Assembly: GCA_947566705.1 (NCBI GenBank)
Contig: CANOLA010000024.1
Coordinates: 1 to 37,526, forward strand
Source of the DNA: an uncultured Lachnospiraceae bacterium
Lineage (GTDB): Bacteria > Bacillota > Clostridia > Lachnospirales > Lachnospiraceae
DNA: 37,526 bases
Direction: 5' to 3'
In this document: piece after piece, positions 1-37,526 of the stretch
Layout of the letters: the number at the start of each line of letters is the position of its first letter
How positions within the stretch are numbered: the first letter of the stretch is position 1
Made by a program: the position numbers and the translations under genes
The notes under the pieces: generated by a model
The model's database searches: none
The model's input: the letters and a program-made list of their open reading frames with translations, nothing else
Told to the model about the DNA's origin: nothing

Positions 1-52
1 AACAGTCGGTAGCGGACAGAGGTTAAAATTACATAAACTGGAAATTAACAGG

Positions 53-81
53 GCGATGCATAACTGCATCGCTCTTTTTTT
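53..81 (+). terminator. Rho-independent terminator of an upstream gene
   Basis: An 8-bp perfect stem (GCGATGCA / TGCATCGC) with a 4-nt loop is followed at once by a T-rich tract. It closes a transcript entering from the left edge and insulates the sugar operon. Confidence 0.85.
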
Positions 82-207
82 GATAATTTAATTAACGATT
101 TTGAAGTTAAATTAATTTATTTATTGTAATAATTAACAAAATACAGCTTAAAAATATGGGAAAAGTGATGAAAATTCCGTTCAAAGCAGAAAAAGAGCAA
201 AAACCTA

Positions 208-249
208 TTGATTTATTTATGTTTACTGAATATAATTAATAAACATAAA
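208..249 (+). promoter_or_regulatory. Promoter of the sugar operon with an inverted repeat around the -10
   Basis: A -35 TTGATT (208-213), 17-nt spacer and perfect TATAAT (231-236) form a sigma-A promoter. A perfect 10-bp inverted repeat, TTTATGTTTA (216-225) and TAAACATAAA (240-249), brackets the -10, as expected for a repressor operator. No regulator gene lies in the window. The surrounding 82-279 is very AT-rich and holds nothing else I can name. Confidence 0.6.
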
Positions 250-279
250 ATAAGTTAATTTATCGAAGGAGGAAAAAGA

Positions 280-1319
280 ATGAAGTTAAAAAAATGGCAG
301 CTCTTGGACTGGCAGCAGTAATGTCACTGACCGCCGTTGCATGCGGGGAATCCGGGGACGGTAAGCAGCCGGAGTCTTCACAGGGCGGACAGACTGCAAA
401 AACGGAAGGCAAGGATCTGGCAGGAACAACCATCAGGGTTTACACACATACCGGAAACCGTGTACTCGGCGAGGAAAAAAAGGATGATGACGGAAATACA
501 TACCGTGATGAATCCTCTGCCTATCTGGCACAGCTTGCCGAGAAATTCACGGATGAAACCGGAATTAAGGTGGAGCTTAATGTCGTAACAAACGAGGATG
601 AAATCAGACCGCTGTTCCAGGTGGAGGACCCTACGGTGGATGTATTCACCTGTCCGAACTGGTCACTGGAGGAGTGGGCGCAGTACACAGAGCCGTACTG
701 CACGCTGGAAGAAGGCAGGGAAGTTTATGGCGAATATGCAGACGCAATGCCAAACGACGGAAAAAATATTTTTTCCATTATGCCGGGACGTGCATATAAC
801 CAGGCGGTAGTTTACAACGAAGAAGTCATTAAGGCGGCAGGCTATGACGAGATTCCGGGAACACTGGATGAGTTTAACAAAATGTGTGAAAAGATAAAAG
901 AAAACGGAGTTACACCGATTTCTTTACATAGAGTGGAAAACTGGCCGCTGGCAACCGTGCAGGATTTTGCCGGATATGTGGCAGGCGATGCACAGTTTAT
1001 TGCTGACAGTGGATTTATCGCAAACAAAAAGGGCGTAACACCAATCGTACCGGAGCTTTACTCCATCATTGACAAGCAGGTGGAAGACGGAACATGTACC
1101 GCTTTATTATCTCCTGCAACGGATGATAATACGATTGCAAACCAGGATATTCTGACAGAAGCAGGCTTATGGGCTGATTACAAATATGTAGGTCTTTTAT
1201 TTGACGCACTGGATGTAACCAAGCCGGATGACTGGTCTGCATATGACAAGCAGGTGGAGACACAGAACAAAGCTTATGCAGAATACAAAGAAGAGCTCGG
1301 ACTGGAGTGGAAAGAGTAA
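280..1319 (+). CDS. Sugar ABC transporter substrate-binding lipoprotein (CUT1), frame-broken and probably internally deleted
   Basis: This is an extracellular sugar-binding lipoprotein feeding the two permeases downstream. The only start with a good Shine-Dalgarno (AGGAGG, 268-273) is ATG 280, but that frame stops after 13 codons. The main frame opens at ATG 294, where the hydrophobic segment and lipobox (AVAC) lie. Reading ATG 280 and shifting -1 at the A7 run (288-294) restores a normal signal peptide with a basic start. The mature part matches family 1 binding proteins at both ends, but about 341 aa is short against the usual 420-450. The N-lobe (to VAGD, about nt 990) seems joined directly to the C-terminal part (IADSGFIANKKG), suggesting loss of 80-110 residues. 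Either a recoded gene, a decaying one or a base-call error. Confidence 0.75.
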
Positions 1320-1336
1320 CTGTAAACAAATGTGAT

Positions 1337-1356
1337 GGGGCTGTAAATTACAGCCC
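1337..1356 (+). terminator. Stem-loop between binding protein and permease genes
   Basis: Perfect 10-bp inverted repeat GGGGCTGTAA / TTACAGCCCC without a real T-tract. Such hairpins after binding-protein genes commonly protect the upstream mRNA and reduce read-through, giving more binding protein than permease. That role is inferred. Confidence 0.6.
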
Positions 1357-1380
1357 CATTATTAAAAAAGGGGGAAAAGT

Positions 1381-2244
1381 ATGAAACAGACAAAAAGTAG
1401 CAGAATTATGATTGCTGCATTTTTAGTTCTTCCAATCATACATCTGCTGGTATTTTCCTATGTTCCGATTATCTCAAATGTTATTTTGAGTTTCACCAAT
1501 TACAGGGGAACGGGAACACCAAGATTCATCGGACTGAGCAACTACAAGCGTCTGCTGACAGACCCGCAGTATACACTGCTGTTTAAGAACTGCCTGTGGT
1601 ATATGCTGGTAGCTATTCCGCAACTGGTTTTTGCATTTGCACTTTCCATTTTTGTCAACGGCAAATTCCGGGGGCTTGGGCTGTTTAAAGGAATTCTGAT
1701 TATTCCTTATCTGTTAAACGGAGTTATCGTTTCCACGATTTTTATAATCTTTTTTAATAACTCCGGTACATTAAACACGATTTTAAATTCCATTGGACTG
1801 GGAGCTCTTACCCATCAGTGGCTGCAGGACCTTAAGCTGGTAAATCCGGCGATTGCATCCATCAGTATCTGGAGGTATTTCGGACAGAATTTCATTATGT
1901 TCTTCGGAGCGCTGCAGACGGTTCCGGCGGAACTGTATGAAGCGGCGGCAGTGGACGGCTGCAGCAAGTGGCAGGAAATTAAATACATATCGGTTCCGGC
2001 AATTAAGAATGTACTGTTTATCAATATTCTGTTAAGTATTTCCGGTTCCATCCAGGTATTTGAAATTCCGTACATTATGATGAACGGTTCCAATGGAACG
2101 ACAACGCCTGTCATCCAGATCCAGCAGAGCGCATTTGCGGATAACCGGCTGGGATTTGCTGCGGCACTGTCAATCCTTGTCTTTGTAGTTGTGGTCATTT
2201 CTGTCGGACTGCAGAGCATATTTAATAAAAAAGCGGAGGATTAG
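1381..2244 (+). CDS. Sugar ABC transporter permease (MalF/UgpA-like, CUT1)
   Basis: 287-aa inner membrane permease of a carbohydrate uptake ABC transporter. It has the usual six hydrophobic segments, beginning with a helix at about residues 10-32, and the EAA loop that docks the ATPase (EAAAVDG about residue 186, followed by the VP turn). A GGGGG-rich Shine-Dalgarno lies 8 nt before the ATG. It forms an obligate pair with the next gene, which starts 2 nt after its stop. No ATPase gene is in the operon; clostridial CUT1 systems usually share an MsmK-type ATPase encoded elsewhere. Substrate is inferred from the GH130/GH1 neighbours to be a beta-linked manno- or gluco-oligosaccharide. Confidence 0.93.
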   Translation: MKQTKSSRIMIAAFLVLPIIHLLVFSYVPIISNVILSFTNYRGTGTPRFIGLSNYKRLLTDPQYTLLFKNCLWYMLVAIPQLVFAFALSIFVNGKFRGLGLFKGILIIPYLLNGVIVSTIFIIFFNNSGTLNTILNSIGLGALTHQWLQDLKLVNPAIASISIWRYFGQNFIMFFGALQTVPAELYEAAAVDGCSKWQEIKYISVPAIKNVLFINILLSISGSIQVFEIPYIMMNGSNGTTTPVIQIQQSAFADNRLGFAAALSILVFVVVVISVGLQSIFNKKAED

Positions 2245-2246
2245 TT

Positions 2247-3065
2247 ATGGCGAGAGAGACAAAATTATTTAAAATCGTGCGTTATATCTTTTTGACGTTA
2301 TCCTGTATCTTTGTGCTGGTTCCGCTGGTATTTATGGCATTTAAGACAGGTGCGGAATATTCTTCGACAGGAGTTTTGGAAGCACCGAAAAGCTGGTTAA
2401 ATTTTTACAACTTCGCCTATGCCATCCGGGTGGGGCATCTGGGAAAGGCATTGGTAAATACCGTGATTATTCTTGGTATTTCCCTGACAATCCAGATACT
2501 GTTTACAACCATGGTTTCCTATGTGCTTCACCGGTTTGACTTCCGTGGAAAGAAACTGATTATGACACTGTTTACACTTACCATGTTTATTCCGGTTGTG
2601 ACGACACAGACGGTTGTATTCCAGATTATTTATAAGCTGGGACTGGTCAGCACACGGCTGAGTGTCATCCTGCTTTATTCAGGAGTCGGGATTGTGGGGA
2701 TTTATATCATGTTTAATATTTTATCATCAATTCCCAAAGACCTGGATGAAGCAGCGCTTTTGGACGGGGCAAGCTATTTCAGCATTTATGGAAAAATCGT
2801 GCTTCCGCTTATGAAGCCGGCATGCACCACCCTGTTAATCTTAAACGGAATCGGAACCTACAATGATTTCTATATTCCGAACCTTTATCTGAGGAAAGAC
2901 GTACAGACATTTACCGTTGCACTGTATAAGTTTTTCGGAAACACGGCAACACCGTTTGAAATCGTGGCGGCAGCCATTTTACTTGGAATTATACCAATAG
3001 GAATTGTCTTTCTGTTTTTACAGAAGTACATTTATTACGGTCTTGCAGGAGCAGTAAAATCATGA
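2247..3065 (+). CDS. Sugar ABC transporter permease (MalG/UgpE-like, CUT1)
   Basis: 272-aa second permease of the transporter, partner of the gene ending 2 nt upstream. The start is set by GGAGG at 2236-2240. Hydrophobic segments cover residues 10-30, 70-95, 105-130, 140-160, 185-205 and 240-262. The ATPase-docking EAA loop is seen as DEAALLDGAS with the conserved P of the following VLP. The stop overlaps the ATG of the DUF624 gene (ATGA, 3062-3065), indicating translational coupling. Confidence 0.93.
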   Translation: MARETKLFKIVRYIFLTLSCIFVLVPLVFMAFKTGAEYSSTGVLEAPKSWLNFYNFAYAIRVGHLGKALVNTVIILGISLTIQILFTTMVSYVLHRFDFRGKKLIMTLFTLTMFIPVVTTQTVVFQIIYKLGLVSTRLSVILLYSGVGIVGIYIMFNILSSIPKDLDEAALLDGASYFSIYGKIVLPLMKPACTTLLILNGIGTYNDFYIPNLYLRKDVQTFTVALYKFFGNTATPFEIVAAAILLGIIPIGIVFLFLQKYIYYGLAGAVKS

Positions 3066-3699
3066 TAAAAAAATCGGTTTTTACAAAATTTTATCGGCGG
3101 TACATATCGTATTCTTCACAAGTATCCTCTGCTTCGGGATTATATTTTTATCAGGCTCACTGCTTATGATTCCGTCACTATGCGCAGCTTTTCACATTGG
3201 AAAAGCTGCGATGTATGACGGGCTGGATATTACAGACAGCATTGTTCTTACGTTCCTGCGGTATTTTAAAAAATCCCTGGGGCTGGAGCGGTTTGTACCG
3301 GTTAATTTCATTATGCTTTTAAATCTTGCCGGAATGTATTTTGCGGCGGATGCAGGGTTTACTCCTGCATGCCTGGTGATTTTTTCGATGCTTCTGACAC
3401 TGTGTCTGTATATTGCCGGATACGCTGTTTTTGTAGATGACAAATTCCGGCTGGAGGAAGCAGCAGTTGCAATGTTAGTAAAGCCGCTGTCTGTTTTATC
3501 CATATTTACGGCAATGCTGCTTTTAACCTGTTTCTTTTCAGGTATGATTGCAGCAGTACTGGTGCTGATGGGAACGTTCTTTTTGTTCGTGGCGGAGCTG
3601 GTCATATTTCTGACAATGCTGAAGTACCGCCAGATGTCAGGGCAGCTTGATGAAGGGGATAAATTTGCCTATATGCTTGACAGGAGAAGCGATAAATAA
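3062..3699 (+). CDS. DUF624 (YesL-like) membrane protein, start and body in different frames
   Basis: DUF624 proteins are small polytopic membrane proteins found inside CUT1 sugar operons; their function is unknown. ATG 3062 overlaps the previous stop (ATGA) as operon neighbours do, but its frame stops after about 35 codons. The DUF624 reading frame is the next one over: from nt 3064 it encodes an N-terminal helix (about VHIVFF to LLMIPSL) and at least three more. The first ATG in that frame (3166) would remove the first helix. A -1 shift at the A7 run (3066-3072) joins them into a normal start, MIKKIGFYK. This repeats the arrangement of the binding-protein gene. Family call is good; whether the product is made is uncertain. 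Confidence 0.75.
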
Positions 3700-3711
3700 C
3701 AGGAGGAAGAT

Positions 3712-4737
3712 ATGAGTAAAGTAAGAATTATTGGAAACGATGCAGCGGATATGCCATGGCAGGAGCGTCCGGCAGAAAACAGGACAAACCTGCCATTGTG
3801 GCGGTACAAGGAAAACCCGATTATTGGAAGGAATCCCATTGATGGGGTTGCACGTATTTTTAACAGTGCAGTAATACCATACGAGGGAGCCTATATTGGT
3901 GTTTTCCGTGGGGAACAGACAAACGGAATTTCCTTTATTTATCTGGGAAGAAGTAAAGACGGCATTCACTGGGATTTTGAAAAGGATAAAATACGGTTTG
4001 TGGATGAAGATGGAAATGAATTTATGCCGCGTTATGCATATGCCCCACGGCTGGTAAAACTGGAAGACACCTATTATATCATATGGTGCCAGGATTTCTA
4101 CGGGGCGGCAATCGGTATGGCTAAGACAAAGGATTTTAAGACATTTACCAGAATTGAAAATCCGTTTCTTCCATTTAACAGGAATGCAGTTCTGTTTCCG
4201 CGTAAGGTGAATGGAAAATACCTGATGCTGTCACGGCCGAGCGACAGCGGACATACACCGTTCGGTGATATTTTCCTGTCAGAAAGTCCTGACCTTATGT
4301 ACTGGGGCAGGCACCGCCATGTAATGGGAAAAGGCTCTGAGTGGTGGGAAAGTTTAAAAATCGGAGGCGGCGCAGCGCCGATTGAGACTTCCGAGGGCTG
4401 GCTTCTTTTTTACCATGGAGTGAGCGGAACCTGCAACGGTTATGTATACAGTATCGGCGGTGCAATTCTGGATATTGATAACCCGTCCGTGGTAAAGTAC
4501 CGGTGCGAAACATTTCTTATGACGCCGGAGGAATGGTATGAGGAACGCGGCTTTGTGCCGAATGTAACATTTCCGTGCGCGACTATCGAGGACGCGGCAA
4601 GCGGAAGGATTGCCATATATTATGGAGCGGCGGATTCCTATGTGGGCCTTGCCTTTACAAGGATCGACGAGGTGGTTTCCTATATTAAGGAACACAGCGT
4701 TCTCACAGAGGAAGACACGGAAACCGGAAAAAGATAA
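3712..4737 (+). CDS. GH130 family beta-mannoside phosphorylase-like protein with catalytic Asp replaced
   Basis: 341 aa, typical of short GH130_2-like enzymes, which phosphorolyse beta-1,4-mannosides to mannose-1-phosphate in the cytoplasm. Recognisable blocks include IFNSAV near the start, PFLPFNRN and LFPRK in the middle, LSRPSD with GHTPFGD, IETSEGW, VPNVTFPC and the C-terminal YYGAADS. AGGAGG sits 7 nt before the ATG. The family motif YDPR, whose Asp I believe is the general acid, reads YAPR here (Ala111, codon 4042-4044). A single A-to-C change would explain it, so activity is doubtful although the fold seems intact. It sits between transporter genes and a GH1 glucosidase. Confidence 0.85.
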   Translation: MSKVRIIGNDAADMPWQERPAENRTNLPLWRYKENPIIGRNPIDGVARIFNSAVIPYEGAYIGVFRGEQTNGISFIYLGRSKDGIHWDFEKDKIRFVDEDGNEFMPRYAYAPRLVKLEDTYYIIWCQDFYGAAIGMAKTKDFKTFTRIENPFLPFNRNAVLFPRKVNGKYLMLSRPSDSGHTPFGDIFLSESPDLMYWGRHRHVMGKGSEWWESLKIGGGAAPIETSEGWLLFYHGVSGTCNGYVYSIGGAILDIDNPSVVKYRCETFLMTPEEWYEERGFVPNVTFPCATIEDAASGRIAIYYGAADSYVGLAFTRIDEVVSYIKEHSVLTEEDTETGKR

Positions 4738-4764
4738 TCTTTTAGAAAAAGGTGGGAAATTAAT

Positions 4765-6120
4765 ATGGGATTTCGCAGTGATTTTGTATGGGGAGCTGCC
4801 ACAAGCTCCTACCAGATTGAAGGTTCTGAAAATGGAAGTGGAAAAGGAGAAAATATCTGGGATGTTTTTGTAAGGGAGCCGGGGCGGATTTATGAAGGTC
4901 ATACGGGACTTAAGGCGTGTGACCACTATAACCGTTTCCGTGAAGATGTAAAAATTATGAAAGAAATCGGGCTTCAGGCATACCGTTTTTCCATCGACTG
5001 GACGAGAATCATACCGGAAGGAACCGGGGCAGTGAATGAAGAAGGAATCGCTTTTTACAGTGCGCTTGTTGATGAGCTGCTGGAGAACGGAATTGAGCCT
5101 TATGTGACGCTGTACCACTGGGAGCTGCCTTATGAACTGTATAAGCGCGGCGGCTGGCTGAATCCGCAGATTGCCGACTGGTTTGGGGAATATGCGAAGG
5201 TTGTCGCCGAACGTTTCAGCGACCGGGTAAAATATTTCTTTACGATAAACGAGCCGCAGTGTTTTATCGGACTGGGATTTTTAAGGGCGGATCATGCGCC
5301 GGGAATAAAAGCGCCGTACCGTGATACATTTGAGATGGCGCATAATGTATTACGGGCGCATGGAAAAGCCGTGCAGATGTTAAGACAGTATGGAAAACAG
5401 CCGCTTGTCATCGGCTATGCGCCGACAGCTTCCATGTGTTACCCTGAGAGTGAAAAACCGGAAGATATTGAAGCAGCCAGACAGGTATTCTTTTCCATGC
5501 AGGAAGACGACAGTAACTGGACATGGAATGTGGCATGGTGGTCGGATCCGGTTCTTCTTGGGAAATATCCCGAAGAAGGGCTGCGCAGATATGAAAAATA
5601 TCTTCCCAAAATTACGGATGAGGATATGAAACTGATTTCTGAACCGATTGATATCTATGGTCAGAATATGTATAACGGCAGGTGCATCCGCATGGGAAAA
5701 GAAGGAAAACCGGAAGATGTTAAGAGAAAAGAAGGCAGTCCAAGGACTGCAAATGACTGGCCGGTGACACCGGAATGTATATACTGGGGACCGAAATTTT
5801 TATATGAGCGCTATAAAAAACCAATATATATTACGGAAAACGGAATTTCCTGCCATGACGTGGTTTCCCTCGACGGTAAGGTACATGACCCTGCCAGAAT
5901 TGATTTTCTGGCAAGATATCTGAAACAGCTGGAGAAAGTCTCAGATGAGGCTGATATCCGCGGGTATTTCCGGTGGTCCCTGATGGATAACTTTGAGTGG
6001 ACCAGGGGATATGGCGAACGGTTCGGACTGGTCTATGTGGACTATGAATCCCAGAAGAGAATATTAAAGGATTCTGCATACTGGTACAGGGATGTGATTC
6101 AGGCGCAGACGATTATGTAA
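4765..6120 (+). CDS. GH1 beta-glucosidase
   Basis: 451-aa retaining beta-glycosidase of family GH1, expected to release glucose (or mannose) from imported disaccharides in the cytoplasm. The N-terminal FVWGAATSSYQIEG motif, acid/base in TINEP (Glu163), nucleophile in ITENG (Glu358) and the C-terminal SLMDNFEW block are all present, and length is typical. No signal peptide. A GGTGG Shine-Dalgarno precedes the ATG. The lack of a PTS gene and the presence of an ABC transporter favour an unphosphorylated substrate over a 6-phospho-sugar, but specificity cannot be read from sequence. Confidence 0.93.
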   Translation: MGFRSDFVWGAATSSYQIEGSENGSGKGENIWDVFVREPGRIYEGHTGLKACDHYNRFREDVKIMKEIGLQAYRFSIDWTRIIPEGTGAVNEEGIAFYSALVDELLENGIEPYVTLYHWELPYELYKRGGWLNPQIADWFGEYAKVVAERFSDRVKYFFTINEPQCFIGLGFLRADHAPGIKAPYRDTFEMAHNVLRAHGKAVQMLRQYGKQPLVIGYAPTASMCYPESEKPEDIEAARQVFFSMQEDDSNWTWNVAWWSDPVLLGKYPEEGLRRYEKYLPKITDEDMKLISEPIDIYGQNMYNGRCIRMGKEGKPEDVKRKEGSPRTANDWPVTPECIYWGPKFLYERYKKPIYITENGISCHDVVSLDGKVHDPARIDFLARYLKQLEKVSDEADIRGYFRWSLMDNFEWTRGYGERFGLVYVDYESQKRILKDSAYWYRDVIQAQTIM

Positions 6121-6190
6121 TCTGCGGGTGAAACTGTACGATGGCAGTCTGAAACGGGAAAAACTGGTGTGGCTTGTCACCGCTTCACCC

Positions 6191-6219
6191 TTGCAAATCA
6201 TGTGCCGGCATGATATATT
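6191..6219 (+). promoter_or_regulatory. Promoter of the DUF4190 gene
   Basis: TTGCAA, 17-nt spacer, TATATT. It lies about 50 nt before the coding start and gives the gene its own transcript after the sugar operon. Confidence 0.55.
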
Positions 6220-6271
6220 AATACAGACAGAAATGAAAACATGCCTGAAACATAACGATAAGGAGAAAAAA

Positions 6272-6916
6272 ATGAGTGACGATTTTACACAAAATGACAA
6301 TGTAACGAAGCCGCAGGACAATTCGTACCAGCCGCAGGATTACAGTCAGCCACAGGATAATTCATACCAGAACCAGGGGAACAGTCAGCAGGATAATCCA
6401 TATCAGGATTACAGCCAGCCGCAGAATGATTCATACCAGAACCAGGGATACACCCAGCAGAATAACCCGTACCAGAACCAGGGGTATGGCCAGCAAAATA
6501 ATCCGTACCAGAACCAGGGATACGGCGGACAGCAGGGAAATTCCTACCAGCAGTATAACAGCCAGTATTACGGAACGGCGTCGCAGAAAGGGGATGGAAT
6601 CGGTTTTGGAATTACTTCCCTTGTACTTGGGGTTTTATCCATTTTTCTGTTTGCCTGCTGCGTGAATTACATTCTGGCAGTGCTTGCCATTGTTTTTGGT
6701 ATCATCCAGCTGGTAAAGAACAACCAGAAGGGACTGGCAATTGCAGGAATCATAACTGCCTCCATTTCCATTATTGTTGGAACGATTTTCTGGGTATATG
6801 CTGTTGATAATATTGAGAATGGCAACATTCCAAGATATTACAATAACCAGGATGATGATTTCTTCGAGGATTTTCTTGAAGAGTACAGAAATGAACTGCA
6901 GGATAATGAATTTTAG
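6272..6916 (+). CDS. DUF4190-type membrane protein with Q/N/Y-rich repeat tail
   Basis: 214 aa. Residues 1-105 are low complexity, made of variants of NPYQNQG, YGQQN and PQDNSYQ, and lack charge apart from scattered Asp. Residues 110-147 form two adjacent hydrophobic helices and 154-177 a third, the pattern of DUF4190 domains, followed by an acidic tail (DDDFFEDFLEEY). ATG 6272 is chosen because AAGGAG lies 7 nt upstream; the open frame extends further up without a ribosome site. Function unknown. The disordered tail probably faces the cytoplasm and may bind partners or self-associate. Monocistronic, between its own promoter and a strong terminator. Confidence 0.82.
   Translation: MSDDFTQNDNVTKPQDNSYQPQDYSQPQDNSYQNQGNSQQDNPYQDYSQPQNDSYQNQGYTQQNNPYQNQGYGQQNNPYQNQGYGGQQGNSYQQYNSQYYGTASQKGDGIGFGITSLVLGVLSIFLFACCVNYILAVLAIVFGIIQLVKNNQKGLAIAGIITASISIIVGTIFWVYAVDNIENGNIPRYYNNQDDDFFEDFLEEYRNELQDNEF
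6376..6545 (+). repeat. In-gene degenerate tandem repeats (TACCAGAACCAGGG core)
   Basis: The core TACCAGAACCAGGG recurs at least four times with GGNTAYGGCCAGCAAAATAAT-like linkers, making the Q/N/Y tail. Such repeats can expand or contract by slippage while keeping frame. Confidence 0.8.
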
Positions 6917-6927
6917 CTTCCGGACGG

Positions 6928-6961
6928 CTGCCGCACGAAATAAATCGTGCGGCAGTATTTT
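6928..6961 (+). terminator. Terminator of the DUF4190 gene
   Basis: Perfect 11-bp stem CTGCCGCACGA / TCGTGCGGCAG with a 6-nt loop, then TATTTT. Confidence 0.88.
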
Positions 6962-7012
6962 ACATAACAGTTCAAAAGCCCTTATGTTCTTTAATAAAAA
7001 TACCTTAATTCC

Positions 7013-7042
7013 TTGACGAATATATAGTGTTTTCTATATAAT
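7013..7042 (+). promoter_or_regulatory. Promoter of the 39-aa peptide gene
   Basis: TTGACG (7013-7018), 18-nt spacer, TATAAT (7037-7042). The transcript would start near 7049, leaving a leader of about 87 nt. Confidence 0.65.
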
Positions 7043-7135
7043 GCAAAAAGAGATTAGGGCGAAAATATAATTATACAGATTGCAGAGATACATGAAACAA
7101 GTAATATTTTATTGATAGCAAATGGAGGTGAGAAG

Positions 7136-7255
7136 ATGACCCAGCTGATTGTAGACGGGTGTTTACTTTTGGTTAATGTTTTAATATTATTTCTGATGGG
7201 GTACATTGTTGTCAGGATAATAAAATTTTTGAATAAGTCAAATAAAGAAAAATAA
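7136..7255 (+). CDS. 39-aa single-pass membrane peptide
   Basis: A small ORF with a strong Shine-Dalgarno (GGAGGTGA) before ATG 7136. The peptide has a short polar start (MTQLIVDG), one hydrophobic helix (about residues 9-31) and a basic tail (KFLNKSNKEK). It has its own near-consensus promoter and a terminator, so it is a real transcription unit. The architecture resembles small type I toxins and other stress peptides, but I do not recognise a family and see no clear antisense promoter. Confidence 0.55.
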   Translation: MTQLIVDGCLLLVNVLILFLMGYIVVRIIKFLNKSNKEK

Positions 7256-7292
7256 AAGAAGCAAGTCATTCCTCTTTTGCGAAGAAAAAAAG

Positions 7293-7333
7293 AAGGGCTC
7301 ATGAAACAGCAATAAAAACCATGGGCCCTTTAT
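7293..7333 (+). terminator. Terminator after the 39-aa peptide gene
   Basis: 11-bp stem AAGGGCTCATG / CATGGGCCCTT with one G-U pair and a 16-nt A-rich loop, followed by a short T stretch. On the minus strand it also lies just past the end of the next gene and may serve both. Confidence 0.7.
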
Positions 7334-7342
7334 GTGTTAAAA

Positions 7343-7561
7343 TTAATACTCCTTCGTAATCTCCGATTCCACAATCCCATACATTTCCATAAATTCATTT
7401 AAATCATTTCTTCCCCGAATCAGCATTACCTCCGAAAATTTCCCTGTGCTGATATTTTTAAACCCGGCAACCTGTTCCCCGTTGCAGATACTTGCATGAA
7501 TCACCGGTTTTTCCTGTTCCCTGTCAAAGGTTTTTTTCTGTTTTTTCTTTTTTCCAAACAT
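7343..7561 (-). CDS. Small conserved-looking cytoplasmic protein, function unknown
   Basis: 72 aa from ATG 7561, chosen because AAGGAGAC sits about 5 nt upstream; a longer in-frame start has no ribosome site. A very basic N-terminus (FGKKKKQKK) precedes a compact part with VIHASICNGEQVAGF and an FMEMYGI stretch. No membrane segment or signal. I recall similar short proteins in related gut clostridia but cannot name a function. The A7 run in its basic N-terminus is in frame. Confidence 0.65.
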   Translation of the reverse strand: MFGKKKKQKKTFDREQEKPVIHASICNGEQVAGFKNISTGKFSEVMLIRGRNDLNEFMEMYGIVESEITKEY

Positions 7562-7707
7562 AAAGTCTCCTTTTCGTTTCCCTTTTTCAAATGGTAGCAT
7601 TGACAGCATGAAAAGTCAAACCGGAAGCATATCAGAATAGTTTCCTGGAGGGTATAAACTATGTGGTTTTAAAAACCATATAAAAAGGAAATAAAAACAG
7701 CATCATA

Positions 7708-7736
7708 TTGACTTAATTACCAATTGGGTGTAAAAT
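7708..7736 (+). promoter_or_regulatory. Promoter of the flavoprotein gene
   Basis: TTGACT (7708-7713), 17-nt spacer containing the palindrome CCAATTGG, and TAAAAT (7731-7736). Confidence 0.7.
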
Positions 7737-7811
7737 GATATCCGATAAATCAGGAAATTACAGGAAAGGAGCGGGTAACTGTTTTGCAGAAGACAGTTAC
7801 AAAACTGAAAT

Positions 7812-8954
7812 ATGGAGCGAATCAGACAGACAATTGGAAAATTAAAAATTGGGGATAAAATTGCGCGTTTTCCGATTATCCAGGGCGGAATGGGAGTTGG
7901 CGTCAGCCGTTCCTCGCTGGCAGGAGCGGTTGCGGCAGCCGGCGGTGTGGGCATTATTTCCACCGCACAGATTGGATATGATGAAGACAACTTTGAACAG
8001 GACCAGGAAGGGTGCAACCTGCGTGCCATCCGAAGGCATATAAAACGTGCGCGTGAAATTGCAACAGATACCCTTGGGAAATGCAGCGGGCTGATTGGCG
8101 TAAATGTCATGGTGGCGTTAAAGCATTACAGGGAGCATGTGAAAGCTGCGGTTTCCGCGGGTGCGGATGTAGTCATCTGCGGAGCAGGACTGCCGCTGGA
8201 TTTACCGGAACTGGTGGAGGGCAGCGATACAAAAATTGCACCGGTAGTTTCCGGCGTGCGCGCCTGCAGGCTGGTTTTACGCCAGTGGGAAAAAAAATAC
8301 CACCGTACAGCTGATTTTATCGTGGTAGAGGGACCTGCTGCAGGAGGCCATCTGGGCTTTCATATGGAAGAACTGGAAAAATTCGGCTATACAGGGGCGG
8401 ACGGACAGCAGGAAAATCCACAGTCCTTTATGGATAAAGAAATCCGAGGGATTATAGCCTTAAAAGAGGAATATGAAAACGAATACCACTGCCATATACC
8501 GGTTATTGCAGGCGGAGGCGTCTACGACCACCAGGATGTGGAACATGCTTTAAGCCTGGGAGCGGAAGGCGTGCAGGTGGCGAGCCGTTTTGTCACGACC
8601 TATGAGTGTGATGCCTCGGACGCCTACAAGCAGGCATACATCGATGCAAAAGAAGAAGATATCCGGATTATCAAAAGTCCGGTGGGACTTCCGGGGAGGG
8701 CGCTGTACAACACCTTTGCCAAAAAAGCGGAAGAGGGTGCATACAGCGTAAAAAAATGTTACCAGTGCCTTGCAAAATGTAATCCGGCAAAAGTGCCGTA
8801 CTGCATCACCAAAGCGCTGGTGGATGCCGTAAAAGGGGACACGGAAAACGGCCTTGTATTCTGCGGGGCGAATGTCGGACGGATTCATGAAATGATGAGC
8901 GTGCAGGAACTGGTAAATGAGCTGGCAGGAGTCACAGCAGCTGAACTGATATAA
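7812..8954 (+). CDS. NAD(P)H-dependent flavin oxidoreductase / nitronate monooxygenase family
   Basis: 380-aa FMN-binding TIM-barrel protein of the NPD family, which includes FabK-like enoyl reductases and nitronate monooxygenases. The N-terminal FPIIQGGMGVGVS, EGPAAGGHLG, VIAGGGVYD and GAEGVQVASRF blocks form the flavin site. Near residues 316-333 a cysteine cluster (CYQC-x3-C-x7-C) may hold a metal or Fe-S centre, as in several clostridial members. ATG 7812 is the first start after an in-frame stop at 7776 and has only a weak ribosome site; the strong AAAGGAG upstream serves a different frame. A role in fatty acid synthesis is not supported, since no fab genes are nearby. Confidence 0.85.
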   Translation: MERIRQTIGKLKIGDKIARFPIIQGGMGVGVSRSSLAGAVAAAGGVGIISTAQIGYDEDNFEQDQEGCNLRAIRRHIKRAREIATDTLGKCSGLIGVNVMVALKHYREHVKAAVSAGADVVICGAGLPLDLPELVEGSDTKIAPVVSGVRACRLVLRQWEKKYHRTADFIVVEGPAAGGHLGFHMEELEKFGYTGADGQQENPQSFMDKEIRGIIALKEEYENEYHCHIPVIAGGGVYDHQDVEHALSLGAEGVQVASRFVTTYECDASDAYKQAYIDAKEEDIRIIKSPVGLPGRALYNTFAKKAEEGAYSVKKCYQCLAKCNPAKVPYCITKALVDAVKGDTENGLVFCGANVGRIHEMMSVQELVNELAGVTAAELI

Positions 8955-8962
8955 AAATCCCC

Positions 8963-8990
8963 TTGACACTGTTTCCTGAACACGTATAAT
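8963..8990 (+). promoter_or_regulatory. Promoter of thiC
   Basis: Consensus TTGACA (8963-8968) and TATAAT (8985-8990), 16-nt spacer, just after the preceding stop. Confidence 0.75.
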
Positions 8991-9008
8991 AAAAAGAGAT
9001 GGAATATG

Positions 9009-9053
9009 ACCGCATATATACATAAATTTTATGGTATGTATGCGGTTTTATCA
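9009..9053 (+). terminator. Leader hairpin with T stretch before thiC (possible attenuator)
   Basis: A 13-bp stem with one G-U pair (ACCGCATATATAC with GTATGTATGCGGT) followed by TTTTAT lies between promoter and coding start. It could stop transcription in the leader. I see none of the conserved elements of a TPP riboswitch. Confidence 0.5.
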
Positions 9054-9102
9054 TAACTGACAGCTGATGTTTACAATAAAATGGGGAAAGGTTGAAAATA
9101 AC

Positions 9103-10407
9103 ATGAAAGAATATGCAACGCAGATGGAAGCAGCAAAAAAGGGAATCATTACCGAAGAAATAAAAAAAGTTGCCGAAAAAGAACAAATGACTGTCGAAGA
9201 GCTGATGCCGCTTGTGGCATCCGGCAAAGTGGCGGTCTGTGCCAATAAAAAACATACATGCATTGACCCGCAGGGAGTCGGCTCCATGTTAAAAACAAAG
9301 ATAAATGTAAACCTCGGGGTCTCCAGGGACTGTAAGGATTACAGTGTGGAAATGGAGAAAGTCATGGCCGCCGTGAACATGGGCGCGGATGCGATTATGG
9401 ATCTTTCCTCACACGGGGACACGACGGAATTCCGCAGAAAACTTACTGCCGAGTGTCCGGCAATGATTGGAACCGTTCCGGTGTACGATTCCGTCATTCA
9501 TTACCAGCGGGATTTAAATACTTTAACCGCAAAGGATTTTATTGACGTTATCCGTCTTCATGCAGAGGACGGGGTGGATTTTGTGACGCTGCACTGCGGA
9601 ATCACAAGAAAGACCATTGAACAGATAAAAAAACAGGGGCGTAAAATGAATATCGTTTCCCGCGGAGGTTCCCTTGTGTTTGCATGGATGACGATGACGG
9701 GCGAGGAAAATCCGTTTTATGAATATTATGATGAAATCCTGGAAATCTGCCGTGAATACGATGTGACAATTTCCCTTGGGGACGCATGCCGGCCTGGATG
9801 CCTTGCAGATGCATCAGATGTGTGCCAGATTGAAGAGCTGGTGCGTCTTGGAGAGCTGACAAAACGCGCATGGGATAAAGATGTGCAGGTCATGGTTGAG
9901 GGACCGGGGCATATGCCGATGGACCAGATTGCCGCCAATATGAAAATACAGCAGAGTATCTGCCACGGTGCGCCGTTTTATGTCCTGGGACCGCTGGTAA
10001 CGGATATTGCGCCGGGATACGACCATATTACGTCTGCAATCGGCGGGGCAATCGCTGCAGCATCCGGTGCGGCGTTTCTCTGTTATGTTACACCTGCTGA
10101 GCATCTGGCGCTTCCGAACGTGGAGGATGTAAAACAGGGAATCATGGCATCCAAAATTGCCGCCCATGCAGCTGATATTGCGAAGGGGATTCGCGGAGCC
10201 ATGGATATGGACAACCGGATGGCGGATGCCCGCCGTGCGCTGGACTGGGAAGCACAGTGGGCGTGTGCCATGGACCCGGAGACTGCAAAGAGAATCCGTG
10301 ATGAACGCGCACCGGAGCATGATGACACCTGCTCCATGTGTGGGAAATTCTGTGCAGTCCGCAGTATGAACAAGGCGCTGAACGGAGAGTATATAGACAT
10401 ACTGTAA
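9103..10407 (+). CDS. thiC: Phosphomethylpyrimidine synthase ThiC
   Basis: 434-aa radical SAM-type enzyme that turns aminoimidazole ribotide into HMP-phosphate for thiamin. Conserved blocks include [58 protein letters not shown] and [14 protein letters not shown]. The C-terminal cysteine motif for the 4Fe-4S cluster reads CSMCGKFC, the shorter spacing I associate with anaerobe ThiC. ATG 9103 is chosen over an upstream in-frame ATG because GGGGAAAGG precedes it and the family start ([11 protein letters not shown]) fits. No other thi gene is in the window. Confidence 0.95.
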
Positions 10408-10455
10408 GCAACCGTGCAGCAGGAAATAAAGCAAAACATATGAAAGGGGACGGAT

Positions 10456-11199
10456 ATGAGAACCGAAACATATCTTACCGTACAGGAGTACCGCTCGAAA
10501 AAAGGAGCCGCATCCATTGTGCTTAAGGCGATTGCAGTTGCTTTGTCTGTATATGGAATGTGCAGGTCATTTCAGGGACTGGTTTCACTGACTCTTTTTA
10601 CCAACCTGTCAAATATTTTTATGGATCTGGTGCTGTTCGGATTCATGGTTTACGAAATAAAGAAATTCAAAAAAGGCGGCAAAACCTCGCCGCCGGCAAA
10701 CGGATGGTATGTACTGAAATATATGGCAACGACCAGTATTACACTGACGATGCTTGTTTACATGGCACTGCTTGCACCGACAAATCCGGAAGGATTTGTA
10801 CGTTCCTATCTGCAGAACGGGGCAGGAAGTCTCTGTGTCCACCTGTTAAGCCCGCTGCTTGCAGTCATTGATTTTATTATATTTGATTACTATTACGAGT
10901 CCAGCCGGGCACACATTCTGTTTTCAATGATTCCTCCGCTTGCTTATGTGGGATTTGTCGTGGTGCTTGCAGAGCAGGGGGTCCGCTGGAACGACACAAT
11001 GACGGCACCGTACAACTTTATCAATTACGGTGCGCCGACCGGGTGGTTTGGCTTTGACTTAAGCCAGATGGGCAGTACAACGCTTGGAATCGGGGTGGCA
11101 TACAATGTAATTGCCGTTGCCGTTATTTTTATGGTAATCGGAATGCTTTATCTTGCAGTAAAAAATATGAGAAGACGTAAAATGCTCGGAGAGGATTAA
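10456..11199 (+). CDS. Pr6Pr family six-helix membrane protein
   Basis: 247 aa with six predicted membrane helices (about residues 22-40, 45-65, 90-108, 125-145, 155-173, 205-232). The motifs FTNLSNIF, HLLSPLLAVIDFIIFD and NFINYGAPTGWFGFD are those of Pr6Pr (AIG1/FAR-17a-like) proteins. Some eukaryotic relatives hydrolyse fatty acid esters; the bacterial role is unknown. AAAGGGGACGG lies before the ATG. It sits 48 nt after thiC and 8 nt before the carboxypeptidase gene, so it may share a transcript with either. Confidence 0.8.
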   Translation: MRTETYLTVQEYRSKKGAASIVLKAIAVALSVYGMCRSFQGLVSLTLFTNLSNIFMDLVLFGFMVYEIKKFKKGGKTSPPANGWYVLKYMATTSITLTMLVYMALLAPTNPEGFVRSYLQNGAGSLCVHLLSPLLAVIDFIIFDYYYESSRAHILFSMIPPLAYVGFVVVLAEQGVRWNDTMTAPYNFINYGAPTGWFGFDLSQMGSTTLGIGVAYNVIAVAVIFMVIGMLYLAVKNMRRRKMLGED

Positions 11200-11207
11200 T
11201 CGGGATT

Positions 11208-12218
11208 ATGAAAAGCAGAAAAATAAAAAGTGGAATGCTCCCTGTTCTGGCAATGCTTGTGTGCCTTGCGGCATGCGGGCTGGAGAAAAAGGACCCAAAG
11301 TATATTGAACCTGAGACACAGCAGGCAGTGCAGGTAACACAACAGCCGGAGCCGGTTGTGGAAGCATGGAGTTACCAGGCGGTGGCAACGGATGCGACCA
11401 ACGGCCTGCCGAAAAGCGTAGTCAGCGATTACGGGGTGCTGATCGATGTGGAAAAGGAAGAAATCCTTGCGGCGCAGAAACCAAAGGAGCGAATGAATCC
11501 GGCGTCTATGACAAAGATTCTGACGGTGCTTGTGGCAGCGGAGCATGTGGATATGGATCATCTGGAGGATACCGTGACGGTCAGTCAGGAAGCAACGGAT
11601 TACAGCTACAGCAACGGCTGCAGCAATACCGGTTATGAAGTGGACGAGCAGGTGACAGTGCAGGATCTTTTTTATGGGACAATCCTGCCGTCAGGTGCGG
11701 ATTCTGCCTATACGCTTGCTGTTTATGTGGCGGGTTCCCATGAGGCATTTGTGGACATGATGAATGAAAAGCTGGAGGAAATGGGACTGTCGGAAACAAC
11801 ACATTTTACCAACTGTGTTGGGCTTTACGATGAAGACCATTACAGTACCGTGTACGACATGGCTGTGATTATGAAAGCAGCTTCGGACAATGAGTTCTGC
11901 AGGAAGGTTCTTTCCGCGCGTACATATGTTACTACGCAGACGAAGGAACATAAGGAAGGTCTTACCGTTTCCAACTGGTTTTTACGGAGGATAGAGGACA
12001 AAGATACCCATGGGGAGGTGCTTTGTGCGAAAACAGGATTTGTAAACCAGTCCGGAAGCTGTGCGGCAAGTCTTGCGGCGGATGGTACGGGAAAGGAATA
12101 TCTTTGTGTAACAGCCGGTTCAACCAGCAGCTGGCGGTGTATTTATGACCATGTGGATATTTATGATGCGTTTCTTCCGGTGGTGGAACCGGCGGACGCG
12201 GAAGCCGGGACGGAATAA
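11208..12218 (+). CDS. D-alanyl-D-alanine carboxypeptidase (S11) lipoprotein
   Basis: 336-aa penicillin-binding protein that trims the terminal D-Ala of peptidoglycan stem peptides at the outer face of the membrane. An N-terminal signal ends in a lipobox (LAAC). The active-site motif SMTK has Ser100; the second motif is LPSGAD, where classical DacA has SGN; the third is KTG in CAKTGFVNQSG. Acidic linkers and several cysteines (SNGCSNTG, NCVG) are unusual for a cell-surface PBP. No C-terminal amphipathic anchor is seen, which fits lipid anchoring at the N-terminus. Confidence 0.9.
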   Translation: MKSRKIKSGMLPVLAMLVCLAACGLEKKDPKYIEPETQQAVQVTQQPEPVVEAWSYQAVATDATNGLPKSVVSDYGVLIDVEKEEILAAQKPKERMNPASMTKILTVLVAAEHVDMDHLEDTVTVSQEATDYSYSNGCSNTGYEVDEQVTVQDLFYGTILPSGADSAYTLAVYVAGSHEAFVDMMNEKLEEMGLSETTHFTNCVGLYDEDHYSTVYDMAVIMKAASDNEFCRKVLSARTYVTTQTKEHKEGLTVSNWFLRRIEDKDTHGEVLCAKTGFVNQSGSCAASLAADGTGKEYLCVTAGSTSSWRCIYDHVDIYDAFLPVVEPADAEAGTE

Positions 12219-12235
12219 GACGGGGAAATTTTTAA

Positions 12236-12280
12236 GAGGGCAGGATGGATACATGTTAATATCCATCCTGCCCTCTTTCT
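12236..12280. terminator. Strong bidirectional terminator between convergent genes
   Basis: Perfect 16-bp stem GAGGGCAGGATGGATA / TATCCATCCTGCCCTC with an 8-nt loop, T-rich on the plus strand and also on the minus strand (AAATTTTTAA side). Confidence 0.92.
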
Positions 12281-12283
12281 GTA

Positions 12284-13381
12284 CTACAGAATAATAATAT
12301 TTGCACATTTAATATCTTCGCCAAGTTCATACACCGTTCCGGAGGAAAGTCCCACAACAGTAGGACGCAGAATATAATGAGGCGTATTTTTTACGACTTT
12401 CGCTTTTTCTCCGTTGCTGAGTTCCACGATAGTGTCAACCGGGTAGAGAATGGTGCTTTCCAGAAAGCTGTTCATCGCCTGCATGTCAAGCTCCATTGTC
12501 ATGGACATAATCATTTCCACGGCGTCACGCTGGGAAAATGCCTTTTTGTATGGACGTTCTGTGACAAGGGCATCATAAATGTCAGCAACAGAAAGAATCC
12601 GTGCGTATGGTGAGATTCTTTCCGGCCCTACACCCATTGGATATCCTTTGCTGTTTAATTTCTCATGGTGCTGGAGAACACCCAGGCAGATAGCAGCGGA
12701 AATATCCTCACGGCCCTTAATCATCTGGTAGCCGAAGGTGGCATGCTGTTTCATAATGGCAAACTCGTCGTCATCCAGACGGCCGGGTTTATTCAGAACT
12801 TCCAGCGGAATCTTGGTCTTGCCAATATCGTGTAAAAGTCCGGTCACACCGATTTCATGTATTTCCTTGTCAGAAAGTCCCTGGTGCTTGGCAATAATCA
12901 TTGAGATGGTTGCCACATCAACACTGTGCTTGAACGTGTATTCGTCACTGGTCTTAAGTGCGGAAATATCAATTGCAATCGCATCATTGTCATTAATGGC
13001 AGACATCAGGTCATTTGCAATGCTGTCAGTTGCCGACACCATTTCCTGGGAACCGGTATTATTGTATATGTACTGGATGCCTTCAGAAACACGCTGTTTT
13101 ACGCTGTCTGAGAGCATAACCTTGGAACGGTCGTCAGTACGGTATTTTTCAATGTTTTTTTCGGCTTTCGGGGAAATCTGTTCTTTTGTTTTGTTTTCCG
13201 CATCTTCTTCCCCCAGCTGGACATAAACAGTCATGATTCCAAGCTGAATCATGGAATCTATCATGTACTGGTCCAGTTCCGCGCCGCGGGCAACCAGATT
13301 ACGCCCGAGCCGGTCCACCACGGGATGGTCCAGTTTCATTCCAGGCTGCAGTTGTCTTGTTCGCATGTATTGACGTTTCAT
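12284..13381 (-). CDS. HD-GYP domain protein, probable cyclic-di-GMP phosphodiesterase
   Basis: 365-aa protein, predicted to hydrolyse cyclic-di-GMP or a related nucleotide. The N-terminal third (RQLQPGMKLDHPVVD, then VARGAELD) is the small domain often ahead of clostridial HD-GYP domains. The catalytic half shows HSVDVATIS, LLHDIGK (metal-binding HD), HATFGYQ, QHHEKLNSKGYP (HHE and GYP) and SVADIYDALVTERPYK. ATG 13381 is preferred since GGAGGG lies 7 nt upstream; the earlier in-frame ATG overlaps this site. No membrane segment. Confidence 0.9.
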   Translation of the reverse strand: MKRQYMRTRQLQPGMKLDHPVVDRLGRNLVARGAELDQYMIDSMIQLGIMTVYVQLGEEDAENKTKEQISPKAEKNIEKYRTDDRSKVMLSDSVKQRVSEGIQYIYNNTGSQEMVSATDSIANDLMSAINDNDAIAIDISALKTSDEYTFKHSVDVATISMIIAKHQGLSDKEIHEIGVTGLLHDIGKTKIPLEVLNKPGRLDDDEFAIMKQHATFGYQMIKGREDISAAICLGVLQHHEKLNSKGYPMGVGPERISPYARILSVADIYDALVTERPYKKAFSQRDAVEMIMSMTMELDMQAMNSFLESTILYPVDTIVELSNGEKAKVVKNTPHYILRPTVVGLSSGTVYELGEDIKCANIIIL

Positions 13382-13404
13382 CCGATATCCCTCCATGTTC
13401 TTAT

Positions 13405-13433
13405 ATTTTACAATGTTTTTTCATGAGTTACAA
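13405..13433 (-). promoter_or_regulatory. Promoter of the HD-GYP gene
   Basis: On the minus strand, TTGTAA, 17-nt spacer and TAAAAT, about 25 nt before the start codon. Confidence 0.65.
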
Positions 13434-13495
13434 CTGTTTCCGCAAAAATATTTACAGCAGTTCCGTTCTCCGGAAATCTAGTTCTTTGGTACAGC

Positions 13496-13524
13496 TTGGA
13501 AGAAACCGGAATGTCTGGTATACT
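13496..13524 (+). promoter_or_regulatory. Promoter of the rRNA methyltransferase gene
   Basis: TTGGAA, 17-nt spacer and an extended -10 (TGGTATACT). Confidence 0.7.
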
Positions 13525-13557
13525 GGCGTAAAGCAGATAAAAGGCACAGGAGGAAAT

Positions 13558-14919
13558 ATGCTGCCGCAGGAATTTAAAGACAGAATGAAAATCATGCTGG
13601 GAAATGAATATCCGGCATTTTTACAAAGCTTTGAAAGTATGGCGTACCAGGCGCTGCGTGTGAACCCTTTCAAGGGTACACTGGAAGACTTTCTGAAAAA
13701 AGCCCCATTTTCCCTTACACCTGTTCCATGGGAGAAAAATGGTTTTTATTACGGAAACGGGGATTCGCCGGGGAAACATCCGTACCATGCCGCAGGCGTT
13801 TACTATATGCAGGAGCCGAGCGCAATGGTTCCGGCTGTATATTTGGACGCACAGCCGGGGGAGCGAGTCCTGGATTTGTGTGCGGCGCCGGGGGGAAAGA
13901 GCACGCAGACGGCCGCTGCCATGCAGGGACAGGGACTTCTTGTCTGTAATGAGATTCATCCGGCACGGGCGAAAATCCTCTCTGAAAATATTGAGCGGAT
14001 GGGAATCCGCTGTGCCATCGTAACAAATGAGAGCCCGCAGACACTTGCCGGGGTTTTTGTGGAGTATTTTGACCGGATTATCGTGGATGCCCCGTGTTCG
14101 GGTGAGGGGATGTTCCGTAAAAATGAAGCGGCCTGTGAAGAGTGGAGTCTGGAAAACGTAAAGCTGTGTGCAGAGCGCCAGGACGGGATTCTGGAATGTG
14201 CAGCATCCATGCTCCGTGCAGGGGGGAGAATCGTGTATTCGACCTGTACATTTGCGCCGGAAGAAAATGAAGGAACCATCAGCCGCTTTATAAAAAAGCA
14301 TCCGGAGTTTTCCATAGCAGAATGCAGGCGTTTTGAAGGAATGTCCGCCGGGGTGCCGGAATGGGCAGATGAACCGGCAAAAGGACTGGACAGGACCATA
14401 CGTCTTTTTCCACATAAGCTTCACGGGGAGGGACACTTTGTCGCGGTACTTGAAAAACAGGCAGGAATGGCAAACGGCTATTGCGCCGGGAGGCTGGAAA
14501 AGGGCATAAAGGAAAAAGAGGTCAGCGAGTATACGGATTTTGCGCGGCAGTATCTGAAATCTGACCTTTCCGGAATACTGGTACGTTTTAAGGACCAGCT
14601 TTATCTTGCCCCGGAACATACTCCGGCACTGAAAGGGCTTAAGGTACTGCGTCCGGGGCTGCATCTTGGCACTTTAAAAAAGAACCGGATGGAGCCGGGG
14701 CATGCACTGGCGCTTGCCCTGACAGCGGATGAAGTGGTGTATTCCCATGATTTGCCGGGGAATGGGGAGGAAATCCGTGCATATTTAAACGGACAGACAT
14801 TTCCCGCAGACGGGGAGAAAGGCTGGTATCTGGTTTCTGTGGACGGATACAGCTGCGGATGGGGGAAACTCACGGGCTGCATGATGAAAAATCATTATCC
14901 GAAAGGGCTGCGTTTATGA
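13558..14919 (+). CDS. 16S rRNA m5C methyltransferase, RsmF/NSUN family
   Basis: 453-aa SAM-dependent cytosine-5 RNA methyltransferase of the NOL1/NOP2/sun family. The SAM-binding CAAPGGKSTQ, the DAPCSGEGMFRK motif and the catalytic STCTF motif are intact. The C-terminal 150 residues form the PUA-like/RsmF tail (VYSHDLPG to GWGKLTG) typical of the YebU/RsmF group. ATG 13558 follows AGGAGG by 6 nt; the frame is open farther upstream but lacks a ribosome site and crosses the promoter. The exact target cytosine cannot be read from sequence. Confidence 0.9.
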   Translation: MLPQEFKDRMKIMLGNEYPAFLQSFESMAYQALRVNPFKGTLEDFLKKAPFSLTPVPWEKNGFYYGNGDSPGKHPYHAAGVYYMQEPSAMVPAVYLDAQPGERVLDLCAAPGGKSTQTAAAMQGQGLLVCNEIHPARAKILSENIERMGIRCAIVTNESPQTLAGVFVEYFDRIIVDAPCSGEGMFRKNEAACEEWSLENVKLCAERQDGILECAASMLRAGGRIVYSTCTFAPEENEGTISRFIKKHPEFSIAECRRFEGMSAGVPEWADEPAKGLDRTIRLFPHKLHGEGHFVAVLEKQAGMANGYCAGRLEKGIKEKEVSEYTDFARQYLKSDLSGILVRFKDQLYLAPEHTPALKGLKVLRPGLHLGTLKKNRMEPGHALALALTADEVVYSHDLPGNGEEIRAYLNGQTFPADGEKGWYLVSVDGYSCGWGKLTGCMMKNHYPKGLRL

Positions 14920-15239
14920 TCTGGAATATTTACAGGAAAACCGAGGCGGGGGAAAACTATATGGAGAACAAAAAAATGGAAGACAAGGTATTTGACCAGA
15001 TACAGATGATGGTATCGGGGCGGCTGAAAAAGGACGGAAAGGAAATAGTGAGGGTTTCTTTTTTCAGGGGGAAGGATTATGCAGATGGTGTGCTGCCGGA
15101 TTGCGTAATAGAAAAAGCAGAAGGCTTTACGGATGCAGAAAAGGTACTTCTTGCCGAATACCTGAAACAGAACCGGAAAGAGATATATGCCGAGGCAAAG
15201 GAAATAGACCCGATGAAAAAGTGGCTGGGATTAAAATAA
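14916..15239 (+). CDS. Small protein downstream of the methyltransferase, unknown function
   Basis: 107 aa if started at ATG 14916, which overlaps the previous stop (ATGA) and would be translationally coupled; ATG 14961 (92 aa, MENKKMEDKV) is the alternative. Lys/Glu-rich and soluble, with a repeated helix pattern (FTDAEKVLLAEYLKQNRKEIYAEAKEID). I do not recognise the family. The context suggests cotranscription with the rRNA modification gene. Confidence 0.65.
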   Translation: MIWNIYRKTEAGENYMENKKMEDKVFDQIQMMVSGRLKKDGKEIVRVSFFRGKDYADGVLPDCVIEKAEGFTDAEKVLLAEYLKQNRKEIYAEAKEIDPMKKWLGLK

Positions 15240-15253
15240 TTAAATTTATATTT

Positions 15254-15297
15254 AAAAACGGGAGGATTCCTTAATGGTTATCATAAGGAATCCTCCC
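15254..15297 (-). terminator. Terminator of the TPM/zinc-ribbon operon
   Basis: Perfect 14-bp stem GGGAGGATTCCTTA / TAAGGAATCCTCCC; on the minus strand it is followed by GTTTTTAAA. It also sits right after the plus-strand gene that ends at 15239. Confidence 0.85.
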
Positions 15298-15346
15298 GTG
15301 GTGTTATGTATGAAGAGCAGGTGTTTTCAGAAAGCTGCAGCCGTTA

Positions 15347-16195
15347 TCAGATGGAATGACCGCCGCCACTGTGACCGCCGCCACCGCCTCCTCCACCGCC
15401 GCTGCTGCCACCGCCGCTGCTATTGCTGGGAGGGCTGTATACGCGTGTCTGGTTGACAAAGGCTGCATGTGCATTGTGTACATTCACACTGGAATATGAG
15501 CCTTCCAGAATCTGGTCTATGTTCGCCCTGCGGGAACGTGACTTAAACATGACAATAAAGTAATTGACAAGCAGTGCGAGAATCAGCGAAAGGAGCGCAC
15601 TGCAGATATAGCGCATGGGCTGTGCGATGCGTCCGCCCTGCATCAGGGTGTTTACCTGCTCTAAGGTTTTACTGGCGCAGGTATAATAGTCGTATCCATG
15701 GGAGGACGTTGCATAGACGTAGGTATTGTCTGTAATGGTACTGGCACGTCCGTTGGTAATGATTTTTCTGGAACTTCCCTCACTGCAGAGGTAAATCTGG
15801 TCTTTGCAGCGGTCAATGACAAATATAACGCCGTTTGCACCTGGGGAAAACCAGTCTTCATAACATGCCACGGCATAGTCTTCCGTGGAGGAATAACTGC
15901 GGCTGCCTTCTGTCGTGGTGACGACTGATATATTGCAGTACTGCATAATTTCTTTCATCTGTGAGGTTAAAAGCTGTTCCTCCTGTTCGTCAAAGAAATC
16001 CGCCTCATCATAAAGTATCATGGAATATCCGCTGTCTTCGTGTGAAATTCTGAGGTCTTCTGCAGAAAGTTCTTCTGTTGAAAATTCTTCGGCACTGGCA
16101 GAAACCGGTGCAGCAAAAAGAAGCAGTATGGCGGCAAGCAGGCAGAATATATGGGGCAGTTTGTTTAATTTTGGATTTAAATTATGCACGGTCAT
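15347..16195 (-). CDS. TPM-domain (YgcG-like) secreted/membrane protein
   Basis: 282 aa from ATG 16195. A GTG at 16189 has better spacing to the GGAGG and may be the true start. A signal helix (FCLLAAILLLFAAPVSASA) leads to a TPM domain (YDEADFFDEQEEQLLTSQMKE, then VISRCKDQ-like and TDNTYVYA parts), then one membrane helix (about SALLSLILALLVNYFIVMF) and a tail of SGGG/GGGG repeats ending GGGHSGGGHSI. TPM domains are extracytoplasmic folds linked to phosphatase activity in plants and membrane upkeep in bacteria. The start overlaps the stop of the upstream zinc-ribbon gene by 14 nt, so the two products are probably made together. Confidence 0.85.
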   Translation of the reverse strand: MTVHNLNPKLNKLPHIFCLLAAILLLFAAPVSASAEEFSTEELSAEDLRISHEDSGYSMILYDEADFFDEQEEQLLTSQMKEIMQYCNISVVTTTEGSRSYSSTEDYAVACYEDWFSPGANGVIFVIDRCKDQIYLCSEGSSRKIITNGRASTITDNTYVYATSSHGYDYYTCASKTLEQVNTLMQGGRIAQPMRYICSALLSLILALLVNYFIVMFKSRSRRANIDQILEGSYSSVNVHNAHAAFVNQTRVYSPPSNSSGGGSSGGGGGGGGGHSGGGHSI

Positions 16196-17801
16196 CACCT
16201 CCGCTTCTGTCAAACTGTGGAAGCTTTCTTGTTGAAAGTATATTGTGGTAACGGATAATGTCCACAAAGGATATGGCAACGGCAGCCATTGCCGCAACAG
16301 TTCCGCCATAATAGTAAATGTCCGATACCGGATTGATCAGTGTGATAACTGCCCCGGTAAGAACTGCGGCAATGTTAAACAGATAACTGAGGACGCTCTG
16401 GTATTCAGGCAGGTGTTTCCGTTTGGAAATGCCAACGCCTATGGAAATGGCAAGGGCGATGACAATAACCACCCACAGGACCGGTGCAATCCGGAAGCTT
16501 CCCGCCGCCGCTGACATAGCCACTGCCAGCAGGTTGCCGGCACATATCAGAATTACAATAGCTGTTATCATTTTATTGATAGTTTGATTTGCCAGTGTGG
16601 TTTTTTTCTTTTTTTTGTTCTCCTGTTCCAGCTGAACATTCTGCATCCGGCCAGGATCCGTTTTATAAAGCCGGCCAGGGTCGTCTGCGTGCGTGTCACG
16701 TTTGATGATTGCCGAAACCTCCGCGGTATAAATGATGGTGGTACAGACGGCAAGTGCGCCTGCAATTGTCAGCAGGTATGTCGGCAGAATGGTGAAAAAC
16801 ATTGCAATCACTGCAAAAATCGGTACAGCCAGAAGCAGCGATGCAAATAAGTATTTTACCGGATCGACCGGGATATCCGCTGCCACCTTTCCGGTCTGCC
16901 CGTTGACCGTGACATAGGCAACGCGGGCGTTTTTCCGGTAGGACATGAACCATACCGGAAACATGGCACTGTCCACATGCTCGGTTTTCGTGTGCAGTGC
17001 GTTCGTTACACTTGGCGGCTGCTTGATTTTGTAGGCAGAGAATGAGGATAATTTATCCAGCTTTTCCATTGTCTGCGTATCTGCTGTATTTTCTGCTGAC
17101 TGCTGGTATACGGACGGAGCAACGTCAGCAGTATCGGCATAAAATCCGCTCAGATAGGCGGGAGTAAATGCCTTCATGCCCTTAACGTCATAGGGCGCAA
17201 GGGATTCGCTGATGCTGTCGGCAAATGAGGAGGAAGCATCGTAGGAAAGTCCCTTGTAATAGCTGTCAATCTCCCCGGTTAAGTTATAATGGTCTGTAAT
17301 AATGTAATCCCCGCTGCGGTGGCTTTTCTCGCCATGCAGCGCCAGCGGTCCCTTCTGGGTAATGTAATAAGCCCAGTACGGCATATAAATGCCGCGGAAG
17401 CTGTCTATGTACTTCGGGTCTTTCAGTTCCTTCGGCGCAAAAATGGCATGCTTCATCAGGCTGGCATATGCCTGCTTACAGTCTTCCTTGGATTTTTTAA
17501 ATGGAATAATGTAGTTTGGCCTGCGTTCATGGCTGATTCTGCTGTAAAGAATCGTGGATGCACCGCAGAAACTGCAGAAACCTGCCGCGGCATTGTCGGT
17601 GCTTAGGATTTCCCCGCCGCACTGGGGACATGTGAAAACAGTGACTTCGTAGTCGTTCTCGACTGTTGTGTTTTCCTCTGCATCGGAAGTCTTGTGGTCG
17701 AATGCATAGGGATCATAGGATTGGCGGCAGCTGTCACAGGTTAATTTCTGTGAAGGAATGTCAAATTTGACATTACCGCCGCAACTTGGACATGATATCA
17801 T
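16182..17801 (-). CDS. Zinc-ribbon polytopic membrane protein, partner of the TPM protein
   Basis: 539 aa. Two N-terminal zinc ribbons (CPSCGG with CDSC at residues 4-25, CPQCGG with CSFCG at about 58-80) precede a long soluble region with YMPYWAYYI and DSYYKGLSYD, then about six membrane helices in three groups (residues 325-375, 410-450, 470-525). AAAGGGG precedes the ATG. It belongs to a group of clostridial zinc-ribbon proteins found next to TPM proteins. I infer a two-component membrane assembly, since the genes overlap by 14 nt; its function is unknown. Confidence 0.78.
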   Translation of the reverse strand: MISCPSCGGNVKFDIPSQKLTCDSCRQSYDPYAFDHKTSDAEENTTVENDYEVTVFTCPQCGGEILSTDNAAAGFCSFCGASTILYSRISHERRPNYIIPFKKSKEDCKQAYASLMKHAIFAPKELKDPKYIDSFRGIYMPYWAYYITQKGPLALHGEKSHRSGDYIITDHYNLTGEIDSYYKGLSYDASSSFADSISESLAPYDVKGMKAFTPAYLSGFYADTADVAPSVYQQSAENTADTQTMEKLDKLSSFSAYKIKQPPSVTNALHTKTEHVDSAMFPVWFMSYRKNARVAYVTVNGQTGKVAADIPVDPVKYLFASLLLAVPIFAVIAMFFTILPTYLLTIAGALAVCTTIIYTAEVSAIIKRDTHADDPGRLYKTDPGRMQNVQLEQENKKKKKTTLANQTINKMITAIVILICAGNLLAVAMSAAAGSFRIAPVLWVVIVIALAISIGVGISKRKHLPEYQSVLSYLFNIAAVLTGAVITLINPVSDIYYYGGTVAAMAAVAISFVDIIRYHNILSTRKLPQFDRSGGDDRA

Positions 17802-17958
17802 TTGTATTCCCCTTTACGTTACATTTTCTTTTTATTCATCTTAATATATTTTTGGGATTCCGTAAATAGATTTTTCCGTAAATACTTTTGCAATCTTTTC
17901 CATACTGCGCGCGATACGCGGCTTGCTTATCTGTCCGGGCTGTGTTAAAATACCTGTG

Positions 17959-17964
17959 TATAAT
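17959..17964 (+). promoter_or_regulatory. -10 box of the small toxin gene
   Basis: Perfect TATAAT with no good -35. The transcript would start near 17971, about 55 nt ahead of the toxin start. Confidence 0.5.
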
Positions 17965-17996
17965 TGAAAGGAAAGCTGGATGCGATGTTCCGGGTG

Positions 17997-18019
17997 CCCT
18001 CTAGTCTTACGAAAGAGGG
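17997..18019 (+). promoter_or_regulatory. Hairpin hiding the toxin ribosome binding site
   Basis: CCCTCT (17997-18002) pairs with AGAGGG (18014-18019), the Shine-Dalgarno of the small ORF. Structures of this type keep type I toxin mRNAs poorly translated. Confidence 0.6.
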
Positions 18020-18026
18020 TGATGCC

Positions 18027-18110
18027 ATGAGTATAATGGAAATTTTGACATTATTACTTGTTGTTTTTGCGGCACTGTCTTACATAGATAACCATTATAA
18101 AAGGAAATAA
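18027..18110 (+). CDS. Putative holin-like type I toxin peptide (27 aa)
   Basis: A 27-aa ORF with GAGGGTGAT before ATG 18027. The peptide is one short hydrophobic helix (about MEILTLLLVVFAALSYI) ending in a basic tail (NHYKRK), like the small peptides annotated as putative holin-like toxins in clostridia. A consensus promoter on the opposite strand points into its 3' end, and a shared terminator hairpin begins at its stop. These together match the layout of type I systems such as TxpA/RatA and BsrG/SR4. Toxicity is inferred, not shown by sequence. Confidence 0.75.
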   Translation: MSIMEILTLLLVVFAALSYIDNHYKRK

Positions 18111-18188
18111 GCATCCATACCCGCCTAAAGTCTGGATGCTTATTTTTATTCCCAACTGAGGGTGGTCGGAATCATCCGACCGCTTTCT
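18100..18188 (-). ncRNA. Antisense RNA, putative antitoxin of the small toxin
   Basis: Predicted from a minus-strand promoter (18195-18223), start near 18188 and the shared terminator stem. It would be about 80-90 nt, contains a perfect 7-bp hairpin (18164-18181, GGTCGGA / TCCGACC) and overlaps the 3' end of the toxin mRNA. The ends are estimates. Confidence 0.65.
18108..18147. terminator. Bidirectional terminator of toxin mRNA and antisense RNA
   Basis: 10-bp perfect stem TAAGCATCCA / TGGATGCTTA with a 15-nt loop, followed by TTTTT on the plus strand and TTTCCTTTT on the minus strand. Confidence 0.85.
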
Positions 18189-18194
18189 GAGTAG

Positions 18195-18223
18195 ATTATA
18201 CAATATATTTTCGGTTGTTTCAA
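18195..18223 (-). promoter_or_regulatory. Promoter of the antisense RNA
   Basis: On the minus strand, TTGAAA, exactly 17 nt, TATAAT. It is stronger by consensus than the toxin promoter, as expected for an antitoxin RNA. Confidence 0.78.
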
Positions 18224-18314
18224 GTCTTTTTTATTCTGCAGTTACTTTTCAGGTTTTTGAATATCATGAGAAACTGGCGGAAAATCAAGAATAGGTTAAG
18301 GATATAAAAACATT

Positions 18315-19154
18315 ATGCAGGAATTTTTAATTGCAAACTATCACGCGCACACATGGCGTTGCCAGCATGCCTATGGAACCGAAAGGGAATATATAGAAGC
18401 GGCAATTGCCATGGGTATTAAGGAATTCGGGTTTTCAGACCATATCCCGTTTCCGGAAACAGGCGGTTATGTATCATCCATCCGTATGAAAATGGAGCAG
18501 GCACCCGAATATGTCGGCACAATCCGCGCACTTGGGCGCGAATATAAAGATGACATCCGCATTTATGTGGGATTTGAGGCGGAGTATGTGCCGGAGTTTT
18601 ACGAGGAACAGATGCGGATGTTCCATGCGTTTAGCTGTGATTACCTGATTCTGGGACAGCACTTTTTAAAGAGTGAGGAACAGGGACCGTACACCGGAAC
18701 CGAAACCGAGGACGAGGGACGCATCCGGGAGTATGTCGATATCATTATCGAGGGGATGAAGACCGGAAGCTTTCTGTATCTGGCACACCCGGACCTGATG
18801 AATTACCAGGGAATGGATTCCGTGTATGACTGGGAAATGACAAGGCTGTGCAGGGAAATGAAAGAGCTTGGCATTCCGCTGGAAATGAACATGCTGGGAA
18901 TGACCTATGACAGAATCTATCCGGCAGAGCGTTTCTGGAAAATTGCAGGAGAGGTACAGAATGAGGTGGTGCTCGGACTGGATGCACACTGTCTGGAGGA
19001 CGTGGTGAATACCGGGACATACCATAAATGCATGGAACTTGTAAATAAATATAATTTGAATTTAATAAAAAGAATTCCGCTGGATAAAACAGAGAATGCA
19101 GCAGGAACTAAAAAAAGATACAGAAACAGATATAAAATAAAGGAAAGGATATAA
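18315..19154 (+). CDS. Histidinol-phosphatase, PHP family
   Basis: 279-aa metal-dependent phosphatase of the PHP superfamily, expected to make histidinol from its phosphate in histidine synthesis. Metal ligands are visible in YHAHT (His10, His12), FSDHIP, GFEAEY, GQHF, LAHPDL and GLDAH. TAAGGAT precedes the ATG weakly. No other his genes are nearby, normal for the PHP-type enzyme. The MATE gene starts 2 nt after its stop, which suggests cotranscription without an obvious functional link. A different phosphoester substrate cannot be excluded. Confidence 0.88.
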   Translation: MQEFLIANYHAHTWRCQHAYGTEREYIEAAIAMGIKEFGFSDHIPFPETGGYVSSIRMKMEQAPEYVGTIRALGREYKDDIRIYVGFEAEYVPEFYEEQMRMFHAFSCDYLILGQHFLKSEEQGPYTGTETEDEGRIREYVDIIIEGMKTGSFLYLAHPDLMNYQGMDSVYDWEMTRLCREMKELGIPLEMNMLGMTYDRIYPAERFWKIAGEVQNEVVLGLDAHCLEDVVNTGTYHKCMELVNKYNLNLIKRIPLDKTENAAGTKKRYRNRYKIKERI

Positions 19155-19156
19155 AA

Positions 19157-20533
19157 ATGACAGAGGATAATATGGATTTTACTACCGGAAATATATTTAA
19201 GAAACTGGTAGGTTTCATGCTGCCGATTCTTGGAGCCCTTGTATTACAGACGATGTATGGGGCGGTGGATATACTGGTAGTTGGCTGGTTTGGCACAGAC
19301 GTCAGTATTTCTGCAGTGTCCACAGGAAGCAGTCTGATCAATATGCTGGTATTTATATTAAGCGGTCTTGCCATGGGGGTAACAGTGCTGATGGGGCGCT
19401 ATATCGGGGAGCGCAATGAAAAACGCCTTGGGCGTGTAATCGGCGGCGCAGTTATGACGTTTGCAGTGATTGCAGCTGTGCTTACCGTGGTTCTTCTCTG
19501 TTTTGCCCCGCAGCTGGCGCGGCTGATACAGGCGCCGCCGGAAGCTCTTTCCAAAACAATTACCTATATCCGAATCTGCGGGGGCGGTATTGTTTTTATT
19601 ATAGGATATAACCTTGTCAGCAGTATTTTCCGTGGAATCGGAAACTCAAGGCTTCCGCTGTTGTTTGTCGGAATTGCATGCGCGGCAAATATTATCGGGG
19701 ATTTACTGTTTGTGGCAGTGTTTGGCTGGGATGTGGCAGGTGCTGCACTGGCAACGGTGCTTGCACAGGCGCTGAGCCTGGTGCTTTCGCTTCTGGTGTG
19801 CCGCAGGATTAAGCTTCCGTTCCAGATGACGAGAAAGGACCTGGTCTGGTCCGGGGAAGTAAAAAAATTCCTTTCCCTTGGATTTCCCATTGCGTTCCAG
19901 GAGCTGCTGACGCAGATTTCCTTTATGTGCCTGCTTGCCTTTGTAAACGGAATGGGTACCACGGAAGCCATGCGTCTGGCATCTTCTTCCGGATACGGGA
20001 TTGCCAATAAAATCGTTGCAGTGGTGATGCTTGTGCCGTCGGCACTGATGCAGTCCATGTCCTCTTTTATCGCACAGAATGTTGGTGCGGGAAAAGAACG
20101 CCGTGCGCAGAAATCCATGGGATTTGGTATGCTGATTGGCGGAGGAATCGGTATAGCCATGACAGCGGCGGCATTTTTTGGCGGAAATTTTCTGGCCTCC
20201 ATATTCACAGACAATCCTGCATACCAGATGAAAGCAGCAGAGTACCTGCAGGGATTCAGCCTGGAAGCGATTATAACGTCAGTGCTGTTTTCATTCATTG
20301 GATATTACAACGGCCATAACCGGACACTGTTTGTTCTGTTTCAGGGGATGGCGCAGTCTTTTCTTGTCAGGCTGCCGGTGGCGTATGCCATGTCGAAAAT
20401 GATGCCGGATTCCCTTGTGTACATCGGGGTGGCGGCTCCCGCAGCAACCGTGTTTGGCATTATTATTAATCTGATTTATTATGTGATTTATTCCAGAAAA
20501 GAAATGGAGCGGACAGGGGAATTACAGACATAA
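19157..20533 (+). CDS. MATE family multidrug exporter
   Basis: 458-aa polytopic membrane protein with the twelve-helix layout of MATE exporters, which push drugs or metabolites out using Na+ or H+. Two similar halves can be seen: the first begins LPILGALVLQTMYGAVDILVVG and contains FRGIGNSRLPLLF; the second begins FPIAFQELLTQISFMCLLAFVNG. AGGATATAAAA before the ATG gives a moderate ribosome site, overlapping the end of the previous gene. Substrate unknown. Confidence 0.93.
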   Translation: MTEDNMDFTTGNIFKKLVGFMLPILGALVLQTMYGAVDILVVGWFGTDVSISAVSTGSSLINMLVFILSGLAMGVTVLMGRYIGERNEKRLGRVIGGAVMTFAVIAAVLTVVLLCFAPQLARLIQAPPEALSKTITYIRICGGGIVFIIGYNLVSSIFRGIGNSRLPLLFVGIACAANIIGDLLFVAVFGWDVAGAALATVLAQALSLVLSLLVCRRIKLPFQMTRKDLVWSGEVKKFLSLGFPIAFQELLTQISFMCLLAFVNGMGTTEAMRLASSSGYGIANKIVAVVMLVPSALMQSMSSFIAQNVGAGKERRAQKSMGFGMLIGGGIGIAMTAAAFFGGNFLASIFTDNPAYQMKAAEYLQGFSLEAIITSVLFSFIGYYNGHNRTLFVLFQGMAQSFLVRLPVAYAMSKMMPDSLVYIGVAAPAATVFGIIINLIYYVIYSRKEMERTGELQT

Positions 20534-20603
20534 CCGATTTTACCCATTTAGTCAAGTGGAAATTTTGCCAAAAGAAGGACAGCTATTTGTGCGAATTGCC
20601 GTA

Positions 20604-20632
20604 TGGAGTTTATCTACAACATATTGTATAAT
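20604..20632 (+). promoter_or_regulatory. Probable promoter of the Cys-rich peptide gene
   Basis: Perfect TATAAT (20627-20632); the -35 at 17 nt (TGGAGT) is weak. Confidence 0.45.
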
Positions 20633-20679
20633 AAGAACCGTTGGAAACAAAACATTGTGATAAGGAGATTAGAACAGAA

Positions 20680-20853
20680 ATGTCAGATGAAGTATTGGAT
20701 GATGTAATGATTAAGGGGAGCTGCAAGGGGAAAGCAGACGCGATTGTGAGCTGCCAGTGCAATATTGAAACAGCACCGGCAAGATGCGACCAGGCGGAAC
20801 ACTGTATGTTCTATTCCTATTACAAATGCAGCAAGCTATGGAAAAGGCTTTAG
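20680..20853 (+). CDS. 57-aa six-cysteine protein, unknown
   Basis: A short protein with cysteines at residues 15, 25, 27, 36, 42 and 50, mixed with acidic and basic residues and no signal peptide. AAGGAG lies upstream of ATG 20680; a TTG at 20641 is possible but poor. The cysteine spacing (C-x9-C-x-C-x8-C-x5-C-x7-C) suggests a small zinc or Fe-S fold. No radical SAM or export gene is nearby, so a modified peptide is unlikely. It has its own promoter and terminator. Confidence 0.62.
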   Translation: MSDEVLDDVMIKGSCKGKADAIVSCQCNIETAPARCDQAEHCMFYSYYKCSKLWKRL

Positions 20854-20881
20854 CTATTTCTTAATAGTTTCTAACTGAAAC

Positions 20882-20926
20882 AGGACTTCTGAACGGGCAG
20901 GATTTGCCGTAACAGAGGTCCTTTTT
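20882..20926 (+). terminator. Terminator of the six-cysteine protein gene
   Basis: Stem AGGACTTCTG / CAGAGGTCCT (one G-U pair), with a smaller hairpin in the loop, then TTTTT. Confidence 0.8.
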
Positions 20927-20947
20927 GGCAGAAGGGGCAGGTGTCCG

Positions 20948-21430
20948 ATGAAACAAATTCTCGTACTGAGTGATTCTCATGGAAATCTGAATAATATGGT
21001 TTATGCAGCCAAAAGGGAGCAGCCGGATCTGATGATACATCTGGGGGACTGTTTTGCGGATGCACAGAAACTGAAATCCAGGTTTCCGCGGATTCCGCTG
21101 GAGCAGGTGCCGGGCAACTGTGACTGTAACCAGGAGTTTCAGGAGAGGGTGCTTCTGATTGAAGGAAAAAAAGTGTTCATCTGCCACGGGCATACGCGTA
21201 ATGTTAAGGCGGGATATATCACCCTGCAGTATGCGGCGCAGGAGGCGGGAGCGGATATTGCCCTGTTCGGACACACCCACAGGGTGGTTTACGGATGCCA
21301 TAACGGTATTGTATACCTGAATCCGGGCAGCATCGGCGCACCGGGATACGGGATTCCGCCTTCCTACGGAATCCTGGAGATAGATGAAGGAACAGGACAG
21401 ATTGATTATGACATAAAATATATTGAGTGA
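20948..21430 (+). CDS. YfcE/MJ0936-type metallophosphoesterase
   Basis: 160-aa calcineurin-like phosphodiesterase with all metal motifs: SDSHGN, HLGDC, PGNCDC, CHGHT and FGHTH. Length and a closing strand (SYGILEID) are those of the YfcE group, which cleave small phosphodiesters in vitro; the natural substrate is unclear. GGGGCAG with weak spacing precedes the ATG. The aspartokinase gene begins 14 nt after its stop, so they probably share a transcript. Confidence 0.9.
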   Translation: MKQILVLSDSHGNLNNMVYAAKREQPDLMIHLGDCFADAQKLKSRFPRIPLEQVPGNCDCNQEFQERVLLIEGKKVFICHGHTRNVKAGYITLQYAAQEAGADIALFGHTHRVVYGCHNGIVYLNPGSIGAPGYGIPPSYGILEIDEGTGQIDYDIKYIE

Positions 21431-21444
21431 GAGGAGCAGATAAA

Positions 21445-22764
21445 ATGGTTAAGGTTGTTAAATTTGGAGGCAGTTCCCTGGCGAGTGCAGAGCAGTTTTC
21501 CAAGGTGGGGGATATTATCCGGGCGGATGAGTCCCGCAAATATGTAGTGCCGAGCGCACCGGGAAAACGCAGTTCAAAAGATACCAAGGTTACGGATATG
21601 CTGTACAGCTGCTATACAAGCGCTGAGGCCGGAGAGCAGTTCCGCGTGCAGCTGATGAAAATTAAAGAACGATTTGATTCCATTATCAACGGACTGGGAC
21701 TTAAGATTTCCCTGGATGAGGAATTTAAAACGATTTCCGCCAATTTCAAGGCAAAGGCGGGGGCGGATTATGCTGCATCCCGCGGAGAATATTTAAATGG
21801 AATGATTATGGCGGACTATCTGGGATATGAATTTATTGATGCTGCCACAGTAATCTTTTTTGATGAGGAAGGAAATTTTGACAGCGAAAAGACCAATCAG
21901 GTGCTGAAAAAAAAGCTGGCAGAGTGTGAACGCGCTGTTATTCCGGGATTTTACGGTTCAAACCCGGATGGAAGCGTGCGGACATTTTCCAGGGGCGGCT
22001 CTGATATCACAGGCTCCATTGTGGCAAAAGCGTGCCATGCAAGCCTGTATGAGAACTGGACGGACGTATCCGGCTGTCTGGTCGCAGACCCAAGGGTAAT
22101 AGAAAATCCTCAGCCGATTAAGGTAATCACCTACCGGGAACTCAGAGAGCTGTCGTATATGGGGGCATCGGTTTTACATGAGGATGCAATTTTTCCGGTA
22201 CGGAAAGCAGGAATTCCCATTAATATCCGTAATACCAACGATCCGCAGGCGGAAGGGACGCTGATTGTGGAAAGCACTTGCCAGAAACCGGAGTATACGA
22301 TTACCGGAATTGCAGGCAAAAAAGGATTTGTGGCGGTCAGCATCGACAAGGACATGATGAATGCACAGGTCGGATTCTGCCGCAGGGTGCTGCAGGCATT
22401 TGAGGAACACGGGATTTCCATTGAACACATGCCTTCCGGTATTGACACAATGACCGTTTTTGTGCACCAGGAGGAGTTTGAGGGTAAGGAGCAGCAGGTA
22501 ATCAGTTCCATCCGTGCCATGACTGAGCCGGATGTGATTGACCTTGAAGCAGACCTCGGACTGATTGCCGTGGTGGGACGCGGGATGAAGTCGGCAAGGG
22601 GAACTGCAGGCAGGATTTTTTCAGCGCTTGCCCATGCAAACATAAATGTAAAGATGATTGACCAGGGATCTTCCGAGCTGAATATTATCATTGGTGTCAG
22701 CAATGATGATTTTGACGCTGCGATAAAGGCAATATACGATATTTTTGTGGAAACCAACCTCTGA
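21445..22764 (+). CDS. lysC: Aspartokinase
   Basis: 439-aa enzyme that phosphorylates aspartate, the first step to lysine, threonine, methionine and, in spore formers, dipicolinic acid. The N-terminal VKFGGSSLAS, VPSAPGKR, TDMLY and SRGGSDITG motifs form the kinase site, and the last 140 residues hold two ACT domains (ITGIAGKKGFVAVSIDKD; IAVVGRGMKSARGTAGRIFSAL) for feedback by amino acids. ATG 21445 is selected by GAGGAGC. Because dipicolinate synthase genes follow, this copy may serve sporulation as DapG does in Bacillus, but it may equally be the only aspartokinase. Confidence 0.93.
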   Translation: MVKVVKFGGSSLASAEQFSKVGDIIRADESRKYVVPSAPGKRSSKDTKVTDMLYSCYTSAEAGEQFRVQLMKIKERFDSIINGLGLKISLDEEFKTISANFKAKAGADYAASRGEYLNGMIMADYLGYEFIDAATVIFFDEEGNFDSEKTNQVLKKKLAECERAVIPGFYGSNPDGSVRTFSRGGSDITGSIVAKACHASLYENWTDVSGCLVADPRVIENPQPIKVITYRELRELSYMGASVLHEDAIFPVRKAGIPINIRNTNDPQAEGTLIVESTCQKPEYTITGIAGKKGFVAVSIDKDMMNAQVGFCRRVLQAFEEHGISIEHMPSGIDTMTVFVHQEEFEGKEQQVISSIRAMTEPDVIDLEADLGLIAVVGRGMKSARGTAGRIFSALAHANINVKMIDQGSSELNIIIGVSNDDFDAAIKAIYDIFVETNL

Positions 22765-22786
22765 TTAATCTTTTCTGCTGTAATGA

Positions 22787-22813
22787 ACATTATACGCTTC
22801 TTTTCATATGTTA
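22787..22813 (+). promoter_or_regulatory. Possible sigma-K promoter before dpaA
   Basis: AC (22787-22788), 16 nt and CATATGTTA (22805-22813) match the AC-N16/17-CATANNNTA mother-cell consensus. A start near 22820 leaves a very short leader just including AGGGAG. Confidence 0.45.
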
Positions 22814-22835
22814 TATGGAAGGGAGCGTTTTTATT

Positions 22836-23705
22836 ATGACCGGAAATACAGTGATTTTTGTTACTGACAAAAGGCAAGGCAATCTTGCAGCGTATCTTCC
22901 GGGAAAGGTACGTCTGCTTGACTGGAGAAGGGGCTTTGAGAATAAGGAGGCACATAAAATACTGGAAGGGAGCAGGCAGGTCATTCTTCCTGTACCAGTG
23001 GCGAAGATTGAGAGAAACCATGACGTGAACAAGTTCTTAAAAGAAGAATTAACAAGAGAGAAGATGAAGGGGCAGAAAGTGTTCGGCGGGGTGTTCAGTC
23101 CGGAGTGGAAACAGCAGTTTGAGGATGCAGGCGTGGAGTACTGGGATTTAATGGAGGATGCTTCGGTTGTGCACAAAAACGCACAGATTACGGCGGAAGC
23201 CACAGTGGCGGAAATTTTAAAGTACAGTGAATATTCGATAAAGGAGCAGAAGATTATTGTTGCAGGCTATGGAAAATGCGGAAGGGAAATTTCAAACCTC
23301 CTGGCGGCAATGGGAGCAAAGGTGACGGTACTTGCCAGAACAGTGGAAGCCAGACGGTTTGCACGGGCGGAAGGACACGAGGCAGTCGATTTTTCCTATG
23401 GACCGGAAGAGGCGTATGGGGCAAGAACCATTGTGAACACGGTTCCTGCAATGGTAATCCGTGAGCCGGTCATCCGGGAAATGCACAGTGACGCTGTGAT
23501 TATTGATATTGCATCAAGACCGGGCGGCTGCGACCTGATGGCGGCAGAGGCATACGGGATTAAAGTTGTGGCGGCACTGGGGCTTCCGGGAATCTATACG
23601 ACAAAAAGCAGCGCCAAGGTACTGGCGGATGCGGTACTTGCGCATACGCAGACAGATCAGGACAGAAAAGGGGAGAGGGAATGGATTTTTCAAATTGCAA
23701 TATAG
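22836..23705 (+). CDS. dpaA: Dipicolinate synthase subunit A
   Basis: 289 aa, matching the length of SpoVFA. It makes dipicolinic acid from dihydrodipicolinate together with subunit B, in the mother cell of the developing spore. The Rossmann nucleotide site is IIVAGYGKCGREI (about residues 145-157), and the later VVAALGLPGIYTTKSSAKVLADAV block is characteristic of the subunit. ATG 22836 has GGAAGGGAG at good spacing; an earlier ATG (22815) overlaps this site. The 3' end overlaps dpaB by 25 nt. Confidence 0.88.
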   Translation: MTGNTVIFVTDKRQGNLAAYLPGKVRLLDWRRGFENKEAHKILEGSRQVILPVPVAKIERNHDVNKFLKEELTREKMKGQKVFGGVFSPEWKQQFEDAGVEYWDLMEDASVVHKNAQITAEATVAEILKYSEYSIKEQKIIVAGYGKCGREISNLLAAMGAKVTVLARTVEARRFARAEGHEAVDFSYGPEEAYGARTIVNTVPAMVIREPVIREMHSDAVIIDIASRPGGCDLMAAEAYGIKVVAALGLPGIYTTKSSAKVLADAVLAHTQTDQDRKGEREWIFQIAI

Positions 23706-24268
23706 GTTACGGGATTACCGGCTCCTTCTGCACGTTTGCGAAAACAAAGAAGGAGATTGTGCGGCTGACGGAAATGGGGGCAAATGTGATTCCCATTTTT
23801 TCCTACCAGGCACAGAGCTGCGACACAAGGTTTGGAAATGCGAAGGAGTTTGTGGAGCGTGTCTGTGAAATTACAGGAAATGAAGGTATCATGACCATGC
23901 AGCAGGCAGAGCCCATTGGACCGAATAATTTTCTGGATATTATGGTGATTGCACCCTGCACCGGAAATTCGGCGGCAAAAATTGCAAACGGAATTACCGA
24001 TACACCGGTGTTAATGGCATCCAAGGCACATATGAGAAACGGCAAACCGCTGGTAATTGCCATTTCCACAAATGATGCGCTTGGAATTAATTTTAAAACC
24101 GTCGGGACACTTATGAATATGAAAAATATTTATTTTGTCCCGTTTGCGCAGGATAATTTTAAGAGTAAGCCAAATTCAATGGTTGCAAAAATGGAGCTGC
24201 TTCCGGAGACCATCACAATGGCAATGCAGGGAAAACAGATACAGCCGGTCATTGCAGTGGAAAATTAA
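23681..24268 (+). CDS. dpaB: Dipicolinate synthase subunit B (flavoprotein)
   Basis: 195-aa flavoprotein of the UbiX/PPC-decarboxylase fold, SpoVFB in Bacillus. GYGITGSFCTF near the start, the IAPCTGNSAAKIANGITDTPVLMASKAH block and the VPFAQDN segment are those of the DpaB family. It starts inside dpaA with GGGAGAGGG as ribosome site, giving coupled translation of the two subunits. The pair is direct evidence that the host makes dipicolinate-loaded spores or descends from one that did. Confidence 0.9.
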   Translation: MDFSNCNIGYGITGSFCTFAKTKKEIVRLTEMGANVIPIFSYQAQSCDTRFGNAKEFVERVCEITGNEGIMTMQQAEPIGPNNFLDIMVIAPCTGNSAAKIANGITDTPVLMASKAHMRNGKPLVIAISTNDALGINFKTVGTLMNMKNIYFVPFAQDNFKSKPNSMVAKMELLPETITMAMQGKQIQPVIAVEN

Positions 24269-24269
24269 A

Positions 24270-24290
24270 GGGCGGGAAGATTCCCGTCCT
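24270..24290 (-). terminator. Terminator of the asparagine synthetase-like gene
   Basis: 9-bp stem GGACGGGAA / TTCCCGCCC (one G-U) on the minus strand, followed by CTTTAATTTT. Confidence 0.65.
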
Positions 24291-24295
24291 ACATA

Positions 24296-26152
24296 TCATA
24301 AAAGTTTCACTTCATATTTTATCATCCAGTAATTGATCTGTAAATAATACGCAAGAAGCTGCGGTCCCGCCATAAGCTGCCCGAACCATGGCTTGCCAAG
24401 GTCTTTCGGGTTATAGCAGAATGCCTGCAGTTTTTTCTTATCCACAAGTGAAAGCAGCGGACTGTTGTCGTCTGCCATGATTTTCTGGAGCGCCGCGACA
24501 AGGAAGGACTCATAGCCAGGGTCATAGGTTTTCGGGAACGGACTCTTTTTCCGGCAGCGGATTTCCTCCGGGACAAGCCCCGCAGCATATGTGCGCAGCA
24601 GGTGTTTGATTTCCCCGTCTTTTGCCTGTATGTCATAAGGAATATTAAACAGGTATTCGGCAAGGGAAAGGTCGGCAAACGGCATCCGGGCACTGACACT
24701 GTTTGCTGCTGCGGCACGGTCCATCCGGTTTGCAAGTGTCTGCATGAAATACCGGACCGTCAGGTAAAAGGTTTTCCGGTGTAAAAACTCCGGCGGTGTG
24801 TCAAGGCCGTTGATTCCGATATCGTTGCATGAGGCAAGGTACTGTGACTGAATGTATTCTGTCATGTGCAGCCTCTCTGCCACATTCTCCCGTAAAAGTT
24901 CGCTGCGCAGGGAAATGTCCCGTGTCCATGGAAACGTACATGCCTCATACATTTCGGGACGGTGATACCACGGATAGCCGCAGAACAGTTCATCCGCACA
25001 CTCCCCGGTAAAAATGACAGAATGTTCCGGTGCAATCCTGCTGCAGAAATAAACAAGAGAAGAATCCACATCCGCCATGGCAGGCATGTCATGCGCCAGT
25101 ACGGAGTTTTCCAGATATTCAAACAATTCACTGTTTCCGCAGGTGAGCGTCGTATGACGGCTTTTTAGTGCCTCCTGCATTTTTTTCGCATAAGGCGCAT
25201 CCAGGGAAGGCTGGAAGCTGTTTGCCTGGAAAAAACGGCGGCTTTCCGTAAAGTCAAAGGAACAGGTGTCAATCGGCTGTTCCGGTGAAAGGGAGGCAAG
25301 CTTTGCGGAAATCACGGAGGAATCCAGTCCGCCGGAGAGCAGGGAAACAAAAGGCCGGTCTGTGTCAGAAAGAACTTTTATGGAATGGTCCAGAAGCTCC
25401 CGGATATGGTCGGCGGTGTCTGCGTAACTGTCCGTATGTTCACTTACCGTAAACTGGTGGTACTTTTCCGTAAACAGACGGCCTTTTCCAAAGCAGAGAT
25501 AATGTCCGGGCCTGACCTCTGAAATATTGCGGAACACACTGCTGCCCGGCGTATGGGCGGGACCCATGGAAAGCAGTTCGTTTAATCCGGTATCGTCAAG
25601 CTCCGGCGCAATGTCCGGGTGGGCAAGCAGCCCTTTGGGTTCCGAGGCAAATGCAATCATCTGTTCCCTGGCGGTATAAAACAGGGGGCGCAGTCCCAGC
25701 TGGTCGCGGAAAAGATACAGCAGGTTTTTGGATTCATCGTAAACTGCGATGGCAAATGCACCGGAGAGTTTTTTGACAAAATCCGCGCCATAGTGGAGGA
25801 ATGCGCAAAGCAGGATTTCTTCCTGCGCCAGCCCGTTTGTATGTACAGAATCTTTTTCCAGCTCATCCCTGAGTTCGGGGAGGTTTGTAATAAAACCGTC
25901 ATAGAGAAGGGTGTAAATTTTTTCGTGGAAATGTCTGGTGACGGGCTGTGTTTCAACCGGGATACCGGAATGAATCCGTTCGTAGCGCATGGCACCATGG
26001 CTGAACCTGCCGTGTGGAAATACATAAAATTCCTGGCTGTCGCATCCGCGTCTGTGCAGGGCGTCTGACATTGCACGGATGGTTTTTTCGCAGGAATCGT
26101 TATCTTTGGGAAATGTTACATTCGGATGAAAAAATCCGGCTATACTACTCAT
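24296..26152 (-). CDS. asnB-like: Asparagine synthetase-like protein with an inactive glutaminase domain
   Basis: 618 aa, the normal length of clostridial AsnB, with an N-terminal Ntn-type glutaminase half and a C-terminal ATP-pyrophosphatase half. The synthetase half looks active: LLSGGLDSSVISAKL (PP-loop) and FTGECADELFCGYPW. The glutaminase half has lost its catalytic Cys2 (MSSIAGF instead of MCGIAGF or MCSIAGF); the glutamine-binding NGE reads DGF (LLYDGFITN) and the SDTE aspartate region reads LAQE. It therefore probably uses free ammonia, or another amine, as in beta-lactam synthetase-type relatives. It may be cotranscribed with the TSCPD gene 87 nt upstream. Confidence 0.85.
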   Translation of the reverse strand: MSSIAGFFHPNVTFPKDNDSCEKTIRAMSDALHRRGCDSQEFYVFPHGRFSHGAMRYERIHSGIPVETQPVTRHFHEKIYTLLYDGFITNLPELRDELEKDSVHTNGLAQEEILLCAFLHYGADFVKKLSGAFAIAVYDESKNLLYLFRDQLGLRPLFYTAREQMIAFASEPKGLLAHPDIAPELDDTGLNELLSMGPAHTPGSSVFRNISEVRPGHYLCFGKGRLFTEKYHQFTVSEHTDSYADTADHIRELLDHSIKVLSDTDRPFVSLLSGGLDSSVISAKLASLSPEQPIDTCSFDFTESRRFFQANSFQPSLDAPYAKKMQEALKSRHTTLTCGNSELFEYLENSVLAHDMPAMADVDSSLVYFCSRIAPEHSVIFTGECADELFCGYPWYHRPEMYEACTFPWTRDISLRSELLRENVAERLHMTEYIQSQYLASCNDIGINGLDTPPEFLHRKTFYLTVRYFMQTLANRMDRAAAANSVSARMPFADLSLAEYLFNIPYDIQAKDGEIKHLLRTYAAGLVPEEIRCRKKSPFPKTYDPGYESFLVAALQKIMADDNSPLLSLVDKKKLQAFCYNPKDLGKPWFGQLMAGPQLLAYYLQINYWMIKYEVKLL

Positions 26153-26239
26153 AGATACTCCTAAGGATTGTTCTTAAAAGTGTATGAGCGGTCAGCCGGA
26201 AATAGACGTAAAAAACAGGGCAGATACTGCAGTGTCTTT

Positions 26240-26503
26240 TCAGGACACTGCATTCTGCGCCTGGTATGCTTCGCGGAGAGCTTTTGCAAGCTGGTCGCCG
26301 CAGGATGTGCCTTTCATATTGCAGCAGATACCGCCGATGCGGCGTTCTACCTCGTCAACCGTCATTCCCTCCACGAGTCTGGGGATTGCCTGCAGATTGC
26401 CGTTGCAGCCGCCGGTAAATTTTACATTTTTTACGATGTTTCCATCTAATTCCACTTCAATCTGCGTGGAACATGTGCCTTTTGTTTTATAAGTATAAGA
26501 CAT
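26240..26503 (-). CDS. TSCPD domain-containing protein (TIGR03905 family)
   Basis: 87 aa with cysteines in KGTCSTQ, TGGCNGN, GICCNM and GTSCGDQLAKAL, the pattern of the four-cysteine TSCPD proteins of clostridia. The domain resembles the C-terminal part of B12-dependent ribonucleotide reductase, so a metal- or nucleotide-linked role is possible but unproven. AAGGAGGGG precedes the ATG. Confidence 0.9.
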   Translation of the reverse strand: MSYTYKTKGTCSTQIEVELDGNIVKNVKFTGGCNGNLQAIPRLVEGMTVDEVERRIGGICCNMKGTSCGDQLAKALREAYQAQNAVS

Positions 26504-26574
26504 GGAATACCCCTCCTTGTTAAAGCTATTGTGACATGGTTCTGTTTTTGTGAATAATAACAGATATAAAACAA

Positions 26575-26603
26575 ATTATAGCAGTATGATATGTGTCTTT
26601 CAA
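26575..26603 (-). promoter_or_regulatory. Promoter of the TSCPD gene
   Basis: On the minus strand TTGAAA, 17 nt, extended -10 TGCTATAAT. Confidence 0.8.
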
Positions 26604-26646
26604 CCGTTTGTTAATAAAAAGTTCATAAAACATTTACGTACAGTAG

Positions 26647-26675
26647 TTGTTTCAATACGGAAAACGTGGTAACAT
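26647..26675 (+). promoter_or_regulatory. Promoter of secA
   Basis: TTGTTT, 17 nt and extended -10 TGGTAACAT. It diverges from the TSCPD promoter. Confidence 0.55.
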
Positions 26676-26708
26676 GTAAACATCTATGCGAGTTAGGAGC
26701 TAATGATT

Positions 26709-29276
26709 ATGAGTACATTTACGAAAATATTTGGAACACACAGTGAAAGAGAGTTAAAGAGGGTGTATCCTCTTGCCGATAAAGTGGAATCCTACCGCGA
26801 TTCCATGATGGCCCTTTCCGATGAGGAGTTAAAAGATAAGACAAGGGAATTCAAGGAGCGTCTGGAAAAGGGGGAAACCCTTGACGACCTTCTTACAGAA
26901 GCATATGCAGTCGTACGTGAGGCGGCACGGCGGGTACTTGGCATGGAGCATTACAGGGTACAGATTATCGGTGGAATTATTCTGCACCAGGGACGTATTG
27001 CCGAAATGAAGACCGGTGAAGGAAAAACGCTTGTATCCACGCTTCCGGCATACCTGAATGCGCTGGAAGGAAAAGGGGTTTGCATTGTAACGGTCAATGA
27101 CTATCTGGCAAAGCGTGATGCGGAGTGGATGGGAAAGGTACATGAATTTCTGGGACTGACCGTCGGTGTCGTATTAAATGATATGCCGGGCGATGACAGA
27201 AGACAGGCGTATGCGTGTGATATTACATATATCACCAATAACGAGCTTGGTTTTGATTATCTGCGTGACAACATGGTCATATATAAGGAACAGCTGGTAC
27301 AGCGCGGCCTGCATTACGCGATTATCGACGAGGTCGATTCCGTTCTGATTGACGAGGCGCGTACACCGCTCATTATTTCCGGACAGAGCGGGAAATCCAC
27401 CAAGCTGTATGAAGCCTGCAATATTCTTGCGCAGCAGTTAGAGCGCGGCGAGGATATTCCGGAGTATTCCAAGATGGATGCCATTATGGGGCTGGAGCAG
27501 CAGGAAACCGGGGATTTTACAGTTAATGAAAAGGACAAGGTATTAAACCTCACACAGGAAGGTGTGCATAAGGTGGAGAAGTTCTTCCATATTGAAAACC
27601 TTGCAGACCCGGAGAATCTGGAAATCCAGCACAATATTATCCTTGCGCTCCGTGCTCATAACCTGATGTTTAAGGACCAGGATTATGTGGTAAAGGACGA
27701 CGAGGTTTTAATCGTTGATGAATTTACCGGACGTATTATGCCGGGACGCCGTTATTCGGATGGTCTGCACCAGGCAATCGAGGCAAAGGAGCATGTAAAG
27801 GTCAAGAGGGAAAGCAAGACGCTTGCGACCATTACGTTCCAGAACTTCTTTAATAAATTTGAGAAAAAAGCGGGTATGACCGGTACGGCACAGACGGAGG
27901 AAAAGGAGTTCCGTGATATTTACGGCATGGACGTTATTGAAATTCCGACTAACTGCCCGGTTGTGCGTGTTGACCACCAGGATGCGGTTTACAAGACAAA
28001 GAAAGAAAAATTCCGTGCCGTTGTGGAAGAGGTCAAAATTGCGCACGATAAAGGACAGCCGGTTCTTGTCGGTACGATTACGATTGAAACTTCCGAGCTG
28101 GTAAGCGGTATGTTAAAGCGAGAGGGAATCCCGCATACCGTACTGAACGCAAAGTTCCATGAACAGGAAGCCGAGATTGTGGCGCAGGCAGGACAGCATG
28201 GCGCGGTTACGATTGCGACCAACATGGCGGGACGTGGTACGGATATCAAGCTGGATGATGACGCCAAGGAAGCGGGAGGCTTAAAAATTATTGGTACGGA
28301 GCGTCATGAATCCAGACGTATTGACAACCAGCTGCGCGGACGTTCCGGACGTCAGGGAGATCCGGGAGAATCCCAGTTCTTCCTTTCCCTTGAGGATGAC
28401 TTAATCCGTTTGTTCGGTTCTGACAAACTGATTAGCGTATTCAATGCGCTGGGCGTGCCGGAAAACGAGCAGATTCAGCATAAGATGCTGACTTCCGCGA
28501 TTGAGAAGGCGCAGCACAAGATTGAATACAATAACTATGGAATCCGAAAGAACCTGCTGGAATACGACCAGGTCAACAACGACCAGCGTGAAATTATTTA
28601 TTCCGAGCGTCTGTCCGTATTAAACGGGGAGAGCATGCGGGAAGCCATTTTCAAGATGGTGCAGGACCAGGTGGAGCAGGCTGTGGATACCTGCATTTCC
28701 ACGGAAATCGAGCGTGATGAATGGAACCTGCATGAGTTAAACGAAATTTTAATTCCGGTGATTCCGCTTGAGAAAATTACGGCGGAGAAGATTGCGGACA
28801 TCAAAACCAGCAAGGAATTAAAGCAGTATTTAAAGGAACAAGCAGTGCTTTTATACGAGGCGAAGGAAACGGAATTTCCTGAAATCGAGCAGTTCCGCGA
28901 GCTGGAGCGCGTGGTTCTTTTAAAGGTCATTGACCGCAAGTGGATGGACCATATCGACGACATGGACCAGCTCCGCCAGGGAATCGGTTTACAGGCATAC
29001 GGTCAGAGGGATCCGCTGGTGGAATACAAAATGTCAGCGTTTGATATGTTTGACGACATGATTTCCGCAATCCAGGAGGATACCATCCGTCTGCTCTACC
29101 ATGTCAAAGTGGAACAGAAAGTGGAACGTGAGCAGGTCGCAAAGGTGACCGGAACCAATAAGGACGAATCAGCGTCCAGCGGACCGAAACGGCGTGAACA
29201 TGCAAAGGTTTACCCGAATGACCCGTGTCCATGCGGCAGCGGCAAGAAGTATAAGCAGTGCTGCGGAAGAAGATAG
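26709..29276 (+). CDS. secA: Preprotein translocase ATPase SecA
   Basis: 855-aa motor that pushes unfolded secretory proteins through SecYEG. The Walker A MKTGEGKT (about residue 100), [29 protein letters not shown], the [12 protein letters not shown] helicase motif and the C-terminal zinc finger [13 protein letters not shown] are all present, and length is normal. ATG 26709 is preferred because AGGAG at 26695-26699 is 9 nt away; ATG 26703 would be too close. It stands alone, with no prfB or ribosome-protection gene next to it. Confidence 0.96.
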
Positions 29277-29348
29277 GAAATTGGAAAGGTTTTATACCAC
29301 TACCTGAAAATACGGAAAACAGGCAGTCATGCCGTGGTTTTCTGTTTA

Positions 29349-29390
29349 CCGGGCAGTTATCCGTTATGGATAACTGCCCGGTTGATATTT
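29349..29390 (+). terminator. Terminator after secA
   Basis: Perfect 14-bp stem CCGGGCAGTTATCC / GGATAACTGCCCGG, loop of 5, then TTGATATTTAT. A weaker bulged hairpin (GAAAAC/GTTTTC) precedes it at about 29319-29345. Confidence 0.75.
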
Positions 29391-29452
29391 ATGCAAAAAA
29401 TAATAAAATTCAGGAGCCAGAGCACGAAAGAGAAAAGATAAGGGGTTTCATC

Positions 29453-29498
29453 TTGACTTTTTCTTTATAGTGAATTAAAATGAATGAAGATTCATTTT
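29453..29498 (+). promoter_or_regulatory. Promoter and palindromic operator of the TetR gene
   Basis: TTGACT (29453-29458), 17 nt, TAAAAT (29476-29481). A perfect 9-bp inverted repeat, AAAATGAAT (29477-29485) and ATTCATTTT (29490-29498), covers the -10 and the first transcribed bases, so a bound repressor would block RNA polymerase. Confidence 0.75.
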
Positions 29499-29515
29499 CA
29501 AAAGGGGATAAGCTG

Positions 29516-30187
29516 ATGCCAAAAGTTACAGAAGCATATATTGCTGATAAGAAACAAAAAATCACGGACGCCGCCTGGGCGGTATGCCTGCGGAAAACGG
29601 TCAGCACAGTTACCATGCAGGATATTATTAATGAAACGGGACTCAGTCAGGGCGGGATTTACCGTTTTTACAAAGATATTGATGAAATATTCAGTGATAT
29701 GATTTTATCCATGCGAAAGCGTGTGAATTTAAAAGAGAAAATTGATGCCATCCTGGATAAAAAAGACCGTCTGAAACCGTCGGAAATCACAGATGCGCTG
29801 TTTGATATGCTGGCGGAATTTATGACAGACGAGCTGATGGGAATTGAGAAAATAGATTTCGAGTTGTCGGTTCTTGCCATGAATGCACCGCAGAGAGTGG
29901 ATAAAATCATGAAAAATATTCCGGGAACCGGTAACATGGAATACTTAACCCTGCGCACCATGGAATGTTTTACCGGGGAAATTGAAAGGGGACGACTGCA
30001 TCCGCGGGTAGACGCAAAAGAGCTGCTTTCCTTTATTTCCTCCGCATGGTCGGGCATTCAGATGACCTGCATTGTAAACAACTGTTATACGCATGAGAGA
30101 AACCCGCTGACCGCATATTACCAGCCCAAAATTCAGTTGAAGCTGCTCGCAAAAACGGTAAATTATCTGATAGGAGAAGACGAATGA
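29516..30187 (+). CDS. TetR/AcrR family transcriptional regulator
   Basis: 223 aa from ATG 29516. The helix-turn-helix is seen in VTMQDIINETGLSQGGIYRFYKDIDEIF (about residues 32-59), followed by an all-helical ligand-binding domain. ATG 29516 is chosen because AAAGGGGAT lies before it; ATG 29480 falls in the operator. The palindrome across its own -10 points to autorepression. The hydrolase gene overlaps its stop by 4 nt, so it is the likely regulated partner. Confidence 0.88.
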   Translation: MPKVTEAYIADKKQKITDAAWAVCLRKTVSTVTMQDIINETGLSQGGIYRFYKDIDEIFSDMILSMRKRVNLKEKIDAILDKKDRLKPSEITDALFDMLAEFMTDELMGIEKIDFELSVLAMNAPQRVDKIMKNIPGTGNMEYLTLRTMECFTGEIERGRLHPRVDAKELLSFISSAWSGIQMTCIVNNCYTHERNPLTAYYQPKIQLKLLAKTVNYLIGEDE

Positions 30188-31155
30188 AAGAGAAAACTTA
30201 TGAAGAAGAATACAGGATGCTTTCGGGCATTTCACATTACCTGCTGCATTACAAATCAAAACAGGAGGATCCCGTTCTTCTGTTTATCCACGGCGGACCG
30301 GGGCAGTCGGAATCCAGCCTGGCGTATAAGGTGGAGGAGTTTGCCGGACGCAGTTATAATATCGTATATTATGACCAGCGCGGAGCCGGAAAAACATGGC
30401 TGAAAAACAAAAAGGCAAAGCCGGATACCGCATTATTAAAAGAAGATCTTCTGCAGATTGTTATGTACCTGAAAAAGACTTACGGTAAAGAAAAAATAGG
30501 AATTATCGGGCATTCCTGGGGAAGCGTCTTAGGCAGCATGTTTGCACTCGAACATCCGGAGCATACGCTTTTTTATGCCGGCTGCGGGCAGGTCATCAAC
30601 CTCATGGAAAATGAACAGACCGGCTATGCAAAATTAAAGGAAGCCGTGGAAAAGGGCGGCAGCAAAAAGGATTTAAAAAAGCTGGAAAAAATCGGCGAAT
30701 ATCCGGTGGATTATTTTAATCTGGAGGTTTACCGAAAGATGGGAAAAGTCCGCAATCTGCAGGCAAAATACCAGCTTGCAGCGACCTTTGATAAAAGCAT
30801 GATAAAAGTTATCAGAAATTCACCGATTACGGAAGGAAAAGACCTGCTGGCGTTTTTGTCGGGAATGATGGTAAATATGCAGGTTATGAAAGAACTGATG
30901 TCCTTTGATTTAAGGACATACGGCAATAGCTACCAGGTTCCGGTATATTATATACTTGGGGAGAATGACCAGCAGACGCCTGTGGAAATCAGTATGAAGT
31001 ATTTTGACGAAATAAAGGCGCCGGAAAAGAAGCTGTATCTTATCCCAAATGCCGGTCATCTTGCGATGCTTGATAATACCGGGGCTTACAGGGAGGCGGT
31101 GATGGAGATTGTGGGACGGAATGCAGGTGTGCTGTTACATACATCCTGGGAGTGA
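30184..31155 (+). CDS. Alpha/beta hydrolase, prolyl aminopeptidase-like (S33)
   Basis: 323-aa cytoplasmic hydrolase. The HGGPG oxyanion motif, nucleophile elbow GHSWGS, GEND with the acid Asp, and PNAGH with the catalytic His give a complete triad in the arrangement of proline iminopeptidases. The cap region between them (Lys-rich, GGSKKDLKKLEK) sets specificity and is not diagnostic. The start overlaps the TetR stop (ATGA), so it belongs to a small-molecule-inducible operon. Its last 21 nt overlap the convergent ATPase gene. Confidence 0.88.
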   Translation: MKEKTYEEEYRMLSGISHYLLHYKSKQEDPVLLFIHGGPGQSESSLAYKVEEFAGRSYNIVYYDQRGAGKTWLKNKKAKPDTALLKEDLLQIVMYLKKTYGKEKIGIIGHSWGSVLGSMFALEHPEHTLFYAGCGQVINLMENEQTGYAKLKEAVEKGGSKKDLKKLEKIGEYPVDYFNLEVYRKMGKVRNLQAKYQLAATFDKSMIKVIRNSPITEGKDLLAFLSGMMVNMQVMKELMSFDLRTYGNSYQVPVYYILGENDQQTPVEISMKYFDEIKAPEKKLYLIPNAGHLAMLDNTGAYREAVMEIVGRNAGVLLHTSWE

Positions 31156-32244
31156 TATTTTTTCTTTCAGAAACCGTTTCAGAAAAAAGGTCAGGAAGTA
31201 CGGAAACGTATAAAATTTTCCGTTGAACCCAATATTTTTATATCCCAGCTTGATTCCGTACCTGATATCAGAATACTGCTCTTTTTCAATCAGCGAGTTC
31301 AGGGAACGGGTTGCACCGTCTATTGCCTTTACTTCGACCGGAATCAGGGAATTGGCGTCCCGTACAAAAAAGTCCATTTCCACCGTTCCTTTTACATTTT
31401 TGTAATAGAAAAGGGAGTATCCCTGTTTGACCAGCATATCAGCAACAATATTTTCATAAATTGCGCCCTTGTAGGTGTTAAAATTTTTATTTGCGCGCAA
31501 ATCTTCCTGTGCTTCTTCGTCCAGCGAGCCGATTAACAGTCCGGTATCACGGAAATAAAGCTTAAACTGGTCTGGATTATAATTGCCCTTTAACGGAAGT
31601 TCAGGGGTTTCCATACAGTAACAGCGGTTAATCATACCTGCATTGTCCAGCCAGTCCACAGTTCCAACGTATTCGCGTCCCCTTGCACCGTCTGCAACTT
31701 TGGAAATCTGGAATTTTTTATTATCCCGCCCCAGAAAAGCTGGAATTTTGCGAAACACATTATGGATTTTTCCTTTGTCAAGTCCGCCTGCATATTTGGT
31801 AATGTCCTCTTCATAATCCTCTTTAAATCCTACACTGTTGGATTCGATTTGCTGGTAATTAATTCCCATCAGGGAGCCGGAACAGATAACGTCATACCGT
31901 CCGTCCAGATGAAACGGCTTTAAACTGGTTGCACAGTTGGCACAGTCCTGCAGTTCGTCAAAAAAGAAAAGGGTATCGCCTTCCGTAAATGTAAAGGACG
32001 GATTAAGCAGGGAAATATTTTTAAGGATGGTGTCTACCTCGAAGCCGTTGTCAAAAATGGATTTGTACTGCTTTTGCAGGGCAAAATTAATTTCAATTAC
32101 ATTTTTGTAATTTTGCTGTGCAAACTGGCGGATGGACAGGGTTTTCCCAATCTGCCTTGCACCTTTCACAATTAAAGGGAGATGGTCTTTTTTGTTTTTC
32201 CATTCGGTTAAATCATGGTCGATTTTTCTTTTCAGCAGTTCCAT
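31135..32244 (-). CDS. AAA_14/DUF4143 ATPase, internally shortened
   Basis: 369 aa; relatives are around 430-440. An AAA_14 domain carries Walker A GARQIGKT (residues 28-35) and Walker B LFFFDELQ, and the C-terminus keeps the DUF4143 part with YENIVADMLVKQGY, YYKNVKG and EVDFFVRD-like nuclease-fold residues (MDFFVRD, PVEVKA). In relatives, about 70 residues separate the KEDYE and DYEEDI motifs; here they fuse as KEDYEEDI (residues 141-148), as if lost by recombination across a short repeat. These proteins are widespread and of unclear function, often compared with toxin-like or defence ATPases. AGGAGGAATACGG precedes the ATG. Confidence 0.8.
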   Translation of the reverse strand: MELLKRKIDHDLTEWKNKKDHLPLIVKGARQIGKTLSIRQFAQQNYKNVIEINFALQKQYKSIFDNGFEVDTILKNISLLNPSFTFTEGDTLFFFDELQDCANCATSLKPFHLDGRYDVICSGSLMGINYQQIESNSVGFKEDYEEDITKYAGGLDKGKIHNVFRKIPAFLGRDNKKFQISKVADGARGREYVGTVDWLDNAGMINRCYCMETPELPLKGNYNPDQFKLYFRDTGLLIGSLDEEAQEDLRANKNFNTYKGAIYENIVADMLVKQGYSLFYYKNVKGTVEMDFFVRDANSLIPVEVKAIDGATRSLNSLIEKEQYSDIRYGIKLGYKNIGFNGKFYTFPYFLTFFLKRFLKEKISLPGCM

Positions 32245-32386
32245 CCGTATTCCTCCTGCATGCTGTTTTTGTTATTGTATCACAGAATTCAGTAAAATAT
32301 AACCCGTTTTATCACAGTTTTCCAAAAGAAATACACAATATAATCACAAAATTCCGTGGTTTTCAGGATGAAAAAACATGCGGGAG

Positions 32387-32431
32387 CTGTAAGTGCTGAC
32401 TTAATAAAAAATATAGAAACAGCACTTACAG
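32387..32431. repeat. 12-bp inverted repeat between the ATPase and chemoreceptor genes
   Basis: Perfect CTGTAAGTGCTG / CAGCACTTACAG with a 21-nt AT-rich loop. There is no adjacent T-tract on either strand. It may be an mRNA 3' structure of the chemoreceptor transcript. Confidence 0.55.
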
Positions 32432-32455
32432 CACATTCGCATAAAACAGCTGAAT

Positions 32456-33931
32456 TTATTCTTCACGTTTCAGAATCCTGCTCATTTCGTCCACCATTTC
32501 ATTGATGGCACTTGCCTGGGCAGCCACCTGCGTGGTATCATTTGCATTACTTTCAGCCATTGCATTAATGGAACTGAACTGACCGTTTTCATTTCTGATG
32601 CTCTCGGCAATTGCCTGGTTAATGGATACTGTCTTTTCGATTACTTCTGCCTGTTTACTGTATGTTTCTCCCATTGTGCCGATTGCATCAACAGAAGCAT
32701 TTAACAATGCCGTCATATCCTGCATACTTTTGAAAACATTTGCAAAATGCTCATTCTGCGTGTTCAGTTTTAAGAAGTTTTCTTCAATCTGTCTTGTGAT
32801 TTCCCTTACATTTTCCTGCACCCGGTCTATCACTGATTCCACGACATTTAATGATTCCTGGGTACTGTTTGCCAGGTTGCCTACTTCTGTTGCGACTACG
32901 GCAAACCCGCGTCCGGCCTCCCCTGCCCTTGCCGCTTCAATGGAAGCGTTTAACGCCAGCAGATTCGTTGAGGAGGAAATATCGCTGATTAATGAAAGGG
33001 TAACGTCAATTTCCTGTACCGCATCTGACAGTTTCTGTGCGGTATCGGTGGTAAGCTTTATGGATTCCGATACTTCGCCGTTTATTTGATGCAAGTCATT
33101 CAGCAGTTTTTCGTTTTCCATGGATTTATCCAGCAGATCCCTGGATGCGGTTTCCACTTTTTCCAAGTTATCTGCAACAACGCTTTCCCATTTGCTTAAT
33201 TCACCAAGATTGTTCATGCTTTCGTCAGTTTTTGAACTGAGCAGATTGCTGTTTGCCACTAATGATTCACTGGTTGCCGCCAGTTCTTCAGCCGCTGAAC
33301 TCTCGTTTTCAGAAACCTGGGAAAGGGAAGCTCCTGCAGTAAAGAGTTTGTTTGAGAGCATCTGTACGGATTCCAGAACGTTTTCTACTTCATGTTCTTT
33401 TTCTTCCACAATGGAAAACAGTTTTGTTGCACGGTGTGTGATAAAGCAGCATGCCACATACAGTATGATATAGACAATCCCTGTAAAAAGCCATCCAATC
33501 GGCTTATGAAGCTTTAAAAAACCTGCCGGGAATACAAGCATCATTCCGGTATTTACGACAATGGTAACAACGGTACTTACTTTGAGCAGCTTCTGGTTAT
33601 AATATGGAACAAGAAGCAGGGTTGCAACAAAGTAATAGTGGGTAATGCACACATAGCCTGCACTGTCGTTTGTATTACTGACAGCTGCTGTAATGGCGCC
33701 GATCACAGGCGGAATACAGGCATAAATATATTTGGTCCGGCTTCCCAGCTGCTTTTCGGACAGTTTCGTCAGGATTGCGCTCACTCCGCTTAAGAGGAAA
33801 ATACACTCGCGTAATCCTCCGTTTAAAAATATCATGACAAACGCCCAGCCGGAAACTGCGACCCCCAGAATGTAAATAAACATTATGTTGTTTACAAGTT
33901 TTTCCTCATTCTTCATTGATTTTAACTGCAT
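32456..33931 (-). CDS. Methyl-accepting chemotaxis-like protein with six-helix membrane domain
   Basis: 491 aa. Six or so hydrophobic segments in residues 13-175 form an integral membrane sensor without an outside ligand domain. No HAMP domain is evident. A long coiled-coil signalling domain follows, with the conserved hairpin tip [26 protein letters not shown] that contacts CheA/CheW. GAGG at 7 nt favours ATG 33931. Orphan here: no che or fla genes are nearby. A membrane-embedded sensor with a cytoplasmic MCP part could sense lipid-soluble or intracellular signals. Its long leader contains a terminator. Confidence 0.9.
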
Positions 33932-34015
33932 AATGATTCCTCTATGGTGTTTAATTTTTTTTCAGACCTTGACCGGGCGGATGAAATATATCTTTTTAAA
34001 GTATTTATCTGTAAC

Positions 34016-34064
34016 AAAAAATGTCTTCTTTCAAAAAACAGTAAATACTAAATGAAAGAAGGCA
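34016..34064 (-). terminator. Intrinsic terminator in the 5' leader of the chemoreceptor gene
   Basis: 12-bp stem TGCCTTCTTTCA / TGAAAGAAGACA on the minus strand (one G-U), 19-nt loop, then T6. It lies between the promoter at 34148-34176 and the start codon at 33931. Confidence 0.7.
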
Positions 34065-34147
34065 GGGATTGTTTGGTACTGAATGAATAATAAGCCGGTG
34101 TAATGTCGTGCAGATATCCGGAAAAGCTCTTTTCGTTATATTATGTA

Positions 34148-34176
34148 ATTATATCAGGTATGTGCAATTCTGTCAA
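34148..34176 (-). promoter_or_regulatory. Perfect-consensus promoter of the chemoreceptor gene
   Basis: TTGACA, 17 nt, TATAAT on the minus strand. A start near 34141 gives a leader of about 210 nt. Confidence 0.85.
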
Positions 34177-34251
34177 TTTGATTGGAAATACAAAAACGTT
34201 TTTGTGGAAACTGACAGGCCGCTTATTTTTTAAAAAAAGTATAATAGAAAT

Positions 34252-34263
34252 GAACGTTTGTTC
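34252..34263 (+). promoter_or_regulatory. LexA (SOS) box of uvrB
   Basis: GAACGTTTGTTC matches the Gram-positive GAAC-N4-GTTC operator. It is placed before an extended -10 (TGTTATACT, ending 34292) of uvrB. An additional TATAAT lies at 34240-34245. The wider stretch 33932-34339 otherwise contains the chemoreceptor leader and no gene. Confidence 0.7.
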
Positions 34264-34339
34264 TGCATTTTTTTTGCAGACAGTGTTATACTGTAAAAAC
34301 AGTAATCAGCAGATACTCTTGTGAAAGAGGGAGGAAGAA

Positions 34340-34525
34340 ATGCCGGAAGAAATCAGACAGTTTAAATTACACAGTGAATATAAACCCACCGGAGACCAGC
34401 CCCAGGCAATTGATGCTATATATTGTATTTGTGTATGCTATTTAGTCTGTATTTTGTGGATTACATGGTATAAGTGGACAGGATACTGCTATATGGAGAA
34501 TTTGCAAAGGGTTACTGAAAAATAA
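34340..34525 (+). pseudogene. uvrB: Truncated 5' end of excinuclease subunit uvrB
   Basis: The first 25-27 codons encode the UvrB N-terminus (QFKLHSEYKPTGDQPQAIDA), with AGGGAGG at the right distance and a LexA box upstream. After about nt 34415 the similarity stops and 35 unrelated hydrophobic residues follow to a stop. The Walker A motif and everything beyond are absent. The remainder of uvrB is not in the window, so it has been moved, duplicated or misjoined. Confidence 0.85.
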
Positions 34526-34571
34526 CCAAGATACGGTTTTCATAAATTTTCTAATGTAAGAATTGACAATC

Positions 34572-34591
34572 TCTGCTATAATAATAGCAGA
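34572..34591 (+). promoter_or_regulatory. Extended -10 promoter with palindrome, toxin-antitoxin remnant
   Basis: TGCTATAAT (34574-34582) lies inside a perfect 8-bp inverted repeat, TCTGCTAT / ATAGCAGA with a 4-nt loop. That is the usual place for an antitoxin to repress its own operon. Confidence 0.6.
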
Positions 34592-34612
34592 AGGAGAACG
34601 GAGGTGGTTTTT

Positions 34613-34843
34613 ATGAGTACGCTGGAAGCAAATTTGGAATTATTATCTACGATTCCGGAAGAACACCAGAAAGAGATACAACAGTTTTTATTGATGAATT
34701 TTTGTAATAAAAATCCTTACAAACCACTTAGCAGAAACGGGATTTTATCGGAACTTGCACAGTCGCGGGCATGATATGAACGTGGCGAAGGGGAAGATTT
34801 CGATAAAGCAGTTGATGAAATAGGTGCCAAATATGGCTTATAA
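34613..34843 (+). pseudogene. Antitoxin gene with an in-frame TGA
   Basis: ATG 34613 with GGAGGTGG upstream. The frame encodes a polar 76-residue antitoxin-like product but has TGA at codon 54 (34772-34774), between SRA and YERGEGEDFD. The second part (DKAVDEIGAKYGL) and the overlapping start of the next ORF are typical of RelB/ParD-like antitoxins. A one-base change from TGC/TGT would explain the stop, and so might loss of use. Too short and broken to be noticed by size alone. Confidence 0.65.
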
Positions 34844-34886
34844 GGTGATTAACTACGCTCACGCAAACGAAAAAACATTGCAATAG
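34833..34886 (+). pseudogene. Remnant of a ParE/RelE-type toxin gene
   Basis: ATG 34833 overlaps the antitoxin stop and starts MAYKVI, as many such toxins do, but stops after 17 codons. A neighbouring frame (RSRKRKNIAIEKL) resembles the next toxin helix, so small indels and truncation have destroyed the gene. Confidence 0.45.
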
Positions 34887-34958
34887 AAAAACTCATGTTT
34901 TTTCGGGAAAAACCAAGACAGAAAAGAAAATATGAAAACTGAATATTGTTTACCTTTA

Positions 34959-34997
34959 GGTAGCGATTATCTTAACAGACAATCAGCTACCTTTTTT
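34959..34997 (+). terminator. Terminator-like hairpin at the left end of the transposase fragment
   Basis: GGTAGCGATT pairs with AATCAGCTACC across a 12-nt loop (one bulge), then T6. Confidence 0.5.
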
Positions 34998-35497
34998 AGT
35001 CTGGTGCATTTCAGGGTCACGCTTTCCATCGTGATTTTTGTGGATTTTGGTGCTGCAATAAGAGTTGCATCAACCACAGTTCCACCGTGCATGATGAGAA
35101 CTGCTTTATCAAGACGTTCCTTGACATCATTGAATAATTTCTCGCCGAGATTGTTATCTTCAAGAAGATGACGGAAATGGAGTAATGTGGTTGCATCCGG
35201 CACTTGTTCTGTAAGAAAATCCATATGCATAAACGAACGCATGGCACGGCTGTCGTATATTTCATCTTCTATGCCTGCATTCGACAGATTAAACCAGTTC
35301 TGCATAAGGTACATGCGAAGCATAACTTCAATATCTCTTGGTGGACGACCACGTTTCCCAGAAGGATAGCAGGGACGGATCATATCAACCCAATGTTTCC
35401 ACAGGATGATTTCATCCATTGCTTCCGGAAATTCTTCGCGTTTGGTTTTTCTTTTTCTGTTAGAATATTTAATGTCACTAAATGTCTGTTGTTTCAT
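34967..35497 (-). pseudogene. IS5-family transposase, 3'-truncated and frameshifted
   Basis: About 176 aa of an IS5-type DDE transposase: PSGKRGRPPRDIEVMLRMY, NWFNLSNAGIEDEIYDS, VPDATTLLHFRHLLE and VVDATLIAAPKSTK, which holds the first catalytic Asp. A one-base loss after APKSTK (about 35025) shifts the frame; the neighbouring frame continues NHDGKRDPEMHQTKKG as in intact copies. Everything after that, including the other catalytic residues, is missing. Start GGTGCC-ATG region is intact. The right end of the element probably lies near 35555-35572; the left end is lost, so it cannot move itself. Confidence 0.85.
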
Positions 35498-35569
35498 GGT
35501 ATCGGTGCCTTTCGTTTGATATCCTAATTATATCAAAAATAAAGGGAATTTGCATGATGAAATCAGCGT

Positions 35570-35848
35570 TTCCTTAGCTTTATAGCGGGGATTTCCATAT
35601 ATGTATTTCTGTTCTCCGGGTGCAATATTTTTTCTTCCGCATTATTTACGGCATTATCCAATGGGAAAGCGTCTGCAGCCATATCTTTCCTGCGGACGTT
35701 TGGATTTATTACGGTGTTCCTTTTGGTATTGCCGAAATTTTTAAATGTAACGGGCGTATGGCTTGCAGTCCCGCTTGCGGAGCCGCTCACTCTTATGCTG
35801 ACGGTATATCTGATATGCAGGCATCGGAAACTGTACCATTATTTTTGA
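35570..35848 (+). pseudogene. 3' fragment of a MATE exporter gene
   Basis: The plus-strand frame ending TGA 35846-35848 has no start codon but reads like the last 90 residues of a MATE protein: LFSGCNIFSSALFTALSNGKASAA, then FLRTFGFITVFLLVLPKFL, VTGVWLAVPLAEPLTL and a basic end (CRHRKLYHYF). It begins where the transposase fragment ends. It is not a copy of the MATE gene at 19157. Two overlapping ORFs in other frames of 35563-35922 are shadows. Confidence 0.75.
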
Positions 35849-36044
35849 AAGAAAGGCAGGAAATTGAAACAGACAAAAGACCCGTTTTTGTAACTTTCCC
35901 GGTATTTTTCCCCAAAATATAGTAACAGATGTATCCGATAGCAAGTTGGCAAGATTTGATAACCGGAAAGCAATAATTGTATAGCTATGGATACAAATTT
36001 GGAATAACATAAAACTATCATAAAACAAGAAAGGAAGGTACGTT
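35849..36044 (+). promoter_or_regulatory. Leader of the second sugar-binding protein gene
   Basis: Contains an inverted repeat (TTGTAT 35977-35982, ATACAA 35991-35996) around a weak TATAGC -10 with TTGATA upstream. Otherwise no feature seen; AAGGAAGG precedes the ATG. Confidence 0.35.
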
Positions 36045-37490
36045 ATGAGAAAACTTAAAATGGGGAAATTCCAAAGAGTAGTTGCAGTAGGTCTTGCCCT
36101 GGCAATGGTGACAGGGAGTCTTGCAGCTTGTGGCCCTGATGGTGGAGAGACGAAGGAGCCTGATACGGGATCATCAGCCAGCAAGCCAAAGGAGGACTCT
36201 TCATCCGGTGGAAAGAAAGGAACGATAAATGTATATGCATTTACTGATGAAGTTCCAAAAATGATTGACAAGTTTGTTGAGACACATCCTGATTTTGGAT
36301 ATGACATAAACCCGACAATCATTGCAACAACTGACGGCGCTTACCAGCCGGCGCTTGACCAGGCGCTTGCAGCAGGCGGTGCGGATGCTCCTGACATTTA
36401 TTGCGCGGAAGCTGCGTTTGTACTTAAGTACACACAGGGGGAAGCGGCTTCGTATGCAGCGTCATATGCAGACCTCGGAATTGATATCGACAGCAAGCTT
36501 TCCGAGTCGGAAATTGCGCAGTATTCAGTGGATATCGGAACAAATCCTGATGGAAATGTAGTTGGTCTTGGGTATCAGGCAACAGGCGGATGCTTTATTT
36601 ACAGAAGATCAATTGCCAAAGAAGCATTTGGAACAGATGATCCTGCAGAAGTCAGCAAGGCTATCGGCGGTGGTTCAGGCTCATGGGATAAGTTCTTTGA
36701 GGCAGCTGAAACACTGAAAGGAAAAGGATATGGAATCATATCAGGCGACGGTGACCTCTGGCACGCAGTTGAGAACAGTTCAGACAAAGGCTGGATTTCA
36801 GACGGCAAGCTCTATATTGATCCTAAGAGGGAAGAGTTCTTTGATCTTTCAAAGAAACTGAAAGACAATGGTTACCACAATGACACACAGGACTGGCAGG
36901 ATGCGTGGTTTGCAGACATGAAGGGAGAAGGAGACAAAGGTGTCTTAGGTTTCTTCGGACCGGCATGGCTGATTAACTACACAATGGCTCCTAACTGCGG
37001 CGGCACAAAAGCAGGTGAAGGTACATATGGTGACTGGGCAGTCTGCGATTCTCCGGTTGGTTTCTTCTGGGGCGGCACATGGCTGCTTGCAAACAAGGAT
37101 TCTGACAAGAAGGAAGCTGTAGGACAGATTATCGACTGGATTACGCTTGACAGTTCTGAGGACGGACTTCAGTATGCATGGGCAAATGGAACTGTGGACT
37201 GGGATAATGATCCTTCCACACCGACAGCAAAGGATGCAGTTGGTTCAGGCAAGGTGATGTCAACATCAGACGGTTCTCTTGAGTTCCTTGGCGGACAGAA
37301 TATGTTTGATTATTTTGTACCGGCAAATACTTATGCAAATGGTAAGAACCTGACGCAGTATGATGAGACAATCAACCAGTACTGGAGAGATGCGGTCAGA
37401 ACCTACACATCAGGAGAAAAGAGCAAAGAAGATGCGATTGAAGCATTTAAGCAGAACGTAAGGGACAACCTTGATGTAGAGGTGGAATAA
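36045..37490 (+). CDS. Sugar ABC transporter substrate-binding lipoprotein (CUT1)
   Basis: 481-aa binding lipoprotein with a complete signal: basic MRKLKMGKFQR, hydrophobic core and lipobox SLAAC (Cys about residue 28), then a Ser/Lys/Gly-rich linker and a family 1 fold (INVYAFTDEVPKMIDKF, ADAPDIYCAEAAFVLKY, WDKFFEAAETLKGKGYGI, GVLGFFGPAWLINY, FFWGGTWLLANKDSDKKEA, then QYWRDAVRTYTSGEKSKEDAIEAFKQNVRDNL). Length is normal, unlike the binding protein at 280. The window ends 36 nt after its stop; permease genes probably follow. Substrate unknown. Confidence 0.92.
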   Translation: MRKLKMGKFQRVVAVGLALAMVTGSLAACGPDGGETKEPDTGSSASKPKEDSSSGGKKGTINVYAFTDEVPKMIDKFVETHPDFGYDINPTIIATTDGAYQPALDQALAAGGADAPDIYCAEAAFVLKYTQGEAASYAASYADLGIDIDSKLSESEIAQYSVDIGTNPDGNVVGLGYQATGGCFIYRRSIAKEAFGTDDPAEVSKAIGGGSGSWDKFFEAAETLKGKGYGIISGDGDLWHAVENSSDKGWISDGKLYIDPKREEFFDLSKKLKDNGYHNDTQDWQDAWFADMKGEGDKGVLGFFGPAWLINYTMAPNCGGTKAGEGTYGDWAVCDSPVGFFWGGTWLLANKDSDKKEAVGQIIDWITLDSSEDGLQYAWANGTVDWDNDPSTPTAKDAVGSGKVMSTSDGSLEFLGGQNMFDYFVPANTYANGKNLTQYDETINQYWRDAVRTYTSGEKSKEDAIEAFKQNVRDNLDVEVE

Positions 37491-37526
37491 TATTTGTATA
37501 TTATATCCTGCACATTTGGGAGGCGG

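Follow-up and report, generated by a model that had tools for sequence, protein, structure and literature searches.

Two genes of an operon at the start of a Lachnospiraceae contig, those for its binding protein (SBP) and for a small membrane protein, have probably lost their function recently through separate small slippage-type deletions. We hold this reading, in which the operon would be decaying, with moderate confidence and on the strength of comparisons between related sequences. The window, i.e., the whole stretch of 37,526 nt that was analysed, is contig 24 in a 160-contig draft genome that is 84% complete. Its first 6 kb hold the genes in the order SBP, permease, permease, small membrane protein, GH130, GH1, all on the + strand. 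The two ABC permeases (permease 1 at 1381–2244 and permease 2 at 2247–3065), the GH130 phosphorylase (3712–4737) and the GH1 beta-glucosidase (4765–6120) have open frames. The operon is one for ABC import of sugars, with manno-oligosaccharides as the probable substrate.

Relatives of the operon

We looked for SBP relatives in sets of 194, 392 and 397 genomes and then among the relatives of three of the genomes that had one, in 61 genomes for each. Eight other genomes proved to carry a close SBP gene (G143, G590, G647, G727, G779, G783, G784 and G786), and G365 a more distant relative, at 50%. Seven of the eight, G779 being the exception, carry an intact membrane-protein gene adjoining the permeases, and in these seven the order SBP, permease, permease, membrane protein is intact. 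Three of them (G783, G784 and G786) are close kin, so that seven of seven amounts to fewer than seven independent cases. The start of the G590 SBP gene is cut off; we considered this as a gene break and rejected it, as the contig ends there.

Amino acid identity between the window and its relatives was 70–82% for the SBP (69–86% among the relatives themselves), 47–52% for the membrane protein (39–56%) and 75–81% for GH130, the last being slightly below the 77–84% seen among the relatives. Genomes of the same genus gave weak SBP matches alone, at 29–31% identity in three genomes. A search of the genome contigs with the membrane protein confirmed none of 31 stretches. A GH130 query on the genome contigs returned at least 80 loci, some of which stop short of the region upstream of GH130; in the 80 loci listed, tblastn found no membrane-protein gene and detected distant SBPs (20–28% identity) in 14. 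Searches of plasmids and of viral contigs gave no match, and a literature search, which was not exhaustive, showed no title describing this operon among the papers listed.

Frame break and deletion in the SBP gene

A Shine-Dalgarno (SD) sequence, AGGAGG (267–272), lies 7 nt upstream of ATG 280, and the relatives have an SD and an ATG in the same position. The frame opened by this ATG stops after 13 codons (280–318, stop at 319); its -1 frame stays open as far as 1319. The frame changes at an A7 run (288–294). Run counts cover the seven relatives whose SBP start is readable (G143, G727, G647, G784, G786, G783 and G779) and leave out G365, which is distant, and G590, where the start is absent. 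The same A7 stands in an uninterrupted frame, with a valine codon next, in four of the seven, three of these four being close kin. Near its start the SBP gene would have lost one base, at the end of the A7; the run in the window is as long as in those four relatives, and the lost base may be an A or the next base, which are indistinguishable.

The remaining SBP frame (294–1319) encodes 341 aa, as compared with 478–497 aa in the seven relatives whose gene is complete and 460 aa in the distant G365. The loss is exactly 126 codons in frame against each of the six relatives measured. Its junction lies at 975–992 and is bordered by short imperfect direct repeats coding Tyr-Val-x-x-Asp-Ala (YV-x-x-DA), between which the codons would have been lost; the repeat pattern was not found in the seventh relative, G779 (SBP of 483 aa). 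The best PDB match of the G143 SBP was BlMnBP1, a manno-oligosaccharide-binding protein (6i5v, 6i5w, 6i5r, 6fuv). The 126-codon gap falls within residues 118–399, the part of the G143 SBP that aligns to this solved manno-oligosaccharide binder.

Permease 2 has 272 aa compared with 275 in all nine relatives. By eye, the three missing codons lie near 2319–2330, in a repeated proline-leucine-valine stretch. The four changes in the operon are all deletions relative to the relatives and all lie at runs or repeats. A MutS-deficient mutator was considered and rejected: the mutS gene is intact (C80), and this mutator route therefore fails to explain the deletion cluster.

Frame break in the membrane-protein gene

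ATG 3062 overlaps the stop of permease 2 as ATGA and leads into an A7 run (3067–3073), both of which the initial annotation of this DNA had described correctly. The frame from this ATG ends after 35 codons (3062–3166); in the -1 frame, reading can proceed from 3067 without interruption up to a stop ending at 3699. The annotation placed the break at the A7, in the same geometry as in the SBP gene. Comparison with the relatives argues for another site. Residues 4–6 are Glu-Ser-Leu in all seven intact relatives, followed by Phe-Tyr or Leu-Tyr. The zero frame of the window reads Met-Ile-Lys-Lys-Ser-Val-Phe, past the A7, before it leaves the alignment. At residues 5–6, where all seven have Ser-Leu, the window thus offers Ser-Val in the zero frame and Ile-Gly in the -1 frame, with BLOSUM62 sums of +5 and -6, respectively, identical for each of the seven. 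As the Ser-Val of the zero frame fits Ser-Leu beyond the A7, the loss of one base is most likely to be placed in the T5 run just downstream (3078–3082), with the rest of the gene in the -1 frame at 3083–3699. This placement is likely and not certain, for it depends on two residues and the seven relatives include three that are close kin; a -1 slip at the A7 would likewise yield an open frame. The two breaks probably differ in run type, and the seemingly shared homopolymer pattern dissolves once the relatives are used to locate the frame change. In the seven intact relatives, A runs within the first 36 nt of this gene reach a length of 2–4 at most, so that the heptamer A AAA AAA is absent from the gene start in all of them; this count leaves out the gene remnants in G199 and G779, as well as G365, where the gene was not seen.

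The annotation also had a DUF624 protein continuing in the -1 frame. The open frame bears this out, and the family label does not follow from the searches. The membrane protein had no Pfam or NCBIfam match, and four of its relatives had no DUF624 match in Pfam. In a search with PF04854 (DUF624/YesL) the window locus was not among the matches; of five operon copies in other genomes only that of G143 appeared, and its score of 19.6 bits is below the curated cut-off of 24.2. The protein may be a distant relative of the DUF624 family.

In three other genomes the membrane-protein gene is decayed or was not seen. In G779 a 36-residue match containing stops (E 1.2e-6) lies between permease 2 and GH130 (stretch L134). 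G199 carries a truncated copy of 120 aa with stops downstream (L096, 7149–7511), which has Thr-Ile at residues 5–6 and no permease ORF of at least 120 aa beside it. In G365 no membrane-protein ORF was among the listed ORFs of at least 120 aa, and a search of the 400 nt that surround and follow the end of permease 2 returned nothing better than E 0.8. The G779 remnant keeps an ATGA-type start and one middle stretch. By eye, the letters 5′ of the G199 remnant look like the end of permease 2.

Frequency of similar breaks in the genome

Of 343 genes, 13 have a run of A7 or longer within 36 nt of the called start, which is about double the density in gene interiors, and an A7 near a start is therefore not rare. 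Breaks at starts like the two described here are rarer. The two operon genes are not among these 13, as their called starts fall 3′ of their runs. Further runs noted in the annotation (A8 at 8290 and 21907, A7 at 21166) are present and lie inside open ORFs.

We scanned gene starts for breaks among genes lacking an in-frame start with an SD, which was the case for 63 of the 343, using runs of at least six A or T or at least five G or C. Only in the SBP and membrane-protein genes did an SD and start in another frame lead into an A7, and one weak T6 case was seen besides. The membrane-protein gene was flagged through its A7, its T5 being below the run limit. The count is a lower bound, as six more candidates with runs of 6–7 are found at genes where an in-frame SD start is present too. 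These six came from a looser scan, which set no limit on runs and did not filter on in-frame SDs but required an ATG and an SD of at least 5. It returned 39 rows, of which 35, the six candidates among them, belong to genes with an in-frame SD start as well; the remaining four were the two operon genes and L111 and L114, neither of which has a run above 3.

Gene interiors were covered in two ways. A codon-usage scan of 437.5 kb (the window plus 20 other stretches, each of 20 kb) gave ten frame switches, seven explainable by ordinary gene overlaps and three not; the method finds 34 of 60 simulated interior breaks and is blind at gene starts. We also made comparisons with proteins from 800 kb of G016, a complete genome of the same genus. 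Of 845 G016 ORFs of at least 120 aa, 187 had a match and 85 passed thresholds of 55% identity and 70% coverage. Eighty of these comparisons were intact, four partial and one multi-frame; a gene broken within its first tenth would score as intact. Among the four partial ones, one runs off the end of a stretch and three lack one end. Since few genes in the sampled part of the genome are broken internally, general undercalling of bases is probably not the cause of the two breaks, the scans of gene starts being weaker than those of interiors. The remark in the annotation that undercalling throughout is not obvious is thus borne out for gene interiors and less firmly for gene starts.

Three other genes drew attention by eye. 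An AAA_14/DUF4143 ATPase gene (31135–32244, - strand) lacks about 82 codons in frame between its two domains compared with G017; the gap sits at a repeat coding Asp-Tyr-Glu, and the copies in G033 and G009 are longer too. On another contig, a gene near 10414 of L107 (- strand), which from its motifs we take to be an ABC exporter, seems to have an internal deletion in its ATPase part and a frame change. Finally, a fragment of an IS transposase with a DUF772 domain (34967–35497, - strand) is seemingly frame-shifted near 35040 and lacks the C-terminal part.

Discussion

The reading we prefer is that the operon is decaying. The SBP gene would have lost one base and, in addition, 126 codons, and the membrane-protein gene one base, by ordinary replication slippage, with import abolished as the result. 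From the assembly we infer that the cell itself carries these deletions. Shared decay, one of the explanations offered in the initial annotation, fits the further deletions in the operon, namely the 126 codons of the SBP and the three of permease 2, and the decay or apparent lack of the membrane-protein gene in three other genomes; intact homologues in the same gene order are found in seven genomes. The loss would be tolerated if the operon is accessory, as we call it because the SBP matches in the same genus are weak and the membrane protein has been lost repeatedly. The breaks look recent, since the frames are open without inner stops and identity to the relatives is about that among the relatives. 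Two observations count against decay: both permeases and the GH130 and GH1 genes all still have open frames, and a frame without stops is also what one would expect of a gene still expressed at a low level.

The main rival to decay is assembly error, in which the breaks and the internal deletion arose at runs and where contigs were joined over short repeats, and the operon is really intact. We regard this as improbable, yet as the alternative to be taken most seriously. The genome is a fragmented and incomplete draft with the operon at a contig start, the scans for start breaks are weak, and six run-bearing candidates exist elsewhere. The DUF4143 ATPase gene is a second internal deletion at a short repeat on the same contig, and the L107 gene on another contig seems internally deleted as well, so that assembler joins over short repeats remain a plausible source. 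Against this stands the rarity of interior breaks, with most homologue comparisons intact and three of the ten frame switches left without explanation. A quite different proposal is that run length at the gene starts toggles the operon on and off. That the SBP gene begins with an A7 would suit such phase variation, but we consider it unlikely: the T5 that is the best site for the second break is a short run, the SBP A7 is in frame in four of seven relatives, and a change of one base in run length cannot give back the 126 codons, so that no run change alone yields an intact SBP gene. The phase-variable operon put forward in the annotation is hard to reconcile with this, although phase variation of the membrane-protein gene alone is conceivable.

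Coordinated recoding, in which the ribosome or RNA polymerase slips on A AAA AAA and both proteins are made from the shifted frame, was also put forward there. This heptamer does stand at both starts in the phase that a -1 slip requires, and no stop interrupts the frames downstream. The site is not conserved, however, with a frame change there in none of seven membrane-protein relatives and none of seven SBP relatives with a readable start. Downstream folding was no better than that of shuffled sequences in all four overlapping stretches (z +0.40 to +0.47, in a model that does not include pseudoknots), and an internally deleted SBP would gain little from recoding; we therefore rate this explanation as very unlikely. 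A narrower version, in which both A AAA AAA starts are real slip sites for polymerase or ribosome, by which the shortened SBP and the membrane protein would both be made in small and coupled amounts, seems highly doubtful to us; were it true, the operon would be throttled and not dead. It is just as hard to believe that nothing is broken and that translation simply begins at ATG 294 for the SBP and at ATG 3166 for the membrane protein. All of the remaining SBP frame can indeed be read from ATG 294, and 177 aa of the other gene from ATG 3166, but the strong SD lies 7 nt before ATG 280 and not before 294, the relatives begin at the equivalents of 280 and 3062, and a start at 3166 would forgo some 34 residues that can be aligned to them.

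The significance beyond this genome is small. A functional annotation of the operon's binding protein needs a check of the reads first. The protein resembles BlMnBP1 in that the latter is the best sequence match of its intact G143 relative, and differs in that 126 codons of the region aligned to it are missing from the SBP of the window. Prokaryote gene starts are enriched in poly(A) and poly(T) tracts, according to Orsi et al. (2010; PMC2831843), who also describe the 5′ poly(A) tract of Listeria monocytogenes inlA, in frame as A7 and out of frame as A6, with reversion measured. There, as here, a short A run at a gene start sets the frame; in contrast to inlA, no length variation is known in this operon, and a T run is the best site for the break in its second gene. 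Another close comparison is with frameshift pseudogenes. In the ab initio frame-transition survey of Antonov et al. (2013; PMC3711429), 4010 pseudogene clusters stand against 146 clusters that apparently use recoding. The operon differs from such pseudogenes in having two breaks and a larger deletion and in being seen here in one genome of its species, and it shares with them a one-base frame transition in a gene whose relatives are intact.
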